From assembly GCF_003386795.1 (NCBI RefSeq), contig NZ_QTUC01000001.1:1488001-1552000 (forward strand): a stretch of 64,000 nt of DNA. The letters run 5' to 3'. The stretch comes from Thermasporomyces composti (GTDB lineage: Bacteria > Actinomycetota > Actinomycetes > Propionibacteriales > Actinopolymorphaceae). A program made the translations under genes and the position numbers. Positions 1 to 64,000 of this stretch are shown here, piece by piece. Within the stretch, counting starts at the first letter, position 1; each line of letters starts with the position of its first letter. The notes under the pieces were generated by a model that saw nothing but the letters and a program-made list of their open reading frames with translations, had not been told where the DNA came from and ran no database searches.

Positions 1-689
1 CCGTAGACGTTGGTGGAGTCAGACGAGAAGGCCACCTTCTGGGTCCCGAAGATGAGCGACGACACCGCCTCCAACACCGGCTGCAGCTGTTGGAACATGA
101 AAGCCACGACGGCGACCAGCCCTGCACCCACGGCCACCGACGCAGCGGCCGCCTGGGCAGAACCCAACACCGAATTGAGCAACGGCACGAGAACCAACGC
201 TGCCCCGACACCCACGATCACTGCCTGGAGCAGTTGATCGGCGAGCTCGTTCATCTGGTTGATGGCTTCTTTGACCGCGTCGCTGTTGGTGTCGCAGGCT
301 TGACCGACGGCCTTCGCCTCAGCGAGGAACTTCTGGATGAATGTGTCGAAGGCCTCTCTGTCAGCGAGCTCTTCCGGAGGCCCCCACTTCTCGCCGTCCT
401 TCCCAAGGGCGTTCTTGATCGCCTCCTCAACCTGCTTGGGAAAGTCTTCGGACAGGGCCTTGCCGGCCGCGCCCCACTTACCGGCGGCCTCCTGCAGCTT
501 CTCCTCGTCGACATCGGTGAGATAGAAGAGGAAAAGACTCGCTGCGACACCGAAAGCGATCCACGCCCAGTTGGCCTTCCCAGCATTGAGCAGGGCCTGC
601 GCCGTCGTCATCTTGGGTGCGACAGTGCCGGTCTCCCCTAAGATGACCGCGCCTCGGGTGAGGGCTGGGGGAAGCTCGGGTACGGCCAC
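1..689 (-). CDS. Membrane protein of a type VII secretion-type operon (3' end cut by window edge)
   Basis: Open frame from a GTG at 687-689, with AGGAG about 6 bases upstream, running off the left edge; about 229 residues are visible. The N-terminal part carries a short hydrophobic stretch (WAWIAFGVAASLFLFYL, about residues 42-58), then a charged helical region rich in Glu, Lys and Ala (about 60-150), then Ala/Val-rich hydrophobic segments with many small residues (about 160-200). It lies 18 bases after the small helical protein at 708-1007 and is probably co-transcribed with it and the YbaB-like gene. Such a trio (YbaB-like, EspC/WXG100-like, larger protein) is common in actinobacterial type VII secretion loci. 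The larger protein is often an effector or anchor, but no toxin domain is visible in the part present. Function unknown. Confidence 0.7.
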   Translation of the reverse strand, partial: MAVPELPPALTRGAVILGETGTVAPKMTTAQALLNAGKANWAWIAFGVAASLFLFYLTDVDEEKLQEAAGKWGAAGKALSEDFPKQVEEAIKNALGKDGEKWGPPEELADREAFDTFIQKFLAEAKAVGQACDTNSDAVKEAINQMNELADQLLQAVIVGVGAALVLVPLLNSVLGSAQAAAASVAVGAGLVAVVAFMFQQLQPVLEAVSSLIFGTQKVAFSSDSTNVY

Positions 690-707
690 GTCTTACTCCT
701 AACCTGT

Positions 708-1007
708 CTACTCCCTCACCACCCAGGGCTTGTCGGAGTTCTCCCAGTTCCTCGCGACGGTTTTCAGCTTGTTGCCCAAGGCCTCGAATCCTTCGATGCC
801 CTTCGTCAGGTTCTCGACGTGGGTCTTCCTGGCCTCCTCGTGCTGGTTCCGCGCACGAATGCCCACCAAACCCATATCCAAGGTGCCGAGCTCGGCCTCG
901 TCCAAGGCCCGTTTGGCGCCACGGAGCAGCACGATCGGGCCGTCTTCCTTCGTGAAGGCATCCGCCAGCTTCTTGATGGCGTCAGGGTGAACCTTCTTAT
1001 CCCCCAT
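708..1007 (-). CDS. Small helical protein, probable EspC/WXG100-like type VII secretion target
   Basis: A 99-residue protein, all-helical in appearance, without cysteine, signal peptide or membrane segment. Length, charge pattern and a C-terminal Trp-containing tail (NWENSDKPW) resemble EspC/ESX-type secreted substrates. A canonical WXG turn is not visible, so the assignment rests on size, helical heptads (roughly residues 25-90) and context. It starts at ATG 1005-1007, 6 bases downstream of the YbaB-like gene stop, and is followed closely by the membrane protein at the left edge, which indicates one transcript. It could instead be a simple helical partner of that membrane protein. Secretion is an inference. 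Confidence 0.6.
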   Translation of the reverse strand: MGDKKVHPDAIKKLADAFTKEDGPIVLLRGAKRALDEAELGTLDMGLVGIRARNQHEEARKTHVENLTKGIEGFEALGNKLKTVARNWENSDKPWVVRE

Positions 1008-1013
1008 CGTCGG

Positions 1014-1409
1014 TCACCGCCCCAGGTCACGCAGCCGCGACGGGACATTGACGCCTTGGCTGGCGAAGAACTCGTAGGGGTCGATGGAGCCGCCTCGAGC
1101 CAGCTGACCGAGCACACTGTCAGGGCCCCAGCACTCACCGATAGCTTCCTGGCTCCTCTGCACGAGTGCCTCCTGAGCGTCGTTGATGGCGGTGAGGATT
1201 GCCTCCGCGAGTTCCTCGCTTCCGAGCCGTAGGGCTCGAGGGTCGATCGTGAGGCTCTTCACCTTTCCTCCGGACCCGACGACGACCGAAACCCGCCCAT
1301 CGGCCGCCGACGCTTCCGCCTCCAGCGAGGACAGCTGTTCTTCCAGCTCCTTGCTGCGTTCGATCGTGCGTTCCGCTTCCTCGAGCAGTCGATCGAGCCC
1401 TGACGACAT
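1014..1409 (-). CDS. YbaB/EbfC-like nucleoid-associated family protein
   Basis: 131 residues. An N-terminal amphipathic coiled-coil helix (LLEEAERTIERSKELEEQL) is followed by a short beta region of the form 'V-x-V-V-V-G-S-G-G-K-V-K-S-L-T-I-D-P' (about residues 40-58) and a second helix (SEELAEAILTAINDAQEAL). This is the YbaB/EbfC fold order. Classical YbaB proteins bind DNA as dimers. In actinobacteria a divergent group sits at the head of type VII secretion gene sets, which matches the neighbours here. The C-terminal 40 residues extend beyond the core fold. First gene of the visible three-gene minus-strand operon. Confidence 0.75.
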   Translation of the reverse strand: MSSGLDRLLEEAERTIERSKELEEQLSSLEAEASAADGRVSVVVGSGGKVKSLTIDPRALRLGSEELAEAILTAINDAQEALVQRSQEAIGECWGPDSVLGQLARGGSIDPYEFFASQGVNVPSRLRDLGR

Positions 1410-1499
1410 TCGGACATCCCTTCGGTCACGCGGACGATGTCACAGACGATACAGAGTCATGCACGGTCGTGAAGGGTCCCGCGTTCGGGCTGTGGACAC

Positions 1500-2714
1500 T
1501 CAGCCCGTGCTGGGGCCGGGGGCGCGGTCTCCGTCGAGGTCCGCGTAGGTCGCGAGCGACGCGGGTCGGCGAGCCTGCAGGTCGCGGGCCACCGCTTCGG
1601 CGTCACGCAGCACGCGGATGACGTTGGCGCCCGCCAGTCGGACGAGATCCTTCTCCGACCATCCGCGCTCCAGCAGCGCCGCGAACAGCCGCGGGTAGCC
1701 GGAGACGTCCTCCATGCCGACCGGGAAGGTGTCGGTCCCGTCGTAGTCGCCGCCCAACCCCACGTGGTCGATGCCGGCGACCTCGCGGACGTGCTCGATG
1801 TGCGCGACGACGTCCCCGATCGTCGCGGCCGGCTTGGGGTGGTCGCGCCGCCAGACCTTGGTGAACTGCTCGAACGCCTGGAGGTCGGTGTGCTTGACCC
1901 CCTGTGCGGCGGCGGCCTCGGCAGCCTCCGCACGCCAGCGCGCGCAGGCCGGCGACACGAACTCGGGCACGAACGTCACCATGCACACGCCGCCGTTGTC
2001 CGGCAGCGCGGCCAAGACGTCGTCCGGCACGTTCCGCGGCACGTCACACACCGCGCGCGCCGAGGAGTGGGAGAAGATCACCGGCGCCTCGGACACCCGG
2101 AGCGCCGTTCGCATCGTGTCCGCCGACACGTGCGAGAGGTCCACCAGCATGCCGAGGCGGTTCATCTCCCGGACGACCTCCTCGCCGAAGCGCGAGAGGC
2201 CACGGCCCGGGTGGCGCGGCTCGTCGGTGGCCGAGTCGGCCCACGGCACGTTGTCGTTGTGCGTCAACGCCATGGAGCGGACGCCCAGGGCGTACATCAT
2301 CCGCAGCGTCCCCAGGGAGCAGTTGATGGAATGACCGCCCTCCATTCCCAGCAGGGAGGCGATCCGCCCGGACGCGAAGACCCGCTCGATCTCGTCCGCC
2401 GTGGTGGCGAGTCCGAACGTGTCGGGGTAGCGGCGCACCATCGCGTGCACCGCGTCGATCTGCTCCAGGGTCGCGGACACCGCGTTGTCGCCGGTGAGTC
2501 GGCACGGCACGTAGACGGACCAGATCTGCGCACCGAGACCTCCCGCCCGCAACCGGGGGATGTCGGTCTGCAACGCCGGCGCTGGCTGGGCGATGTCGAG
2601 CCGGTCGAAGTCATAGCCGGCGTGGTGGCGCATCGCGATCGGCAGATCGTTGTGCCCGTCGACCAGCGGGTGGGCGGCGAGGAGCTCTTTCGCGCGGCGC
2701 AGGTAGTCGTCCAT
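1500..2714 (-). CDS. Membrane dipeptidase family (peptidase M19)
   Basis: 404-residue zinc dipeptidase of the renal dipeptidase family, which cleaves dipeptides and in some members D-amino-acid-containing dipeptides. Visible motifs in order: HxD zinc pair in VDGHNDLP (H21, D23); MEGGHS containing the bridging Glu (about residue 125); DLSHV and FSHSSARAV carrying the two later zinc His residues (about 195 and 217); and a late [11 protein letters not shown] segment with the substrate-side Asp (about 325). Length is normal for the family, and no signal peptide is seen, so it is probably cytoplasmic. It is a single gene, separated from groEL by a strong hairpin. Confidence 0.93.
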
Positions 2715-2781
2715 GAACGCTCATCATCCCGCAGGCAGCCGCCGCGAGCACGGACAGGCGAACGAGCACGGACAGACGAAA

Positions 2782-2809
2782 GGGCGGTCCTGGATGCCCA
2801 GGACCGCCC
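2782..2809 (-). terminator. Rho-independent-type terminator after groEL
   Basis: Perfect 12-bp inverted repeat, GGGCGGTCCTGG and its complement, around a 4-base loop (ATGC). Read on the minus strand, the stem is followed by a T-rich stretch (TTTCGTCT). It lies 26 bases past the groEL stop. Confidence 0.85.
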
Positions 2810-2835
2810 CTCGTGGACTGGCTGTGAGTCGAGAC

Positions 2836-4461
<1,626 letters not shown>

Positions 4462-4569
4462 CTAGCTGGATCCTCCCCCAAGTCGGGTGGATGTCGTGTG
4501 GCCGGCCCGACGCCCGCGACGGACGGCCCCCACCACATCGGGGGCCTCGTCGAACCAACCTGCAGCGCA

Positions 4570-4596
4570 CTGTCACTCGCGACCTTCGAGTGCTAA
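4570..4596. promoter_or_regulatory. CIRCE operator, groEL-proximal copy
   Basis: Half-sites CTGTCACTC (4570-4578) and GAGTGCTAA (4588-4596) with exactly 9 bases between them, matching the CIRCE arrangement TTAGCACTC-N9-GAGTGCTAA. The right half is perfect and the left matches 6 of 9. It would be bound by the repressor HrcA downstream of the promoter, within the transcribed leader of groEL. Confidence 0.8.
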
Positions 4597-4601
4597 GGAC
4601 G

Positions 4602-4630
4602 TGTTTAGCACTCGACTGGGGAGAGTGCAA
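4602..4630 (-). promoter_or_regulatory. Vegetative-type promoter of groEL
   Basis: On the minus strand, TTGCAC (4625-4630) and TAAACA (4602-4607) are separated by 17 bases, a good match to an actinobacterial housekeeping sigma promoter. It coincides with the distal CIRCE element, so HrcA binding would block RNA polymerase. Confidence 0.7.
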
Positions 4631-4631
4631 G
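4605..4631. promoter_or_regulatory. CIRCE operator, promoter-overlapping copy
   Basis: Half-sites TTAGCACTC (4605-4613, perfect) and GAGTGCAAG (4623-4631, 7 of 9) with a 9-base spacer. It lies 8 bases from the first CIRCE, so the inner half-sites of the two copies face away from each other. It overlaps both the -35 and -10 boxes of the predicted groEL promoter. Confidence 0.9.
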
Positions 4632-5039
4632 CTGACGGGAGCTCACGCCCGAGCAGCGTCGACCGCCACCCCCACAGCTCGACGTGACCGGTCAGGCACT
4701 CGTCGCACATGGGTCTGGCCCGCTTCCAGGACCCCGGCAGGTTGTGGCTGGCAACCGCGGTGAGCCACCCGAGCGGCGCCCCGCTCCCGGCAGCCGTGGC
4801 GGTGACGAACCGCCGCGCTGTACCACTTGGTACGTTTGGTCGCACCGCCCGGTGCACGTCGAGGACCATCTCCGCGTCCGCCAGCGTCGACGAGGAACGT
4901 CACAAGACCGAGCTCGGGGTCGGCCGACAGGACCATGCCGAGCCGGGTCGATCGACCCACCGCCGAGCCCGATCCGGTCGGGGAAGAACGTCCGACCGAG
5001 CACGTCATGCTGGGTCAGCGTGTCGTCACCCGCGAACCC
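4632..5039. other. About 400 bases without a supportable gene
   Basis: Minus-strand frames here contain protein-like pieces (for example a segment with SWKRARPMCDECLTGHVELW in the frame at 4573-4869). That frame has no convincing start and runs into the groEL promoter. I read this stretch as a decayed remnant continuing the scar at 5040-6042, not as a functional gene. Confidence 0.5.
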
Positions 5040-5520
5040 TCGGTACTCCCGCTTCCCCAGGATCGCTGGTGAAGCTCAGCCTCTTGCCGTCGGGGCGAAG
5101 CCGGAAGGGCGTGCTGGCACGGCTCACCCCGCCGTTGATACGCGACATCACTGATCTCCTGCCGGTTGATCGCGTGTGACAGGCCAACCCGAAAGTCCTT
5201 GCTGCGAATGATCTGCCGCGGCACCGGGTCCCGGTGCGTCAGGTTTAGCGACAAGACCATCGTGTTCATGTTGGAAGGCGTAGCCTTCGCGAACCTGAGG
5301 TCGCCCTCGTCCTGTCGTCGCGCGAGCACCGGCTTGTTCTGCAACGTGTTGCTGGGACGAAGCTGGAAGTCGTCTCACCGGACATGACCTGGGTGAGGAT
5401 GACCACGAGATCGGGGTTGACGGTGTAGACGACCCGGTCGATGCACGGCAGCTGTCGACCGTCCGGATCAGTCTTTCGGTAATACGGGTTCGCTCGAAGA
5501 CGACCTGCACTCCTTCCCAA
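5040..5520 (-). pseudogene. Decayed family-5 (OppA/peptide-nickel type) ABC solute-binding protein fragment
   Basis: Pieces of one protein lie in successive minus-strand frames: VQVVFER, then NPYYRKTDPDGRQLPCIDRV in another frame (apparent one-base deletion near 5490), then NKPVLARRQDEGDLRF followed by SNMNTMVLSLNLTHRDPV and DFRVGLSHAINRQEISDV, and finally FRLRPDGKRLSFTSD in yet another frame. The order and wording match the middle of large solute-binding proteins of peptide/nickel-type ABC importers. N- and C-terminal parts are missing and there are at least three frame changes, so it cannot make a working binding protein. It lies between groEL and csp beside another broken gene. Confidence 0.8.
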
Positions 5521-5559
5521 CCGACCCGTGACACACCATGGGAGAACAGCGTCGGCAAG

Positions 5560-6042
5560 TCAGAGTTGCTCCACGGATCGGTCTTCGAGAAGAAGAGCCT
5601 TCCTTGACACCAGGACGTCAACTTCTGGCCCATCGAGCCGCCGCTGAACATCTCGATCTGGATGGCGATCGACGAGGTCACCACGGAGAACTCCTGTGTC
5701 CAGGTCATCCCCGGCTCCCATCGCGCGGTGGTGCCGCACGTGCCAGCGCGCGCCGACATGGCGTTCGGCGAGGAAGCCGATCCCGCCTACGTCAACTCCG
5801 ATGCCGCCGTCGACATGATCCTGCGCCCCGGGGAGTTCTTCCTCTTCAACGAACGGCTCCTGCACCATTCCCACAAGAACACCTCGTCGAAGCGCCGAAT
5901 GGGCTTGTCAGCGCGCTACACGGTGCCGTTCGTCGCGCTGCTCGACCAGGACGCTCCACCACTCTTCCCCGGGCACGCCTGCGTCGTGGTGAGCGGAACG
6001 GACCGCTTCTGCTTGAACCGCACGACGGCACCTCCCCGGTGA
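5560..6042 (+). pseudogene. Truncated phytanoyl-CoA dioxygenase (PhyH)-like gene with a nonsense codon
   Basis: From 5662 an open frame encodes the C-terminal part of a PhyH-family Fe(II)/2-oxoglutarate dioxygenase: MAIDEVTTENSCVQVIPGSH, then FLFNERLLHHSHKN (distal iron His) and RRMGLSARYTVPF (2-oxoglutarate Arg). The same frame continues upstream through HQDVNFWPIEPPLNISIW, with the HxD iron pair at 5608-5616, but is interrupted by TGA at 5605-5607, exactly where the family usually has Trp (a PWHQD context). Still further upstream SVFEKKSLP is in frame. The N-terminal roughly 100 residues are absent. This is a pseudogene by truncation plus a TGG-to-TGA change. A restart at 5662 would lack the HxD pair. 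Confidence 0.8.
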
Positions 6043-6099
6043 GTTGGCTCACCGGGCTCGTCGCGACGGTCGTGGGCGCGGGAGCGCGGCCACGAACGG

Positions 6100-6141
6100 A
6101 CTGGGGTCCGCACGAGACGTGACCCTCGTACGGACCCCAGT
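6100..6141. terminator. Strong hairpin, probable bidirectional terminator
   Basis: 17-base arms (6100-6116 and 6125-6141) pair at 16 positions with one G-T, around an 8-base loop. It lies between the PhyH remnant (plus) and the cold-shock gene (minus), 54 bases past the csp stop. Confidence 0.75.
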
Positions 6142-6194
6142 CGGACACGGTTGCCGGTCAGTAGACGACGCCGAACGCCCCGCGCCAGGCCGAG

Positions 6195-6395
6195 CTAGAG
6201 CGGGCGCACGTCGTGCGCCTCGAGACCCTTGGGTCCCTCCACCGCCTCGAACTCGACGAGCTGGCCGTCGGAGAGGGTCTTGTAGCCGTCCATCTTGATC
6301 TTGGACCAGTGGACGAACACGTCGCTGCCGCCCTCGACAGCGATGAAGCCGTAGCCCTTCTCGGCGTTGAACCACTTGACAGTGCCCTGCGTCAT
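6195..6395 (-). CDS. Cold-shock protein (CspA family)
   Basis: 66-residue single cold-shock domain, an RNA/ssDNA chaperone. RNP1 (KGYGFI, about residues 13-18) and RNP2 (DVFVHW, about 25-30) are intact, along with the aromatic surface W8/F9. The family-typical length and the C-terminal [10 protein letters not shown] confirm it. Start ATG at 6393-6395 is preceded by GGGAGAGG. The upstream 307 bases are non-coding and probably form a long leader, as is usual for cold-shock genes. Its neighbours groEL, moaD and thrC resemble the Streptomyces order (recalled, not searched). Confidence 0.97.
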
Positions 6396-6702
6396 GACCT
6401 CTCCCTCAAGGCCCCTTTCGGGTGACAGACCCGCCCGGCGCGGGCCTGGGTCGTCCTACCGCACCCGTCCCCAAGGGGAGGTGTTGCGATCGATCCGCGT
6501 GTTCCTACCGCTGTCGGTCAGGCGACAAACGCATGATCATGCCGACCAAGGCCGACCATAGCCGAACCCGCCGCGGCTGGGGAGGTCTTCGCCCTCGATT
6601 CGGACCAGATCAGGGCGATTGGCCGATTTCGGGTCGGCCGACCGTCCCAGGAGAACACGACCCGCGGCAGTCGGGGCGGTCGCGAGAGGAAGGCCGATGC
6701 CC
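6396..6702 (-). other. csp upstream region, about 300 bases without a gene
   Basis: No convincing ORF on either strand. The segment next to csp carries its Shine-Dalgarno (6397-6410). The rest is likely promoter and structured 5' leader of the cold-shock gene plus the 3' flank of the GH36-like gene. No clear terminator hairpin was found for the latter. Confidence 0.5.
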
Positions 6703-8328
6703 TCAGGGAGCCAGCAGCCACGCCCCGGACGGCTCGATCCAGTCGTACTCGCGTTCTGTCGTACCGGTGCGCCACCGGGCCGGGGTGGTCGCGTGGAGCC
6801 AGTCCAAGGGCTCGACGCCGCCGGGCTCACCACCGTCGAGCGCCAGCCGGAGAGCGGCACGGAGGTCAGCGTCGACCCGTGGACTCCGTGCCGCTGGGTC
6901 CACCGACACGAACAGCGCGGTGCCCGAGCGCGCGACGAGGTCGAGGAACTGGCGGTTGCGCTCCCACGGCGTCTGGAGCGTGCACGGCACGCAGTCGGGG
7001 TCGACGACGAAGAACGTCCGATGCTGGGCGAGCCGGAACGCGAGCGTGTTCACGCCCATCCGCCGGGTGCGCTCCCAGTCGCGGCCGGAGGTGTCGTCAC
7101 CGGTTCGCTGGACCTCCACCAGGCCGGCGGCGAGGTGGCCCACGGTGTTACAGCCGATGAGCACGGCGTCTCCGGCACCGTCGCGGATCGCCTCGTAGAG
7201 CCCCAGCAGCAGCTCGGCGTTGGTGCGGCTCCGGTCGGCGAAGTGCCAGCCGGGTTCCGTCATCGCCACGCCCATGGCGGGCCCCCACCTGCCGAAGGCG
7301 TCGAACGTCGAGAAGTCGTGCTTGACCAGCTCGAAGCCCCAGCCGACCAGCCGCGCCACGTCGTCGCGGATGGTCTGGAGGTTCTCCGCCAGGCTGATGT
7401 CTAACGGCTGCTCCTTGGCTGGCCTCGGCCCCGGTCGGAGCCGACGCGGGTCGTCGACGAACGACAGCGCCGCGGGCCGCATCCAGATCCCTGGCCGGGC
7501 GCCACGCGCGGCGATCGCGGCGGCGAGACCCGGCATGTCGTCGAACGTGCCTGGCAGGCCAGCGGTCCACGGTCCGCCGGGACAGGTGCCACCCGGGCTC
7601 CACCCGGCGTCGATGACGGAGAACGGCTTGACCGGATGGCCGTCAGCGAGCTCGACGATGGTCTCGGTGTCGGCGAGCACCTGCTCGGGGCCGAAGCCCA
7701 CGCCGTAGGCGTAGTACCAGTTGTTGGCGCCGACGACCGGCTCGCGGACCGGCAGCGGGTCGGAGCACATCGCGGCGGTCAGTCTCCGCTGGAGCGCGTA
7801 GGGCGACTCCCCCGGTTGCCCGTCGACGGCGACCACGGTCGCGGCGTCCAGGACGCGTTCGCCCAGGCGCACGGGCGCCCCGCCGTTGCGGAGGTCGAGC
7901 CACAGCGAACAGCCGCGCTCGTCGACGGTCCAGGCGCAGAACGCACGCGGACGGACCCGCACTCCCATGCCGGTGGCGTGCCCCGACGCCTCGTCGTACG
8001 CCAGCCAGGACCAGGGCAGGACGCGGTCCGGCTGCAGGTGACGCCATTGCAGGTCGCCGTAGGAGCGCTCCCACGCGTCGCCGAGCACCAGGGTTGACGA
8101 CGGTAGTCGGTGCCGCCACCGCAGGACGACTCGCGACAGCCCGTCGTGTCCGTGGGGTCGCGGAGGCGCAGCGACGACGACGGTGAGGCCCTCCGGCTCG
8201 GCCCGGAAGCTGATCTCGACGCCGGCCGTGGCGAAACGCTCACCGCGACGTCGCGCCCGCTCTCCCCCTTCTCGGTCCTCGTGGACGACGTACGCGGCGT
8301 CGGGCAGGGCGGGAGTGCGGTCAGCCAC
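6703..8328 (-). CDS. GH36/clan GH-D alpha-galactosidase-like glycoside hydrolase
   Basis: 541 residues. An N-terminal beta-sandwich region is followed by a TIM barrel with clan GH-D landmarks: NNWYYAYG (about residue 203), FSVIDAGW, a putative nucleophile Asp in ELVKHDFSTF (about 317), and a putative acid/base Asp in RTGDDTSGRDWERTRRMG (about 378-395). The barrel order matches GH36 alpha-galactosidases, although the protein is shorter than typical 700-residue enzymes. No signal peptide is seen, so it probably works on imported oligosaccharides. It starts with GTG at 8326-8328, overlapping the moaD-like 3' end by 8 bases, so it may be translated by coupling. Substrate (alpha-galactoside or other) is uncertain. 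Confidence 0.8.
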   Translation of the reverse strand: MADRTPALPDAAYVVHEDREGGERARRRGERFATAGVEISFRAEPEGLTVVVAAPPRPHGHDGLSRVVLRWRHRLPSSTLVLGDAWERSYGDLQWRHLQPDRVLPWSWLAYDEASGHATGMGVRVRPRAFCAWTVDERGCSLWLDLRNGGAPVRLGERVLDAATVVAVDGQPGESPYALQRRLTAAMCSDPLPVREPVVGANNWYYAYGVGFGPEQVLADTETIVELADGHPVKPFSVIDAGWSPGGTCPGGPWTAGLPGTFDDMPGLAAAIAARGARPGIWMRPAALSFVDDPRRLRPGPRPAKEQPLDISLAENLQTIRDDVARLVGWGFELVKHDFSTFDAFGRWGPAMGVAMTEPGWHFADRSRTNAELLLGLYEAIRDGAGDAVLIGCNTVGHLAAGLVEVQRTGDDTSGRDWERTRRMGVNTLAFRLAQHRTFFVVDPDCVPCTLQTPWERNRQFLDLVARSGTALFVSVDPAARSPRVDADLRAALRLALDGGEPGGVEPLDWLHATTPARWRTGTTEREYDWIEPSGAWLLAP

Positions 8329-8596
8329 CCGCGACGGCCGGGATCACCGACACCTGGGTGCCGTCGGGCGTCGGGGTCTGCAGACCGGACGCGAAGCGGA
8401 CGTCCTCCTCACCGACGTAGACGTTGACGAACCGGCGCAGCTTGCCGTTCTCGTCGAGGACCCGCGCGCGGATACCGGGGTACTTGGTCTCCAGCGAGTC
8501 CAGCACCTCGGCGAGCGTCTCGCCCTCGGCGGTGACCTCCGAGGCGCCCCCGGTGTAGGTGCGCAAGATCGTCGGGATTCGAACCTTCACGCTCAT
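8321..8596 (-). CDS. MoaD/ThiS-family sulfur-carrier protein (CysO-like)
   Basis: 91-residue ubiquitin-like protein ending in a diglycine (VIPAVAGG), the feature needed for C-terminal adenylation and thiocarboxylation. The core motif NVYVGEEDVRF is typical of CysO/MoaD proteins of actinobacteria. In mycobacteria CysO carries sulfide for cysteine synthesis with CysM and Mec; here it sits directly behind threonine synthase with a 4-base ATGA overlap (8593-8596). The link to threonine synthase is conserved in relatives but its biochemical meaning is not clear from sequence. The downstream glycosidase start overlaps its end. Confidence 0.88.
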   Translation of the reverse strand: MSVKVRIPTILRTYTGGASEVTAEGETLAEVLDSLETKYPGIRARVLDENGKLRRFVNVYVGEEDVRFASGLQTPTPDGTQVSVIPAVAGG

Positions 8597-9867
8597 GCCA
8601 GTCCTGCCTCGATGAATGCGTCGTAGGTAGGCCGGATCGTCGCCTGCGGACCGACCTTGCCGGCGATCGCGTCCAGCGTCTTCAGGCCGTCACCGGAGTT
8701 GATGATGACGGTCTCGGCGTCCGGGTCGAGCTGGCCGGTCTCGACCAGCTTCTTCAGCGTGGCCACCGTGACGCCACCGGCCGTCTCACCGAAGATGCCC
8801 TCGGTGCGGGCGAGCAGCGCGATGCCCTCGATCACCTCGTCGTCGCTGACGTCCTCGACGCTGCCGCCGGTACGCCGGCAGACGTCGAGCACGTAGGGAC
8901 CGTCGGCGGGGTTCCCGATCGCCAGCGACTTCGCCACCGTGTCCGGCCGGACGGGCGCCACCACGTCGTGGCCGGCCTTGAACGCTCGCGCCACCGGCGC
9001 GCAACCACTCGCCTGGGCGCCGAAGATCCGGTACGGCGTGTCCTCCACCAGGCCGAGCTCCACGAGCTCGCGCAGACCTTTGTCGATCTTGACGAGCTGG
9101 GCACCCGAGGCGACCGGCACGACGATCTGCTGGGGCAGGCGCCAGCCGAGCTGCTCGGCGATCTCGAAAGCCAGCGTCTTCGAGCCCTCGGCGTAGTAGG
9201 GCCGGACGTTCACGTTGACGAAAGCCCAGCTCTCCTGCTCGCCGGCGATCTCGCTGGCGAGCCGGTTGACGTCGTCGTAGGTGCCTTCCACCGCGACGAG
9301 GGTGCCGCCGTAGACCGCGGTGGTGAGGATCTTCTGCTGCTCGAGGTTGTGCGGGACGAAGACGACGCTGCGGATGCCGGCCCTCGCGGCGGCCGCGGCG
9401 ACGGCGTTGGCGAGGTTGCCGGTGGAGGGGCAGGCCAGCACCGTGAAGCCCAGCTCGCGAGCGGCGGTGAGGGCCACCGCGACCACGCGGTCCTTGAAGG
9501 AGTGGGTCGGGTTGCCGGAGTCGTCTTTGATCCACAGGGTTCGCAAGCCGAGCTCTGCGGCCAGGTGGTCGGCGCGGACCAGGCGGGTGAAGCCAGGCTC
9601 GGTGTTGGGGAACGAAGCGACGTCAGCGGGGACGGGCAGGAGCGGCTGGTAGCGCCAGATGTTCTTGGGTCCTGCCTCGATCTGCTCCCGGGTGATCGTC
9701 GGGTAGTCGTAGCCGACCTCGAGAGGGCCGAAGCATTCGGGACAGGCGTAGTGGGCTCCCAGCGGCGTGGTCGCGCCACACTCTCGACAGCGCAGAACCG
9801 TCGCGTTACCGAAGGCTCCCGGACGAATGGTGTGCGTCTCGCGGGTGGCAGCGTAGGTCGTCGTCAT
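8593..9867 (-). CDS. thrC: Threonine synthase
   Basis: 424-residue PLP enzyme converting O-phosphohomoserine to threonine. An N-terminal zinc-ribbon-like segment (CRECG about residues 27-31, CPECFG about 43-48) is followed by the fold-type II core: PLP lysine in THSFKDRVV (about residue 126), CPSTGNLANAV for phosphate binding, and a late INSGDGLKTLDAI. Length fits the class with the N-terminal CxxC region. Start ATG at 9865-9867 has GGAAG upstream. It is first in an operon with the sulfur carrier, and possibly the glycosidase. No T-box or other leader riboswitch was seen in the upstream 300 bases. Confidence 0.96.
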   Translation of the reverse strand: MTTTYAATRETHTIRPGAFGNATVLRCRECGATTPLGAHYACPECFGPLEVGYDYPTITREQIEAGPKNIWRYQPLLPVPADVASFPNTEPGFTRLVRADHLAAELGLRTLWIKDDSGNPTHSFKDRVVAVALTAARELGFTVLACPSTGNLANAVAAAAARAGIRSVVFVPHNLEQQKILTTAVYGGTLVAVEGTYDDVNRLASEIAGEQESWAFVNVNVRPYYAEGSKTLAFEIAEQLGWRLPQQIVVPVASGAQLVKIDKGLRELVELGLVEDTPYRIFGAQASGCAPVARAFKAGHDVVAPVRPDTVAKSLAIGNPADGPYVLDVCRRTGGSVEDVSDDEVIEGIALLARTEGIFGETAGGVTVATLKKLVETGQLDPDAETVIINSGDGLKTLDAIAGKVGPQATIRPTYDAFIEAGLA

Positions 9868-10191
9868 TCAGAGGCTTCCTTCCTCATCTTTCTCACGTCG
9901 AGTCCGTGCCAGGGTCTGGCGCGGGTGACGCGAGCCGGAATTGGCACCGTGTCCGCCGCGGGGCCTCTGATGAACGCGAGACGCGCGTCGGCGGTCGGCC
10001 GGTTGCCGGGGCTTCATCGGGCCGGTCCCTCAGCCCCTCTGGATGAGTCCGTCCGTGTGTTGTGGTACGCCCGGTGTGGGCATGCGCAGGCGAGCCTAGC
10101 CGACAGGACGGCGACGACGACGTGGAGGTCCACGAATTGAGACGGCCGTCTCACGATGGGATCCGGAATCGGCGGTTCGCCCCTCCTCGTC
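9868..10191. other. thrC upstream region without a gene
   Basis: About 320 bases with only out-of-frame shadows. It should hold the thrC promoter, but no unambiguous -35/-10 pair, hairpin or riboswitch was identified. Confidence 0.5.
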
Positions 10192-10362
10192 TCAGCGCAC
10201 GAGACACCGGCTCGTCTCAGGTGGCGTCGCGGTCGCGGCCGGCGACCGGAGCTCGACGTCCCGTGAGGGCACCTCATCGGTCGCGGACACACCCATCGCC
10301 AGCAGCGTCGGCCCGAGGACGGCCAGGAGCACCGACTTGAGCCACCACTGTCCGACCAGCAT
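10192..10362 (-). CDS. Possible small single-pass membrane protein
   Basis: 56 codons from ATG 10360-10362 with GGAAGGG about 8 bases upstream. One hydrophobic helix (WLKSVLLAVLGPTLLAMGV, residues about 7-25) is followed by a polar tail with several Thr/Pro/Ala residues. No family recognised. It lies 86 bases downstream of the four-helix membrane gene and might be co-transcribed with it. A competing frame uses an ATG 7 bases upstream but gives an Arg/Trp-rich protein that looks non-biological. Confidence 0.4.
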   Translation of the reverse strand: MLVGQWWLKSVLLAVLGPTLLAMGVSATDEVPSRDVELRSPAATATPPETSRCLVR

Positions 10363-10448
10363 CGGCGCATCCCTTCCTGTTCGTGGCCTGCGCGCACCAC
10401 GGCGCGAGCGGTGGCACCGACCGTCGAGACGGCAACGAGGACGCCGCG

Positions 10449-10859
10449 CTAGGAGCGGCGGTTGAGGATGAGCAGCGAACCCAGGTAGACGAGGCCCACA
10501 ACGCCCCCGAGGAAGCCCCACAGGCCGCCATCCCCGCCGCGCGCCACGTTGACCATGAGCCCTCCCAGGATGACGAGGGCGAGGATGTTGAGCGTGTACA
10601 CCGCCGCGCGCTGGTGCAGCTGGACGTGGCGCTCCTCGTGGATGTCGTCGCCGAGCAGCGCCACGGTGTCGCTGACGCGTGACCCGAGGACCACCACCAG
10701 CGCGGCGCCCGCCATGATGCCGAACATCACGAGCCCGAGTCCCGGCCGGCCGCTCGTGGCGGCCGCGGCGCCCATGCCGACTCCGATGACCAGAGCCAGC
10801 ACCACCGCCGGCATCGAGATCCGCCGACCGGCCCGCCTACGGTTGGTCGTCGTCGACAT
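10449..10859 (-). CDS. Four-helix integral membrane protein paired with an XRE regulator
   Basis: 136 residues with four hydrophobic segments: about 15-33 (AVVLALVIGVGMGAAAATSG), 40-62, 92-108 (YTLNILALVILGGLMVNVA) and 115-131. A charged stretch between helices 2 and 3 contains GDDIHEERHVQLHQRA. The architecture resembles DUF2178-type proteins that are often encoded next to a small Cro/CI regulator. The start ATG at 10857-10859 overlaps the regulator's 3' end by 23 bases, so the pair is translationally linked. Role unknown; immunity, stress sensing or envelope function are all possible. Confidence 0.75.
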   Translation of the reverse strand: MSTTTNRRRAGRRISMPAVVLALVIGVGMGAAAATSGRPGLGLVMFGIMAGAALVVVLGSRVSDTVALLGDDIHEERHVQLHQRAAVYTLNILALVILGGLMVNVARGGDGGLWGFLGGVVGLVYLGSLLILNRRS

Positions 10860-11061
10860 GGAAAACCTCCTCGACGGTCCGCCCGAAGAATCGGGCCAAC
10901 TTGATCGCCAGGGGCAGTGACGGACTGTAACGACCTGTCTCGATCGCGTTGACGGTCTGCCGCGACACCCCGAGGAACTCGCCCAGCTCCGCCTGCGAGA
11001 GCCCTTTGGCGACGCGCAGCTCCCTGACGTCGTTCCGCACGATGTCAAGGATGCTTGACAT
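10837..11061 (-). CDS. Small XRE-family (Cro/CI) transcriptional regulator
   Basis: 74 residues from ATG 11059-11061. A helix-turn-helix covers roughly residues 10-60: VRELRVAKGLSQAELGEFLG, then SRQTVNAIETGRYSPSLPLA, the typical single-domain YozG-like regulator. A longer TTG start at 11076 would add five residues but lies inside an operator palindrome. Two perfect palindromes sit over and just upstream of its start, which suggests autoregulation. The start overlaps operator 1, so a leaderless or very short-leader transcript is possible. It is paired with the overlapping membrane protein downstream. Confidence 0.85.
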   Translation of the reverse strand: MSSILDIVRNDVRELRVAKGLSQAELGEFLGVSRQTVNAIETGRYSPSLPLAIKLARFFGRTVEEVFHVDDDQP

Positions 11062-11062
11062 C
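11041..11062. promoter_or_regulatory. Perfect palindromic operator, copy 1 (over the XRE start codon)
   Basis: GATGTCAAG (11041-11049) and CTTGACATC (11054-11062), a perfect 9-bp inverted repeat with a 4-base spacer. It overlaps the first codons of the XRE gene. Confidence 0.8.
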
Positions 11063-11068
11063 ACCGCG

Positions 11069-11090
11069 GATGTCAAGCGAGCTTGACATC
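11069..11090. promoter_or_regulatory. Perfect palindromic operator, copy 2
   Basis: The same half-sites, GATGTCAAG (11069-11077) and CTTGACATC (11082-11090), again 4 bases apart. It lies 28 bases centre-to-centre from copy 1. Its arm contains TTGACA, a consensus -35 box for the minus-strand transcript. Confidence 0.8.
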
Positions 11091-11131
11091 GCGTGGGTTA
11101 CCCCCGATCTCACGGACAGCGACGACGCCGT

Positions 11132-11210
11132 GTCGATTCGTATGCGACGTCGACTTGTCTAAGGCGTCGATTCGTCTAGGGCGATTCGTAGACGTCGATT
11201 CGTAGACGAG
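11132..11210. repeat. Degenerate 17-bp tandem repeat
   Basis: Units at 11132-11148, 11149-11165, 11166-11182 and 11194-11210 share the core GTCGATTCGT (one unit has GTCGACTTGT), with a shortened 11-bp unit at 11183-11193. The array lies between the twin operators and the plus-strand membrane gene. Confidence 0.75.
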
Positions 11211-11253
11211 CTCGACGCTCCACCGCGGCAACCGCGCCAGTACCATCCGTGCG

Positions 11254-12684
11254 GTGCCCGCCGCCCGACTCGCGAGCCTGGCGCTACCTGTCCTCCTCGC
11301 CCGCGTCCTCAGGCTGCTCCGCCGCAGGTGGGCGCCGCTGCTGTTCTGGTGCACCCTCGGCTACCTGCTCCATGACCTCGCGCTCCGCGCGTCGGCGTGG
11401 CTCGCCCACCGCCACCAGTGGCTGGGTTTCGGAGGTCTCGCGATCGGGGTCCTCGTCACGCTCTCGACGACGATCATGATGTTCCACGCCGCTCGCTCGG
11501 CGCTGGTCAACGTGGACACGCGAGGCGAACCTTCGGTCCTCGTGGTGACGCGCACCCGGCGGATCGTCGACGCGATCGGGGAGACGATCCTGCCCTTCCT
11601 CGTGGTGTACAGCGCCTGGGGGCTGTTCGCCGAGGAGGTGCGCACCTGGGGCATCCACGTCATCAACCAGGACCTCACCGCGGCCGACACCCTCGACGTC
11701 TTCCGGGACATGACGGGCGCGCCGCTGATCGTGGCGCTCGCGGCCTGGGTCCTGCGCGCCGGCTTGGAGCGCGTCCGCGACCACGAGGGTGCGGGCGACC
11801 GCGTGCTTACAGACCACGCCGCTGGAGTCCGTGTCGTCGAGGTGCAGACCCCCGTCACGCCCGCTCTCAACGTCGGCGTGGCGTTCTTCGAGACCCTCTA
11901 CATGTTCTTCGGCCTCGTGTCGGTGTCGGCCTTGGTCAGCCAGGCGCTGAGCTGGCTGACCAGCCGGGTGGCCTACGTGGCCGTTCGCGACGCGATCGCC
12001 TCGGCGGTCGCGTGGGTGGACGGCTGGCTGCCGGGCGTCTCCCTGCCATGGCTGACGAGCGCCTGGGCCTGGCTCACCGAGCAGATCGGCACCGACGTGG
12101 CGGACGGGTTGGTCCTCCCCTTGGTCTGGCTGGTCATCGCCGCCGGGGTGTTCGGCGAGGACATGAGCCGCGAGGACACGGTGGTCACCGGGCGTCGGCT
12201 GCGCGGTGTCGAGGCCCGGCTCCGCCGTCTCCCCCATCGGGTTCGTCAGCTCTCGGACCTCCTCACCCGCGAGGCACGCGACAAGTGGACGCCGCTCGCC
12301 AACGGCTTGCGCATGGTGGTCGCCGCGGGCCCTCTGCTCTTCCTCACCTTCTGCCTCGTCTACGTGCTCGTCGAGGCGGCCATGGGGTGGGCGTTCATCG
12401 GCCTCACCCACCTCATCGGTCCGCACCCGTGGGACTGGTGGTGGCCTCGGCTCGCGGTGCTGTGGTTCGCCGAGGACGCGGTGCACGAGGTGCTGCGGAT
12501 CGCGGTGCTCGCGGCGACGTACGACCTGTGCCGGGAACGCCTGCGCCGACGGGAGGCGGAGCGGCCTCGTCCTTCCAACGCACCGACTCCGCCCCGTGGT
12601 GGGGTAGCCCCCCCCCGAGTCCACCAGCGAGGGGAACGGCCCCGTTCAGCGCACCAGCACAGCCCTGGCGAAGGCCTCCGCTGA
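11254..12684 (+). CDS. Polytopic membrane protein of unknown function
   Basis: 476 residues with about seven to nine hydrophobic segments, among them LLFWCTLGYLLHDLAL (about 29-44), WLGFGGLAIGVLVTLSTTIM (about 56-75), an internal one near LNVGVAFFETLYMFFGLVSV (about 207-226), GLVLPLVWLVIAAGVFGED (about 286-304), and LLFLTFCLVYVLVEAAMGW (about 355-373). An Arg-rich cytoplasmic-looking loop (about 310-345) lies before the last helices, and the C-terminal 45 residues are Pro/Arg-rich and probably disordered. No transporter or enzyme motif was recognised. A run of nine C at 12607-12615 near the 3' end could be a slippage site affecting only the tail. Start GTG at 11254. Confidence 0.75.
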   Translation: MPAARLASLALPVLLARVLRLLRRRWAPLLFWCTLGYLLHDLALRASAWLAHRHQWLGFGGLAIGVLVTLSTTIMMFHAARSALVNVDTRGEPSVLVVTRTRRIVDAIGETILPFLVVYSAWGLFAEEVRTWGIHVINQDLTAADTLDVFRDMTGAPLIVALAAWVLRAGLERVRDHEGAGDRVLTDHAAGVRVVEVQTPVTPALNVGVAFFETLYMFFGLVSVSALVSQALSWLTSRVAYVAVRDAIASAVAWVDGWLPGVSLPWLTSAWAWLTEQIGTDVADGLVLPLVWLVIAAGVFGEDMSREDTVVTGRRLRGVEARLRRLPHRVRQLSDLLTREARDKWTPLANGLRMVVAAGPLLFLTFCLVYVLVEAAMGWAFIGLTHLIGPHPWDWWWPRLAVLWFAEDAVHEVLRIAVLAATYDLCRERLRRREAERPRPSNAPTPPRGGVAPPRVHQRGERPRSAHQHSPGEGLR

Positions 12685-12780
12685 CCCCTTCCAGCGGTCG
12701 CGTTCCGACGGCCTCGGCCGGCCCGCCCCGGCCCTTCTCCCCCGTCGGAGGTCCCGACAGTGGGCGGGGCACACCGCCGC

Positions 12781-13461
12781 CTAGCCGCCCGCGCGCGGCC
12801 GGAACTCCAGGTACCTGGGCTCGGCACCGTCCACCAGCACCTGGACCCGGAGCGCCTGGACCGCCTCCTCGGGAACGAGGAACGCGGTGACCATCGCCTG
12901 GGTGCGGCCAGGTTCGATGGGTTCACGGCTGAAGCCCTCACCGGTCGCGTAACACCCGGTCGGCGGGTTCCCGAAGCGCTCGAAGTCCGGGACGCCGAAC
13001 GGCGCGCTGGTCCACGTCCGCCCTTCGTCGTCGACTACGCGCACCTGGCACGACTCGATCCGTCGGCTCGCCGCCCGGTCTCGTGGCGTGATCGAGATCC
13101 CGACGTAGTACACGACAGCGTCTCGCGGGACCCGCGCGTCCTCCCGCGGTTCGCCGGGCCGCGCGCCCAGGAGCCGCCACACCGCGCCGGCGTACGTGAC
13201 CTTCGCTCCCTGCTCCACCGACACCGCCTCGTGCATCGGCGGACGGACGGTGCGCATCTCGAGCGTGTACTCGAGGACGACGGTCAGTGGGACCAACACG
13301 ACCAGGCCGAGGACGTAGAACAGGTCGCCACGCCGACCAGGCCGCCGATGTCGTCCGGACCGGGCGGGCCGCCGCGTACCGGCCGCGCCACCGAGTGGCC
13401 CGGCCGCGCGCCTCCCACCGCCTCTGAGTTCACCCTCCACTGCGGTTGCTCCCTGGCTCAC
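12781..13461 (-). CDS. Membrane-anchored protein with extracellular beta domain (operon member 3)
   Basis: 226 residues: a basic N-terminus (about 1-44), one membrane helix (LFYVLGLVVLVPLTVVLEYTL, about 47-66), and an outside domain with paired cysteines (IESCQVRVVD and GCYATGEG). Its pattern of short strands and a terminal 'EPRYLEFRPR' resembles telokin/DUF4352-like domains. The start ATG overlaps the previous gene's stop by 4 bases. Together with the two upstream genes it forms a coupled set of similar single-pass proteins. No enzymatic motif is seen; a structural or sensory envelope role is an inference. Confidence 0.75.
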   Translation of the reverse strand: MSQGATAVEGELRGGGRRAAGPLGGAAGTRRPARSGRHRRPGRRGDLFYVLGLVVLVPLTVVLEYTLEMRTVRPPMHEAVSVEQGAKVTYAGAVWRLLGARPGEPREDARVPRDAVVYYVGISITPRDRAASRRIESCQVRVVDDEGRTWTSAPFGVPDFERFGNPPTGCYATGEGFSREPIEPGRTQAMVTAFLVPEEAVQALRVQVLVDGAEPRYLEFRPRAGG

Positions 13462-14051
13462 CCGTAGTCCACCGGTCGGAGCTCGAGGGGCGTCGATGCT
13501 CGGTCGAGGAGCCGACGCGCCGCGCTCTCGTCGATCCCGAGCTCGATGACCGCCTCCGGGGCAAGCCGGCCTCCTCCCACGTCGCCGCGGACGACGCGGA
13601 GGACAGCGCCGGCCAACCGGTCGGGCGGAATCTCGAACACGACCATCCCGCGACGCGGGATCCCCGGCTCGGCTAGCAGACCGCTGGTGAGCTGGACGTC
13701 ACTCGGGACCCGCGCGGACGCCAGGTAGCTCGTGCCGTCCCGTGCGACGAGCCGCGTCCGCGTGTACGAGGAGGCCTCCCAACCCTCGACGAGCGTCGCG
13801 GTCACGACCACCCACACCCCGTCCTCGGTCACCAACGACCGCGTGGACGTGAGCCCGGGCACCGTGAGTCGACGGGCGACCTCGACCTGCTCCACCGTGA
13901 TCGTGAACCCGCCGGTGTCCATCCGCTCACCGAGACGGCCACTCGTGGTGATCGACCCCATGCGGCGCTCGTCGTCAGGCACGAGTCGGTGGGCGGTGCC
14001 GATGGCGAGGAGCATCAGCAGCCCGATGAGGATTCCGAGGAGGCGTCTCAC
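13458..14051 (-). CDS. Membrane-anchored/secreted protein with beta domain (operon member 2)
   Basis: 197 residues from GTG 14049-14051, in GTGA overlap with the upstream stop. The N-terminus MRRLLGILIGLLMLLAIGTA is a signal-anchor. The exterior part contains 'GERMDTGGFTITVEQVEVAR' (about 39-58) and 'EDGVWVVVTATLVEGWE' (about 73-89), a DUF4352-like pattern in which a regulated 'DTGGF' strand precedes 'V-W-V-V-V-x-A'. A longer frame upstream exists but would cover the neighbouring gene and lacks a start signal. The neighbour at 14048-14746 has a related 'GLDTGRFVLTP' motif, so the three may derive from duplication. Confidence 0.78.
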   Translation of the reverse strand: MRRLLGILIGLLMLLAIGTAHRLVPDDERRMGSITTSGRLGERMDTGGFTITVEQVEVARRLTVPGLTSTRSLVTEDGVWVVVTATLVEGWEASSYTRTRLVARDGTSYLASARVPSDVQLTSGLLAEPGIPRRGMVVFEIPPDRLAGAVLRVVRGDVGGGRLAPEAVIELGIDESAARRLLDRASTPLELRPVDYG

Positions 14052-14746
14052 GGCTCGCCTCGCCGGACCGGGAGGACAACCCGACCGACCGCCGTGTCGG
14101 CCACCTGCCATGCCCGGCTTCGAACCAAGAAGCCTGGCGCGTACTCCCAGCGCATGCCCGTCACCTCGACCCGGTGGGGCCAGGACTGGCGAGACGGCAG
14201 TCTGTAGACGGCGAGCACGCGTCGCGGCAGGCCCGGGTGCACCTGCGCCGGCGAGTGGTCGATCGCGAGGACGACGCCGTGTCGCAGCTCGCTCGTGCGC
14301 GGCGACGTTCCGTCGATGGTGACCCCGCCGGGCAGCCGAAGAATCAACCCGCGTTGGAGGTCCCGAGGGCTGTCCACGCTCTCGTCGGCGGTCACTCGCA
14401 CGTCCATCTCGAGCGTGAGGAACCTGCCGGTGTCCGCGAACTCCGAGTCGTTCAGCGGGTCCCTGCTCGTGGTCCAAGCTCGGCGCGGTGTGAGGACGAA
14501 CCGCCCCGTGTCGAGGCCCTCTCCGAGGCGGACCAGGGGCGCCTTCTCCGCGGGCGCCGTGCGCAGCCCACCGGACCAGGCGAGCGCGCCGACGATCAGC
14601 GCCAGGTCGAACAGCCCGATCACGACGAGCAGGACGGACAGGCGGCGTCTGGCCGCATCGGGCGCCTCAGCCGGGCGACCAGGCTGGAGCGTGCGTGGCG
14701 CAGGCGGCGGCACGACCGGGATCCTACGGACCGCCGTCCGGCGCAT
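14048..14746 (-). CDS. Membrane-anchored protein with beta domain (operon member 1)
   Basis: 232 residues. A Pro-rich basic N-terminus is followed by a membrane helix (LSVLLVVIGLFDLALIVGAL, about 36-55) and an exterior domain carrying 'GEGLDTGRFVLTPRRAW' (about 75-91) and 'GRFLTLEMDVRV' (about 107-118), parallel to the next gene's motifs. The start ATG at 14744-14746 lies 41 bases downstream of the TylF-type gene, so all four may share a transcript. Function unknown. Context near surface polysaccharide genes suggests an envelope role (inference). Confidence 0.75.
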   Translation of the reverse strand: MRRTAVRRIPVVPPPAPRTLQPGRPAEAPDAARRRLSVLLVVIGLFDLALIVGALAWSGGLRTAPAEKAPLVRLGEGLDTGRFVLTPRRAWTTSRDPLNDSEFADTGRFLTLEMDVRVTADESVDSPRDLQRGLILRLPGGVTIDGTSPRTSELRHGVVLAIDHSPAQVHPGLPRRVLAVYRLPSRQSWPHRVEVTGMRWEYAPGFLVRSRAWQVADTAVGRVVLPVRRGEP

Positions 14747-14787
14747 GAACAGCCGTCACGCCGCCGCGGACGGCACAGGGCCGAGCG

Positions 14788-15732
14788 TCACGACGGGTTC
14801 GCTCGTGCGGTCTCCTCGTCGGGGACCCGCCAGTAGACACCGTCCGCGTCGATGGCGACGAGGGGGGCGGTGATCCCGTGCGCCGCGCGATAGTCCTCGA
14901 CGGCGCGGCGGCAGCCTTCGACCGCGCCGTAGTCATCGACGATGCAGTAGCCGCCCGGCGAGAGCTTCGGATAGAGCGCCTCCAGCGCCTCGATGGTGCT
15001 GCCGTACATGTCACCGTCCAGCCGGAGGACCGCCAGTCGCTCGACGGGTGCCGTCGGCAGGGTGTCGTGGAACCAACCGGGGAGGAACCGCACCTGCTCG
15101 TCGAGGAGACCGTAGCGGCGGAAGTTCTCGCGGACCTCCTCGAGGGAGACGGCGAGCTCGCTGAACGTGTGCAGCGGGTCGCCCGCGTCGGCCGGGTACT
15201 TGCTCACGTCCGGCGCCGGGAGGCCGCTGAAGGAGTCCGCGAGCCACACCACCCGGTCGGTCACCCCGTACGCGGCGAGCACACCGCGCATGAAGATCGC
15301 GGCCCCGCCCCGCCAGACACCGGTCTCGATGAGGTCTCCGGGGACGTCCTCACGCAGGACCTGCTCGATGCAGAAGCGGAGGTTGTCCAGCCGCTTGGTG
15401 CCGACCATGGTGTGGGCGAGCCGTGGCCAATCCCGCCCGGCGCGACGAGTCTCCGGCGTCGTCTCCTTGACGAGCGTGAAGTGACGCCGCGCGAGCAGGC
15501 GAGCGAGGAGTCGAGCCGTGGGCCGTCTGGCGGTCCACACGACGCCGTCACGCCCATCCCACAGGGAGAACGTGAGGACGTCCCGGAGGAGGCGGAGGTA
15601 CCGGTCTCGAAGGGCTGCCGAGCCATCGCCAGCGTCGGTCGCAGCGCCCGTGTCGACCTCAGCGGCGACCGCCGCACGCACGTCGGTGCTCCCATTGACG
15701 TCAGCAGTCCCGACCGTCTCGCGGGTGGCCAT
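14788..15732 (-). CDS. TylF/MycF-family O-methyltransferase
   Basis: 314 residues from ATG 15730-15732, preceded by GGTGGAG; a GTG five codons upstream is less well placed. SAM-dependent macrocin-O-methyltransferase family, enzymes that methylate sugar hydroxyls. Motifs: GDLIETGVWRGGAAIFMRG (SAM-binding region, about 133-151), VWLADSFSGLPAPD, 'RLDGDMYGSTIEALEALYPK' (metal-binding Asp) and YCIVDDYGAVEGCRRA (second metal-binding Asp pair). The N-terminal 60 residues are variable. Divergent from the GT20 gene and 260 bases from it. It may decorate a sugar of the neighbouring polysaccharide (inference). Confidence 0.9.
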   Translation of the reverse strand: MATRETVGTADVNGSTDVRAAVAAEVDTGAATDAGDGSAALRDRYLRLLRDVLTFSLWDGRDGVVWTARRPTARLLARLLARRHFTLVKETTPETRRAGRDWPRLAHTMVGTKRLDNLRFCIEQVLREDVPGDLIETGVWRGGAAIFMRGVLAAYGVTDRVVWLADSFSGLPAPDVSKYPADAGDPLHTFSELAVSLEEVRENFRRYGLLDEQVRFLPGWFHDTLPTAPVERLAVLRLDGDMYGSTIEALEALYPKLSPGGYCIVDDYGAVEGCRRAVEDYRAAHGITAPLVAIDADGVYWRVPDEETARANPS

Positions 15733-15992
15733 GCTCACCGTCTCCACCAGCTACCCCCGTGTCTTCACTCCGTGCGTCCGCGCCGACGAACCAGGGGACT
15801 CCCGCCACGAATCAGGCGATCGGCACGAAGGGTGACCTTACTACACGTATTGACTATTGGTAGTGGAATGGTGACGTTCAGTTCAGATGAGGAACGTCTC
15901 ATCCCACCACCACCCGAGCCGACGGCGGCGAACGAGCCCGCGTCCGCGCGACAACGAGGGCTCGCGACGTGATCACCACCTAGGCTCTCGGT

Positions 15993-17462
15993 ATGGCGAG
16001 CCAACGGGGCATGAGCGTGCTGCTCGCCTCGAACCGAGGACCGGTGTCATTCGTCCGCGAGAAGGGGGCACTGCGTAGCCGGAGTGGCGGGGGTGGGCTT
16101 GCGGCCGCCCTGTCGAGCGTGCCGAACCAAGCCGGGTTGTTGTGGGTGTGCTCGGCGCTGTCGGACACCGACCGAGCTGTCGCGCGAGGTGCCCCGCGCG
16201 GACGTCTGGACCTGGCCGGGTACGACACCGGCGGCGTCTCGGTCCGCCTGCTCGACATCGACCCCGAGACCCTCGCGCGGGCCTACAACGGCGTGGCGAA
16301 CTCGGTCCTCTGGTTCGTCCACCACATGCTCTACGACACGCCGACCGAGCCGGTGTTCGACGGTGGCTTCGTCGCGGACTGGGCGTCCTACCTGGACTAC
16401 AACGCCGCCTTCGCCACGGCCTTGGCCGAGGAGGCGGCACCGGGCGCCCGGGTCCTGGTCCAGGACTACCACTTGAGCCTCGTCCCACGCCTGCTGCGCG
16501 AGCTGCGACCCGACCTCGCCATCGCGCACTTCTCCCACACCCCGTGGGCGCCGCCGGACTACTTCCAGCTGCTCCCCGCGGACACCGGCGTCGCCCTGCT
16601 GACCGGGCTGCTCGCCGCCGACCACGTGGGCTTCCTCGCCCCCCGCTGGGCCCGCGCGTTCCTCGACTGTTGCGAGGTGGTGCTGGGCGCCAGGGTGGAC
16701 CGCGACAACGCGGTCGTGGAGCACGACGGCCGCGCCGTCCGGGTCGCCGTCCATCCACTCGGCGTGGACGCCGAGAGCTTCCGGGCGCGGGTCAACCAGC
16801 CGGATGTCGCGAAAGCGGCCGACGTCCTTCGCGACCTCGTGGGCGATCGCCGGCTGGTAGCCCGCGTCGACCGTGCCGAGCTGAGCAAGAACATCGTCCG
16901 CGGCCTGCTGGCCTACCAGGACTTGTTGCGCCGCTACCCGCGATGGCGAGGTCAGGTGGTGCACCTGGCCCTCACCTACCCGAGCCGCCAGGACCTGCCG
17001 CAGTACCGCGAGTACACCGCGACCATGCGGCGAGTCGCCGATCAGATCATCGACGAGTTCGCCACCCCCGACTGGACACCCCTCGTGCTCGCGGTCGAGG
17101 ACGACTATCCCCGGTCGCTCGCCGCCTATCGCCTCGCCGACGTCGCCCTCGTCAACCCCATCCGCGACGGCATGAACCTGGTCGCCAAGGAGTTCGCGGT
17201 CGCCTCCGACAAGGGCTGTGCGCTGGTGCTGTCCCGCGAAGCCGGCGTGGCTGCGGAGTTCTCCGACGCCGCGCTGCTCGTCAACCCCTTCGACGTCACC
17301 GGCACCGCCGACGCCCTCCACGCCGCTCTGTCCATGGACGACGACGAACGTCGCGAGCGGTGTGCGCGCCTGGCGATCGCCGCCGGCGCCTACCCGCCGG
17401 GCCGTTGGCTCACCGACCAAGTGGCCGCACTGGACCGCGTCCGAGACACGGCACGCCGGTAA
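15993..17462 (+). CDS. GT20-family glycosyltransferase, divergent trehalose-6-phosphate synthase-like
   Basis: 489 residues. GT20 landmarks are recognisable: the glycine-loop [12 protein letters not shown] (about 30-41), [20 protein letters not shown] (acceptor-side Asp region, about 153-172), the donor phosphate Arg/Lys pair in [11 protein letters not shown] (about 293-303), and [18 protein letters not shown] (about 388-405). Compared with the canonical OtsA at 36064-37599, the DYTKG signature is replaced by AELSK and the acceptor region differs. It could make trehalose-6-phosphate or another glucosyl phosphate such as glucosylglycerol-phosphate. Two GT20 genes in one window suggests separate roles. 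Confidence 0.85.
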
Positions 17463-17609
17463 GCGCTCCTCAGGCCGGTCCACGCACAGGCCACGCGCCG
17501 CTGAGAGTTCTCTCATCTTGGCGCCCTGGTCCGCTCTTGTCCCGCACGCCCACGGGAGCTCGCCTAGTCTCTGGCCGACATGCGTTCTCCCAGCTCGAAG
17601 GACGATCCG

Positions 17610-18698
17610 ATGCGGTCGTCAACACGAACCCCCACACCGACCGACACGTGGTGGCCTCCGGTCTCGGTCGTGCTCGCGGTGCGCAACGAGGAACGGCATC
17701 TGCCCGCGACGGTGCGCCACGTCCTCGCCCAGCGGTATCCGGGCGAGCTGGAGCTGGTGATCGCCGTCGGCAGGTCGACGGACCGCACCGCGGAGATCGC
17801 CCAGGAGCTCGCTGCCGCCGACCCGCGTGTCCGCGTGGTCGACAACCCGACCGGTACCACGCCCAGCGGCCTCAACGCCGCGATCCGCAACGCCCGACAC
17901 GACATCATCGTGCGGGTCGACGCGCGCGGGCTGCTGGATCCCGACTACGTCCGGCTGGCCGTGGAGATCCTCGACGCGACCGGAGCCGACAACGTGGGTG
18001 GCGTTCTCGTCGCCCAGGGCGAGACGCCACTGGAGCAGGCGATCGCCCGCGCGATGACGAGCTGGATCGGCATCGGCAGCGGCGGCGGCCGCTTCGATCC
18101 GAACGGGAGGCCTGGGCCCGTCGACACCGTCTACCTCGGCGTCTTCCGACGTGCCGTGCTCGAGCGGCTCGGCGGCTACGACGAGAACCTCATTCGCACC
18201 CAGGACTGGGAGCTCAACTACCGCATCCGCCGGGACGGTGGCGTCGTCTGGTGCGATCCCCGCCTGCGCGTCACCTATCGACCGCGCCCCAACCTCACCT
18301 CCATGGCCGCGCAGTTCTACTCGAACGGCCGATGGCGGCGCGCGGTTGGCCGGCTCCATCCGGGCACGTTGCGCTTCCGCTACCTGGCCCCGCCGGTCAC
18401 CACCGTCGGCTGTCTGGCGGGTGCGCTCCTCGGCCTGGTCGGCGTCGCGATGCCGCCGCTGATGGTGGCGTGGAGCGTGCCGGCGGCCTACCTGGTCGCG
18501 ATCGTCGTCGGATCGGCCATCGCCGGTCGCGAGCTGCCGTGGCGCGCGCGGTTGTGGCTTCCTCTGGTGCTGGTCGTCATGCACCTGACGTGGGGGATCG
18601 GCTTCCTCACCAGTCCGCACTCGCTCGGTCGGGCTACGCCGCGTCCCCCAAGGGTCGACGACGCGGTGGCCCGCGCGGCCGCCCGCGATCGACGATGA
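17610..18698 (+). CDS. Family 2 glycosyltransferase, ExoA-like, with C-terminal membrane helices
   Basis: 362 residues from ATG 17610, preceded by GAAGGA at good spacing; an ATG at 17580 lacks one. GT-A fold: VSVVLAVRNEERHLPATVRH at the N-terminus, DNPTGTTPSGLNAAI, DXD-like 'VRVDARG' (about 90-96), and the acceptor-side 'RTQDWELNYRIRRDGG' with the ED/QD motif. Two to three C-terminal hydrophobic segments (from about 255) anchor it. It resembles succinoglycan ExoA-type enzymes that use nucleotide-sugars at the cytoplasmic membrane face. The next gene is a close paralogue starting in a 4-base ATGA overlap. Confidence 0.88.
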   Translation: MRSSTRTPTPTDTWWPPVSVVLAVRNEERHLPATVRHVLAQRYPGELELVIAVGRSTDRTAEIAQELAAADPRVRVVDNPTGTTPSGLNAAIRNARHDIIVRVDARGLLDPDYVRLAVEILDATGADNVGGVLVAQGETPLEQAIARAMTSWIGIGSGGGRFDPNGRPGPVDTVYLGVFRRAVLERLGGYDENLIRTQDWELNYRIRRDGGVVWCDPRLRVTYRPRPNLTSMAAQFYSNGRWRRAVGRLHPGTLRFRYLAPPVTTVGCLAGALLGLVGVAMPPLMVAWSVPAAYLVAIVVGSAIAGRELPWRARLWLPLVLVVMHLTWGIGFLTSPHSLGRATPRPPRVDDAVARAAARDRR

Positions 18699-19906
18699 GG
18701 CCCGCACCAGCACCGAGCGACGAGTCACCGGGATGGCCGGCGGTGTCGGTCATCATGGCCGTGCGAAACGACGCACCCTACCTGCGGGAGACGCTGGAAC
18801 GAGTCCTGTCTCAGGGCTGCCCCGGGACACTCGAGGTCATCGTCGCCGTCGGTCCCTCCCACGACGACACCCACGACGTGGTCGCGGCCGTGGCCGCGAC
18901 GGACCCGCGTGTCCGCCTCGTCGACAACCCGGTGGGTACGACGGCGAGCGGCCTCAACGCCGCCCTGGCACAGGCACGGCACGACGTCGTCGTCCGCGTC
19001 GACGCCCGAGGCCGGCTGACTCCCGACTACGTCCGCCGGGCCGTCGAGATCCTGGCGGAGACCGGCGCGGACAACGTGGGAGGGGTCTTCGCCGCGCGAG
19101 GAGAGACTCCCCTCGAGCACGCCATCGCGCGAGCCATGACCACCTGGCTCGGCATCGGATCCAGCCGAGGGCGCTTCGACGCCAAGGGGACGGCAGGTCC
19201 GGTCGACACCGTGTATCTCGGCGTGTTCCGACGCGCCGTGCTCGACCGCCTCGGAGGCTACGACGAGTCTCTTGTTCGCGGCGAGGACTGGGAGCTGAAC
19301 TACCGCATTCGGCAAGCGGGCGGGACGGTCTGGTACGACCCGAGGCTGCGCGTCGACTACCGGCCACGGCCCACGGTGGCCGCCTTTGTCGAGCAGTTCT
19401 ACTCGAACGGCCGCTGGCGACGCGCGATCTGCCGCCGCCATCCCGGCACCTGCAGCGCTCGGTATCTCGCAGCCCCGCTCACGATGGTGGTCTGCGCCGC
19501 CGCCGCACTCGTCGCTGCATGCGGCGCCCTGGTCGGAGTTCCCACGCTGTCCGCCGCCTTGGTCCTGCCAGCTGGCTATGTCCTTCTGGTCACCGCCGGG
19601 GCGGCCGTTGTCAGCCGAGACCTGCCATGGCGCGCCCGACTGTGGCTTCCGGTCGTCGTGTCAATGATCCATTTCGCGTGGGCCCTCGGCTTCCTCACGA
19701 GTCGAGAGAAGCCCCACGTGACGGGGCCTGGGCAGGTTGGTCAGCGACACCGACACGATCAAACGAAGTGCGGTCGAGAGAGTGCGGATCGAGCACGTCC
19801 CGACCACACAAGCCTCGACGACACATGCCTCGGTCAACCAGACCTCGCTCAAGCGAGTCTCGATCAATCGAGCCTCGATCAATCGAGCACTGTCTCGGTT
19901 GAATAA
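18695..19906 (+). CDS. Family 2 glycosyltransferase, tandem paralogue with repetitive C-terminal tail
   Basis: 403 residues; ATG 18695 overlaps the previous stop (ATGA). It closely parallels its neighbour along the whole catalytic part: VSVIMAVRNDAPYLRETLER, DNPVGTTASGLNAAL, VRVDARGRLTPDYVRRAVEI, VRGEDWELNYRIRQAGG, QFYSNGRWRRAI, and matching C-terminal membrane helices. This indicates a recent duplication followed by divergence. After the last helix it carries about 70 extra residues ending in pentapeptide-like repeats (SLDQS twice, with degenerate SLDDT, CLGQP and DLAQA before them) coded by a 15-bp tandem DNA repeat. The tail is probably disordered and absent from the sister protein. Confidence 0.88.
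   Translation: MRPAPAPSDESPGWPAVSVIMAVRNDAPYLRETLERVLSQGCPGTLEVIVAVGPSHDDTHDVVAAVAATDPRVRLVDNPVGTTASGLNAALAQARHDVVVRVDARGRLTPDYVRRAVEILAETGADNVGGVFAARGETPLEHAIARAMTTWLGIGSSRGRFDAKGTAGPVDTVYLGVFRRAVLDRLGGYDESLVRGEDWELNYRIRQAGGTVWYDPRLRVDYRPRPTVAAFVEQFYSNGRWRRAICRRHPGTCSARYLAAPLTMVVCAAAALVAACGALVGVPTLSAALVLPAGYVLLVTAGAAVVSRDLPWRARLWLPVVVSMIHFAWALGFLTSREKPHVTGPGQVGQRHRHDQTKCGRESADRARPDHTSLDDTCLGQPDLAQASLDQSSLDQSSTVSVE
19813..19887 (+). repeat. Five 15-bp tandem repeats at the 3' end of a glycosyltransferase gene
   Basis: Units of 15 bp start at 19813, 19828, 19843, 19858 and 19873, with core CCTCGATCAATCGAG. The last two units differ by one base, while the first ones are degenerate. They encode five-residue repeats in frame, and each late unit itself contains an inverted repeat (CTCGAT/ATCGAG). 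Confidence 0.85.
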
Positions 19907-20078
19907 CGCACCACACAAAGACGCACGCCGTCACCGCCAGTCAGCGTGGCATCCAGCACCGACCAAATCGTTTGATTTCCTGCGTGAACGGTCAATAAGC
20001 GATTTAGTGAATCCGTCTGATTCGTACTGAGTCAGCGTCGGCGCATGACACCCGCTGGTGATGGTCAATGGGGGCGGT

Positions 20079-21173
20079 ATGCGGGCATCGGGACACCTGA
20101 CCGGTGGTGGCGCGACCCTGCCGAACCGGAACGGTGAGCTCGTCAGCGACCCGCCACGTCACCCCGACACGGTGACCGCCGCGCCGACTTCAGGCGTCCT
20201 TGACCGACAGGCGGGGCCCACGCCACCGCCTGTCGCCAGCTTTCCACCGGCGCACCGAGGTCCCCGCCCGGGGCGCAGGCCACGTGCGGTGATCCTCGAC
20301 GAGACCGCTCCTGTCGCGCCGGCCGAGAACGGCCTCGACGAGGAGCTCGACGTCGTGGCGCGGTTACCGCTCCCACCGGATCCGCACGCTCTCGCCAGCG
20401 TGCTGGCGTACTGGCGCCCGAAACTCATCCTGGTCAACGCGTCCTTGGACGCGGTCGACTACTGGCTGTTGCGCGTCTGCCGCCACCACCGCGTCCAGGT
20501 CCTGGTCCGCGCCCGACCTGCCTACGGGCTGCTCGGCTCGACCCACTTTCGCCGTTTCGGGGGAACGCCCTGGCTTCCCTTGCGCTGGCCGGGTCAACGA
20601 CGCGGTGCCGCGTTCTGCAAACGACTCCTTGACATCGTCCTGGTGATCGTGAGCGCGCCCGTCGTCGTGCCGCTCATGCTGATCGTCGGCCTTCTGGTGA
20701 GCCTCGATGGCCCGCCGCTCTACGTCCAGGAGCGGGTGGGACGAGGCGGCCGCCGCTTCCGACTGGTGAAGTTCCGGACGATGCGGGTGCGCGCGGAACT
20801 TGCCACCGGCCCCGTCCTCGCCACCCCAGAGGATCCGCGGATGACCCGTCTCGGACGGGTTCTGCGGCGCTACCGCATCGACGAACTGCCCCAGCTGTGG
20901 AACGTGCTTTGCGGTCAGATGAGCCTCGTCGGGCCTCGCCCCGAACGGCCGGAGCTCATCCGCCAGTTCCGCGGCGTCCCGCACTACGACCTTCGCCACC
21001 TCGTCCGACCCGGCCTCACCGGGATCGCCCAACTCACCGGCGGATACGGCGCCAGCGTCGAGGAGAAGCTGCGCTGCGACCTGCTCTACGTCAGCTGCTG
21101 GTCCCTCGGGCTGGATCTGCGGCTGCTCGCCCTGACCGTCCGTGACCTGTTCCGGGGATTTCCGCGTGGCTGA
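20079..21173 (+). CDS. Initiating phosphoglycosyl transferase (bacterial sugar transferase, WbaP/WcaJ C-domain type)
   Basis: About 364 residues from ATG 20079 (GGGGGCGG just upstream; GTG 20058 and ATG 20061 are alternatives). The C-terminal half is the polyprenyl-phosphate sugar-1-phosphate transferase domain: membrane segment LLDIVLVIVSAPVVVPLMLI, then YVQERVGRGGRRFRLVKFRT (catalytic region), RRYRIDELPQLWNVLCGQMS (Asp-Glu pair), LVGPRPERPE, and RPGLTGIAQL. The N-terminal half has no four-helix bundle, unlike WbaP/WcaJ; it is Pro-rich, then carries a small alpha/beta segment. It loads the first sugar onto undecaprenyl phosphate and heads the coupled EPS operon. Confidence 0.92.
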   Translation: MRASGHLTGGGATLPNRNGELVSDPPRHPDTVTAAPTSGVLDRQAGPTPPPVASFPPAHRGPRPGRRPRAVILDETAPVAPAENGLDEELDVVARLPLPPDPHALASVLAYWRPKLILVNASLDAVDYWLLRVCRHHRVQVLVRARPAYGLLGSTHFRRFGGTPWLPLRWPGQRRGAAFCKRLLDIVLVIVSAPVVVPLMLIVGLLVSLDGPPLYVQERVGRGGRRFRLVKFRTMRVRAELATGPVLATPEDPRMTRLGRVLRRYRIDELPQLWNVLCGQMSLVGPRPERPELIRQFRGVPHYDLRHLVRPGLTGIAQLTGGYGASVEEKLRCDLLYVSCWSLGLDLRLLALTVRDLFRGFPRG

Positions 21174-22746
21174 CCTGGAAACACGCCCATCCGTGGCCGG
21201 CCGCGTCGCGCGGAACGGCGCGGCACTGTTCACCGCCCGCGTTGCCGGAGCGCTCGCCGGAACCCTGGCGCTGCCGGTCCTCTACAGCCGGCTCGGACGC
21301 CAGGAGTTCGGTGTCTGGGTCCTGCTGGCCGGCCTCGTCGCCCTCATGGGCTACGTCGACATGGGGCTGGGCTCCGCGCAGACCCGCGAGGTCGCCAGGG
21401 CGGTGAGCCTGGGTGAGACTCGAACGGCGCGCGCGGTGCTGGCCATCGGGGTTGGGTGGGGCGCGTGCCTCAGCGCGCTCGCCCTGGCTGGCTTCCTGCT
21501 CTGTTGGCCGGCCGTGGCGAGCCTCTTCCGGCTCGGGCCGCTGGCGGCGGAGGCGCACGACGCGGTGCTCGTTCTCCTTCTCGGTTTCACGGTCGTCTGT
21601 GTCGCGGGACCGTGGCGTGCCGTGCTCGAAGGACTCCAGCGCTACTCCACCGTCGCCGCGCTCGACGGAGGCGCCGCCGTCCTCAACGCGGCGTTGTCGG
21701 CGATGGCGGTCCTCGCTGGCGGCGGCTTGGTCGCGCTGGCTGTCGTCACCTCGCTGACGAACACGGCCCGCTCGGTGGCGATCGTCGGCTTGGCTCACCG
21801 AACGGCACCCTCGCTTCGACCGAGTCCAGCCGACCTGTGTCGTCAGCACGTGGTCGCCGCGCTCCACTACTGCGTCCCCATCCAGGTGACGAATGTCGCG
21901 GCCGCCGCCAGCAACGAGACGGACCGCTTGGTGCTCGGGGGCTTCGTCGGCCCCGCCGCGGTGGCCGGATACGAACCCGGCAACAAGCTGGCGAACCTGC
22001 TGCGGATGCCCGCGGCGTTGATCACGACCGCGATGTTCCCGGCCGCCGCCACCGCGGCGGCGACGGCGGACCCGGCCAGGTTGAACCGCCTCTACCTGGG
22101 GATGACGAGATACCTCGCCACGTACGCGGCACTGGGGGCGGCGTTCCTCGTGGCCTGCGCGGACCCCTTGGTGCGGTTGTGGCTCGGTCATCGGGTCCCG
22201 CTCGCCGCCACCACGCTGGCGCTCATGGCGCCGGCCTACGCGGTCAACGTCTGCACCTGCGCCGCCCAGATGGTGACCCGTGCGGAAGGCAGACCCGGAC
22301 GGGAGACAAGGTTCGCCCTCGTCACCGCCGGACTGAACCTCGTGCTGACCCTGCCGCTGCTGGCGCTGCTGGGGCCGTGGGGCGTTCCGTTGTCGAGTGC
22401 GTTGGCCCTGGCGGGCGGCGGGGCGTACTTCTTCGTCCACTTCCACCGCGACTCCGGCCGCCCGCTCCGCCTGCTGGCTCGAGCCCTGACCTGGCCGGCG
22501 GTCGTGGGCGTCGCGGCCGGCCTCGCCGGCTGGCTGACGACCCCCTACCTGCCCGGCGGGCCCGGTCGGGTCGGCGCCGCGACGACGTTGCTGTGTCAAG
22601 GCCTCCTGACCGTGCTCGTGGGTATCGCGCTGCTCACGGCGGTGGGCTTCTTCGACGCCACGGATCGGGAGCGGCTCCGCGCCATCGTCGCCGTGCGCCG
22701 GACGCCGGCTCTCGTCGGGCCACCGATGGAGAGGAGTCCGCGGTGA
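21166..22746 (+). CDS. Wzx-type polysaccharide flippase (MOP superfamily)
   Basis: 526 residues from GTG 21166, overlapping the previous stop by 8 bases, with GGGGA upstream; an earlier in-frame TTG/ATG is less likely. About twelve hydrophobic helices are evenly spread, with N-terminal 'RNGAALFTARVAGALAGTLA' and 'QEFGVWVLLAGLVALMGYVD', typical of PST/Wzx exporters that flip undecaprenyl-linked repeat units. The internal NETDRLVLGGFVGPAAVAGY is characteristic of this family. It sits directly after the initiating transferase, as expected in a Wzx/Wzy pathway. Confidence 0.9.
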   Translation: MADLETRPSVAGRVARNGAALFTARVAGALAGTLALPVLYSRLGRQEFGVWVLLAGLVALMGYVDMGLGSAQTREVARAVSLGETRTARAVLAIGVGWGACLSALALAGFLLCWPAVASLFRLGPLAAEAHDAVLVLLLGFTVVCVAGPWRAVLEGLQRYSTVAALDGGAAVLNAALSAMAVLAGGGLVALAVVTSLTNTARSVAIVGLAHRTAPSLRPSPADLCRQHVVAALHYCVPIQVTNVAAAASNETDRLVLGGFVGPAAVAGYEPGNKLANLLRMPAALITTAMFPAAATAAATADPARLNRLYLGMTRYLATYAALGAAFLVACADPLVRLWLGHRVPLAATTLALMAPAYAVNVCTCAAQMVTRAEGRPGRETRFALVTAGLNLVLTLPLLALLGPWGVPLSSALALAGGGAYFFVHFHRDSGRPLRLLARALTWPAVVGVAAGLAGWLTTPYLPGGPGRVGAATTLLCQGLLTVLVGIALLTAVGFFDATDRERLRAIVAVRRTPALVGPPMERSPR

Positions 22747-23636
22747 GTGGACAGGTAAGCGTCGACCAGCCGGCACCGCGCCACGCCGCGCGGACCTGGC
22801 CCTGCCCGGTGTGCGGCGAGCGGCGCGGGGACGAACCCGCGTTCGCCGGCTGGGTCCGAGCGTGCGTCTCGTGCGGCTTCATGTGGACCGTCGGTGCCGA
22901 GACCGTGGCGTCCCAAGCCGATCTGTACGACGAGGACTACTTCCTCTGGCAGAGCTACCACGACTACTTCGGGAGCGCCCGCCAGCGGCGGTGGGAGGCC
23001 ACCCGTCGACTGAGGTGGCTGCTCAAGGCGACCCACCCGGTCCGGCCGCGGTCGCTTGTGGAGGCCGGCGCGGCGGCCGGCTTCTTCGTCGCCGCCGCGC
23101 GGGGGGAGGGCATCGACGCGGTCGCCATCGAGCCAGCACGGGTCTGCGTGCGGTACGCGCGGGATCGGCTCGGTATCCCCGTCCACGAGGGAACCCTCGA
23201 GACCGTTCGGCTCGAGCGGCAGGTCGAGGCGGTGTGCGCCTTCCACGTGCTGGAGCACACCGACGACGTCCATCGCTTCCTGTCCGCCGCCCACGACGCG
23301 CTGCTGCCCGGCGGCTGGCTGGCGCTGGAAGTGCCCAACGCTGCGTCGCCCGTCGCGCGTCGCCAGGGTCGTAACTGGCCACATCTCTCTCCCCTGCACC
23401 ACCGCTGGCACTTCGGGCCGCAGACCCTGGTCCGACTCGTCGAGAGCCATGGGTTCGTCGTCATCGCCCACGACACGCTCTTCGGCCGGCACTACATGCG
23501 GAGGCCGTGGCTGCGGGCCGGCCTCGTGCTCGCCGAGTCGAGGGCGTGCCACGCGCCCCGCCTGCGGACGACGCACCCCCGCGACGGGGACCTGTTGCGA
23601 CTGATCGCGCGGCGACCGGAAGGCACCACCCCATGA
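22743..23636 (+). CDS. SAM-dependent methyltransferase with N-terminal zinc-ribbon
   Basis: 297 residues from GTG 22743 (GTGA overlap, AGGAG upstream). The N-terminus has CPVCG (about 20-24) and CVSCG (about 42-46), a zinc-binding motif seen in C-methyltransferases and methyltransf_23 proteins of sugar pathways. The Rossmann part shows SLVEAGAAAGFFVAAARGEG (motif I with the glycine loop altered to AAAG), VEAVCAFHVLEHTDDVHRFL (motif with HVLEH) and PGGWLALEVPNAAS. It probably methylates a sugar nucleotide or lipid-linked sugar of the EPS repeat unit. Confidence 0.85.
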   Translation: MSGQVSVDQPAPRHAARTWPCPVCGERRGDEPAFAGWVRACVSCGFMWTVGAETVASQADLYDEDYFLWQSYHDYFGSARQRRWEATRRLRWLLKATHPVRPRSLVEAGAAAGFFVAAARGEGIDAVAIEPARVCVRYARDRLGIPVHEGTLETVRLERQVEAVCAFHVLEHTDDVHRFLSAAHDALLPGGWLALEVPNAASPVARRQGRNWPHLSPLHHRWHFGPQTLVRLVESHGFVVIAHDTLFGRHYMRRPWLRAGLVLAESRACHAPRLRTTHPRDGDLLRLIARRPEGTTP

Positions 23637-24724
23637 CCGATCTGCGCGTGTCCGTCCTGCTCGTCAGCTGGAACACCAGGGAACAGACCCGGCGGTGCCT
23701 CGCCTCCCTCGAGGCCGCCGCGCGCCCTGACGTCAGCTACGAGGTCCTCGCCGTCGACAACGGCTCCCGCGACGGCTCCGCGGAGCTGCTCGAGACCTGG
23801 CCCGGCGTCCATCTGCTGCGCAACGAGGCCAACCTTGGCTACGCCCGGGCGGTCAACCAGGCCTACCTCCGAGCCGGCGGCGAGTTCGTCCTCCTCCTCA
23901 GCACCGACGTCTGTCTGAGACCCGGTGCTCTGGCCGCGATGGCGCGCTTCCTCGCGAACCGGCCCGGCGCGGCGGGCGTCGTCCCGCTCTTCCTCTCCTC
24001 CGTCCCACCCGGCTCGCTGGACCAGCACTACCGCCACTTCCCGACCCCGCGCACCGAGCTGGCGTCGTTCACGGCCTTCGGTCGCCTGCCGGGGTTCCGC
24101 GGACCCCTCCGGCGTCACCTCATGTGCGATGACGACTTCTCCGAGCCCCGCGTGGTCGACGCGCCGGTATCCGCCTGTCTCCTGCTGCGCCGGTCGACGC
24201 TGAGCCCGGACCACATCCTCGACGAGCGCCTACCGCTGTACGCCAACGACACCTTGCTGGCTCGGTCTCTCGCCGAGCGCGGTCACACCTTGTGGGTGAC
24301 GCCGGACGCAGTAGTGGCGCACACGGCAGGCGGAAGCACCAGGCTGCTCGACCCGTCCGTGCGCTCCCAGCACCAGATCGGCTCGTTCGTGCGCTACCTG
24401 CAGATGACCGAGCCGGACACGAGCCTTCGGCTGTTCCGGGCGGGCATGTGGGTCGACTGGCTCGCCCGCACCGTGACCGGCCGGCGTCGTCGCCTACGTC
24501 GGCGGGCGCTGGCCGCCGCTCTCCGAGGAGAGCTTCCCCCGCTCCCGGACGCCCCGCTGGGCGCCACGACCGCGCCACGAGCGGGCGCTCCTGAACCAGC
24601 CCGTACGGCCCGAGAGAGCACGCTCTCGTCCGCGGCGACGACCCCCTCCAACGGCCAAGCCGGGACGACCGCTCACCACGCAGACCAGCGGGCCCCGCAC
24701 CCGGCGGAACGGAGCGGCCCATGA
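23633..24724 (+). CDS. Family 2 glycosyltransferase (rhamnosyltransferase-like)
   Basis: 363 residues, ATG 23633 in ATGA overlap. GT-A start VSVLLVSWNTREQTRRCLAS, VDNGSRDGSAELLETWP, and LGYARAVNQAYLRAGGEFVL with a putative metal motif STDV in place of the usual NxD (about residue 91). Such N-terminal signatures are typical of GumK/WbbL-like rhamnosyl transferases. The C-terminal roughly 55 residues are low-complexity (Ala/Pro/Thr). It is closely similar to the N-terminal half of the next protein, so the pair probably arose by duplication. Confidence 0.88.
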   Translation: MTDLRVSVLLVSWNTREQTRRCLASLEAAARPDVSYEVLAVDNGSRDGSAELLETWPGVHLLRNEANLGYARAVNQAYLRAGGEFVLLLSTDVCLRPGALAAMARFLANRPGAAGVVPLFLSSVPPGSLDQHYRHFPTPRTELASFTAFGRLPGFRGPLRRHLMCDDDFSEPRVVDAPVSACLLLRRSTLSPDHILDERLPLYANDTLLARSLAERGHTLWVTPDAVVAHTAGGSTRLLDPSVRSQHQIGSFVRYLQMTEPDTSLRLFRAGMWVDWLARTVTGRRRRLRRRALAAALRGELPPLPDAPLGATTAPRAGAPEPARTARESTLSSAATTPSNGQAGTTAHHADQRAPHPAERSGP

Positions 24725-26748
24725 GACGCCCCGACGTGTCCGTGCTCCTCGTGAGCTGGAACACCGTACGCGAGACCCGAGCCTGCCTCGAGTCCATTCC
24801 CGAGGCGGTCGACGACGACCTGACCGTCGAGGTCATCGCCGTCGACAACGGGTCCCGTGACGGGTCGGCGGAGCTGCTCGCCTCGTGGCCGGACGTCCTG
24901 CTTCTGCGGAACGAGACCAACCGCGGCTACGCCGCCGCCGTCAACCAAGCCTTCGCGTGCGCACAAGGCAGGTTCATCCTGCTCCTCAACAGCGACGTGC
25001 GACTGCACCCCGGGGCGCTGAGCGCCCTCGCCCGATTCCTGCGGGAGCGGCCCGACGTCGCCGGCGTCGCACCAGCGTTCGTGGACGCGAACGGCCACGC
25101 GCAAAGTCCCTACCTGCGGCTACCGACCCTGCGCAGTGCGATCGCGGCGGCGACCGGACTGCGCCGGTTTCCCCCCTTCCGCCACGCCTACCGCGCCTAC
25201 CTCATGGAGGGCGAGGACTTCACGCGCCCCCGGCCGGTGCCGCAGCCACCTGCGAGCTGCCTGTTGTTGCGGCGGTCGGTTCTGCCAACACGACGCCTGC
25301 TCGACGAGCGACTGCCCGTCTACTTCAACGACGTGCTGCTGGCGTGGGGACTCGCTGCGGCCGGACACCAGCTGTGGATGACACCTGACGCCACCGTCAC
25401 CCACACGGGCGGGTCCTCGACCAGACTTCTGGGCACACTGGCCCGCACACGCCACCACGTGCGGGGGCTCGCCCGCTACCTGCGCTTGACGATGCCCGCG
25501 CCGAAGGTGGTGCTCTTCGTCCTCGCCGTCGTGCTCGACCAGACGTTTCGACGGCTGGCCGGTCGGGCGAGGACACCGCGGATCCGCGACCTGATCGCCG
25601 GCCTGCGCGGGGAGCAGGCCCCGATACCGGGCGGCGACGTTCGGCCCTGGTTGGTGATGCTCAGCGCCTGCCCGTGGTCGACGGGTGAGCAACGTCAACA
25701 CGCCCTTGCTCGCGAGCTCACCAGCGACCATCGGGTGCTCTACGTGGAGCCACCCGGTCGGCGGGCCCGGTGGCGCTTCACGGTGCGCCGCATGGGTCCC
25801 TCCCTGTGGCGGGCCACGCCACCGGCGGTCTTGCCGTTCAGTCGACACGTTCCGCCAGCGAACTGGCTGAACCGGTGGGTGGCGGCGGTGCTGCTGCGCC
25901 GATGGCTCGACCGACGACCGGGAACCCGGCTGCTGTGGGTGGACGACGAGCTCGCCCGACCCATCGTGCGCCGGCTCGGCGCGGAGCTGATGGTCTACGA
26001 CGCCGTCGACTTGAACTGGACCTTCACCCGCGTGTGGAACCGCTGGCACCTGCGCCGCGGGCTTCGTGCGACCGTTCGCCACGCCGACCTGGTGCTCGCC
26101 TCCTCGCCCGCGCTCCCGGCCAGGCTTCCCCCGGCTCGCCGCCGACCGATCGTCGTGCCCAACGCCTGCGACCCGACGCGGTTCTCGCCCGAGGGTCCGG
26201 TGGCGATGTGGATGGCCAGTCTGCCGGCACCACGCCTCTGCTACGCCGGACGCGTCGACACCCGTGCGTTCGACGCCGAGCTCATCGCGGCTCTTGCCCG
26301 ACAGCGGCCGGACTGGACGTTCGTCCTCTGTGGTGACTCGACGCCGGCCGGGCGGGCGCCCCTCGCTGGCTTGCCGAACGTGCACCTCGCCGGGCGGATC
26401 CACTTCGACGACGTGCCGGCCGTGCTGCGCGGAGCCGACGTCTGTCTCATCCCCTACCGGCTGAGCCCGCTGGTCGACTACGTCCAGCCCAAGAAGCTGT
26501 ACGAGTACCTCGCGCTCGGCAAGCCAGTCGTCGCGACGCCGCTGCCGGCGCTGCGGTCCCTCGCGGACCTCATCCACCTCGCCCAGGGACCCCACGAGTT
26601 CGAGAAGGCGATCGAGAAGGCGCTGTTGGAGGCGTCCTCTCCCACCGCCGCCACGGCTCGCGTGGAGGCAGCCCGACGGAACACCTGGCGGGTGCGGGCG
26701 GACCAGGTCAGGCGCCTGCTCGCCGCGGAGAGGGGGCGGTCGGGGTGA
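24721..26748 (+). CDS. Two-domain glycosyltransferase: GT2 fused to a GT4/GT1-like domain
   Basis: 675 residues in ATGA overlap with the previous gene. Residues 1 to about 270 form a GT2 domain (VSVLLVSWNTVRETRACLES, VDNGSRDGSAELL, LLLNSDVRLHPGAL with the DXD-like SDV, and a C-terminal STRLLG helix). From about 300 a GT-B domain follows: PWLVMLSACPWSTGEQRQHA, VYDAVDLNWTF, ASSPALPARLP, PNACDPTRFSPEGP, LCYAGRVDTRAFDAELIAAL, and KKLYEYLALGKPVVATPLPA (nucleotide-sugar region). One polypeptide would therefore add two sugars in sequence. The GT2 part is a near-copy of the upstream gene. Confidence 0.9.
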   Translation: MRRPDVSVLLVSWNTVRETRACLESIPEAVDDDLTVEVIAVDNGSRDGSAELLASWPDVLLLRNETNRGYAAAVNQAFACAQGRFILLLNSDVRLHPGALSALARFLRERPDVAGVAPAFVDANGHAQSPYLRLPTLRSAIAAATGLRRFPPFRHAYRAYLMEGEDFTRPRPVPQPPASCLLLRRSVLPTRRLLDERLPVYFNDVLLAWGLAAAGHQLWMTPDATVTHTGGSSTRLLGTLARTRHHVRGLARYLRLTMPAPKVVLFVLAVVLDQTFRRLAGRARTPRIRDLIAGLRGEQAPIPGGDVRPWLVMLSACPWSTGEQRQHALARELTSDHRVLYVEPPGRRARWRFTVRRMGPSLWRATPPAVLPFSRHVPPANWLNRWVAAVLLRRWLDRRPGTRLLWVDDELARPIVRRLGAELMVYDAVDLNWTFTRVWNRWHLRRGLRATVRHADLVLASSPALPARLPPARRRPIVVPNACDPTRFSPEGPVAMWMASLPAPRLCYAGRVDTRAFDAELIAALARQRPDWTFVLCGDSTPAGRAPLAGLPNVHLAGRIHFDDVPAVLRGADVCLIPYRLSPLVDYVQPKKLYEYLALGKPVVATPLPALRSLADLIHLAQGPHEFEKAIEKALLEASSPTAATARVEAARRNTWRVRADQVRRLLAAERGRSG

Positions 26749-28070
26749 GGACCTGGGTCGCCTGGCCGACCGCGGCGCTCGCTGGCGCCGCCCTGGGCGT
26801 CGGCGCCACGCTGACGCTCCTCGCGCCTCGCGGGCTCGGCCTCGCCTTGGTCGGCGGTGTGGTCTGCGTGACCGTCTTCGTCCTGCGGCCGTGGCTGACG
26901 CTGCCGACCGGCATCGTCGGCGGCCCCTTGGTGGCCATGGCCGTCGGCGTGCGCGACGTCCAGGCGATCGTCACCATCCACGCGGCCATCCTGGCGGCCG
27001 GAGGGCTCGCGGTCCTGCTCCGGCGAACCTTCCTGCCCGGCGCCGACCGTAGCCGGCGCACGCCCGCCGATGCCCCGATGCTCGTGCTCGCCGTCGTCGT
27101 GGTCGCATGCGCCGCGTACGGGCTGACCCGACACGCGCCGTACGACGTCATGGTCGGCACCTACCAGCTCGCTGTTCTCCCCGCCTACTACTTCTTGGCC
27201 ACCACGACGTTCACCACCTCCCGTGCACTGCGCGCCGCTGGGATCGTCTACGTGGTCGCGGCCACCACCTTCGCCCTCGCCAGCCTCGCGACCCCTGGAC
27301 AGCACGGGGGCCTGCTGTCGGCCCTGGCTGTCCCGCCGCTCATCGTCGCCTCCTGCCGAACCCGTGGCGTACGACGTCTCGCCTGCCTGGTGGCGGTCGC
27401 GGTCTTGCTCGCCGACGTCGTGCTTGCCGGATACCGCTCCATCTGGCTCGCCCTCGGCATCGCACTGCTTGTCATGGTCGTCCGGGGCGCTCCCTCCGTC
27501 CGCCGCTGCGTCGCGCTCAGCCTTGCGGCCGGTGTCCTCGTCGTCGGTGGCGGGATGGCGATGAGCACGGGGGTGCAGGAGCGCTCCCACATTGTCGAGC
27601 AGAAGCTCACCACGTCGTCGGGTTATCGCGGCGCGGAGGCTTCGACTGGGCTCGCTGTCTTCGCGGCGAACCCTGTGCTGGGCGAAGGTCTGGGTCAAAG
27701 CACCCCGGACGTCTACCTGCCCCCGTATCGCGTGACGGACGTCGGGCCGGTCTACCACGCGTTCTGGGTGACGGTCCTCGCCAACACCGGGCTCGTCGGG
27801 CTCATGGCCGTGTGCTGGCCGCTCGCCGTGGCCATTCGGATCGGCCTCACCGACCGGGCCGGACTCTCCTTGAGCTTCGCGGCCTTGGCCGCCGGCTTCG
27901 TCGTCGCCGCGAGCTTCGCGGGTCCCACCGACGGTCACTGGGAGCTCGGGCTCCTGCCCGCCCTCGTGCTGCTCACCAGGGCGCCCGCGACGCGTCCCAC
28001 CCCCCACCCGCCCCTGGAGGTTTGGTATGCGCACGCAAGAAGCGGTGCACCGGTACGAGCCAGTCACTGA
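26745..28070 (+). CDS. O-antigen-ligase-type polymerase (Wzy-like)
   Basis: 441 residues, GTG 26745 in GTGA overlap. About ten to twelve membrane helices cover most of the chain, with a large periplasm-like loop (about 275-345) containing RGAEASTGLAVFAANPVLGE and GLGQSTPDVYLPPYRV. This fits the Wzy_C/O-antigen-ligase pattern in which a conserved 'NPVLGxG' loop precedes the last helices. It would polymerise lipid-linked repeat units outside the membrane. It overlaps the next gene by 44 bases in a different frame. Confidence 0.85.
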   Translation: MRTWVAWPTAALAGAALGVGATLTLLAPRGLGLALVGGVVCVTVFVLRPWLTLPTGIVGGPLVAMAVGVRDVQAIVTIHAAILAAGGLAVLLRRTFLPGADRSRRTPADAPMLVLAVVVVACAAYGLTRHAPYDVMVGTYQLAVLPAYYFLATTTFTTSRALRAAGIVYVVAATTFALASLATPGQHGGLLSALAVPPLIVASCRTRGVRRLACLVAVAVLLADVVLAGYRSIWLALGIALLVMVVRGAPSVRRCVALSLAAGVLVVGGGMAMSTGVQERSHIVEQKLTTSSGYRGAEASTGLAVFAANPVLGEGLGQSTPDVYLPPYRVTDVGPVYHAFWVTVLANTGLVGLMAVCWPLAVAIRIGLTDRAGLSLSFAALAAGFVVAASFAGPTDGHWELGLLPALVLLTRAPATRPTPHPPLEVWYAHARSGAPVRASH

Positions 28071-29031
28071 GCTGGGCGCGACCGCCATCGTGGTCACACA
28101 CAACTCCTACGCCCACATCGGTGAGTGTCTCGCGGCGCTTCGTGCCTCGGGCGTCGCCGTCAGGGTTGTCGACAACGCGTCCACCGACGGAACCACGTCA
28201 CTCGTCGCCGCCTCGTACCCGGACACCTGGCTGGTCGCCAACACCGACAACGTGGGCTTCGCCGCCGCCGTCAACCAGGCCTTGGCGGGGGTCACGACCG
28301 ACGTGGTGCTGCTGGTCAACCCCGACTGCGTGCTGCGGGAGGGAACGGCGGAAGCCCTGGTCAAGCTCCTTCGTGACCATCCCGACATCGGCATCGCGGG
28401 CCCGCGTCTGGTGGGACCCGATGGCCGCCCTCGGGTGAGCGCTCACCCCTTCGAGTCCTGGGTCAGCGTGGTCGTCAGTCGGTTCGGCGGAAGCCTGCTG
28501 CCGGTCGCGGTGCGTCGGCTCCTCTGCGGCAAGCGCAGACGGCAGACCTACGACGCCTGCCGCCACGAGCCTGGGGCGCCGATCGACGTCGACTGGCTGT
28601 CCGGGGCGTGTCTGGCGGTTCGCACCTCCCTGCTCCACGAGCTCGGCGGCCTCGACGCGGCGTACTTCATGTACTACGAGGACGAGGAGCTGTGCCTGCA
28701 GGCCGGGAAGCGTGGCGCCAGGGTCGTCTACCTGCCGAGCGTGCAGGCCATGCACATCGGCGGCGCCAGCACCAATGACCCACGGCGCATCTGGCCGCAC
28801 CTGTACCGCAGCATGATGCGCTTCTTCGTGCGGCACCGCCGCCGAAGCTATCCGGTCGTCCGGCTCGCCGTGCTGGTCCGCGCCCTGCTCGGGATCGTGC
28901 TCGCCGGAGCACGCTCGCTGACCCGTTCCACAACCGCACGGGCCCGCGCCCGGGCTTGGGCGGAAGTCGCCCGCATCGCCTTGGCGGCCAAGCCCAGCGC
29001 CATCGAAAGGGGGAACACGTGCACGTTCTGA
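28027..29031 (+). CDS. Family 2 glycosyltransferase
   Basis: 334 residues. ATG 28027 has GGAGG at optimal spacing although it starts inside the polymerase gene (44-base overlap). GT-A landmarks: AIVVTHNSYAHIGECLAALR, VDNASTDGTTSLV, VGFAAAVNQALAGVTTDVVL, NPDCVLREG (metal-binding region), and a late EDEELCLQAGKRGARVVYLP (ED motif). It belongs to the large rhamnosyl/galactofuranosyl-type GT2 group. It is one of at least five transferases in the operon. Confidence 0.88.
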   Translation: MRTQEAVHRYEPVTELGATAIVVTHNSYAHIGECLAALRASGVAVRVVDNASTDGTTSLVAASYPDTWLVANTDNVGFAAAVNQALAGVTTDVVLLVNPDCVLREGTAEALVKLLRDHPDIGIAGPRLVGPDGRPRVSAHPFESWVSVVVSRFGGSLLPVAVRRLLCGKRRRQTYDACRHEPGAPIDVDWLSGACLAVRTSLLHELGGLDAAYFMYYEDEELCLQAGKRGARVVYLPSVQAMHIGGASTNDPRRIWPHLYRSMMRFFVRHRRRSYPVVRLAVLVRALLGIVLAGARSLTRSTTARARARAWAEVARIALAAKPSAIERGNTCTF

Positions 29032-30308
29032 TCAGCGTCATCGCCAACCGTGCCGACAACTGGGTGGACCTGTTCAAGGCTCTCCTGCGGCGCCCGGATG
29101 TGGAGCTCACCGTCCTCGCGGCCACCATGACGCCACACACGCGAAGCGTCCTCCATGCCCTCGCCGGAGAGCATCCGCACTTCCACCTCCACGTGGCGCG
29201 GCGGATGCCCGGTACCGACCTGACCGGGCACATGGCCTCCGTGATGCTCCGGCCCGGCAGCGGACACGCGTTGCGCTCCCGACGTCCGGACGTCATCCAC
29301 ATCATTGGCGAGCCCGCCTACCTGTCCACCCACCAGGTCCTGCGCATGCGACGCCGCTACTGGCCGGACACGCCGGTCACGGTGTACGCCGCGCAGAACG
29401 TGGTGACGCAGTTCCCGTTCCCCTTTCCGCTCGTCGAGCGACGTACCTACCAGACGGTCGACTGTGCCTTTCCCATCACTCCGGCCGCACTGAACGTGCT
29501 GCGGACCAAGGGCTACCAAGGCAAGGCGTGTGTCGTCCCACTCGGCGTCGACACCGAGACGTTTCGGCCGGCACCGTCGCCCCCGCCACCGCGACCGTTC
29601 ACCGTGGGATTCGTGGGGCTGTTCGAGCCGCACAAGGGGATCGACACGCTGCTGGAAGCCGCGGAACGGCTCGACTGCGATCTCCTTCTCATCGGCAAGG
29701 GGAGCCTGACGTCGCGAATCGAGCAGGCCGCGCGACGCCGCCCGGGCCGAATCGAGGTTCATCCTTGGGTCCCGCGCGAACGTCTCCCAGACCTCATCCA
29801 CCGCATGGACGTGCTCACCCTGCCGTCCGTGGAGGTCGTCCAACGCAATGTCCTGCCGTGGGTAGGCATTCCGCTCAAGGAGCAGTTCGGCCGAGTCCTC
29901 GTCGAGGCCATGGCCTGCGGCGTGCCCGTCGTCGGCAGCAACGTGGGCGAGATTCCCTACGTCATCGGCCCGGCTGGACTCATCTTCTCCGCCGGTAACG
30001 CGAGCTCGCTCGCGGCATGTCTCCGCAGGGTCCGGGACGACGCCGCGCTGGCGGATCGGCTGTCCGCCACCGCAGTCGCCCGCGCCCGACTGTTCAGCTG
30101 GTCGCGCGTCGCGGACAGCATGTGCCGAACCTGGCAGGCCCTCGTCGAGGCACGCCAACCGTCGCTTTACACGAGGGTTCCCCGACACGCGATCACGAGC
30201 GCCTCCGTCGTTGGCGTCGACGAGCCCGTGCGGGAAAGGGTCCCAGCGCTCGACCCAGCCGACGCGCACATGAACCGAACCCACGAGAAGGAAGGACAAG
30301 CACAGTGA
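29019..30308 (+). CDS. Family 4 glycosyltransferase
   Basis: 429 residues from GTG 29019 with AAAGGGGGA upstream, overlapping the previous stop by 13 bases. GT-B fold: N-terminal HVLISVIANRADNWVDLFKA, DVIHIIGEPAYLSTHQVLRM, VPLGVDTETFRPAPSPP, FTVGFVGLFEPHKGIDTLLE, and the nucleotide-sugar loop KEQFGRVLVEAMACGVPVVG (EX7E) followed by SNVGEIPYVIGPAG. The last 50 residues are low-complexity. It acts on lipid-linked intermediates in the cytoplasm. Confidence 0.9.
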   Translation: MHVLISVIANRADNWVDLFKALLRRPDVELTVLAATMTPHTRSVLHALAGEHPHFHLHVARRMPGTDLTGHMASVMLRPGSGHALRSRRPDVIHIIGEPAYLSTHQVLRMRRRYWPDTPVTVYAAQNVVTQFPFPFPLVERRTYQTVDCAFPITPAALNVLRTKGYQGKACVVPLGVDTETFRPAPSPPPPRPFTVGFVGLFEPHKGIDTLLEAAERLDCDLLLIGKGSLTSRIEQAARRRPGRIEVHPWVPRERLPDLIHRMDVLTLPSVEVVQRNVLPWVGIPLKEQFGRVLVEAMACGVPVVGSNVGEIPYVIGPAGLIFSAGNASSLAACLRRVRDDAALADRLSATAVARARLFSWSRVADSMCRTWQALVEARQPSLYTRVPRHAITSASVVGVDEPVRERVPALDPADAHMNRTHEKEGQAQ

Positions 30309-31936
30309 GCACTGCCGCCAACCTCGGTGCCGCTCTCCGCGCGGCCCGCGTGCCGGCCGCCCTCGTGCTGGTGTCGACGTGCGCGGGAGTCGCCGGCGCC
30401 TACGCCGTCACGACACAGATGGAGCCGGTCTATCAGGCGCGAGCATCGGTCGTGGTCTCCGCCTACACCCGCCCCGTGCCCGTCGGGTCCGAGGAGCCGG
30501 AGGGGCGGGCCCAGCAGCCCTCGGCAGCCCCCGCCTACGACCCGAACTCCTCGCAAGCCATGGTGCCGACGGTGGCCCGTCTCGCCGAGTCCACCGCGCT
30601 CGCGCTCGAGGTGGCCGAGCAAGCCCACCTGCCCTCCGAGGCCGTCGTGGGGCAGATCGACGCGAGTTACGAGCCAGGCGTCCAGATCGTGACGCTCACC
30701 GCGTCCGCTCCCTCCCCAAGGCAGGCCGCCCGGGTCGCCAACATCGCGACCGACGTCCTGCGCGCGAAGGTCGCCGCTGGTGGCTCGCTCGGTCGCCGGG
30801 GCACGCTCCACGCCCAACCGCTCGACGAGGCTGTTCCGCCGACCACTCCGGCACTCCCGAAGCCGATGCTCAACGACGCGCTCGGAGGGCTCCTCGGGCT
30901 GCTCGTCGGCATCGGCCTGGTCATGCTGCGCAACCACCTCGACGACCGGCTGCGGTGGGCCGACCAAATCGAGGCCGAGCTGGGTCTTCCCGTCCTGGCC
31001 GCACTACCACCCGCACCGGCTCGGCACCTGCGACGCGGAGCCCGGCGCGCGTTCCAGCGTCGCCGGATGGCCCGGGCGGTCCGGGCTGGCGTGGCCGCGC
31101 TCAGTCCGCTCACCGCGCACTCGGGACGGCGGCTGCTCGTGGTGGGCGTCGACCAGGCGACGGAGGCGGCCTACGCGGCGTCCCTGCTCGCGCTTGGCCT
31201 GGCCGAGCAGCACTACCAGGTCATCTTGCTGGAAGGTCAGCTCGACCACCCCACGCTCGCCCGGCACTTCCCCGCCAGCGCCGAGCACACCATCCAGCAG
31301 GTCTTGTCCGCCCACGACGCTGTCCCGCCTGCGGCTCCGGTGGCCCTCCGCGTCGTGCCGGCGGAGCCGACGGATCCCGAGATTCGTCGAGCGCTTCTCC
31401 GCAGCGGCCCGTTCGCCCGGCTCATCTCCGCCGCGGCCACCGGCAGCGACGTCGTGCTGTTGACCGGCCCGGGTGTGCTCACGAGCGGCGACGTCTCGGC
31501 ATTGGCACCGCACGCCGACGCCGCCGTCCTCGTCCTGCGGGCGGACTGGACTCGGGTGAGCGACGCCCATCGCGCGGTGGGTGTGCTGCACCGGCTCGGA
31601 CTGCCGGTGGCGGGCGTGGTCGTCGTCAACGCGCTGGACGCCGGTCGTCGCTGGCACCGTCGAGACGTCGCGCTCACCGGCGTCCCCGTGGAGGACACGA
31701 CCACTCGTGTGGTGGAACAGCCACACGAGGCGAGCACAGCGCGCATCGCGCGGGCGGGCATCGCTGCCGCGTCGTCGTGGTCCCCCGCGCCGGCGAGGTC
31801 CGGTGTGTCGTCGGACTCGTCCGTCACGTCCTCTGCACCGGCGAAGGAGCCAGCGGCGGCCAAGGACTCCTCCGCCGAGGACGAGGCGGTCGAGGATGCC
31901 GCGGCATCGGACAAGACGCCCGCCATGCGGCACTAG
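30305..31936 (+). CDS. Wzz-like chain-length protein fused to an apparently inactive P-loop (BY-kinase-like) domain
   Basis: 543 residues, GTG 30305 in GTGA overlap, GGAAGGA upstream. Two membrane helices (about 17-38 and 195-215) flank an external segment with VYQARASVVVSAYTRP and the Pro-containing PALPKPMLND before helix 2, the Wzz/CapA layout. The cytoplasmic part resembles bacterial tyrosine-kinase domains in order ('RRLLVVGVDQATEAAYAASL', 'LAEQHYQVILLEGQLDHPTL', 'SDVVLLTGPGVLTSGDVSAL'), but where GEGKT is expected it reads VDQATEA, so no Walker A is visible. Walker A' is 'VILLEGQ', with Glu where Asp is usual. The C-terminal tail is Ala/Ser/Glu-rich without a tyrosine cluster. It likely controls chain length without kinase activity. 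Confidence 0.85.
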   Translation: MSTAANLGAALRAARVPAALVLVSTCAGVAGAYAVTTQMEPVYQARASVVVSAYTRPVPVGSEEPEGRAQQPSAAPAYDPNSSQAMVPTVARLAESTALALEVAEQAHLPSEAVVGQIDASYEPGVQIVTLTASAPSPRQAARVANIATDVLRAKVAAGGSLGRRGTLHAQPLDEAVPPTTPALPKPMLNDALGGLLGLLVGIGLVMLRNHLDDRLRWADQIEAELGLPVLAALPPAPARHLRRGARRAFQRRRMARAVRAGVAALSPLTAHSGRRLLVVGVDQATEAAYAASLLALGLAEQHYQVILLEGQLDHPTLARHFPASAEHTIQQVLSAHDAVPPAAPVALRVVPAEPTDPEIRRALLRSGPFARLISAAATGSDVVLLTGPGVLTSGDVSALAPHADAAVLVLRADWTRVSDAHRAVGVLHRLGLPVAGVVVVNALDAGRRWHRRDVALTGVPVEDTTTRVVEQPHEASTARIARAGIAAASSWSPAPARSGVSSDSSVTSSAPAKEPAAAKDSSAEDEAVEDAAASDKTPAMRH

Positions 31937-32257
31937 GCAACGGGGGCGGCGCTAGGGCCATGGCGGACCCAGGGTGAGGCCGGCGTGGGCCGGGTAGCGA
32001 CGCGAGATCGCGAACCCGGACCGCGCCGCCGGCCCCTTCGAGTCGTCTCCCGTGCATCCCCGTCCACCACGGGGAGCGTCTCAGGGAGGCGCGTCGCGAC
32101 TGCTGTGTTCTGCGACAGCACGGCCCTCGTCGGGTGCCAGGTCCTGTCGCGGCTGCCGGGTCACCCCTCGAGTTCCGACCGCGATGGCGATCGCCGCTCG
32201 ACGCTGTCCCGAGGGGCCGACGCGACGATGGGCGACGTCACGCGAAACCGCGCCGGC
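31937..32257. other. About 320 bases between the EPS operon and the DUF3263 gene, no gene seen
   Basis: Convergent region after the last EPS gene and the minus-strand DUF3263 gene. No ORF with a plausible start and no strong terminator hairpin was found. Confidence 0.5.
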
Positions 32258-32692
32258 TCACCTGTCGCCGCCGAGGCGGCGGGCCGCTCGTGCCCGTTGG
32301 CGGCTGGCCCTCATCCGACGCAGCCGCTTCACGAGCAGGGGGTCGAACGCCAACGCTTCCTCGCGGTCGATGAGCGCGTTGAGGACCTGGTAGTAGCGGG
32401 TCGCGGACATGCCGAACTGGTCCCGGATCGCCTGTTCCTTCGCGCCGGCGTACTTCCACCACTGGCGTTCGAAGGTGAGGATCTGCCTGTCGCGCTCGGA
32501 GAGCGGCTCGCCGGCCCGCTCCGCTCCGCCATCCTGCCCAGGGGCACCGTCTCGCGTGGGGGCACCCTCGTGCATGGGGACGTCAGAGACCGAAGCGGCG
32601 CTCAGGCCAGACTCCCTCGCAGCATCCATGCGCAGGCGTTTCCCTCCAGCTCGATCGTGTCGCCCGTTCATGGTACGGCACGTGAACGACAT
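32258..32692 (-). CDS. DUF3263 family protein
   Basis: 144 residues. The C-terminal about 80 residues hold the conserved DUF3263 block: LSERDRQILTFERQWWKYAG, AKEQAIRDQFGMSATRYYQV, LNALIDREEALAFDPLLVKR and a basic RQRARAARRLG tail. It resembles a short helix-turn-helix protein, and family members are proposed DNA-binding proteins of actinobacteria; exact function is unknown. The N-terminal 65 residues are variable and probably disordered. The start at ATG 32692 follows GAGAAGGG; ATGs at residues 9 and 22 are possible alternatives. In Streptomyces I recall a similar gene near a trehalose-phosphate gene, matching this region (not searched). Confidence 0.88.
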   Translation of the reverse strand: MSFTCRTMNGRHDRAGGKRLRMDAARESGLSAASVSDVPMHEGAPTRDGAPGQDGGAERAGEPLSERDRQILTFERQWWKYAGAKEQAIRDQFGMSATRYYQVLNALIDREEALAFDPLLVKRLRRMRASRQRARAARRLGGDR

Positions 32693-32805
32693 CCCTTCTC
32701 GTCCAGCCCACGGCGGCGGGTGACGCCGGCCTCACGGCACAGCGGGGTGTCACCCGCGACGCCCCGCTGGCTGGCCGCGATGCGCCGTCGGGGCACCATG
32801 GGCCC

Positions 32806-34317
32806 GTGTCCACGACCGACGAACGTCCGGATCCGTCGCCGTCCACCGCCGACGTGGCCGCATGGGACGCCCGGACCCTCGCGGAACACCTCGCCGACGG
32901 CCGGCTGACCGCGAAGGCCGCGGTGACCACGCTGCTGCGGCGGATCGCCGAGATCGACCACTCGGGACCGAGCTTGCGCAGCGTCCTCAGCGTCGCACCG
33001 GACGCGGTGGAGACGGCGGAGGCGCTCGACGCCGAACGCGCGGCAGGGCACGTGCGCGGCCCGCTGCATGGTGTTCCCGTCCTGGTCAAAGACAACATCG
33101 ACACCGTCGGTGCCATGGGGACCACGGCTGGCTCGCTCGCGTTGGTCGACAGCCAGCCCGCCGGCGACGCCACCGTGGTACGGCGGCTTCGGGACGCGGG
33201 CGCGGTCATCCTCGGCAAGACCAACCTGTCGGAGTGGGCGAACTTCCGCTCCACCTCCTCGACGTCGGGATGGAGCGCGGTCGGCGGCCTGTGCGTCAAC
33301 CCGTACGCGCTCGACCGCTCGGCCGGCGGCTCATCCTCCGGCTCAGCCGCTGCGGTCGCGGCCGGCCTCGCGCCCTTGGCGGTGGGCACGGAGACTGACG
33401 GCTCCATCGTCTGTCCCGCGGCGCTGTGTGGAGTGGTCGGCCTCAAGCCCACCGTGGGCCTCGTTTCGACAAACGGTGTCATCCCGATCGCCAAGAGTCA
33501 GGACACACCAGGCCCGATCGCCCGAACGGTCTGGGACGCCGCCGCCCTCCTCAACGTCTTGGCCGAGCCGTCCGCGTCGCGTCCCCGCGACTACACGGCG
33601 TACTGCCGGGACGACGGACTGCGCGGTGCGCGGATCGGCGTTCCTCGGCGAATCCTGTGGGGCTACTGCGACGCCGCCGACGCGGCCGCCGAGGAGGCGG
33701 TTCGTCTGCTGGCCGCCTCTGGCGCAACGATCGTCGACCCCGCGGACTTGCCCGGCATCGAGGAGCTCAGCCGCAGCGATGCCGAGATCACGGTGCTGTC
33801 CACCGAGTTCAAGGTCTACCTCGACGCCTACCTGGCGACGCGAACGCCCGGCTCGCCGCGCACGCTCGCGGACCTGGTGGCGTTCAACGAGGCACACGCC
33901 GAGCAGGAGCTGCGGTACTTCGGCCAGGATCGCTTCGAGGCGGCACTGCGCACGCGTGGCCTGGACGACCCGGACTACCGCGCGGCGCTGGAGGCCTGTC
34001 GTCTCCTCGGTCGCGAGCGAGGCATCGACGCCGCTCTCGCGGCCCACGAGCTGGACGCGCTGGTGGCCCCGGCCTACCCTCCGGCATGGCCGATCGACCT
34101 CACCAAGGGGGATCTGATCGCCGGAGGGTGCAGCCAGCCGGCCGCGGTCGCCGGGTACCCGCTGCTCACCGTCCCCTGTGGGCTCGTCGACGGCCTGCCC
34201 GTCGGTCTGGCGTTCATGGGGACGGCGTGGAGCGAGCCGACGCTCATCCGGCTGGGACATGCCTTCGAGCGAGCGCTGGACCTGACGCTTTGGCCGACCT
34301 ACCGTTCCGCGGGCTGA
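32806..34317 (+). CDS. Amidase signature-family enzyme
   Basis: 503 residues. Catalytic Ser-cisSer-Lys signature is intact: VLVKDNIDTVGAMGTTAGSL (Lys, about residue 93), then RSAGGSSSGSAAAVAAGLAP (Ser pair, about 173-174) and TDGSIVCPAALCGVVGLKPT (nucleophile Ser, about 199). It hydrolyses amides and is related to GatA but stands alone without gatB/gatC, so a catabolic or detoxifying amidase is more likely than the tRNA amidotransferase. Start GTG 32806 has only a weak ribosome site. Confidence 0.92.
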   Translation: MSTTDERPDPSPSTADVAAWDARTLAEHLADGRLTAKAAVTTLLRRIAEIDHSGPSLRSVLSVAPDAVETAEALDAERAAGHVRGPLHGVPVLVKDNIDTVGAMGTTAGSLALVDSQPAGDATVVRRLRDAGAVILGKTNLSEWANFRSTSSTSGWSAVGGLCVNPYALDRSAGGSSSGSAAAVAAGLAPLAVGTETDGSIVCPAALCGVVGLKPTVGLVSTNGVIPIAKSQDTPGPIARTVWDAAALLNVLAEPSASRPRDYTAYCRDDGLRGARIGVPRRILWGYCDAADAAAEEAVRLLAASGATIVDPADLPGIEELSRSDAEITVLSTEFKVYLDAYLATRTPGSPRTLADLVAFNEAHAEQELRYFGQDRFEAALRTRGLDDPDYRAALEACRLLGRERGIDAALAAHELDALVAPAYPPAWPIDLTKGDLIAGGCSQPAAVAGYPLLTVPCGLVDGLPVGLAFMGTAWSEPTLIRLGHAFERALDLTLWPTYRSAG

Positions 34318-34390
34318 CCGCTGCCCCCGGCGACTCGCGGCGCACTGTGACGGCCAGCCCGGGCCCTCCTCGCCACCCTCGCGGTGTGAC

Positions 34391-34741
34391 CTACTCGCGG
34401 CACAGGCAGAACGGGTGCCCCGCCGGGTCGAGGAAGACACGGAAGGACTTGCCGGGCTGGACTTCCGCCTTCCGCGCGCCGAGCTCGAGCACGCGACGTT
34501 CCGCCTCGTCGAGGTCGGGGACGTAGATGTCGATGTGCGCCTGCTGGGGACGCTCCGCCCCAGGCCAGATCGGCGGAGCCCACTCGTCCGCCCGCTGGAA
34601 GGCCAAGGGCACGCTCCGCAAGGTCACCCACTCGTCGTCGCCTTCGGGCTCACCGCCGACGAGCTCGCGGTAGAAGTTCGCGAGCGCCCACGGGTCCGGG
34701 CAGTCGATCGCGACCTCCCCGAACCTGCCGATCGCTGGCAT
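34391..34741 (-). CDS. VOC-superfamily (glyoxalase/bleomycin-resistance-like) protein
   Basis: 116 residues from ATG 34739-34741, preceded by GGAGG at 5 bases. Two beta-alpha-beta-beta-beta modules: GRFGEVAIDCPDPWALANFY, then AHIDIYVPDLDEAERRVLEL and FRVFLDPAGHPFCLC. This is the typical 'GHPFCL' pattern of actinobacterial VOC proteins of unknown substrate. Possible metal ligands are His (AHIDIYV) and late positions, but the full set is not clear. Convergent with the amidase. Confidence 0.88.
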   Translation of the reverse strand: MPAIGRFGEVAIDCPDPWALANFYRELVGGEPEGDDEWVTLRSVPLAFQRADEWAPPIWPGAERPQQAHIDIYVPDLDEAERRVLELGARKAEVQPGKSFRVFLDPAGHPFCLCRE

Positions 34742-34993
34742 GAGGACCTCCACATCTCGGCGTCATCGCTGGTCAAGACCTGGCGGTCGGCCACGTCAGC
34801 CAACCCGTAACCGGTGACAAAAGATAGCCGGTTATATACCTGGGCGTCCAACCGGTATCCCGCCATCGCTGGTGTCGCTCCAGGGCCGGTACCGGACGGT
34901 TCGGATCACTTCACGACCGCCCGCCCGTTCGCCACCGACTGCCCGGATAGCGTCATGGGACGGGAAGGACCAGGTCGAACGGAAAGGAGCCGC

Positions 34994-36010
34994 ATGCGCT
35001 CACGGATCCGCTGGGGGATCATCGCCACGGGGAACATCGCCGGCCAGTTCGCCCGCGACCTCGCGCTCCTGCCCGACCACGAGGTCGTGGCGGTCGGGTC
35101 CCGCAGCCTCGACCGGGCGAAAGCGTTCGCCGATGAGCACGGCATCCGCCACGCATTCGGGTCCTACGCGCAGGTGCTCGAGCATCCCGACGTCGACGTG
35201 GTCTACGTCGCCACCCCGCACTCCGACCACTACGCGACGAGCCGCCAGGCCCTGGAGGCCGGCAAGGCGGTGTTGTGCGAGAAGGCGTTCACCGTCACCG
35301 CCGCCCAGGCACGTGAGCTCGTCGAGCTCGCCCGCGACCGCAAGGTCTTCCTCATGGAGGCGATGTGGATGCGGTGCAACCCGCTCCACCTGCGGCTGCG
35401 GGATCTCGTCCGCGCGGGCGTCATCGGCGAGCCACGCGCGGTGCAGGCGAGCCTCGGCTTCGTCGCGGCGTATCGCCCCGAGGACCGATTGTTCTCCCCC
35501 GCGCTCGCGGGCGGCGCCCTCCTCGACGTCGGCGTCTATCCCGTCAGCCTGGCCTACCACCTGCTGGGCGCGCCCGGCCGTGTCAAGGCGGCAGGAACAC
35601 TCGCGCCAACCGGCGTGGACGGCTCGGTCTCGATCGCACTCAGCTACGACAGCGGCGCCATCGCCAGCCTCAGTGGCTCGCTCACCAGCGCCCTGCCCAA
35701 CAACGCGACCGTCTCCGGAACCGAGGGGTGGATCGAGCTGCCACGCAGCTTCCACGACACGAACCGCCTCCTCATCCACCGTCCCGGGAGAGACGTCGAG
35801 GAACACACGGTGGAGCTCATCGGAGTCGGCTACGCCCACGAGGCCGCCGAGGTGGCGCGCTGCCTGCGCGAGGGCGTGCTGGAGAGCCCGCTCGTCTCGT
35901 GGAACGACAGCGTGACCGTCATGGAGGTGCTCGACGAGGTTCGCCGGCAGGTCGGCGTCCACTACCCCGATCACGACACCGTGTCAACGGAACCTTTCCC
36001 GAGCACGTAA
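34994..36010 (+). CDS. Gfo/Idh/MocA-family oxidoreductase
   Basis: 338 residues from ATG 34994 with AAAGGAG upstream. NAD(P)-binding Rossmann motif WGIIATGNIAGQFARDLALL (about 7-26), then VDVVYVATPHSDHYATSRQA, GKAVLCEKAFTVTAAQAREL with the EK(A/P) catalytic lysine motif (about 94), and EAMWMRCNPLHLRLRDLVRA. The C-terminal domain has GGALLDVGVYPVSLAYHLLG. It resembles dimeric dihydrodiol/glucose-fructose-type dehydrogenases acting on sugars or polyols. It lies 53 bases before otsA on the same strand. Confidence 0.93.
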   Translation: MRSRIRWGIIATGNIAGQFARDLALLPDHEVVAVGSRSLDRAKAFADEHGIRHAFGSYAQVLEHPDVDVVYVATPHSDHYATSRQALEAGKAVLCEKAFTVTAAQARELVELARDRKVFLMEAMWMRCNPLHLRLRDLVRAGVIGEPRAVQASLGFVAAYRPEDRLFSPALAGGALLDVGVYPVSLAYHLLGAPGRVKAAGTLAPTGVDGSVSIALSYDSGAIASLSGSLTSALPNNATVSGTEGWIELPRSFHDTNRLLIHRPGRDVEEHTVELIGVGYAHEAAEVARCLREGVLESPLVSWNDSVTVMEVLDEVRRQVGVHYPDHDTVSTEPFPST

Positions 36011-36063
36011 GCCCGCCCACGTAAGGTCGAAGGGATCCGTTGGCACTGACCAAGGGAGTCATC

Positions 36064-37599
36064 ATGTCCGCCGTATCTCCGGCCGCCCAAGCCGACGACG
36101 GCCGGTCCGACACCGACCGGTCCACGACCGGCCAGGCCGATACGACGCAGGTGCCGCCCTCCCAGGCCACCGAGCGAGCCGCTTCGTTCGACCCTGCCAG
36201 GAGGGCAGGGTCGTCCTTCGTCGTCGTCGCCAACCGCCTTCCCGTCGACCGCGTCGAGAACCCCGACGGGAGCATCCGCTGGCGCCGCAGCCCTGGCGGG
36301 CTGGTGACGGCGCTCGAGCCGGTCATGCGAGCGAACAAGGGAGCGTGGATCGGCTGGGCCGGCGCTCCAGGAACCGCGCCCGAGCCTTTCGACGAGGCCG
36401 GGATGCATCTGGTCTCCGTCCCGCTGTCCGCGGAGGAGGTCGAGGACTACTACGAGGGTTTCTCCAACGCCACGCTCTGGCCCCTGTACCACGACGTCAT
36501 CGCGCCGCCGGTCTACCGGCGGGACTGGTGGGACGCCTACGTCCGCGTCAACCATCGGTTCGCCGACGCCGCCGCGCGTGTCGCGGCGCGAGGCGCCGTC
36601 GTGTGGGTGCACGACTACCAGCTGCAGCTCGTGCCCGAGATGCTGCGGGCGCTGCGGCCGGACCTGCGCATCGGCTTCTTCTTGCACATCCCCTTCCCAC
36701 CGGTGGAGCTGTTCGCCCGGCTGCCGTGGCGACAGCAGGTGCTGCGCGGACTTCTGGGCGCCGACCTGGTGGGCTTCCAGCGGCCTGGCGCGGCGTCGAA
36801 CTTCCTACGGCTGACCCGGCGCCTCCTCGGCTACCAGACCCAGCGCGACCAGATCTTCCTGCCCGACGGCCGCGTCGTGCGCGCCCGGTCGTTCCCGATC
36901 TCCATCGATGTGGGCGAGCTGGAGGAGATCGCGCGTCGCCCGGAGACGGAACGACGCGCGTGGGAGATCCGGGAGGAGATCGGCGCCCCCTCGAAGATCC
37001 TGCTCGGTATCGACCGGCTCGACTACACCAAGGGCATCGCCGAGCGCATCCACGCTTTCGCCGAGCTGCTGAACGAAGGCCTCCTCACTCCCGACGAGGC
37101 CACCTTCATCCAGGTCGCGACACCGAGCCGGGAACGCGTCGAGCAGTACCAGCTGCTGCGTGACGAGGTCGAGCTCGCCGTCGGTCGGGTCAACGGCACC
37201 CACGGCCGCATCGGCCGCCCGGCCGTCACCTACCTGCACCACTCGCACGAACGCACCGAGCTGGCCGCCCTCTACCGGGCTGCCGACGTCATGGTGGTGA
37301 CGCCGCTGCGGGACGGGATGAACCTCGTCGCCAAGGAGTACATCGCCTGCCGGTACGACCACACGGGTGTCCTGATCCTCAGCGAGTTCGCTGGCGCGGC
37401 CGACGAGTTTCGACAGGCTCTCCTGGTCAACCCCTACGATGTCGACGGTTTGAAGCAGACGATGCTCCAGGCGCTGCGGATGGAGCCGCGGGAAGCGACT
37501 CGGAAGATGCGCGCGATGCGGCGGCACCTCGTCGAGCACGACGTCGACCGGTGGGCCAGCTCGTTCCTCACCGCCCTGTCCGGGGAGCCGGGTCGGTGA
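36064..37599 (+). CDS. otsA: Trehalose-6-phosphate synthase
   Basis: 511 residues from ATG 36064 with GGGAG; a TTG 24 bases upstream is unlikely. All OtsA landmarks are present: [24 protein letters not shown] (glycine loop), [53 protein letters not shown] (donor phosphate Arg/Lys), and [18 protein letters not shown]. It makes trehalose-6-phosphate from a nucleotide-glucose and glucose-6-phosphate. No otsB is adjacent. It overlaps the FGGY kinase by 4 bases. It is the standard family member, in contrast to the divergent GT20 at 15993-17462. Confidence 0.96.
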
Positions 37600-39008
37600 A
37601 GGCCTCGGCTCAGGAGGGCAGGCGCGTCCTCGCGCTGGACCTCGGCTCGTCGTCCGTCCGAGCGCTGGTCTGCGACGCCGCCGCGCGCCCCATCCCCGGC
37701 TTGCTGGCTCGTCAACCCATTCAGCTTCGGCAGACCGACGACGGGGCGGGCGAGCTCGACGCCGACGCCTACGTCGCGGCCCTCGTCGCCTGCCTCGACG
37801 ACCTCCAGGCCGCCGGCGCGCTCGACGGCGTCGAGCTGGTCGCCACCTCCTCCCAGTGGCACTCCGTCCTGGCCGTGGGGAGCGACGGCTCCGCCGTGTC
37901 GCCTGTCCTCACCTGGATCGACACCAGGGCACGGCCGACACACGCGCCCGCCGACCCGGCGGCCTTCCACGAACGGACCGGGGCGTGGGTCCACCCGCTG
38001 TACTGGACCGCCAAGGTGCCGTGGCTTCGTGCCCGGCTTGGCAGCTCCGCCGTGCGCTTCGTCGGGCTGCCCGACTACGTGCGGGGTGTCCTGCTCGGCG
38101 ACGACGCGACATCGCTGTCCATGGCGTCTGGAGCCGGGATGCTCGACCTGCGCGGTCGGTGCTGGGACACCGAGGCGTTGGAGCTGGCGGGGCTGTCCCC
38201 GGACGCGGCCGAGTTGCCGGCCCTCGACGACACTCCGCGCGCGCTGGCTCCCCGCTGGCACCGCCGGTGGCCCGCGCTCCGCCAGGCGCTGTGGTACCCG
38301 GCCGTCGGTGACGGCGCGGCCTCCAACCTCGGGAGTGGATGCTCCCGACCCGACGCGGTGGCGGTCACGGTCGGCACCTCGGCGGCGCTGCGCGTCGTCC
38401 ACAGCTCCGACCATCCTCCGCCGTCTCCTACCGTCTGGCGCTACCGCGTCGACGCCGACCGTTTGGTGAGCGGGATCGCCTTCTCCGGCGGCGGGGTCCT
38501 CCACGCCTGGGCGGTCCAGCTGCTGCGGCTCGACCCCGACGCCGAACCCGGTATCCCACCAGGCACCAGCGGTCTGCTCGCGGTTCCCCTGCACGCCGGA
38601 AGTCGTCCCCCAGGCACCGCTCCACCCGGCTCAGGGCTGGTGGCGGGCCTGTCGCTCGACACCTCCGCCGACGAGTTCTTGGCGGCGACGATGGAAGGGG
38701 TGGCGCTCGAGGCCGAACGCGCGCTCGCCACGTTGGAGAAGCTGTTCGGAACCTCCCTGGACGTCGTTCTCGGCGGCGGCGCGGTGGACGCGTCGCCCTG
38801 GTGGCAGCGCGCCTTCGCCGCGACGTTCGACCGCCCGGTCCGCATCGCCGACGACCGCGAGGTCGGTGCGCGTGGCGCGGCGGCGCTCGCCCTCGGGCTG
38901 GATCTGCCGCGACCGGTGGACGAGGTGCGCCCCGATCCCGAGGACGCCGCCCGGATGGCCCAAGTCCGGACCAAGTACGCGGCGCTGCGCGCGCTCACCC
39001 GGGACTGA
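37596..39008 (+). CDS. FGGY-family carbohydrate kinase (gluconokinase/xylulokinase-like)
   Basis: 470 residues, GTG 37596 in GTGA overlap with otsA. ASKHA fold: [20 protein letters not shown] (phosphate 1), [20 protein letters not shown] (VSxxxQ-H-like substrate region), [53 protein letters not shown] (phosphate 2), and [20 protein letters not shown] (adenosine motif). The catalytic Asp is probably in 'WIDTR'-linked or '[11 protein letters not shown]' segments, typical of gluconokinases. Substrate cannot be fixed from sequence; gluconate is favoured. Confidence 0.88.
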
Positions 39009-39357
39009 GGCCACCCGATGAGGACACCGGTATCGCGACGGGGACACCCAGGACGGGGACGCCCCAGGACGGGGACCCGCATCACGGGGCGCATCACGGC
39101 GGCACACCATCACGGCGGCACACCATCACGACGGGCCCGGGCGAGACGGGAGAGCGATAACAAGACGCACTCCTCGCGTCTTCGCCTTCACTGATGGTCC
39201 GACCCGACTTTAATGACGTGAGCGCGGCATCCGGACGCGTACTCTTCCGGTCCTTCACGACCTCGCCGGACCGTGTGCACCCCGCTCCCGGGGCCAGGGG
39301 CTCGACACAGCCCGTGACAAGGCAAGATGATGCTCCGCAACGGAAGGGGCACGAAGA
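39009..39357. other. Intergenic region of about 350 bases with tandem repeats, upstream of the phosphatase
   Basis: No ORF is convincing. The first 130 bases hold short G+C-rich repeats; the rest should contain the promoter of the SpoIIE-type phosphatase, but no clear -10/-35 pair was found. Confidence 0.6.
39092..39134. repeat. 16-bp tandem repeat
   Basis: CATCACGGCGGCACAC occurs twice exactly (39092-39107 and 39108-39123), followed by a partial third copy CATCACGACGG. Just upstream, a different short motif with core CAGGACGGGGAC occurs twice (near 39049 and 39065). Confidence 0.8.
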
Positions 39358-41211
39358 GTGACAGGGCCAGCCGAGCGGGACAGCGGCAGGGACGGTCACC
39401 ACGCCACGCCAGGTGACGTCGACACCAGGTTCGAGGCGCTCGTCGACCTGGTGCCGAGTGGTGTCGTGGTGGTCGACCCGTGGGGCCGCGTCAGCGTGTG
39501 GAATACGGGGGCAGAGTCGATCTTGCGTTGGCCCAGCGGCGACGTGCTCGGAGCGGACGCGATCAGCACGACCGTCGCCCCCAGTTATCAAGAGGCAGCG
39601 CGCAAGCTCGTCCACCGGATCCGCCGGGAGGGCGGGTGGGAGGGCACCGTCCCCCTCCAGCGCAAGGACGGCCAGACCCGCCTGTGCGCACTGCGCGCCC
39701 GGGGCCTCCGGGACGTGGACGGAACACCGACCGGCGAGATCCTCGTCGTGTTCTCCGAGCTTCCGTCCTCCTCCGGGTCGTCGAGTGAGACCAGCGCCGC
39801 CGACGAGCGCGCCGCCTTGCTGCGTGCCGAGCGCGCCGCGCGGGAGGAGCTGGAGAGCGTGCGCGACCGGCTGGCGTTCATCGTGCACGCCAGCAGCCGT
39901 CTCGCGTCCTCCCTCGACGTCGGCATGACGTTGGAGACCGTCGGGGACCTGGTCGTCCCGCGGTTCGGCCGGGTCTGCCTCATCGACCTGTGGGACGGCC
40001 GCCGCCTCGAACGCGTCTACGTCCGCGACGCCGAGTCCGATCGCGACGACCTCGTGGCGCAGCTGCGGACCCTGGGCGGCACCCAACGAGAGGACCACCC
40101 AGGTATCCGCGCGGTGCTGACCGGTCGCCCGTGCGTCGTCGCGGTGACCGACCCCGCGCAGGTGGCGCGGATGTACGACGACCCACGCGCCGCGGAGCTG
40201 ATCAACCGGGCGGCGCAGGGACGCGGCTTCGTCGCCGTGCCGCTCATCACGCGAGGACGAGTCATCGGCGTCCTCACCTTGCTGGGACCCGGTGTCGCCC
40301 ACGGGCACGAGCTCGACCCGGCCGAGGACCTCCCGGTCCTCGAGCAGGTCGCCACCCGCGCCGCGCAAAGCATCGAGAACGCCCGTCTCTTCGACGCCGA
40401 GCGGCGCCTCGCCCGCAACCTGCAGGAGAGCGAACGTCGCCAGCGCCGGGCGGCCCTCACGCTGCAGCGGAGCCTGCTGCCCGCGTGGCCACACCAACCC
40501 GCCGAGCTGGAGGTGGCGACCCGGTACTTCCCGGGTGCGGAGGAGGCCGAGGTCGGGGGTGACTGGTACGACGTGATTCCCGTCTCCTCCGGCCGGACGG
40601 CGCTCGTCATCGGCGACGTCATGGGGCGCGGGCTGCGCGCCGCCACCCTCATGGGCCAGGTCCGCACCGCCGTGCGCGCCTACGCGCGGCAGGACCTGCC
40701 TCCCAAGGAGATCCTGGAGCTCCTCGACGGGGTGGTGGCCGACCTCGGTGAGGCGCAGATCGTCACGTGCGTCTACGCCCTCTTCGACAGCCTGCGCGGG
40801 ACGCTCACCTACGCGTCGGCGGGGCACATGCCGCTGCTCATCGTGGACGCCCGCGGGAGGGCACGCCGCCTCGACCACGAGTCCGGTCTCCCGCTGGGCG
40901 TGGCGCGCTGCGCGGCGCCCGAGCACGTCGTCGCCGTCCCCGCCAACACCATGGTGGTCTTCTACACCGACGGACTGGTGGAGCACCGGCAACGTGACGT
41001 CGACAGTGGGATCGACGAGCTGGTGGACTCCCTCGCCCGGGCCTCCGGCACCCTCGAGGGGGTCTGTGACCAGGTGATCGACGACCTCCGGCCGCCCACC
41101 GGCTACGACGACGACGTGGCGCTCCTGTTGGCGAGGGCCCGAGACCCAGCGACGTCGCCGCCGCCGACCGCGGTGCCCTCGGCGACCGCCTCGGCGCCGC
41201 CCGCGAGCTGA
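39358..41211 (+). CDS. PAS-GAF-SpoIIE/PP2C-type serine phosphatase
   Basis: 617 residues. PAS domain (about 20-135, with VPSGVVVVDPWGRVSVWNTG), a coiled linker rich in Glu/Arg (about 145-175), GAF domain (about 180-345, LDVGMTLETVGDLVVPRFGR to LPVLEQVATRAAQSIENARL), then PPM/SpoIIE phosphatase (about 365-590). Metal-binding acidic residues are visible in VGGDWYDVIPVSSGRTALVI, VIGDVMGRGL and the terminal GYDDDVALLL. Such proteins reverse anti-sigma antagonist phosphorylation in actinobacteria, with the PAS/GAF part as sensor. Start GTG 39358; gene alone on the plus strand, ending 9 bases before the convergent kinase gene. Confidence 0.95.
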   Translation: MTGPAERDSGRDGHHATPGDVDTRFEALVDLVPSGVVVVDPWGRVSVWNTGAESILRWPSGDVLGADAISTTVAPSYQEAARKLVHRIRREGGWEGTVPLQRKDGQTRLCALRARGLRDVDGTPTGEILVVFSELPSSSGSSSETSAADERAALLRAERAAREELESVRDRLAFIVHASSRLASSLDVGMTLETVGDLVVPRFGRVCLIDLWDGRRLERVYVRDAESDRDDLVAQLRTLGGTQREDHPGIRAVLTGRPCVVAVTDPAQVARMYDDPRAAELINRAAQGRGFVAVPLITRGRVIGVLTLLGPGVAHGHELDPAEDLPVLEQVATRAAQSIENARLFDAERRLARNLQESERRQRRAALTLQRSLLPAWPHQPAELEVATRYFPGAEEAEVGGDWYDVIPVSSGRTALVIGDVMGRGLRAATLMGQVRTAVRAYARQDLPPKEILELLDGVVADLGEAQIVTCVYALFDSLRGTLTYASAGHMPLLIVDARGRARRLDHESGLPLGVARCAAPEHVVAVPANTMVVFYTDGLVEHRQRDVDSGIDELVDSLARASGTLEGVCDQVIDDLRPPTGYDDDVALLLARARDPATSPPPTAVPSATASAPPAS

Positions 41212-41220
41212 CGCAGGGGC

Positions 41221-42216
41221 TCAGCGGGCGACGTTCTCGGCGCTGTCGAGGGTGGCCAGCTCTCGACGACGCGGCAGGCCCTCCCAGTCGCCGGACACCG
41301 ACACTGAGAACGCGCCGCAGACGTTGCCACGGCGCAGACGGTCTGCGGGCGAGAGCCCGTCGAGCAGCGCCGACAGGTAGCCCGCGACGAAGGCGTCGCC
41401 CGCTCCCACCGGATCGACCAGGGTGACCGGCAGGGCCGGCGACGTCACGACCTCCCCGTCGATCAGCGCGTACGCTCCGTCGCCGCCCCGCTTGATCACC
41501 ACCTGGGTGGGACCCCGGCTGGCCAGCCCCTTGGCCAGGTGCGCCACGGATCCCTCGCCGACCACGAGCGCGGCCTCGTCCTCGCCGGCGAAGACCAGGT
41601 CTGCCCGCTCGACCAGCGTCGCCAGCTCGGCGCCGGCCTCCGCGGGCGACCACAGCGCCGCGCGGTAGTTGAGGTCGAACGACACCAAGACCCCGGCATC
41701 CCGGGCGATCTCCACTGCTCGGTGGACGGCCGCACGCGCGGACGGCGAGAGCGCCGGCGTGATGCCGGAGACGTGGAGGAGGCGGGCGGCGCGAACGAGC
41801 TCCGGGTCGACGTCGTCCGGCGCCAGTCGCGAGCCAGCCAGACCACGTCGGTAGTAGCTCACCCGGACCCGATCGGCGGTGCGGCGCTCGCGCAGCATCA
41901 GCCCGGTCGGCACCTCGGTCTCGAACGTCACCCGGGACACGTCCACGCCCTCACCGCGCAGGGCGGACGCGATGAGCAGACCGAGCGGGTCATCACCGAG
42001 TCGTCCGATCCAGGCCGCGCGGTGGCCGAGCCGGCTCACCCCGATGGCGACGTTCGTCTCGGCTCCGCCGAAGGAGACGCGCGCGGGGGCGCCGACCGTG
42101 AACGAGCCGGTATCGGTGGCCGCGACCAGCCCCATCGTCTCGCCGAGCGTCACGAGGTCGACCCGGGTGCCGCCCTGGTCGTTGGTGCGGTCGTCAGGCG
42201 AGGCGTCACCGCTCAT
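41221..42216 (-). CDS. kdgK: PfkB-family 2-keto-3-deoxygluconate kinase
   Basis: 331 residues. Ribokinase fold: N-terminal 'VTLGETMGLVAATDTGSFTV', FGGAETNVAIGVSRLGHRAA with the GG substrate motif, and the C-terminal signature VDPVGAGDAFVAGYLSALLD with catalytic Asp (about residue 267) and anion hole. The R-x-R-V-S-Y-Y-R-x-G motif (VRVSYYRRGLAGSRL) is characteristic of KDG kinases. It makes KDPG for the aldolase encoded immediately upstream; the two genes overlap by 4 bases (ATGA at 42213-42216). Confidence 0.93.
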   Translation of the reverse strand: MSGDASPDDRTNDQGGTRVDLVTLGETMGLVAATDTGSFTVGAPARVSFGGAETNVAIGVSRLGHRAAWIGRLGDDPLGLLIASALRGEGVDVSRVTFETEVPTGLMLRERRTADRVRVSYYRRGLAGSRLAPDDVDPELVRAARLLHVSGITPALSPSARAAVHRAVEIARDAGVLVSFDLNYRAALWSPAEAGAELATLVERADLVFAGEDEAALVVGEGSVAHLAKGLASRGPTQVVIKRGGDGAYALIDGEVVTSPALPVTLVDPVGAGDAFVAGYLSALLDGLSPADRLRRGNVCGAFSVSVSGDWEGLPRRRELATLDSAENVAR

Positions 42217-42857
42217 CGACGTCTCCCCCGCCTCGTCACGTTCGCGACCAGCCGGCGCGCCCGCTCCGCGAGCGCGTCGAGGTCGCCGTCGGACTGGCAG
42301 GCGTCGCCGATGAGCGGGCTCCCCACGCCGACGGCGGTGGCGCCGGCCACGAGGTAGAACTCAGCGTCGTCGACGCTGACCCCGCCGGTCGGCACGAGGG
42401 GGATGTCCGGCAGCGGTCCCCGGATGGCCTTGACGTAGCTCGGGCCACCCACCGCCGAGGCCGGGAAGACCTTCACCATCGCCGCGCCAGCCCGCCACGC
42501 GGTGAGGATCTCGCTCGGGGTGAGGGCGCCGGGCAGAACCGGCACTCCGAGGCGCGCCCCCTCCTCGATCACGTCCACGTTCAACGAGGGGGAGATCAGG
42601 TATGTCGCACCCGCGTCCACCGCCTGGCGAGCCTGCTCCACCGTGGTCACCGTGCCGGCGCCGAGCGCGACGTCAGCGGGCTTGCGAGCGGCGTACTTGC
42701 GGATCGCGTCAGCGACGTTCGGAGCAGTGAAGGTGAACTCCACCGCGCGGATGCCCTGCTCGACGAGCACGTCACTGACGTCGGCGAACCGGGCCGCGGA
42801 TGACGACCGCAGGATCGCCACCGCTGGGCAGGCGTTGATCGCTTCCTGCAAACCCAC
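42213..42857 (-). CDS. eda: KDPG/KHG aldolase
   Basis: 214 residues from GTG 42855-42857, with AAAGGAG upstream. Motifs: AVEFTFTAPNVADAIRKYAA (catalytic Glu), LGAGTVTTVEQARQAVDAGA, TYLISPSLNVDVIEEGARLG, and the Schiff-base Lys in AAMVKVFPASAVGGPSYVKA (about residue 131), then LVPTGGVSVDDAEFYLVAGA. It cleaves KDPG to pyruvate and glyceraldehyde-3-phosphate. Longer upstream frames (to 43418) have no start signal and are rejected. First gene of the kdgK-eda operon, divergent from the Nramp-like transporter. Confidence 0.94.
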   Translation of the reverse strand: MGLQEAINACPAVAILRSSSAARFADVSDVLVEQGIRAVEFTFTAPNVADAIRKYAARKPADVALGAGTVTTVEQARQAVDAGATYLISPSLNVDVIEEGARLGVPVLPGALTPSEILTAWRAGAAMVKVFPASAVGGPSYVKAIRGPLPDIPLVPTGGVSVDDAEFYLVAGATAVGVGSPLIGDACQSDGDLDALAERARRLVANVTRRGRRR

Positions 42858-43000
42858 GAGCGTCTCCTTTGTCGGACGGGCCAGACAGGCCTGGACGAGC
42901 CCTTGTCGGAGGGCACGGCGACGACCCTGTGGCCCCGAGCCGTGCTCCGAGCCATGCGACGGCCTCTGAGTGTAGAGCCGCCCCTGACCGGGCTGGTCTC

Positions 43001-43015
43001 GATGTTTCGAACATC
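43001..43015. promoter_or_regulatory. Candidate operator palindrome
   Basis: GATGTT and AACATC, 6-bp inverted arms with a 3-base centre (TCG), 144 bases upstream of eda. The form TGTTTCGAACA resembles sites of IclR-type sugar-acid regulators, but this is a guess. Confidence 0.5.
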
Positions 43016-43095
43016 TTGACCGCGTGTATCGGCGGGATTTCACTGATCGAGGCGTCGCCGATCCGCGGCGTAGCGGGACCCGGCCTCGCCACCGC

Positions 43096-43160
43096 GCGGC
43101 TGCGTCACCACGGGGCGGCTGCGTCACCACGGGGCGGCTGCGTTCCCATGGGGCGGCTGG
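43096..43160. repeat. 19-bp tandem repeat upstream of the Nramp-like gene
   Basis: Units 43096-43114 and 43115-43133 are identical (GCGGCTGCGTCACCACGGG). Unit 43134-43152 differs at three positions, and a partial unit starts at 43153. The array ends 34 bases before the start codon. Confidence 0.85.
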
Positions 43161-43194
43161 GCCGCCTCGGGTACGGCAGCGGGAAGGAGCGCGC

Positions 43195-44688
43195 ATGGCG
43201 ATCGAGCGAGACCCCGCCAAGCCTGGTCCGGCCGATCCCGCACACCGCGATTCCACTCCCGTCGATGCGGCGCGGACGACCTTCACGCCCACGCTCTCCA
43301 CCAGGTACCTGCCAGGTGTCGCGATCCGCGACCTCCCCGCCGCGCCGACGAACACCTGGCGCATCATCGGCCCCGGCCTGGTCGGCGCCGGTGTCGGCCT
43401 CGCCTCCGGCGAGTTCATCTTGTGGCCCTACATCGCCACGCAGGTGGGCCTGGTGTTCCTGTGGGGCGCGGTGATCGGCGTCACCACCCAGTGGTTCCTC
43501 AATATGGAGATCGAGCGCTACACGCTCGCCACGGGCGAGACCGCCCTCACCGGGTTCAGCCGCCTGTGGAAGCACTGGGGGCTGGTCTTCGCCGTCATGA
43601 CCTACTTCGCCAACTTGTGGCCGGGTTGGGCCACCAGCTCGGCCTCGCTGATGACGTACATCGTCGGCGGCGACGTCCGGGTCATCGCCATCGGGATCCT
43701 GGTGGTCTGCGGGGCGGTGCTCACGCTCGCCCCGGTGGTCTACAACGCTCTCGAACGCGTCATCTTCCTCAAGGTGGCCATGATCCTGCTGTTCGTGGCC
43801 GTCGCCATCGCGTTCGCCATCAGCGGCGACGCCTGGCGCGGTCTCGGCCAGGCGGTCACGCACGTCGGACAGTTCCCCTCCACGCTGGAGTACTCGCTCA
43901 TGCTCGGCGCGATCGCCTACGCCGGGGCCGGTGGGGGGCAGAACCTGTGCCAGAGCAACTGGATCCGCGACAAGCGGTTCGGCATGGGGGCGTACGTCCC
44001 GCGCCTGGTCAGTCCGGTCACCGGGCAGGAGGAGGCGGCGCCCTCGACGGACTTCGTCTTCGCACCGACCCCGGCGAACCTCCGCCGCTGGCGGGCATGG
44101 TGGCGGTTCGCCAACATCGAGCAGGCTCTGACGTTCGTGCTCATCACCGTGCTCACCATCGGCTTCATGTCGATGCTGGCCTACTCGACGGTCTACGGCC
44201 GGGGAGGACTCACCCGCGACATCGGCTTCCTCCAGGTCGAGGGCAACGTCCTGATGTCCCAGGTCGGGTCGTGGTTCGGCTACCTGTTCTGGGTGATCGG
44301 CGCCTACAGCCTGTTCGCGGCCGCGATGGGCATCATCGACTACACGAGCCGGCTCGCCGCCGACCTGCTCGCCACGGTCTACCTGCGCGGGTCTGGGATC
44401 TCCGAGAGCCGCATCTACTTCTGGCTGGTGTGGGGCCTCGTCGCGTTCGGCGTCCTCGTGCTCCTGCTCGGCGTGGACCAGCCCCTGGTCCTGCTCGTCA
44501 TCTCCTCGTGCGTGAGCGGCGTCATGATGGCGATCTACGGCGTCCTGCTCATCATCATGAACAAGCGAGCCTTGCCGACACCGATCCGGATCCCACGGTT
44601 CCGCACCGTGGTCATCGCCCTGGCCGTGCTGTTCTACGGCGTCCTCGGCGTCATCACCATCGTCGAGGAGGGGCAGAAGCTCTTCTAG
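43195..44688 (+). CDS. Nramp-superfamily transporter lacking canonical metal-binding motifs
   Basis: 497 residues from ATG 43195 (GGAAGGAG upstream). About eleven membrane helices follow a 55-residue polar N-terminus. Overall helices and spacing match Nramp transporters: IIGPGLVGAGVGLASGEFIL in helix 1 and GAIAYAGAGGGQNLCQSNW in helix 6. However, the metal-ligand motif DPGN of helix 1 reads SGEF (residues 71-74) and the MPH(N) motif of helix 6 reads GGGQN (246-250). Substrate is therefore unlikely to be Mn/Fe by the standard mechanism. Its position between two sugar-acid operons suggests an organic acid or a cation co-transported with one (inference). Confidence 0.85.
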   Translation: MAIERDPAKPGPADPAHRDSTPVDAARTTFTPTLSTRYLPGVAIRDLPAAPTNTWRIIGPGLVGAGVGLASGEFILWPYIATQVGLVFLWGAVIGVTTQWFLNMEIERYTLATGETALTGFSRLWKHWGLVFAVMTYFANLWPGWATSSASLMTYIVGGDVRVIAIGILVVCGAVLTLAPVVYNALERVIFLKVAMILLFVAVAIAFAISGDAWRGLGQAVTHVGQFPSTLEYSLMLGAIAYAGAGGGQNLCQSNWIRDKRFGMGAYVPRLVSPVTGQEEAAPSTDFVFAPTPANLRRWRAWWRFANIEQALTFVLITVLTIGFMSMLAYSTVYGRGGLTRDIGFLQVEGNVLMSQVGSWFGYLFWVIGAYSLFAAAMGIIDYTSRLAADLLATVYLRGSGISESRIYFWLVWGLVAFGVLVLLLGVDQPLVLLVISSCVSGVMMAIYGVLLIIMNKRALPTPIRIPRFRTVVIALAVLFYGVLGVITIVEEGQKLF

Positions 44689-44728
44689 GCTTCCCCGCTG
44701 CCGTCCACGTCGCTGCCCACGACAAGGG

Positions 44729-44759
44729 TCGGCCCGGCGCGATCCCCGCGCCGGGCCGA
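44729..44759. terminator. Bidirectional terminator between convergent genes
   Basis: Perfect 13-bp inverted repeat, TCGGCCCGGCGCG with its complement, and a 5-base loop (ATCCC). It lies 40 bases after the transporter stop and 14 bases after the dehydrogenase stop on the opposite strand. Confidence 0.85.
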
Positions 44760-44773
44760 ACCGTGGGCATCCG

Positions 44774-46267
44774 TCAGTGGCGTACGTCGTCCTTCGTCAG
44801 GACGCCATTGACACGCCGCGGGATCCCGAGGACGTTCTCGTCCCGCAACGGCACCGGCAGCAGGGCCGCCGGCATCTGCTGGTAGCACACCGGCCGCAGG
44901 AAGCGTCGGATCGCGGTGGTTCCCACCGACGTGTGGATGGACGCCGTGGTCGCCGGCCACGGCCCGCCGTGGTGCATGGCGTACGTCACCGAGACACCCG
45001 TCGGCCAGCCGTTCCACAGCAGCCGTCCGGCCCGCTCCCGCAGCAGCGTGAGCAGCGGCGCGACGACGTCGGTCTCCGACTCCTCCGCGTGGACGGTCGC
45101 GGTGAGGTTGCCGCCGAAGGCCTCGGCCGCCCGGGTGAGCTCGTCCAGGTCCGCGTACTCCACGATGATCGACGCGGGACCGAAGCACTCCTCGAGCAGC
45201 TCGTCCTTGTGCTCCAGCAGGTTGGGCACGGTCGTCTTCACCAGCGTCGGAGCCACCGCGAGGTCCCGGACCGGGTCGGCGTGGAGCACCACCTGCACGC
45301 CCTCGACCTCGACGAGCCGACGCAGACCCTGCTCGTAGCCGCGAGCGATCCGGTCGTTCAGCAGCGGGGCCGGCCCGATGTCGCGTGCGGCCGCCACGAC
45401 GGCGTCGACGATCGCGCTGCCCACGGGCACGAACAGCAGACCCGGCTTGGTGCAGAACTGTCCCACGCCCAAGGTGAACGACCCGCAGAAGCCGGTCGCG
45501 ATCTCGTCCGGCCGGGCCTTCGCGGCCCCGGGGAAGACGAAGACCGGGTTGAGGCTGCCCAGCTCGCCGTAGAACGGGATCGGATCGGGTCGACCGGAGG
45601 CGATGTCGAAGAGCGCGCGACCACCGGGGATCGACCCCGTGAACGAGCCGGCCTTGATCCTGGGGTCGCGCAGCGCCTGGACGCCCTGGTCGGAGCCGAA
45701 GATCACGTCGAACGTGCCGTGCGGCGCGCCGGCTTGCGCCAACGCGTCCTTGACGATGGTCCCGGTGCGGGCGGACAGGCGCGGGTGGCCGGAGTGGGCC
45801 TTGACGATGACCGGGCATCCGGCGGCGAGGGCCGAGGCGGTGTCACCGCCGGCCACGCTGAACGCGAACGGGAAGTTGCTGGCCGCGTAGACCAGGGTGG
45901 GGCCGAGCGGCACGAGCATCCGGCGCACGTCAGGGCGAGGACCCATACCCCAGTCGGGGTCAGCGGTGTCGATGGTCGCCTCCAGGTACGACCCCTCCTC
46001 CAGCACCTCGGCGAAGAGCCGCAGCTGGAACGTCGTCCGGGTCAGCTCCCCCCGCAGTCGCCCCTCGGGCAGGTGGGACTCCTCCATGGCCAACGGGACG
46101 AGCTCGTCGGCCGCGGCGTCGAGCGCGTCGGCGACCGCGCGCAGCAACGGAGCCCGCTCGTTCGGCAGCAATGAGCCGAGCGGTTCGCTGGCCGCGGCCG
46201 CGGCCGCGAGGATGGCCTCCAGCTGTTCCGACGTCGTGGGTTCGACGGTGGTAGGGGATACGGTCAT
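44774..46267 (-). CDS. 2-oxoglutarate semialdehyde (2,5-dioxovalerate) dehydrogenase
   Basis: 497-residue aldehyde dehydrogenase of the NADP-dependent KGSADH group. Visible: VYAASNFPFAFSVAGGDTAS (substrate tunnel), ALAAGCPVIVKAHSGHPRLS (cofactor phosphate), GSFTGSIPGGRALFDIASGR, the catalytic Glu in FYGELGSLNPVFVF, and the catalytic Cys in TLGVGQFCTKPGLLFV. The H-S-G-H-P motif and the SLNPVFV wording are characteristic of this subfamily. It oxidises the semialdehyde from 2-keto-3-deoxy-pentonates or 5-keto-4-deoxyglucarate to 2-oxoglutarate. It overlaps the FAH-family gene upstream by 4 bases, forming a two-gene operon. Confidence 0.92.
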   Translation of the reverse strand: MTVSPTTVEPTTSEQLEAILAAAAAASEPLGSLLPNERAPLLRAVADALDAAADELVPLAMEESHLPEGRLRGELTRTTFQLRLFAEVLEEGSYLEATIDTADPDWGMGPRPDVRRMLVPLGPTLVYAASNFPFAFSVAGGDTASALAAGCPVIVKAHSGHPRLSARTGTIVKDALAQAGAPHGTFDVIFGSDQGVQALRDPRIKAGSFTGSIPGGRALFDIASGRPDPIPFYGELGSLNPVFVFPGAAKARPDEIATGFCGSFTLGVGQFCTKPGLLFVPVGSAIVDAVVAAARDIGPAPLLNDRIARGYEQGLRRLVEVEGVQVVLHADPVRDLAVAPTLVKTTVPNLLEHKDELLEECFGPASIIVEYADLDELTRAAEAFGGNLTATVHAEESETDVVAPLLTLLRERAGRLLWNGWPTGVSVTYAMHHGGPWPATTASIHTSVGTTAIRRFLRPVCYQQMPAALLPVPLRDENVLGIPRRVNGVLTKDDVRH

Positions 46268-47196
46268 CGCACAGCCTCCCGAACGAACGGATCGCTGATC
46301 GCGTCGACGAGCCAGGCCAGCGGCTCCTTGCCGACCACGACGGGATTGGACAGGGCACCGACGTCGCTGATGGTGATGTCGACCCGGTCACCGGCCGCGA
46401 GCGTGAACGACATCTCGGGGATGATGCCGGTGCCGGTGGCGAGCACGACCCCTTCCGGGAAGGCCTCGCCCGCGAACAGGTAGCTCACCAGCTCCTCCAG
46501 CGAACGCTTCATCCGCGCGGTCGACGTCGAGCCTTGCCAGGCGGGAGCACCGTCTCGGACGACGGTGAGCGTGATGTCCAGGGCGGTGGGGTCGGGCACC
46601 TCCCAGGCGGGGCGGATGCCCGCGGAGATGGCGCAGCTACCGGCGTAGATCTTCGCCTGCGGAAGGTAGAGAGGGTTCTCCCCCTCGATGACGCGGGAGC
46701 TCATGTCGTTGCAGACGACGAAGCCGACGATCTCGCCTGCCCGGTTGACGACGACACCCAGCTCTGGCTCGGGAACGTCGAGCCCGGAGTCCGCTCGGAT
46801 GCCGACCGGCTCCCCGTGGGTCACCACCCGCCACGCGACCGCCTTCATGAAGAGCTCGGGCCGCTGGGCGTCGTAGACCTTCTCGTAGACCGACTTCTCG
46901 GTGCTCTCCTCGACCCGCGCCACCTTGGAACGCTCGTAGGTGACGCCCGAGGCCCACACCTCGGTCCGTCCGTCGACAGGCGGCAGGAGAAGGACCTCGG
47001 ACTCCGCACGCACTCCGGTCGAGTCCGAGGCGGCCCGCGCCCCGGCGGCGTCGACCAGGTCGCGGACCTCCTTGCGGGGCAGCCTCAACAGCTCGCAGAT
47101 CCCGCCGACGTCAACGAGCGGGGCCACCCGGCCGGCCTGGCGAACGCCGACCCGGACGACCCGATCGACTCGGTCGGCGTAACGGACGATCTCCAC
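46264..47196 (-). CDS. Fumarylacetoacetate hydrolase-family protein, probable 2-keto-3-deoxy-pentonate dehydratase
   Basis: 310 residues. FAH C-terminal fold: VWASGVTYERSKVARVEEST, SGLDVPEPELGVVVNRAGEI with the metal-binding E-x-E and D, IVGFVVCNDMSSRVIEGENP, YLPQAKIYAGSCAISAGIRP, and VVLATGTGIIPEMSFTLAAG. The pairing with KGSA dehydrogenase (ATGA overlap) strongly suggests 2-keto-3-deoxy-D-arabinonate/L-arabinonate dehydratase of an oxidative pentose (Weimberg-type) route, not tyrosine breakdown. The matching pentonate dehydratase and dehydrogenase are not in this window. Confidence 0.85.
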   Translation of the reverse strand: MEIVRYADRVDRVVRVGVRQAGRVAPLVDVGGICELLRLPRKEVRDLVDAAGARAASDSTGVRAESEVLLLPPVDGRTEVWASGVTYERSKVARVEESTEKSVYEKVYDAQRPELFMKAVAWRVVTHGEPVGIRADSGLDVPEPELGVVVNRAGEIVGFVVCNDMSSRVIEGENPLYLPQAKIYAGSCAISAGIRPAWEVPDPTALDITLTVVRDGAPAWQGSTSTARMKRSLEELVSYLFAGEAFPEGVVLATGTGIIPEMSFTLAAGDRVDITISDVGALSNPVVVGKEPLAWLVDAISDPFVREAVR

Positions 47197-47549
47197 GGGA
47201 CCACCTCCGCAGTCATCAGATGTATCCCTGGTCGGCGCTCAGTGTTCCAGACAGATGACCGGTCGCGCGACGTTGGTCACCGCAGATTCACCGTTACCAC
47301 GTCGACAGCGGGAGCTCGAACGGCCGGAGGAGCGCACGGCGGCCGGTGTCGGGCTCGACGTTCACACAGTCTCGGCCATGGGTGACACCCGACGCGTGAC
47401 CGTTCTCGGCATGCCTGTGCTCGGGTGTCTGTTCTCGCGTGCCCGTTCTCGCGTGTCTGTTCTCGCGTGGCCGTTCTCGGCGTGGACGGACAGGGGATGG
47501 GCGGGCGAGTACTCTGAGCGAAAGATCACCGATCACGGGAGGTATCACG
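47197..47549. other. About 350 bases without a gene, with a 14-bp repeat array
   Basis: Divergent region between the FAH-family gene (minus) and the small secreted protein (plus). It holds the array at 47428-47484 and a CATC-A-GATG palindromic core near 47216. Otherwise nothing recognised. Confidence 0.6.
47428..47484. repeat. 14-bp tandem repeat with core GTTCTCGCGTG
   Basis: Units at 47428-47441, 47442-47455, 47456-47469 and 47470-47484 (the last one base longer). Units 1 and 3 are identical. A further partial match with GTTCTCGGC occurs upstream near 47402. Confidence 0.8.
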
Positions 47550-47876
47550 GTGAAGACTCGCAAGGTGGGTGCCGCCGCGAGTGCGTTGGGCCTGGTCGCT
47601 TCCGCGCTGACGCTTGTCGCGACCGCCGCGCCCGCGCAGGCGGGTATCGGCTGCCGGATCGACTCCCTCGGCGGCAGCGTCGCCGTGTACGAGCAGCCCG
47701 ACACGTCGAGCGCGACGATCGGCTCGATCACGAGCTACAGCTACGGCGGTCAGTGCGGACGAACGAGCGGCGCGACGTACACCGTCTGCGGTGGCGGCTC
47801 GACGTACTACCGGGTCACGGTCTCGGGCAGGACGGGGTACACGCCCGCGGCCTGCTTCGACTGGTCGTACTACTAG
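47550..47876 (+). CDS. Small secreted SH3-like (peptidase-inhibitor/SH3b-type) protein
   Basis: 108 residues from GTG 47550, GGGAGG upstream. Typical Sec signal peptide (about 1-32: MKTRKVGAAASALGLVASAL and a cleavage region APAQAG), then a mature domain of about 76 residues with four Cys (GIGCRID, GGQCGRT, TVCGGG, AACFDW) that could form two disulfides. The repeating 'VAVYEQPDTSSATIGSI' and 'YYRVTVSGRTGYTPAACF' pattern is that of bacterial SH3 domains which bind peptidoglycan or act as small exported proteins in actinobacteria. The C-terminal WSYY is aromatic. Role unknown. Confidence 0.85.
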   Translation: MKTRKVGAAASALGLVASALTLVATAAPAQAGIGCRIDSLGGSVAVYEQPDTSSATIGSITSYSYGGQCGRTSGATYTVCGGGSTYYRVTVSGRTGYTPAACFDWSYY

Positions 47877-47894
47877 GGCGTCACGTCCCGACCA

Positions 47895-47995
47895 CGAGCC
47901 ACACCATTTCCCGCACGATTTCTCGCACGATTCCCCCACACGGTCCCCCGCACAGTTCCCGCGGATGGGTTCCCTGACACGATTCCCCGCACGCT
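47895..47995. repeat. Degenerate short repeats after the secreted-protein gene
   Basis: Near-regular copies of a 12-15-base motif of the type CACGATTCCCCGCAC (for example near 47906, 47917, 47929 and 47979). Too degenerate to fix unit length; they look like a decaying array. No terminator hairpin was seen. Confidence 0.5.
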
Positions 47996-48064
47996 GACCC
48001 GCTTCCCGCGCGCCAGCACACCTCTCACCCTCGACGGGTCTGGTCGCTCACCAGGGCCCGTCCG

Positions 48065-48829
48065 TTAACCAGGGTGACCTAGCCGCTTGGACAGCCTGGC
48101 CGCGCCGTCGGCGACGAGCCGCCCCAGCTCGTCCCGCCGTTCGGGCGACCAACGTACGGTCGGGACCGAGATGCTCATGGCCGCCACGACGCGGTCGCCG
48201 CGGTCTCTCACCGGGGCCGCGACGCACGCGACGGCGTCGTTGGACTCGCAGTACTCCTCGGCCAGGCCCTTCGCGCGGATGCGCGTCAGCCGTTCCCGCA
48301 GCCGTACCGGCGAGGTGAGGCTGCGCGGCGTCAGCGCGGGCAAGGGCTGGTCGAGCGGGAACCGGGCGTTGAGCGTCTCCGGGTCGAGGCTGGCGAGCAG
48401 CATGAGACCGACGGCGGTGCAGTGCGCGGGGAGTCGACGTCCCACCGCCGAGACCATGCGGACCGGGTGGGTGCTGTCGACCTTGGCGATGTAGACGACG
48501 TCCCGACCGTCGAGGACGGCCACGTGGACGGTCTCGTCGCAGGCCGCGGCCACCTCCGCCGCGACGACCTGCCCCTCGCGCGCGAGGTCGAGGCGCTCGG
48601 CGTAGGCCGCACCGAGCTGGAACACCCCGACGCCCAGTCGGTAGCGGTGCGGATGATCTGGCGACGGCGCGAGGTACGACCGGGCCACGAGAGTGCCGAC
48701 GAGCTCGTGCACCGAGGTCCGCGGCAGCCCCAGACGCGCGTGGATCTCCGGGATGGACAGCTCTTCGGCCGTCGTGAAGAGCTCGAGGATGTCGAGGGCT
48801 CGCGTGACCGCAGGTACGGACCGCCCCAT
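48065..48829 (-). CDS. IclR-family transcriptional regulator
   Basis: 254 residues from ATG 48827-48829 with AAGGAGG upstream; longer frames are rejected. Winged helix N-terminus: VTRALDILELFTTAEELSIP, EIHARLGLPRTSVHELVGTL (recognition helix). The effector domain has DETVHVAVLDGRDVVYIAKV, RLPAHCTAVGLMLLASLDPE and VACVAAPVRDRGDRVVAAMS. It is divergent from the U32-family gene, with a palindrome in between, so it probably controls that gene and itself. The effector is presumably a small acid or sugar acid. Confidence 0.93.
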   Translation of the reverse strand: MGRSVPAVTRALDILELFTTAEELSIPEIHARLGLPRTSVHELVGTLVARSYLAPSPDHPHRYRLGVGVFQLGAAYAERLDLAREGQVVAAEVAAACDETVHVAVLDGRDVVYIAKVDSTHPVRMVSAVGRRLPAHCTAVGLMLLASLDPETLNARFPLDQPLPALTPRSLTSPVRLRERLTRIRAKGLAEEYCESNDAVACVAAPVRDRGDRVVAAMSISVPTVRWSPERRDELGRLVADGAARLSKRLGHPG

Positions 48830-48886
48830 GCGCCCTCCTTCGGTGCGAGCTTGACGGGCCCGTGACCGGGCCGTCACGATGTCCGA

Positions 48887-48910
48887 GTATACGAATGTTG
48901 TTCGGTATAC
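48887..48910. promoter_or_regulatory. Candidate IclR operator
   Basis: Arms GTATACGAA (48887-48895) and TTCGGTATAC (48901-48910) form a near-perfect inverted repeat, one base out of register, around TGTTG. It is 57 bases upstream of the iclR start and about 120 bases before the U32 gene. A+T-rich compared with the surroundings. Confidence 0.65.
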
Positions 48911-49031
48911 CGCACACGCCAGGCCACCGCACCTGGCACGCCGTCCGCGGCAGCCTGGGCCGCAGAGTCGAGACCGGCCTGCCGCGGACAGGGACGGGAC
49001 ACCGTACGAGCCTTTGTGGGAGGGTCCATCC

Positions 49032-49991
49032 GTGGCTGGCGCAACCACCCCTTCGACACCTGGATCGCGACTTCTCGAGCAGCTGGACCTTCCCGCTCGC
49101 GATCTCGGCGAGCTGCCGGCGTCCGCCAAGCGCTTCCCCGACGGGGTCCGCTACCGCATCGAGATCCCCAGCACCGAGGGGCCCCGGTGCCTCGACGCCG
49201 CGCTCGAGGAGGCCGAGCGGCTCGACGTCCCGGTCCGGCGCATCTCTCAGGGCAGCGGCGTCTTCCTGCTGACCGACGACGAGATCGACGCCATGGTCGA
49301 GCGAGCCGCGCTCGCCGGCGTGGAGATCAGCCTCTTCGCCCGCCCGTGCGCTGGGTGGGGCACCTCCGCGACCGCCCGCTCCAGCGCGGGAGGCGGTTTC
49401 GCCGCCACCGCGCACGGCCAGCAGCAAGTCGCCGCCGTGCTCGACGACTGCCTGCGGGCCGCCGAGCGGGGCATCCGCAGCGTCCTCATCTCCGACATCG
49501 GCGTCCTCGCGGCGTTCGGCAAGCTCCGCGCTCAAGGCCACCTCCCGGAGGACATGCAGGCCAAGGTGTCGGTCATGCTGCCGATCACCAACGCCGCCAC
49601 GGCCCGACTGCTGGAAGACCTCGGCGCGAACACGCTCAACGTGGCCACCGACCTGAGCCTCGCGCAGATCGCCGCCATCCGCGCCGCCGTCGACATCCCG
49701 CTCGACGTCTACGTCGAGGCTCCCGACAACCTCGGCGGCTTCCTCCGTCACCACGAGCTGCCGCAGCTCATCGAGGTGGCCGCGCCCGTCTACATCAAGT
49801 TCGGTCTGCGGAACGCGCCAGACGTCTACCCGGCCGGCACCCACCTGGAGACCACGACGGTCGCCTTGACCCGCGAGCGGGTGCGCCGAGCGCGGCTCGG
49901 GCTCGACCTGCTACGTCGCGCCGGCGTCGACGAGCCGACCTCCAAGCCAGGAGCGGAAGGCCTCGCCGTACCCGTCCCGCCGACGCGATAG
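49032..49991 (+). CDS. Peptidase U32-like family protein (TIM-barrel)
   Basis: 319 residues from GTG 49032 with GGGAGGG upstream. Barrel-like pattern with RISQGSGVFLLTDDEIDAMV, GVEISLFARPCAGWGTSATA, SVLISDIGVLAAFGKLRAQG, SVMLPITNAATARLLEDLGA, NTLNVATDLSLAQIAAIRAA, LDVYVEAPDNLGGFLRHHEL and a C-terminal 'VYIKFGLRNAPDVYPAGTHL'. The last motif resembles the U32 signature region, but no classical Glu/Phe signature of UbiU/YhbU is complete. The substrate is unknown. It may be a lyase or isomerase acting on a small carbon acid, given the IclR partner. Confidence 0.65.
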   Translation: MAGATTPSTPGSRLLEQLDLPARDLGELPASAKRFPDGVRYRIEIPSTEGPRCLDAALEEAERLDVPVRRISQGSGVFLLTDDEIDAMVERAALAGVEISLFARPCAGWGTSATARSSAGGGFAATAHGQQQVAAVLDDCLRAAERGIRSVLISDIGVLAAFGKLRAQGHLPEDMQAKVSVMLPITNAATARLLEDLGANTLNVATDLSLAQIAAIRAAVDIPLDVYVEAPDNLGGFLRHHELPQLIEVAAPVYIKFGLRNAPDVYPAGTHLETTTVALTRERVRRARLGLDLLRRAGVDEPTSKPGAEGLAVPVPPTR

Positions 49992-50225
49992 GCGGTTTCG
50001 CCCCGCACGAGAGAGCGTGCAGTCCGACGATTTCACTCGCGGGAGAGCGGCACCCCGAAGCGCGTCGGCCAGCGAGACCGGACGACCTTTGACGTGGGTG
50101 GCGCGAGGGCCGGTCGGAGGAGGTAGGAGGTCGACCGGCCCCGCGCCGGGTTGCGCGCCAGGGCTGTGCGGCGGTGGGCGAGTGTGAGAAGGGGCCGACC
50201 CTGGGCGCGGGTCTTGCAGCTGGGG

Positions 50226-50615
50226 CTAGGTGTGGGTGTGGTTGGAGTGGGCTGGGGGTGGGGTGGCGAGAGAGGTGATGGCGTAGCGGCGGGCTTGGTG
50301 TTGGTCGTCCATGCGCGGGATCTCCTCACCGGAGCCGCGTCGGACGCAGCGTTGGCCGGGTGGGGCGTGGCAGGTGGGGCAGGGGTGCAGCAGGATGCGG
50401 GCGAACCTGTCGCGGTCGGTGGTGCCCAGCCCTTCTAGGTCGGGGCGGGAGGTGTCGAACACCCAGTCGACGATCCCGGTGTCGATCAGATCCAGGTCTA
50501 GCCGCGCGTGATCACTGTCATCAGCAGCCCGATCACCGCCGCCACCACGAATGTGGCCGCCTTCCACATCACCGCGTGTGTCGTGAGGCGTCCTGTCGCC
50601 AGGCCACGTCGCCAT
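50226..50615 (-). CDS. Small zinc-ribbon protein, plasmid/ICE-type
   Basis: Up to 129 residues; the credible part is the C-terminal 85 or so. It contains LLHPCPTCHAPPGQRCVRRG with a CxxC...C pattern, followed by EIPRMDDQHQARRYA. Such short Cys-ribbon proteins occur in actinomycete integrative elements and phages, next to the transfer and regulator genes. The N-terminal part (His/Gly/Arg-rich) is probably not translated; no good start codon or ribosome site is visible. No integrase or other transfer gene is nearby. Confidence 0.45.
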   Translation of the reverse strand: MATWPGDRTPHDTRGDVEGGHIRGGGGDRAADDSDHARLDLDLIDTGIVDWVFDTSRPDLEGLGTTDRDRFARILLHPCPTCHAPPGQRCVRRGSGEEIPRMDDQHQARRYAITSLATPPPAHSNHTHT

Positions 50616-50978
50616 GCCACCCTCGCCTCCCGTGTGTGGCAGGTGCGGCGGCCACCCACACCCGTGGGGGCCGGAGCGGCACGTGGCCGCCGCACACCCG
50701 GTTGGTCAGGCGCGGCGGCCAGGACCACCATTCCCACTGCCTGGCCACCAGGCCGAGGCCATAGAGGTCAACCAACCACCGCGCCAGTCTGCAGGCGCTC
50801 GCGTCTTGTGTAGGAGCAGTTCACCGTTAAACCGCCCAAAAGTCAATGCTATGGAGCAACGTTTCAGGAACGAGGTGACTTCATGGCTGTTCGACACTAT
50901 GCGTCAACTTGTGTCGCAGACGCGATGGCTGTTTAATTTGGACGGAGCAATCGCCCAAACTTGTCGAGGAGGTGGCGG
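50616..50978. other. XRE upstream region, no confident gene
   Basis: About 360 bases. A minus-strand frame at 50498-50737 ends with a hydrophobic helix (WKAATFVVAAVIGLLMTVIT) but its N-terminal part is implausible. The last 170 bases are unusually A+T-rich for this genome and should hold the XRE promoter; GAGGAGG lies before ATG 50979. Confidence 0.5.
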
Positions 50979-51884
50979 ATGCCCCATGGCCCCAGCTCGT
51001 CTCCATTGATCCGTCGGCAGCTCGGCCGCCGGCTCGCCGCCTTGCGTGTCGCGGCAGGTCTCACCCAAGAGCAGGTCGCCGAAGCCATCGAGCGGGCGCG
51101 AGCCACCATCGGCCGGATGGAAGACGGGGTAGAGAGCGTCCGCTACCGCCAAAGCGACCTGAAGGCGATGCTCAAGCTCTACAACGCCAGCGAAGAGGAC
51201 ACCCAGCTCATCCTCGGCTTGGCGGCGGAGACCCGGAACGGGAACCGGAAGTCGTGGTGGCACGACTACACCGAAAGCGTGCTGCCCTCATGGTTTCGGT
51301 TCTATGTAACGCTTGAGACCTCAGCCGAGCGCATCCGCCTGTACGAGACTGAGCTTGTACCCGGTCTGCTACAGACCCGGGCCTACGCCGAGCAGGTGAC
51401 CCGTACTCCCGAGGGCTACCTCGACGAAAAGGACGTCGAGGAGCGGGTCAACATTCGTATGAGTCGCCAATCACTGCTCACCCAGCCGCGGGCGCCCCAG
51501 CTCCACGTGATCCTCAACGAGGCTGTCCTTCACCGTAAGGTCGGCGACGACGCGGTGATGGCCGAGCAGCTAGAGCACCTGTTAAAGGTCAGTGAACGGG
51601 CGAACGTTATCCTCCGCGTCCTTCCGTTCGACGCTGGAGCGCATGGCGGGCTCGCGGCTGGTGGCCCGTTCCACATCCTCGACTTCCCCGACGATCCGAC
51701 AACGGGGGAGCCCCTAGAGCCACCACTGGCCTATGTAGAAACGCTCACCGGAGCGTTCTACATGAGCAAGCACGAGGAGGTGAGCGCCTTTCGGCTCGTC
51801 TGGGACGACCTTGAACGTCGGGCTCTGGGCCAGCCCGGCTCAATGGAAAAGATCGCCGATACCTTGAAAGGACTCCAAAAGTGA
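50979..51884 (+). CDS. XRE-family regulator with C-terminal DUF5753 domain
   Basis: 301 residues from ATG 50979 with GAGGAGG. HTH in the N-terminal 65 residues (LAALRVAAGLTQEQVAEAIE, ARATIGRMEDGVESVRYRQS), followed by the DUF5753 ligand-type domain: YETELVPGLLQTRAYAEQVT, MSRQSLLTQPRAPQLHVILN, VLPFDAGAHGGLAAGGPFHI and PPLAYVETLTGAFYMSKHEE. This is the classical actinomycete XRE protein paired with a DUF397 protein (overlap GTGA at 51881-51884). Such pairs regulate differentiation or behave as dedicated pairs with an unknown ligand. Confidence 0.95.
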   Translation: MPHGPSSSPLIRRQLGRRLAALRVAAGLTQEQVAEAIERARATIGRMEDGVESVRYRQSDLKAMLKLYNASEEDTQLILGLAAETRNGNRKSWWHDYTESVLPSWFRFYVTLETSAERIRLYETELVPGLLQTRAYAEQVTRTPEGYLDEKDVEERVNIRMSRQSLLTQPRAPQLHVILNEAVLHRKVGDDAVMAEQLEHLLKVSERANVILRVLPFDAGAHGGLAAGGPFHILDFPDDPTTGEPLEPPLAYVETLTGAFYMSKHEEVSAFRLVWDDLERRALGQPGSMEKIADTLKGLQK

Positions 51885-52075
51885 GTCGGTTCATCAACTG
51901 GCGCAAGTCCAGCTACAGCAATAACGGCGGCGCCTGCGTCGAGGTCGGGATCGCTCCCGGTGTCGTCGGCGTCCGGGACTCCAAGCTGGGTGAGGACTCG
52001 CCCATCCTGGCGGTCACCCCGGCCGACTGGAGCGCCTTCGTCAGCGCCGTCAAGGCTGGCCAGTTCGACCTCTGA
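51881..52075 (+). CDS. DUF397 protein, partner of the XRE regulator
   Basis: 64 residues, GTG 51881 overlapping the XRE stop. The DUF397 pattern is complete: 'WRKSSYSNNGGACVEVG', 'VGVRDSKLGEDSPILAVTPA', 'DWSAFVSAVKAGQFDL'. It likely acts in a complex with the upstream regulator, perhaps as an antagonist. It is nearly identical in the 'SKLG-DSPILAVTPADWS' region to the second copy at 52704-52922. A hairpin follows. Confidence 0.95.
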   Translation: MSRFINWRKSSYSNNGGACVEVGIAPGVVGVRDSKLGEDSPILAVTPADWSAFVSAVKAGQFDL

Positions 52076-52098
52076 CGCGACCAGCACACCGAAACCAC

Positions 52099-52128
52099 GC
52101 GGTGCCCCGGGCCTGCCTGGGGCACCGC
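52099..52128 (+). terminator. Hairpin after the first DUF397 gene
   Basis: GCGGTGCCCC (52099-52108) and GGGGCACCGC (52119-52128), 10-bp perfect arms around a 10-base G+C-rich loop. It shares the GGTGCCCC/GGGGCACC arms with the hairpin after the second DUF397 gene. Confidence 0.75.
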
Positions 52129-52194
52129 CCTCCTCAGGCGTGTCTTGATTAATCGAACGCTGTAGAAAAGCTTCCATCAAGCCCTCGTACGGAG

Positions 52195-52719
52195 CAGAGT
52201 TTTACCAGGCGGTACGCCGAGCGGATCACCAGGACGGCCGCCGGCTACTTCAACGAGGACCGAATCCAGCGCATGGTGAACACCCGCATGAAGCGACAGG
52301 CGCTCCTGAGCCGTCCGACGCCACCGAGCTATGAGGTGATCATTTGCGAGGCGGCGCTCCGCCGGCTCGACGTCTCCGACGAGATGGCCCACGAGCAGCT
52401 ACAACGCCTGCTGGAAGACCGTCCCCGCATCAACGTGCGGGTCCTGCCGTTCAGCGCCGGCATTCACGGCGGCATGGCAACATGCGGCTCATTCTCGATC
52501 CTGGACTTCCCCGCGGATCCCTACACCGGTGCGCCCATCGAGCCGCCACTGGCTTACGTGGACACCCTCACCGCGGCGTTCTACATGTACAAGCCCGACG
52601 AGGTTCGCGGCTACCAGCACATGTGGCGGGACCTCGATCGGCGGGCCTTGGATCGGCCCACGTCACGAGAGTTCATCAGCGACATCCTGAAAGGACGTTC
52701 GTCGTGTCCGACAACATGA
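52195..52719 (+). pseudogene. Truncated XRE/DUF5753 regulator (5' end missing)
   Basis: The frame opens at about 52195 with 'QSFTRRYAERITRTAAGYFN', aligned to 'LLQTRAYAEQVTRTPEGYL' of the intact gene, and continues to the natural end (FISDILKGRSSCPTT). Nothing before this point aligns: the HTH domain and the first part of DUF5753 are gone, and the upstream 120 bases follow the first DUF397 gene without a start. Internal ATG 52273 could restart a product of 148 residues without DNA-binding. Codons are otherwise intact, so truncation seems recent. It is followed by an intact DUF397 gene. Confidence 0.8.
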
Positions 52720-52922
52720 AGGGGACCTTCGCCGACGCGACCTTCCGCAAGAGCAGCTACAGCGGCGCTAACGGCGGGAACTGCGTGGAGGTCGCGGTCG
52801 CCCCTGGCGTCGTCGGCGTCCGGGATTCCAAGCTCGGCGCGGACTCGCCCATCCTGGCGGTGACCCCGGCCGACTGGAGCACCTTCGTCAACGCCGTCAA
52901 GGCCGGCCGGTTCGACCTCTGA
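52704..52922 (+). CDS. Second DUF397 protein
   Basis: 72 residues from GTG 52704 with AAAGGA, overlapping the truncated regulator's end. The full DUF397 pattern is present ('FRKSSYSGANGGNCVEVAVA', 'VVGVRDSKLGADSPILAVTP', 'ADWSTFVNAVKAGRFDL'). It retains its own start although its cognate regulator is broken, so it may now pair with the intact XRE protein or be on the way to loss. Its DNA is highly similar to the first copy over the last 120 bases, pointing to duplication or gene conversion. Confidence 0.9.
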   Translation: MSDNMKGTFADATFRKSSYSGANGGNCVEVAVAPGVVGVRDSKLGADSPILAVTPADWSTFVNAVKAGRFDL

Positions 52923-52954
52923 CGCGACCACCACATCGACAGCGCCACCGATCT

Positions 52955-52980
52955 GGTGCCCCAGGACATCCTGGGGCACC
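52955..52980 (+). terminator. Hairpin after the second DUF397 gene
   Basis: Perfect 12-bp arms GGTGCCCCAGGA and complement with a 2-base loop (CA), 33 bases after the DUF397 stop. The same outer arm sequence as in the hairpin at 52099-52128 marks a duplicated 3' flank. Confidence 0.75.
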
Positions 52981-53062
52981 GCTCATTCATGGTGGAGACG
53001 CGTTCCGGGAGGCCGCCGTGGAGGCCGTCGACGCCGGCCGAGCCGTGGCCGATGCGCGGCGC

Positions 53063-53089
53063 GGCGTCCCGGGACTGCTCCGGGACGCC
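53063..53089. terminator. Hairpin at the end of the arabinoside operon
   Basis: 10-bp perfect arms (GGCGTCCCGG and complement) with a 7-base loop, 58 bases past the minus-strand GH43-like stop. Probable terminator for that operon. Confidence 0.6.
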
Positions 53090-53146
53090 GTCCCGTCTCA
53101 AGCGGACCGGGAGACCGTCATCCCCCGACACTGACGCGTCTCCACG

Positions 53147-54100
53147 TCATGTGCCGTGTTCCGCGACGTCCGGGCGGCCGAGCCGCACGTCGACGTCACG
53201 ATCCCGGTCGCAGACGAGCCGGCCGTCGACAACGTCGAGCTCGGCCACCTGGATCGAGGAGCGCCGGGTCTCGTAGCTGTTCTCCTCCACGTCCTCCACG
53301 CGACCCGGGTGGGTGAAGTAGAAGACGTACGCCCTGTCACCTCGCACCACCACGTCGGCGTGCAGGCCGACCGTGGCGTCGTCTGGTCGTCGTCCCGGCC
53401 GGTCCAGGATTCGACCAGCCGGCTCCCAGTGGGTGAGGTCGTCGGAGCGGAACACGCCCTGGCCGCGCCACTCGTCGACGATCATCCAGTACGACCCCCG
53501 GAACGCGAAGACGTTCGGCCCCTCGTGCGGACGGTGCGTGAGGACCGGCCCGACCACCCGCCACTCGTACAGGTCCGGGCTGTCAGCCGCCCACGTGTGC
53601 GAGCCGTTGGCCTCGTCCTTGTACCACAGGCGGAAGCCGCCGTCCGGCAGCGGATGGACGGACGCGTCGATGACCCGGTCGGAGCTGAGCGACAGCCTCG
53701 ACTGGAACGTCCAGGCCACCAGGTCGGGGCTCGTGTAGTGCAGGATGTGCCGCGGGTGGCCCGCCCACGTCGCCGGAACGCCCCGGATATAGCTGACGTA
53801 CATGTGGTAGAGGCCGTCGTGCCACAAGATCTCGGGCGCCCAGAACGTGTTGCGTCCCCACTCGATGTCGAGGCCGGTCAGGACCCTGCGGTAGACCCAG
53901 GTCGCGCCACCGTCGGACGACGTGGCGACGCCGAGGTCGGTGCCGTGGACCCAGGCCACCCCCGGACCCGGGGCGTCGGCACGCCGGTTGGTGTAGACCA
54001 TCCACCACTCGCCGGCCTGGTGGTTCCACACCACGACCGGGTCGGCCGCGCCGTCGTGGATCGGGTCGCGGAACAACGGTGCCTGCGCCACGGAGCTCAC
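53147..54100 (-). CDS. GH43-like five-bladed beta-propeller glycoside hydrolase
   Basis: About 317 residues from GTG 54098-54100 (or GTG 54091). Propeller repeats include FRDPIHDGAADPVVVWNHQA (N-terminal catalytic Asp), WMVYTNRRAD, NTFWAPEILWHDGLYHMYVS (typical 'WAPEI' strand with an acidic residue), VIDASVHPLPDGGFRLWYKD (probable catalytic acid region), HEGPNVFAFRGSYWMIVDEW (probable Glu) and VGLHADVVVRGDRAYVFYFT. This order matches GH43/GH117-clan arabinofuranosidases or xylosidases. No signal peptide is seen, so it acts on imported oligosaccharides. Last gene of the arabinoside operon. Confidence 0.85.
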   Translation of the reverse strand: MSSVAQAPLFRDPIHDGAADPVVVWNHQAGEWWMVYTNRRADAPGPGVAWVHGTDLGVATSSDGGATWVYRRVLTGLDIEWGRNTFWAPEILWHDGLYHMYVSYIRGVPATWAGHPRHILHYTSPDLVAWTFQSRLSLSSDRVIDASVHPLPDGGFRLWYKDEANGSHTWAADSPDLYEWRVVGPVLTHRPHEGPNVFAFRGSYWMIVDEWRGQGVFRSDDLTHWEPAGRILDRPGRRPDDATVGLHADVVVRGDRAYVFYFTHPGRVEDVEENSYETRRSSIQVAELDVVDGRLVCDRDRDVDVRLGRPDVAEHGT

Positions 54101-54113
54101 CCTTTCGCCGTCG

Positions 54114-54839
54114 TCAGACTCGCAGGCGCACGGCGTGCAGCCGCTCGTAGTGGGGGCGGCAGGCCTCGGCCACCTCGGCCGCGGCACCGGCCAACGTCAC
54201 CGTGCGCTCCCGGTAGGGCTCGAACCCAGTCGACCGCCACACGGCGGCGTACCAGTACGGCGCCCACACCCCGTCGCTGTCCCGAGGTCCGGGCGGCCAC
54301 GACAGCATCCGGTCGGTGAACTCCACGCCCACCATCGCGCACAGGGCGCGCAGGTACCCCTCGGGATTGCGCAGGAAGTCGCCGGCGTCGATGACCGGCG
54401 GCGGCTCCCCGGACGCGGCCAGCTCCTCGTACAGCCGAACCTGCTGGGGCAGGCCGATGTCGTCCGGTGTCACCGTCGCGCGACTCCGCACGTAGGACGC
54501 CACCACCTCACGGGGGTCGCGGATGAGCAGGACGTTCGTGAGCTTGCCGATCCAGTCGCGATCGATCCCCGAGAGCAGGTGGTGGGTCATGTGCTTCTGG
54601 TAGAAGACGGCGACGCCCGGCGGCACCGGCCCGAGCAGCCGGTCGACCACCACCCGCCAGTCGGTCTCGCCGGCCGCGATCACCTCCTCCCGCCCCGGGT
54701 GGTCGAGCCCGGTGACGTGGAGGTAGTGGGCGTAGAGAGGCTCGTCGACCACGATGGTGTCGGGGCGGTTCTCCCACGCCCGCATGAGGGCGGTGGAGAT
54801 GTTGCGAGGTCCCGACCACACCGCGAGCCGCACCGTCAT
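54114..54839 (-). CDS. Sulfotransferase-like P-loop protein
   Basis: 241 residues, start ATG 54837-54839 in ATGA overlap with the aminotransferase. N-terminal 'LAVWSGPRNISTALMRAWEN' has the PAPS-binding-type loop (SGPRNIST) and 'VVDEPLYAHYLHVTG'. A second region 'KLTNVLLIRDPREVVASYVR' matches the 3'-phosphate-binding loop of sulfotransferases, and 'VVDRLLGPVPPGVAVFYQKH' precedes it. The family often sits beside class-IV aminotransferases, as here, but the acceptor is not known. No PAPS synthesis genes are in the window. Confidence 0.8.
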   Translation of the reverse strand: MTVRLAVWSGPRNISTALMRAWENRPDTIVVDEPLYAHYLHVTGLDHPGREEVIAAGETDWRVVVDRLLGPVPPGVAVFYQKHMTHHLLSGIDRDWIGKLTNVLLIRDPREVVASYVRSRATVTPDDIGLPQQVRLYEELAASGEPPPVIDAGDFLRNPEGYLRALCAMVGVEFTDRMLSWPPGPRDSDGVWAPYWYAAVWRSTGFEPYRERTVTLAGAAAEVAEACRPHYERLHAVRLRV

Positions 54840-55864
54840 CGCCGCGCGCCCTCCTCTCGTGCGCGTTCCTTCACCCGCGCGGCGCGCTCGGCCGCGCGAG
54901 CGGCCACGTCGCGTTCGACCAGGTCGGCGTACAGGGCACGCAGCCGGGCCACCATCGGACCCGGGCGACCCGTGCCGATCGTCCGACCGTCGACCGACCG
55001 CACCGGCACGAGACCGGCGAAGGTGCCCGTCACGAACGCCTCGTCGGCGCTGTAGACCTCGGTGAGGCTGAAGTTTCTCTCCCGCGCGGGTATGCCGGCC
55101 TCCCGGGCGACGCGCAGGACGTTGCCGCGGGTGATGCCGCCCAGGCAGTAGTCGCCGCTCGACGTCCACACCTCGCCCTTGCGGACGATGAAGAAGTGCG
55201 TGGAGTTGCAGGTGGCCACGAAGCCGTGCGGGTCCAGCATGAGCGCCTCGTCCGCGCCCGCGACGGCCGCCTGGATGCAGGCGGTGATGTCGTTGAGCTT
55301 GGAGTGGACGTTGAGCTTCGGGTCGAGGATGTCGGGGGACGAGCGTCGCACGTGGACGGTGAAGAGTCGGATGCCCTCCTCCAGCACCCGGCGCGTCGGC
55401 AGCTTGTACTCCGCCGCGATGACGACCGTCGCCGGCCCTCGGGTGGCGCGCGGGTCCTGGTACAGCTTGGTCTTGACGCCGCGCGTCACCATGAGCCGGA
55501 TGTGCACGCCGTCGGTCATCCCGTTGGCCTCGAGGGTCTGGTAGATCGCGTCGGTCAGCTCCTCTCGGCTGAGGCCGATGTCGAGCGCGATGGCCGCCGC
55601 GCCCGCGAAGAGCCGGTCGAGGTGCCGGTCGAGGAACGCCGGGTGTCCTCGGTGGACCCGCAGTCCTTCCCACACGCCGTCACCGAGCACGAAGCCCGCG
55701 TCGAAGACGGAGACGACCGCCTCCTCGCGTCGCTTCAGCTCACCGTTGACGTAGACGAGGACGTCCGCGTTGCGCGGGTCGTCCTCGTGGTCGTGGACAC
55801 CTGCCGACGGCTCGGCGGGCGTGACCGTGGACCCTGTCGACGACGTCTCGTGCGCCTGCTCCAC
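54836..55864 (-). CDS. Class-IV PLP aminotransferase (branched-chain/D-amino acid family)
   Basis: 342 residues from GTG 55862-55864 (AAGGGAG upstream). The N-terminal 40 residues are variable; then 'VYVNGELKRREEAVVSVFDA' and 'GFVLGDGVWEGLRVHRGHPA', the start typical of D-amino-acid/BCAT-type enzymes, PLP-Lys in 'LDPKLNVHSKLNDITACIQA' (HSKLN), 'EALMLDPHGFVATCNSTHFF' and 'YCLGGITRGNVLRVAREAGI' (cofactor-phosphate region). It transfers an amino group between an amino acid and a 2-oxo acid; the specific substrate is open. Its linkage with the sulfotransferase-like gene in a sugar-uptake operon is unusual. 110 bases separate it from the permease gene. Confidence 0.88.
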   Translation of the reverse strand: MEQAHETSSTGSTVTPAEPSAGVHDHEDDPRNADVLVYVNGELKRREEAVVSVFDAGFVLGDGVWEGLRVHRGHPAFLDRHLDRLFAGAAAIALDIGLSREELTDAIYQTLEANGMTDGVHIRLMVTRGVKTKLYQDPRATRGPATVVIAAEYKLPTRRVLEEGIRLFTVHVRRSSPDILDPKLNVHSKLNDITACIQAAVAGADEALMLDPHGFVATCNSTHFFIVRKGEVWTSSGDYCLGGITRGNVLRVAREAGIPARERNFSLTEVYSADEAFVTGTFAGLVPVRSVDGRTIGTGRPGPMVARLRALYADLVERDVAARAAERAARVKERAREEGARR

Positions 55865-55974
55865 CGCGCTCCCTTCTTCCTGTCCTCGGACCTCGTCTGG
55901 TGCGCCCACCCGAGTCTCGCAGACCCGCCGTCCTCGCTCCGGGTCCCCGTGGACCAGCTCTCGCTCGCGGTGGG

Positions 55975-56889
55975 CTAGCTCTTGATACCGGTGAGCGTCA
56001 CGCCCTCGATGAAGTACCTCTGCAGGAAGAAGAACAGCACGATGATGGGCGCGATGACCGCCGCCGACGCCGCCATGAGGTAGCCCCACTGGGCGGTGTA
56101 GACGCTCTGGAACGACGCCAGGCCGAGCGCGAGGGTGTACTTGCTCTCGTCGTTGAGGTAGAGCAGGGGGCCCAGGAAGTCGTTCCACACGCCGATGAAC
56201 GTGAAGATCGTCACGACCACCAGGGCCGGTCGCGACAGCGGCAGGATGATCGACCAGAACACCCGGAGCGGTGACGCGCCGTCGATGTAGGCGGCCTCGT
56301 CCAGCTCGAACGGGATGGTGAGGAAGAACTGCCGCAGCAGGAAGATGTTGAACACCCCGCCGCCGGCGCCACCGAAGAACGCGGGCACGGTCAGCGGCAC
56401 GAACGTGTCGAGCGCGCCGAGCGAGCGCCACATGACGAACGTCGGGATGAGCGTGACCGCGTACGGCAGCATGACGCTGCTGAGCAGGATCGCGAACACG
56501 ACGTTGCGCCCACGCCAGCGCAGGCGGGCGAAGCTGAACGCCGCGATCGAGCAGGTGGCGACCGTACCGGTCACCACGAGCACCTCGATGATCATGGTGT
56601 TGAGGAGATAGCGCCCGAACGGCTGCGCGGTCAGCGCGCCGGTGAAGTTCGACCACTCGAACGGGCGCGGGATCCACTCTGGCGGCGCGATGAAGATCTG
56701 GTTGTCGTTCATCAGGGCGCTGCGGATGAGCCAGACGAACGGCAGCATCGTCGGCACCGCCCCCAGCACGAGGACGACGTAGAGCAGCGCCCGACCGATG
56801 CGACGTCGTCTCCGGCTCGCTCCAGGAGGTGGCCGGAGTCCCGCCGTGGGAGCGACTCGGCCTCGTCCACGCTGTCGCGTCGCCCTCAT
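55975..56889 (-). CDS. Carbohydrate ABC transporter permease (MalG-type)
   Basis: 304 residues from ATG 56887-56889. Six membrane helices begin with ALLYVVLVLGAVPTMLPFVW after a basic N-terminus; the EAA loop follows as 'LDEAAYIDGASPLRVFWSII' with 'EAAxxDGA' (about 203-222), the site of ATPase contact. The C-terminal 'FIEGVTLTGIKS' is the standard MalG-type end. It overlaps the MalF-type gene by 4 bases. No ATPase gene is nearby, so a shared MsiK/MalK-type ATPase is likely. Confidence 0.95.
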   Translation of the reverse strand: MRATRQRGRGRVAPTAGLRPPPGASRRRRRIGRALLYVVLVLGAVPTMLPFVWLIRSALMNDNQIFIAPPEWIPRPFEWSNFTGALTAQPFGRYLLNTMIIEVLVVTGTVATCSIAAFSFARLRWRGRNVVFAILLSSVMLPYAVTLIPTFVMWRSLGALDTFVPLTVPAFFGGAGGGVFNIFLLRQFFLTIPFELDEAAYIDGASPLRVFWSIILPLSRPALVVVTIFTFIGVWNDFLGPLLYLNDESKYTLALGLASFQSVYTAQWGYLMAASAAVIAPIIVLFFFLQRYFIEGVTLTGIKS

Positions 56890-57839
56890 CGCGCACCCGC
56901 CATCTCGTAGTAGACCCACCGACGCGCGTTCTGGAAGAGCGCGAACGTCACGAGGACGATGATCATGAACAGCACCCATGCCAGCGCGCTGGCGTATCCC
57001 ATCTCACTCTCGGTGAACGCCGTTCGGTAGAGGTAGTAGATGTAGAAGAGCGAGGCGTTGTTGGGCCCGCCCTGCGTCATGACGTACGCCTGGTTGAAGA
57101 CCTGGAACGTCCCGATGACGCCGGTGACGAGGTTGTAGAAGATGGTCGGCGTCATCATCGGCAGCGTCACGTGGCGGAACCGCTGCCACGCGCCTCCGCC
57201 GTCGATCGACACCGCCTCATACAGGTGGCGCGGCACCCCTTGCAGACCGGCGAGGAAGATCACCATCGCGTTGCCGAATCCCCAGCTGCTCATGATGATC
57301 ATGGAGGGGATGACGGCCGTCTCGCTGTAGATCCACTGCGACGTCGGCAGACCCGCTTGCCGGAGCAGCGAGTTCAGCAACCCGAAGTCGGGGTTGAAGA
57401 TCCAGATCCACAGCACCGCGCTGGCGATGGCTGGCACCAAGGTCGGCAGGTAGTAGATCGTCCGCCAGAACGACAGCCAGCGCACCTTCTGGTTGAGCAG
57501 GAGCGCCAGCACGAAACCGAGGACCAGGACGAGGGGAACCGACCCGAGCGTGTAGTAGGTGGTGACGAACAGCGACTTCCAGAACAGCTCGTCGTTCCAC
57601 AACGTGCGGTAGTTGTCGAGCCCGATGAACGACGGGCTCCCGCCGATCGTCCAGTCGGTCAGGCTGAAGAAGAACGACGCGAGCATCGGGCCGATGGTGA
57701 AGATGAGGAAGCCGAGGATCGCCGGCATCGCCAGCCCGATGCCCCACCGGCGCTCCAGCCTCGCCTGCCCGGACACTCGGGCGCGGGCGGCCCGCGGCCT
57801 GGCCGTCGCGTCGGGTTTGCGCGTGAGAACAGCCGCCAT
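56886..57839 (-). CDS. Carbohydrate ABC transporter permease (MalF-type)
   Basis: 317 residues from ATG 57837-57839 with GGGAGG upstream. Helix 1 is GLAMPAILGFLIFTIGPMLA; 'SFFFSLTDWTIGGSPSFIGL' and the EAA loop 'PRHLYEAVSIDGGGAWQRF' ('YEAxxIDGA-like', about 215-233) are typical. The N-terminus is Arg/Ala-rich. It forms the channel together with the MalG-type subunit and receives sugar from one or both binding proteins encoded upstream. Start codon overlaps the preceding stop by one base (TGATG). Confidence 0.95.
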   Translation of the reverse strand: MAAVLTRKPDATARPRAARARVSGQARLERRWGIGLAMPAILGFLIFTIGPMLASFFFSLTDWTIGGSPSFIGLDNYRTLWNDELFWKSLFVTTYYTLGSVPLVLVLGFVLALLLNQKVRWLSFWRTIYYLPTLVPAIASAVLWIWIFNPDFGLLNSLLRQAGLPTSQWIYSETAVIPSMIIMSSWGFGNAMVIFLAGLQGVPRHLYEAVSIDGGGAWQRFRHVTLPMMTPTIFYNLVTGVIGTFQVFNQAYVMTQGGPNNASLFYIYYLYRTAFTESEMGYASALAWVLFMIIVLVTFALFQNARRWVYYEMAGAR

Positions 57840-59251
57840 CACGCCTCCCGCGGGTCCTGCGTGGGATGCCAGCCACGGAGCAGCCGATCGACCTTCGGTA
57901 CGACCGCCGTCAAGACTTCCTTGGCGGGCTGCTTCCCGGTCTCGATCGCCTGCAGCGCGGGGGTCAGCACCTCGCTGATGTTGTCCATGTTGGCCAGCCG
58001 CTGGCTGACCGCGGTGACCGCGTGGTGCAAGGTGTAGTCGACCACCGCGGTCTTGTACTCGGGCGGATGCACGTCGTTGTCGATCCACGAGGCGATCGCC
58101 TCGGGATCGGTGTAGTACTTGCGCTCCAACGGCATCCACAGACCCTTCTCGAACAAGTCCACGTGCTCGGGGTCGTTGTGGAACATGAACAGCTCGAGCG
58201 CCTCCTCGAGATGCTCAGTGCTGGAGAAGATGACGGAGGCGCCACCGAGCTGGGTGGTCGACGGATCGCCGTAGCTCGGCAGGACGCCGATCCCGAAGTC
58301 GACGTCGCTTTGCGCCATGTCGAGCAGGATCCACTGGCCGTCGACGACCATGGCGATGCGCTTGGTCTGGAGCTGGACGGCGGTGGTCGGCGCGTTGTTG
58401 CCCAACTGCACGGGCGTCGGGGCCACCCGGTGCTCGTACATGAGGTCCTGGAGGTTGCTCACCACCTCGATCGCCTCGGGAGTGTCGAGCAGACACCTGG
58501 TGCCGCTTTCGTCGACGAGGTCGTGACCTCGACTGCGCAGCAGGCACTCCCACGCGGGGAGGTACTGCAGGCTGATCGAGATGCCGAACTGACGGACCCG
58601 TCTGGGGTCGAAGCCGGGCTCGTCGGGATGCCGACCCTCTTGGTCGTAGGTCAGCTTGTACGCCGCCTCGACGAGGTCGTCCCACGACCAGGCCTTCGCC
58701 GCCTCCGCCGGCGGGAACTCCACACCCGCTTCGCGCAGGACCGCCTTGTTGTACCACAGCAGCATGACCTCGTTCGCGGTCTGCGTGCCGAAGGTCTTGT
58801 CCTTGCCGTACCAGAAGTACGTGCCGGGCAGTCGATCGGTGAGGGAGGGATACTTCTTGAAGTACGGGTAGAGATTGACCAGCCGACCCTGCCGGGCGAG
58901 CCGGTGCCCCATGGCTGCGCCCATGTAGGCGACGTCAGGCGCGCGGTCGCTCGCCACGAGCGTGTTGACCTTGGTGTCGTAGTCCCGCGGGGTGTAGAGA
59001 GGCTTGACGCTCACCCCCTCGTGGGTCTTCGTGAACTGGTCGAGCATGGCGTTCACCGCCTTCTGCTCGAACGACGAGCCCCAGTACATGAACTGCAGCT
59101 CGACTCCGCCTCCCGAGCCGACCCCGCCGCACCCGGCGAGCGTCGGAGCGACGAACCCGGCCGTCGCGAGACCCGCGGTCGCCAGCCCGCCGGTCCGAAG
59201 CAGCGCCCGCCTGCTCCACGTGCCCTCAGAACGCGCGCCTCGTCCGGCCAT
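57839..59251 (-). CDS. Sugar-binding lipoprotein (copy A) of the arabinoside ABC importer
   Basis: 470 residues from ATG 59249-59251 with GGGAGGAG. The N-terminus carries an Arg pair (WSRRALLRTGGLA) and a lipobox VAPTLAGCGG with lipidation Cys (about residue 41), so probably a Tat- or Sec-exported lipoprotein. The mature part is a family-1 (MalE-type) binding protein: 'VELQFMYWGSSFEQKAVNAM', 'ANEVMLLWYNKAVLREAGVE', 'AAKAWSWDDLVEAAYKLTYD' and 'YEHRVAPTPVQLGNNAPTTA'. It parallels copy B over nearly the whole length, with a differing ligand-region ('YLPAWECLLRSRGHDLV'), suggesting two related ligands. Confidence 0.93.
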   Translation of the reverse strand: MAGRGARSEGTWSRRALLRTGGLATAGLATAGFVAPTLAGCGGVGSGGGVELQFMYWGSSFEQKAVNAMLDQFTKTHEGVSVKPLYTPRDYDTKVNTLVASDRAPDVAYMGAAMGHRLARQGRLVNLYPYFKKYPSLTDRLPGTYFWYGKDKTFGTQTANEVMLLWYNKAVLREAGVEFPPAEAAKAWSWDDLVEAAYKLTYDQEGRHPDEPGFDPRRVRQFGISISLQYLPAWECLLRSRGHDLVDESGTRCLLDTPEAIEVVSNLQDLMYEHRVAPTPVQLGNNAPTTAVQLQTKRIAMVVDGQWILLDMAQSDVDFGIGVLPSYGDPSTTQLGGASVIFSSTEHLEEALELFMFHNDPEHVDLFEKGLWMPLERKYYTDPEAIASWIDNDVHPPEYKTAVVDYTLHHAVTAVSQRLANMDNISEVLTPALQAIETGKQPAKEVLTAVVPKVDRLLRGWHPTQDPREA

Positions 59252-59262
59252 GGCTCCTCCCG

Positions 59263-60645
59263 TCACAGCTCCTGGGTGTGGTGCCAGCCTTGGAGGAGTG
59301 GTTCGACCTTCGGCTTCAGCGCGTCCAGGACCTCCTTCGCCTTCGCCTTGCCGGTCTGGATCTGCTGGATGGCCGGCGTGAGCACCTCGGAGATCGCGTC
59401 GATGTTCTTGAGCCGCTGGTCGAAGATCGGGACCGAGTGGTGCAACGTGTAGTCGACGACCGCGGTCCGGTACTCCGGTGGGTGCGCGTCGTTGTCGATC
59501 CAGGACTTGATCGCCTCCTCGTCCCGGTAGTACTTCTCCTCCAAGGGCATCCACAGACCCTTGGCGTACAGGTCGACGTACCGCGGGTCGTTGTGGAACA
59601 TGTAGAGCTCGACCGTCTGGTCGTCGTGGTCGCCCGTGAACGCCACGGTCGCCGCCGCGAAGCCGATGGTGAGCGGCTCCTGGAAGCTCGGGAGCACACC
59701 GATCCCGTAGTCCAGGTCGCTCTCGGCCATGTCGAGCAGCACCCACTGCCCGTCGATCGCCATCGCGATCCGTCTGGTCTGGAGCTGGACCGTGGTCGTG
59801 GGCGCGTTGTTGCCCGTCTGCGCCGGAGTGGGCGCGACCCGATGCTCGTACATCAGGTCCTGCAGCTTCTGGAAGACCTCGACCGCCTCAGGGCTGTTGA
59901 GGACGTACTTGGTGCCCGTCTCGTCGACGAAGTCGCCGCCGTTGCTGCGCACCAGCGGGTACCAGCCGTAGGTGTTGAAGTTGGCGGCGATCCCGAACTG
60001 CCGGACCCTGGTCGCGTCGAAGCCCGGCTCGCTCGGTCGCCGGCCCTCCTGGTCGAACGTCAGTCGGTCCGCGGTCTCGACGAGGTCGTCCCACGACCAG
60101 GCCTTCGCCGCCTCCGCCGGCGGTGGCTCGACTCCGGCCTCGGCGAACGTCTGTTTGTTGTACCAGAGGAGGATGACCTCGTTGGCGGTCTGGGTGCCGA
60201 GCAAGACGTCCTTGTCGTACCAGTAGTAGGTGTAGGGCAGCCGGTTGGCGAGCTCGGGATACTTGTCGAGGTAGGGGTAGAGGTTGATGAGCTTCCCTTG
60301 CTCGGCGAGCCGGTAGGCCATGCCAGCGCCCATGTAGGCGACGTCGGGGACGCGGTTGCTCGCCACGAGCGTGTTGAGCTTCGTCTCGTACTCGCGAGGC
60401 GTGTACAGCGGGCGCACCGGTATCCCGTGGCGCTCCTCGAACTGCTTGAGCATCGCCTCGACAGCCTTCTGCTCGAACGAGGAGCCCCAGTACATGAACT
60501 GCAGCTCGTCGTCCCCACCGGACCCACCGCCGCCTCCGCCACACCCGGTCAAGCCGGGAGCGGCCAGGCCCACTGCGGTGAGCCCGCCGAGCCGCAGCAG
60601 GTCACGACGACGAAGACTCCGAGGTCGAAGCGTGTGGTGACTCAT
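59263..60645 (-). CDS. Sugar-binding lipoprotein (copy B) of the arabinoside ABC importer
   Basis: 460 residues from ATG 60643-60645. Twin-Arg leader (SLRRRDLLRLGG), lipobox APGLTGCGGG with lipidation Cys at about residue 36, then a Gly-rich linker. The mature domain opens with 'DELQFMYWGSSFEQKAVEAM' and includes 'ILLWYNKQTFAEAGVEPPPA', 'EPGFDATRVRQFGIAANFNT' and 'NNAPTTTVQLQTRRIAMAID'. It is a tandem paralogue of copy A with an 11-base gap between the genes. It overlaps the GH127 stop by 4 bases, so expression is linked to the hydrolase. Confidence 0.93.
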   Translation of the reverse strand: MSHHTLRPRSLRRRDLLRLGGLTAVGLAAPGLTGCGGGGGGSGGDDELQFMYWGSSFEQKAVEAMLKQFEERHGIPVRPLYTPREYETKLNTLVASNRVPDVAYMGAGMAYRLAEQGKLINLYPYLDKYPELANRLPYTYYWYDKDVLLGTQTANEVILLWYNKQTFAEAGVEPPPAEAAKAWSWDDLVETADRLTFDQEGRRPSEPGFDATRVRQFGIAANFNTYGWYPLVRSNGGDFVDETGTKYVLNSPEAVEVFQKLQDLMYEHRVAPTPAQTGNNAPTTTVQLQTRRIAMAIDGQWVLLDMAESDLDYGIGVLPSFQEPLTIGFAAATVAFTGDHDDQTVELYMFHNDPRYVDLYAKGLWMPLEEKYYRDEEAIKSWIDNDAHPPEYRTAVVDYTLHHSVPIFDQRLKNIDAISEVLTPAIQQIQTGKAKAKEVLDALKPKVEPLLQGWHHTQEL

Positions 60646-62582
60646 GTCGATCTCCGGTGACGTGGCAGCCAGACGCGCATCGGACCGCCGTCGCGGTTGT
60701 CCCACTGGAAGTAGGGGACGGCCACCGCCGTGGTCGGCGTGGCGTGCGCCAGCGCCTCGGGCGGCGTCGTGGAGTACGGGAAGCCGTTCCTCGGTTGCGC
60801 CACGGTGTACGCGTCAGCGCGCACGACGACGGTCCGACCGACGCCCGGCAGCTCGGCTTCCTCAGTGACCAGGCGCGTGTCGCCGTCAGCGAGCGCGAGG
60901 TCCTCGACGTCGACCCCGGGCGCCTGGTCGACCTGCTCGAAGCAGTAGACGAGCGGACCTCGTTCCACCGCGACCGCGCCCCGGACGGCGTCGATGCGCT
61001 GATGCGGATACACCAGCCTGGGCGTCATGTCGAGCTCGACCGTTACCCGCTCCCCTGGCGTCCAACGCCTACGGAGGCGCAGGTAACCCTGGTCGTCCGG
61101 CGCCGCTTCCATCGGGCTGCCGTCGACCGCCAGCCCGATCGTTGGACTCCAGCCGGGCGCCCGCAGCGCCAGCGTCCACTCGCCGTCCGGCGCCGCGTCG
61201 ACGGTGACGGTCACCGTGCCCGCCCACGGGTAGTCCGTCGAGACCGCCAGACGGATCTCGCCCGTCGACAGGTCGGCTCGAATTCGCCCGGGGATGAACT
61301 GGTGGAGGAACAGCTCGTCGCGCTCGGGGCGGACGGTGGCGACGTAGTGGCCCAGGCTGGCGACGAGCCGCATGATGTTGGGTGGGCAGCAGGCGCACGA
61401 GAACCACTCGTGCCGCCGGCCGGGATCGTCCCCCTCCAGGTGGTCGTGCCGCCGCTGGAGCGGGTTGACGTAGAAGAAGCGGGTGCCGTCCTGGGACGTC
61501 GAAGCGGCGAACGCGTTGTAGAGCGTGCGCTCGATGAGGTCGGCGTACCTGCCGTGCCCGGTCGCCAGGAGCAGCCGCCAGTTCCAGTGGATGCTCGCGA
61601 TCGACGCGCAGGTCTCGGCGTAGGCGCGGTCGGGAGGAAGCTCGTACCGGTCGCCGAAGGATTCCAGCGAGTGGCGTGAGCCCACCGCTCCGGTCAGGTA
61701 GGTCTTGGTCGCGACCATGTCCTCCCACCGGCGGATCGAGCACTCCAGCAGGGACTCGTCGCCGGTCTCGAGGTAGACGTCGACGATGCCGGCCTCGAGG
61801 TAGAGCGCCCGCACGGCGTGACCGACGTGGGTGTCGGCCTCCCGCACGGGAAGGTGGTCTTGGAGGTAGTGGGTGCCCCGACCGCCGCCGGTGATGGTGC
61901 CTTTGCCGCGCTCGTTGACCAGCTTCTCCGCGAGCGCGAGGTAGGACCGTTCGCCGGTCACGCGGTACAGCTCGACGAGCGCGGTCTCGACCTCAGGATG
62001 GCCGTCGATGCCGGGGTTGCCGCCCTCGAGGAACACCTGGACGAGGTGGTCGGCGAAGCGCCGAGCAACCCGCTGCACGGCCTCGCCGTGGCCGACTCGC
62101 GCCAACGCGACCGCCGCCTGGAAGAGGTGCCCGGCGCAGTACATCTCGTGGCTGTGCGCCAGCTCGGCGTACTGCCGGTCCGGGGCCACCACCTGGTAGT
62201 AGGAGTTGAGGTACCCGTCCTCCCGCTGGGCGGCCAGCAGCAGGGCGCCGACCTCGTCGACGAACGTGGCGAGCTCCTTCGACGGCGCTCGGCCGAGCTC
62301 CCACGCCACCGCTTCCAGCTGCTTGTAGACGTCGGAGTCGGAGAAGCGGGGGCCACGGAACTCGACGTCGGCCTGCCCGGCCGTCAATCGGAGGTTGTCG
62401 AGGTTGCCAGCCTTCTCCAGCTGCCGCAGGCCGAGCGGGATGCTCACCTCGCGGTTGATCGCCTGCCATCGGCCGAACGGACCACCGGTGAGGACGACGT
62501 CCTCGATACCGAGTGGCCGATGGACAGCTCGCGAGGTCGCTGTCGGCACGGCGGGACCGCGGACCGTGGACGTGCTGGCCAT
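60642..62582 (-). CDS. GH127-family beta-L-arabinofuranosidase
   Basis: 646 residues from ATG 62580-62582 with AAGGAG. The (alpha/alpha)6-barrel of the former DUF1680 family: 'IEDVVLTGGPFGRWQAINRE', 'NLRLTAGQADVEFRGPRFSD', 'REDGYLNSYYQVVAPDRQYA' and 'AYAETCASIASIHWNWRLLL' with Glu and the zinc Cys of the 'ETCAS' motif (about 345-350), and 'RRHEWFSCACCPPNIMRLVA' carrying the zinc and nucleophile Cys pair CC (about 405-420). It removes terminal beta-L-arabinofuranose. No signal peptide is visible, so it acts intracellularly. It heads the operon. Confidence 0.94.
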   Translation of the reverse strand: MASTSTVRGPAVPTATSRAVHRPLGIEDVVLTGGPFGRWQAINREVSIPLGLRQLEKAGNLDNLRLTAGQADVEFRGPRFSDSDVYKQLEAVAWELGRAPSKELATFVDEVGALLLAAQREDGYLNSYYQVVAPDRQYAELAHSHEMYCAGHLFQAAVALARVGHGEAVQRVARRFADHLVQVFLEGGNPGIDGHPEVETALVELYRVTGERSYLALAEKLVNERGKGTITGGGRGTHYLQDHLPVREADTHVGHAVRALYLEAGIVDVYLETGDESLLECSIRRWEDMVATKTYLTGAVGSRHSLESFGDRYELPPDRAYAETCASIASIHWNWRLLLATGHGRYADLIERTLYNAFAASTSQDGTRFFYVNPLQRRHDHLEGDDPGRRHEWFSCACCPPNIMRLVASLGHYVATVRPERDELFLHQFIPGRIRADLSTGEIRLAVSTDYPWAGTVTVTVDAAPDGEWTLALRAPGWSPTIGLAVDGSPMEAAPDDQGYLRLRRRWTPGERVTVELDMTPRLVYPHQRIDAVRGAVAVERGPLVYCFEQVDQAPGVDVEDLALADGDTRLVTEEAELPGVGRTVVVRADAYTVAQPRNGFPYSTTPPEALAHATPTTAVAVPYFQWDNRDGGPMRVWLPRHRRST

Positions 62583-62824
62583 GGGACTCCTTCGCACAAG
62601 CCAAGGAATAGGTTTTCCGGCACCGTAGAAATGGGCGCGGAGCCGGTCAAGACCGATGGCACCGATCGGACGGCCGTCTCGACCCCAGGCGGCTACGGTC
62701 TGCGAGCTAGACGCCAAGGATGGAAAGGAATCTGGCCAGGCTAGGGGAAGGTCGACCAGCTCACTGGGCATCCGCCGCCTACTATCCTGGCGTGAACGAA
62801 CAGCACGAGGGGGAAGGAAAAGCC
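62583..62824. other. Divergent promoter region, GH127 operon / LacI regulator
   Basis: About 240 bases, no gene. It must contain both promoters. No clear perfect palindrome for the LacI protein was found; a weak TTC...GAA arrangement near 62613-62628 is the best candidate. Confidence 0.4.
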
Positions 62825-63862
62825 TTGTCCCTTTCACCCCTGGGACGCGTGCCGACGATCCGTGACGTCGCCGCGGCCGCCGGCGTGTCCATCGGCACGG
62901 CCTCCAAGGCGCTCAACGGCCGCGGCAAGCTTCGGCCCGAGACGCGGGAGCGAGTCCTCGCAGCGGCTCGACAGCTCGGGTTCCGGCCCAACACCCTCGC
63001 CCAAGGCCTGCTGAGCGGACGCACCTACACCGTGGGCCTGATCACCTCGGACAGCTTCGGACGGTTCAGCATCCCGGTCATGCTGGGCGCCGAGGACGCC
63101 CTCGGCGCGGGGCAGATCTCGGTCTTCATGTGCGACACCCGGGACGACCCCATCCGCGAACGCCATCACCTGCAGACGCTGCTCGCCCGCCGTGTCGACG
63201 GGATCCTGGTGACCGGTCGGCGGACCGAGCCGCGACCCAGTATCGGCACTGAGCTCCCGGTGCCCGTCGTCTACGCCATGACGCAGTCCACCGACCCGTC
63301 CGACTTCTCCGTGATCCCCGACGACTTCGGCGGAGGACAGCTCGCCACCCGCCACCTCCTCGCCATGGGTCGACGGCGCATCGGTCACATCACCGGCCCC
63401 GAGCGCTTCCAGGCCGCACGGCTGCGCGCCGACGGGATGCGGCAGGTGCTCGCGGAGGCCGGGTACGAGATCGCCGGCGGCGGACCGCTCTTTGGCGAAT
63501 GGAGCGAGGAGTGGGGACGCCAAGGCGTCGACATCCTGCTGCGCGCCGAGCCGCGGATCGACGCGGTCTTCTGCGGGAGCGACCAGATCGCCCGAGGGGT
63601 CGCGGAGATCCTGCGCGAGCGCGGACGACGGATCCCCGACGATGTGGCCCTCGTGGGCTTCGACAACTGGGAGGCGATGGCCGTCGGCTGCCGTCCGCCA
63701 CTCACGACCGTCGACATGAACCTCGGCGAGGTCGGCCGGGTCGCCGCCGAGCACCTGCTCGCCGCCATCGCCGGCAACGCCAGCGGCGGTGGGGTCAAGG
63801 CGATCCCGTGCCAGCTCGTCGTCCGCGAGTCCACCGGGCCCGTGTCGCCTCGCGCGAACTGA
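62825..63862 (+). CDS. LacI-family transcriptional regulator
   Basis: 345 residues from TTG 62825, with GGAAGGA at good spacing; a GTG at 62792 would add 11 residues but has a weaker ribosome site. Classical LacI HTH and hinge: 'VPTIRDVAAAAGVSIGTASK' and 'ALNGRGKLRPETRERVLAAA' (about 9-50). The effector domain has 'YTVGLITSDSFGRFSIPVML', 'RRVDGILVTGRRTEPRPSIG', 'AVFCGSDQIARGVAEILRER' and 'DDVALVGFDNWEAMAVGCRP', all periplasmic-binding-protein-like. It most likely represses the arabinoside operon until an arabinosyl sugar binds. Confidence 0.94.
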   Translation: MSLSPLGRVPTIRDVAAAAGVSIGTASKALNGRGKLRPETRERVLAAARQLGFRPNTLAQGLLSGRTYTVGLITSDSFGRFSIPVMLGAEDALGAGQISVFMCDTRDDPIRERHHLQTLLARRVDGILVTGRRTEPRPSIGTELPVPVVYAMTQSTDPSDFSVIPDDFGGGQLATRHLLAMGRRRIGHITGPERFQAARLRADGMRQVLAEAGYEIAGGGPLFGEWSEEWGRQGVDILLRAEPRIDAVFCGSDQIARGVAEILRERGRRIPDDVALVGFDNWEAMAVGCRPPLTTVDMNLGEVGRVAAEHLLAAIAGNASGGGVKAIPCQLVVRESTGPVSPRAN

Positions 63863-63922
63863 CTCCCTCAGCGGGCCGGCGGGGGCAGCGGTCCCGTCCG
63901 CCGTGACGACAGTCCTCGTCCG

Positions 63923-64000
63923 TCAGGGCAGCAGCAGCACCTTGCGGAGGTTCGGTGGCCGCTCGCGCAGCGTCGCCAACGCGAGCGCGACGTCCTTGAC
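63923..64000 (-). CDS. C-terminal end of a probable medium-chain (zinc-type) dehydrogenase
   Basis: 25 codons plus TGA (63923-63925) at the right edge, reading VKDVALALATLRERPPNLRK then VLLLP. The 'L-E-D-V-x-x-A-L-x-x-L-R-x-x-x-N-L-R-K-V-V-L' ending resembles MDR-superfamily alcohol/polyol dehydrogenases and NADPH:quinone reductases. Too short for certainty. Gene starts outside the window. Confidence 0.45.
   Translation of the reverse strand, partial: VKDVALALATLRERPPNLRKVLLLP

What the first reader, a model, noticed from the sequence alone, without database searches (positions are those of the whole stretch)
43195..44688. Nramp-like transporter without metal ligands, between two sugar-acid operons
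Helix-1 DPGN is SGEF and helix-6 MPH is replaced by GGGQN, so canonical Mn/Fe coordination is lost. It is flanked by kdgK-eda and KGSADH/FAH genes. This suggests an unstudied Nramp branch that moves an organic acid or another ion linked to sugar-acid use.
Basis: partly seen in the sequence, partly recalled or inferred. Interest (0 to 1): 0.7.

Follow-up and report, generated by a model that had tools for sequence, protein, structure and literature searches.

The report
Nramp-fold carrier in sugar-acid gene cluster
A bacterial membrane carrier that databases call a metal transporter has lost the metal-gripping and proton-carrying residues of that family and sits, in its own family and some other lineages, among genes for breaking down sugar acids and similar organic acids, so it may carry such acids instead of metals; this is untested.

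Summary
Window 43195-44688 (+) encodes a 497-aa protein with a predicted Nramp fold. TM1 D-P-G-N is A70-S71-G72-E73, TM6 M-P-H is G248-Q249-N250, and the proton-path residues are absent. It misses Pfam Nramp but scores 532 bits on NCBIfam NF037982.

It belongs to an SGE-motif branch apart from canonical MntH and PxpT/YcsG. In its own family kdgK-eda lies within four genes in 5 of 5 held-out loci, with a 2-hydroxyacid dehydrogenase that the window lacks here. Other sugar-acid or hydroxyacid genes adjoin relatives in Geodermatophilus, Actinoplanes, Pseudonocardia, Streptomyces, Rubrobacter-type bacteria and haloarchaea; a sister group sits with oxalate genes. Marker genes: 8 of 16 held-out loci, 2 of 20 beside MntH, 0 of 20 random. 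But outside its own family this is 3 of 11 (p 0.06), and 0 of 5 in its own subgroup; 31 Nonomuraea and 15 Kribbella loci have none.

Most likely a carboxylate (sugar-acid) carrier (0.46); main rival a divalent-metal importer (0.3). I found no transport data for this branch.

The parts
43195..44688 (+). Nramp-related (SGE-motif) membrane transporter, 497 aa
   Evidence: ORF and translation; NF037982 531.7 bits; predicted model pLDDT 78, pTM 0.82; Nramp-family structures fill the top 21 Foldseek and top 26 VIA-align rows
43402..43413 (+). TM1 A70-S71-G72-E73 in place of canonical D-P-G-N
   Evidence: alignment A2 and profile alignment to D. radiodurans MntH; G72 and E73 invariant in the 16 rows of A1
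43936..43944 (+). TM6 G248-Q249-N250 in place of canonical M-P-H
   Evidence: N250 invariant in A1
43184..43189 (+). AAGGAG ribosome-binding box upstream of the ATG
   Evidence: sequence printed
42822..43194 (.). divergent intergenic region between eda and the transporter gene
   Evidence: gene calls; no perfect 7-bp-arm palindrome and little alignment to relatives
42213..42821 (-). KDPG/KHG aldolase (eda); an earlier in-frame start is possible (42890 was used for the family scan)
   Evidence: PF01081 E 2e-41; TIGR01182 above its cut-off
41221..42216 (-). PfkB sugar kinase, best match 2-keto-3-deoxygluconate kinase (KdgK-like)
   Evidence: PF00294 E 1.5e-53; NF040938 209.5 bits, below its cut-off of 400
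44774..46267 (-). aldehyde dehydrogenase, proposed semialdehyde dehydrogenase
   Evidence: PF00171 E 8.3e-37; no NCBIfam cut-off reached among the 25 rows shown
46264..47196 (-). FAH-superfamily enzyme (2-keto-3-deoxy-acid dehydratase or diketo-acid hydrolase, inferred)
   Evidence: PF01557 E 8.7e-21
48065..48829 (-). IclR-family regulator, KdgR-like
   Evidence: PF01614 E 2.4e-43; NF011671 KdgR 161.2 bits, below its cut-off of 275

Best explanation
It is a secondary carrier of the Nramp (LeuT-type) fold that has changed substrate from a transition metal to a small hydroxy-carboxylate. It most likely imports an aldonic, uronic or related sugar acid (or its 2-keto-3-deoxy form) that the neighbouring kinase/KDPG aldolase and FAH/aldehyde-dehydrogenase enzymes degrade. 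Shown here: fold by predicted model, loss of the canonical metal and proton residues by alignment, linkage to carboxylate catabolism in the own family and in some other lineages. Inferred: that the Gly-rich TM6 break with Asn and the TM1 Glu form an enlarged polar site for an organic acid, that transport is inward, and that coupling, if any, does not use the canonical TM3-TM9 proton path. The exact acid is not known.
For: Residue loss. Own family: kdgK-eda within four genes in 5 of 5 held-out loci (L164-L168) and a 2-hydroxyacid dehydrogenase at +1 or +3 in 5 of 5; in four of them GntR-type regulator, SDR, 2-hydroxyacid dehydrogenase, SDR, ALDH, FAH and IclR follow (Pfam run on L164 only). Geodermatophilus: FMN_dh > transporter > KdgK-like > DHDPS-family > 2-hydroxyacid dehydrogenase, with a 4-bp overlap between transporter and kinase. 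4 of 7 Streptomyces loci: transporter > IlvD/EDD > FAH. Pseudonocardia: GD_AH > SDR > IlvD/EDD, divergent 2-hydroxyacid dehydrogenase. 1 of 3 Actinoplanes loci: FMN_dh 40 bp upstream. Rubrobacter plasmid: UxaA, FadR/GntR, LutABC, four-carbon acid sugar kinase, PdxA, LarA. Haloarchaea: FAD/Fe-S oxidoreductase with L-lactate permease or with RhcF. Sister group: formyl-CoA transferase homologue within four genes in 7 of 10 loci, over its family cut-off in the one scanned. Held-out test 8 of 16 vs 2 of 40 controls, p 0.0003. The marker label needs 12 changes on the tree (at least 9 forced); 500 shuffles average 23. 6 of 7 other family genomes carry an Nramp of canonical strength (PF01566 321-384 bits) and all 6 carry this transporter too, so it is not their only Nramp. 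Precedent: PxpT is required for growth on 5-oxoproline (PMC13274462, passages).
Against: I found no transport data for the branch. No marker in Nonomuraea (0 of 31 loci), Kribbella (0 of 15) and 16 of 17 Micromonosporaceae loci, so the family is not tied to one pathway. In four of the five held-out own-family loci the genes further out are syntenic too, so adjacency there may be inherited. Outside the own family the held-out test is 3 of 11 vs 2 of 40, p 0.06; those 3 are not from the window protein's own subgroup (one Rubrobacter-type, two oxalate-type, both types already in the discovery set), and the 5 held-out loci of that subgroup outside the family (L170-L173, L182) have 0. The marker panel was built from discovery loci, so only held-out counts are a test. 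The Aureimonas plasmid copy shows isocitrate lyase upstream and no marker. The conserved Glu could bind a cation. Experimentally studied Nramp-related proteins include Mn and Mg importers.
Confidence: 0.46

Rival explanations
1. It is still a divalent-cation importer (Mn2+, Fe2+ or Mg2+, perhaps hydrated), placed beside these operons to supply metal to metal-dependent enzymes such as UxaA-type dehydratases, IlvD/EDD and Lut Fe-S proteins.
For: Precedents in other Nramp-related groups: EleNRMT moves Mg2+ and Mn2+ without protons (PMC8806188, passages); YcsG overexpression raises cell Mn and MntR binds its promoter (PMC10448178, passages); MumT affects Mn content and lies in a urea-use operon (PMC5050338, passages). 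E73 and N250 could be cation ligands. None of the four NF037982 matches in the window's genome has DPGN; one further weak PF01566 match there (20.2 bits) was not examined.
Against: Asp, Met and His of the canonical site are absent, and the Asp of the NRMT motif (DxxG-TxxA/T) too. No Rfam family at its gathering score in window 32000-56000 or six related loci. 6 of 7 other family genomes have a strong Nramp besides it, and all 8 genomes have a ZnuA-type binding protein. Several linked enzymes (2-hydroxyacid dehydrogenase, FMN_dh, formyl-CoA transferase) are not known for needing Mn or Fe (recalled).
Confidence: 0.3
2. The branch moves another class of small molecule (for example amino acids, N-acyl amino acids, small peptides or amides), and sugar-acid linkage reflects substrate shifts in some lineages or inherited gene order.
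For: In 22 of 31 Nonomuraea loci a protein of about 260 aa without a known family lies within three genes, nearly always directly upstream, with an M19 dipeptidase further upstream and an acyl-transferase/amide-hydrolase-type gene downstream in many (Pfam run on L051). Beyond Nramps the model's next best solved structures include KimA and amino-acid carriers.
Against: Carboxylate-catabolism genes of different kinds recur beside the gene in several lineages.
Confidence: 0.18
3. No specific link: the gene sits between the two operons by chance and its neighbours tell nothing about its function.
For: Only 1 of 80 named loci repeats the window's kdgK-eda plus ALDH-FAH set; wide synteny in its own genus group; 0 of 5 held-out loci of its subgroup outside the family carry a marker.
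Against: Held-out test against canonical MntH and random loci as a whole; tight gene runs in Geodermatophilus and Streptomyces.
Confidence: 0.06

Closest known systems
Canonical Nramp / MntH (SLC11)
   Same: Fold: the top solved structures are Nramps (Z 35.8, rmsd 2.9, 382 residues for D. radiodurans MntH 6c3i_B); same G in the TM1 break
   Different: D-P-G-N is A-S-G-E; M-P-H is G-Q-N; E124, D131, E134, R352, R353 of DraNramp are absent (residue numbers from PMC12873925, passages); 17-18% identity to three MntH rows; no Pfam PF01566 match at E 0.05
NRMT, Nramp-related Mg2+ transporters (EleNRMT; C. acetobutylicum NrmT)
   Same: Nramp fold (EleNRMT 7qji Z 32.7), no canonical proton path
   Different: NRMT keeps TM1 Asp (DxxG-TxxA/T motif, PMC8806188); here Asp is Ala and the Asn position is Glu; no M-box element found
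PxpT / YcsG (MntG), 'G-motif 3' group
   Same: Nramp-related, rebuilt site, found in an operon for catabolism of a carboxylate (5-oxoproline); fold match to the YcsG model 9a52 (Z 34.9)
   Different: 13-15% identity to two pxp-linked proteins (L235, L237); TM1 VGPGF, TM6 without the GxN pattern; separate in the tree; no pxpA in the window's genome or 7 family members
NCBIfam NF037982 'Nramp family divalent metal transporter'
   Same: 531.7 bits against a cut-off of 50
   Different: The model also takes DPGN MntH, at 283-305 bits in the eight such loci inspected, so its name does not show a metal substrate for SGE-motif proteins

Membership tests
Canonical Nramp (SLC11/MntH) | TM1 D-P-G-N metal site | tested here: not met
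   A70-S71-G72-E73
Canonical Nramp (SLC11/MntH) | TM6 M-P-H metal/proton site | tested here: not met
   G248-Q249-N250
Canonical Nramp (SLC11/MntH) | TM3/TM9 proton-path residues (E124, D131, E134, R352, R353 in DraNramp) | tested here: not met
   Y137, G144, gap, V412, W413 in alignment A2; sequence alignment, not superposed coordinates
Canonical Nramp (SLC11/MntH) | Pfam PF01566 match | tested here: not met
   no match at E up to 0.05; 2 of 16 A1 members match, best 2.9e-4
Canonical Nramp (SLC11/MntH) | Nramp/LeuT fold | tested here: met
   predicted model; Foldseek E 1.4e-9 to 6d91; VIA Z 35.8 to 6c3i_B
Canonical Nramp (SLC11/MntH) | Mn2+/Fe2+ transport | not testable with these tools
   needs transport assays
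NRMT (Nramp-related Mg2+ transporter) | DxxG (TM1) and TxxA/T (TM6) motif | tested here: not met
   AxxE in TM1; motif as stated in PMC8806188
NRMT (Nramp-related Mg2+ transporter) | M-box riboswitch upstream (a part of the family only) | tested here: not met
   no Rfam match at gathering score in window 32000-56000 or six related loci
PxpT/YcsG group | linkage to pxpABC 5-oxoprolinase genes | tested here: not met
   no LamB_YcsF (PxpA) match in the window's genome
PxpT/YcsG group | sequence grouping with pxp-linked transporters | tested here: not met
   13-15% identity to L235 and L237; separate branch; YcsG itself was not in the tree
NCBIfam NF037982 | score over the curated cut-off | tested here: met
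   531.7 vs 50 bits
SGE-motif Nramp-related branch (named in this report) | S/A-G-E-(F/L/Y) in TM1 with GxN-type TM6 and RYTLATGE in TM2 | tested here: met
   alignment A1 and the motif table
Carboxylate (sugar-acid) transporter | transport of, or growth dependence on, a sugar acid | not testable with these tools
   only gene linkage tested

The most novel reading that the evidence does not exclude
The SGE-motif Nramp-related proteins, including the sister group beside oxalate genes and the groups beside LutABC, tetronate, altronate and pentonate genes, are a family of organic-acid carriers in which the metal site was rebuilt (Asn to Glu in TM1, Met-Pro-His to Gly-x-Asn in TM6). The Nramp fold then switched from metal cations to carboxylates, and the database name 'divalent metal transporter' is wrong for the branch.
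Probability: 0.42. Interest if true: 0.78.

Novelty: new variant of a known kind. Interest (0 to 1): 0.55.

Why it matters
[quoted passage not shown] This locus and its relatives supply a specific, testable substrate class for one such branch. If right, sequence would separate metal carriers from carboxylate carriers within one fold, the name of many 'divalent metal transporters' would change, and uptake of sugar acids, tetronates and oxalate in actinobacteria would have a candidate. If it is a metal importer instead, it shows a metal site rebuilt around Glu and Asn, which would also be new. YcsG/PxpT shows that the same dispute is live in a neighbouring group.

Tried and rejected
A single conserved sugar-acid operon for the whole family: rejected; in 80 named loci the window's kdgK was found in 2, eda in 1, ALDH in 2, FAH in 5 (tblastn E 1e-10).

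A 5-oxoproline (PxpT) role: unlikely; no pxpA match in this genome and two PxpT-like proteins are only 13-15% identical.

Mg2+ riboswitch or other RNA element: none at gathering score.

Shared operator between the transporter and its flanking operons: no perfect palindrome with 7-bp arms in the three window upstream regions; the eda-transporter region aligns poorly between the window and its relatives. Not pursued.

Sequence match to solved structures: none real with P0001 alone (one hit, E 0.79, to an engineered repeat protein), none with the A1 profile; only a mixed profile that includes MntH rows reaches Nramps.

Relatives in the classes of the Amaricoccus and Povalibacter loci are rare: 2 of 289 and 3 of 274 genomes, both counts including the centre genome itself.

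Papers tying Nramp to oxalate, sugar acids or gluconate: none among the 10, 15 and 10 papers listed by three searches that hit 220, 398 and 30 papers (listings only).

Plasmid records: of 12 with a match I opened 8; one (Nonomuraea) carries no annotation there, and Halomicrococcus shows neither the oxidoreductase nor the lactate permease in its stretch, which is cut at the record end.

Labels in the printout: 'TM3' and 'TM9' are really the end of TM2 and TM8, by the model's helices.

Rows dropped before the held-out count: L169 (same genome as L038) and L175, L176, L177 (one or two neighbours only), leaving 16 of 20; with all 20 kept it is 9 of 20. The genus-level p sets 5 of 11 held-out groups against 2 of 40 control loci not reduced to genera. 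The 2 positives among MntH loci are 30%-identity formyl-CoA-transferase homologues at position +4. Two tree rows bear the marker label on weak matches (L156, 33%; L163, 28%). My genus labels count [Actinomadura] parvosata as Nonomuraea and 'Streptomyces sp. SID13031' as Kribbella.

Gene boundaries in unannotated loci come from my own codon-usage caller, whose calls in L118, L119 and L122 matched the annotated genes closely, some starts excepted.

Full report
WHAT IS THERE. Window 43195-44688 (+) is an intact 497-aa membrane-protein gene with an AAGGAG box shortly before its ATG. It matches NCBIfam NF037982, 'Nramp family divalent metal transporter', at 531.7 bits, yet no Pfam family, not even Nramp (PF01566), at E up to 0.05. 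AlphaFold2 with a 16-row alignment gave a model of mean pLDDT 78 and pTM 0.82. Foldseek and VIA-align put Nramp-family structures first (6d91, E 1.4e-9; 6c3i_B, Z 35.8, rmsd 2.9 over 382 residues), then KimA and amino-acid carriers. So the fold is Nramp although identity to three MntH rows is 17-18%.

THE SITE. Aligned through intermediate sequences, to the D. radiodurans chain in the PDB by profile and by residue, canonical D-P-G-N is A70-S71-G72-E73 and M-P-H is G248-Q249-N250. G72, E73 and N250 are invariant in the 16 rows of A1. The proton-path positions E124, D131, E134, R352 and R353 correspond to Tyr, Gly, a gap, Val and Trp (DraNramp numbers from PMC12873925, passages).

THE BRANCH. 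Matches to the A1 profile at E 1e-40 or better (sister groups included) occur in 54 of 245 genomes of the window's order, 18 of 296 of its class and 25 of 39 in the class of a member of another lineage of the phylum. They are rare in the classes of the Amaricoccus and Povalibacter loci (2 of 289 and 3 of 274, centre genome included). A maximum-likelihood tree of 76 rows places the window protein with Actinopolymorpha and two other genomes of its family (support 100/99) inside a 35-row subgroup (98/100). Four MntH rows and two pxp-linked PxpT-type proteins (L235, L237) fall outside. Long branches make the deeper joins unsure. The window's genome has four NF037982 matches: this gene, a 42%-identical paralogue and two proteins with G(A/S)GELIATT; none has DPGN. 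One more weak PF01566 match there was not examined.

NEIGHBOURS IN ITS OWN FAMILY. In four held-out genomes (L164, L165, L166, L168) the order is kdgK, eda (divergent), transporter, a GntR-type regulator, then on the other strand SDR, 2-hydroxyacid dehydrogenase, SDR, ALDH, FAH, IclR (Pfam run on L164 only). The window lacks the GntR gene, both SDRs and the 2-hydroxyacid dehydrogenase at this place. Genes further out are syntenic as well, so this alone could be inherited order. In L167 and Actinopolymorpha pittospori (L038/L169) the region is rearranged; the transporter keeps the 2-hydroxyacid dehydrogenase and an SDR-type gene near, with kdgK-eda three to four genes away in L167 and about 7 kb away in the other.

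NEIGHBOURS ELSEWHERE. Geodermatophilus: FMN_dh, transporter, KdgK-like kinase (4-bp overlap), DHDPS-family aldolase, 2-hydroxyacid dehydrogenase, all one way. Actinoplanes aureus, 1 of 3 Actinoplanes loci: FMN_dh 40 bp upstream. 4 of 7 Streptomyces loci: transporter, IlvD/EDD, FAH, with a divergent GntR-type gene in the two whose upstream side is held (Pfam on L073). Pseudonocardia: GD_AH dehydratase, SDR, IlvD/EDD and a divergent 2-hydroxyacid dehydrogenase. Rubrobacter-type genomes: LutABC, four-carbon acid sugar kinase, PdxA, LarA, UxaA. Haloarchaeal plasmids: an FAD/Fe-S oxidoreductase with L-lactate permease in three records opened and with RhcF in one; a fifth shows neither in its cut stretch. 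A sister group (28-30% identical) lies with formyl-CoA transferase homologues in 7 of 10 loci fetched. In L138 that enzyme scores 647.8 bits on TIGR03253, cut-off 504.2, and stands beside a thiamine-pyrophosphate enzyme and an acyl-CoA-ligase-type protein, which reads as oxalate catabolism; the TPP enzyme itself reached no family cut-off among the rows shown.

WITHOUT A LINK. None of the 31 Nonomuraea and 15 Kribbella loci and 1 of 17 Micromonosporaceae loci has a marker. The Aureimonas plasmid copy has isocitrate lyase upstream and no marker. In the discovery set as a whole 30 of 125 loci carry a marker, and the panel was built from that set.

TEST. I fixed a panel of carboxylate-catabolism markers in the notebook, then found and fetched held-out loci and two control sets. 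Markers within four genes: 9 of 20 held-out loci; 8 of 16 after dropping a duplicate and three contig fragments; 2 of 20 beside canonical MntH; 0 of 20 random loci from genomes that carry the branch. Fisher p is 0.0003 against both controls, 0.01 against MntH alone, 0.003 by genus, and 0.06 when the window's own family is left out (3 of 11). Of the 8 positives, 5 are one family, 1 is Rubrobacter-type and 2 are oxalate-type, kinds already seen in the discovery set. The 5 held-out loci of the window protein's own subgroup outside its family (L170-L173, L182) have none. The linkage is therefore clear within the family and only suggestive outside it. On the tree the marker label needs 12 changes (at least 9 forced) against a mean of 23 in 500 shuffles: clustered, yet gained or lost many times.

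METAL RIVAL. YcsG and MumT are reported as Mn importers and EleNRMT as a Mg2+/Mn2+ carrier (PMC10448178, PMC5050338, PMC8806188; passages). PxpT and YcsG are, in contrast, reported as needed for use of 5-oxoproline (PMC13274462, passages). Here, 6 of 7 other family genomes have an Nramp of canonical strength (best PF01566 match 321-384 bits; motif not inspected) as well as this transporter, and all 8 have a ZnuA-type binding protein; no Rfam element lies nearby. This lowers, but does not remove, the metal reading.

CONCLUSION. The substrate is untested. The finding is a new variant of a known kind, with a clear experiment that would decide it.

Noticed in passing
L138, L139, L140, L142, L143, L178, L179 (sister group): An Nramp-related protein (TM1 GMGES, TM6 AGPSGMQQ) sits with formyl-CoA transferase homologues and, in most, a thiamine-pyrophosphate enzyme; in the five discovery loci an acyl-CoA-ligase-type gene precedes it and a protein of about 175 aa (no Pfam match in L138) follows it: a candidate oxalate carrier.
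   Followed up: partly
L158, L159, L160/L119, L125, L126, L131: SGE-motif Nramp-related genes lie near Lut lactate-use genes, most with a four-carbon acid sugar kinase (OtnK-like) and some with PdxA; the Rubrobacter plasmid carries a second, GSGELIATT-type Nramp gene just before UxaA.
   Followed up: partly
L144 (G000:C1:425300-445200), gene at 9319-10788 (-): A 42%-identical paralogue in the window's own genome is followed, overlapping by 4 bp, by two Gfo/Idh/MocA oxidoreductase genes, with a divergent sodium:solute symporter gene on its other side.
   Followed up: no
L051, L150 and other Nonomuraea loci: A protein of about 260 aa, without a Pfam or NCBIfam match in L051, lies directly upstream of the transporter on the same strand, near M19 dipeptidase and acyl-transferase-type genes.
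   Followed up: no
L151, L152, L154: A 492-aa protein (weak GCS2, glutamate-cysteine ligase family, match in L151) lies 39-48 bp downstream of the transporter on the same strand.
   Followed up: no
window 48879-49991: Gene with a Peptidase_U32 match (35.5 bits), 82-83% identical in four related genomes and kept beside the IclR gene there; its role in the sugar-acid region is unknown.
   Followed up: no
window 50961-52922: Two helix-turn-helix/DUF397-like gene pairs typical of actinobacteria seem to lie close together (names recalled, not searched).
   Followed up: no
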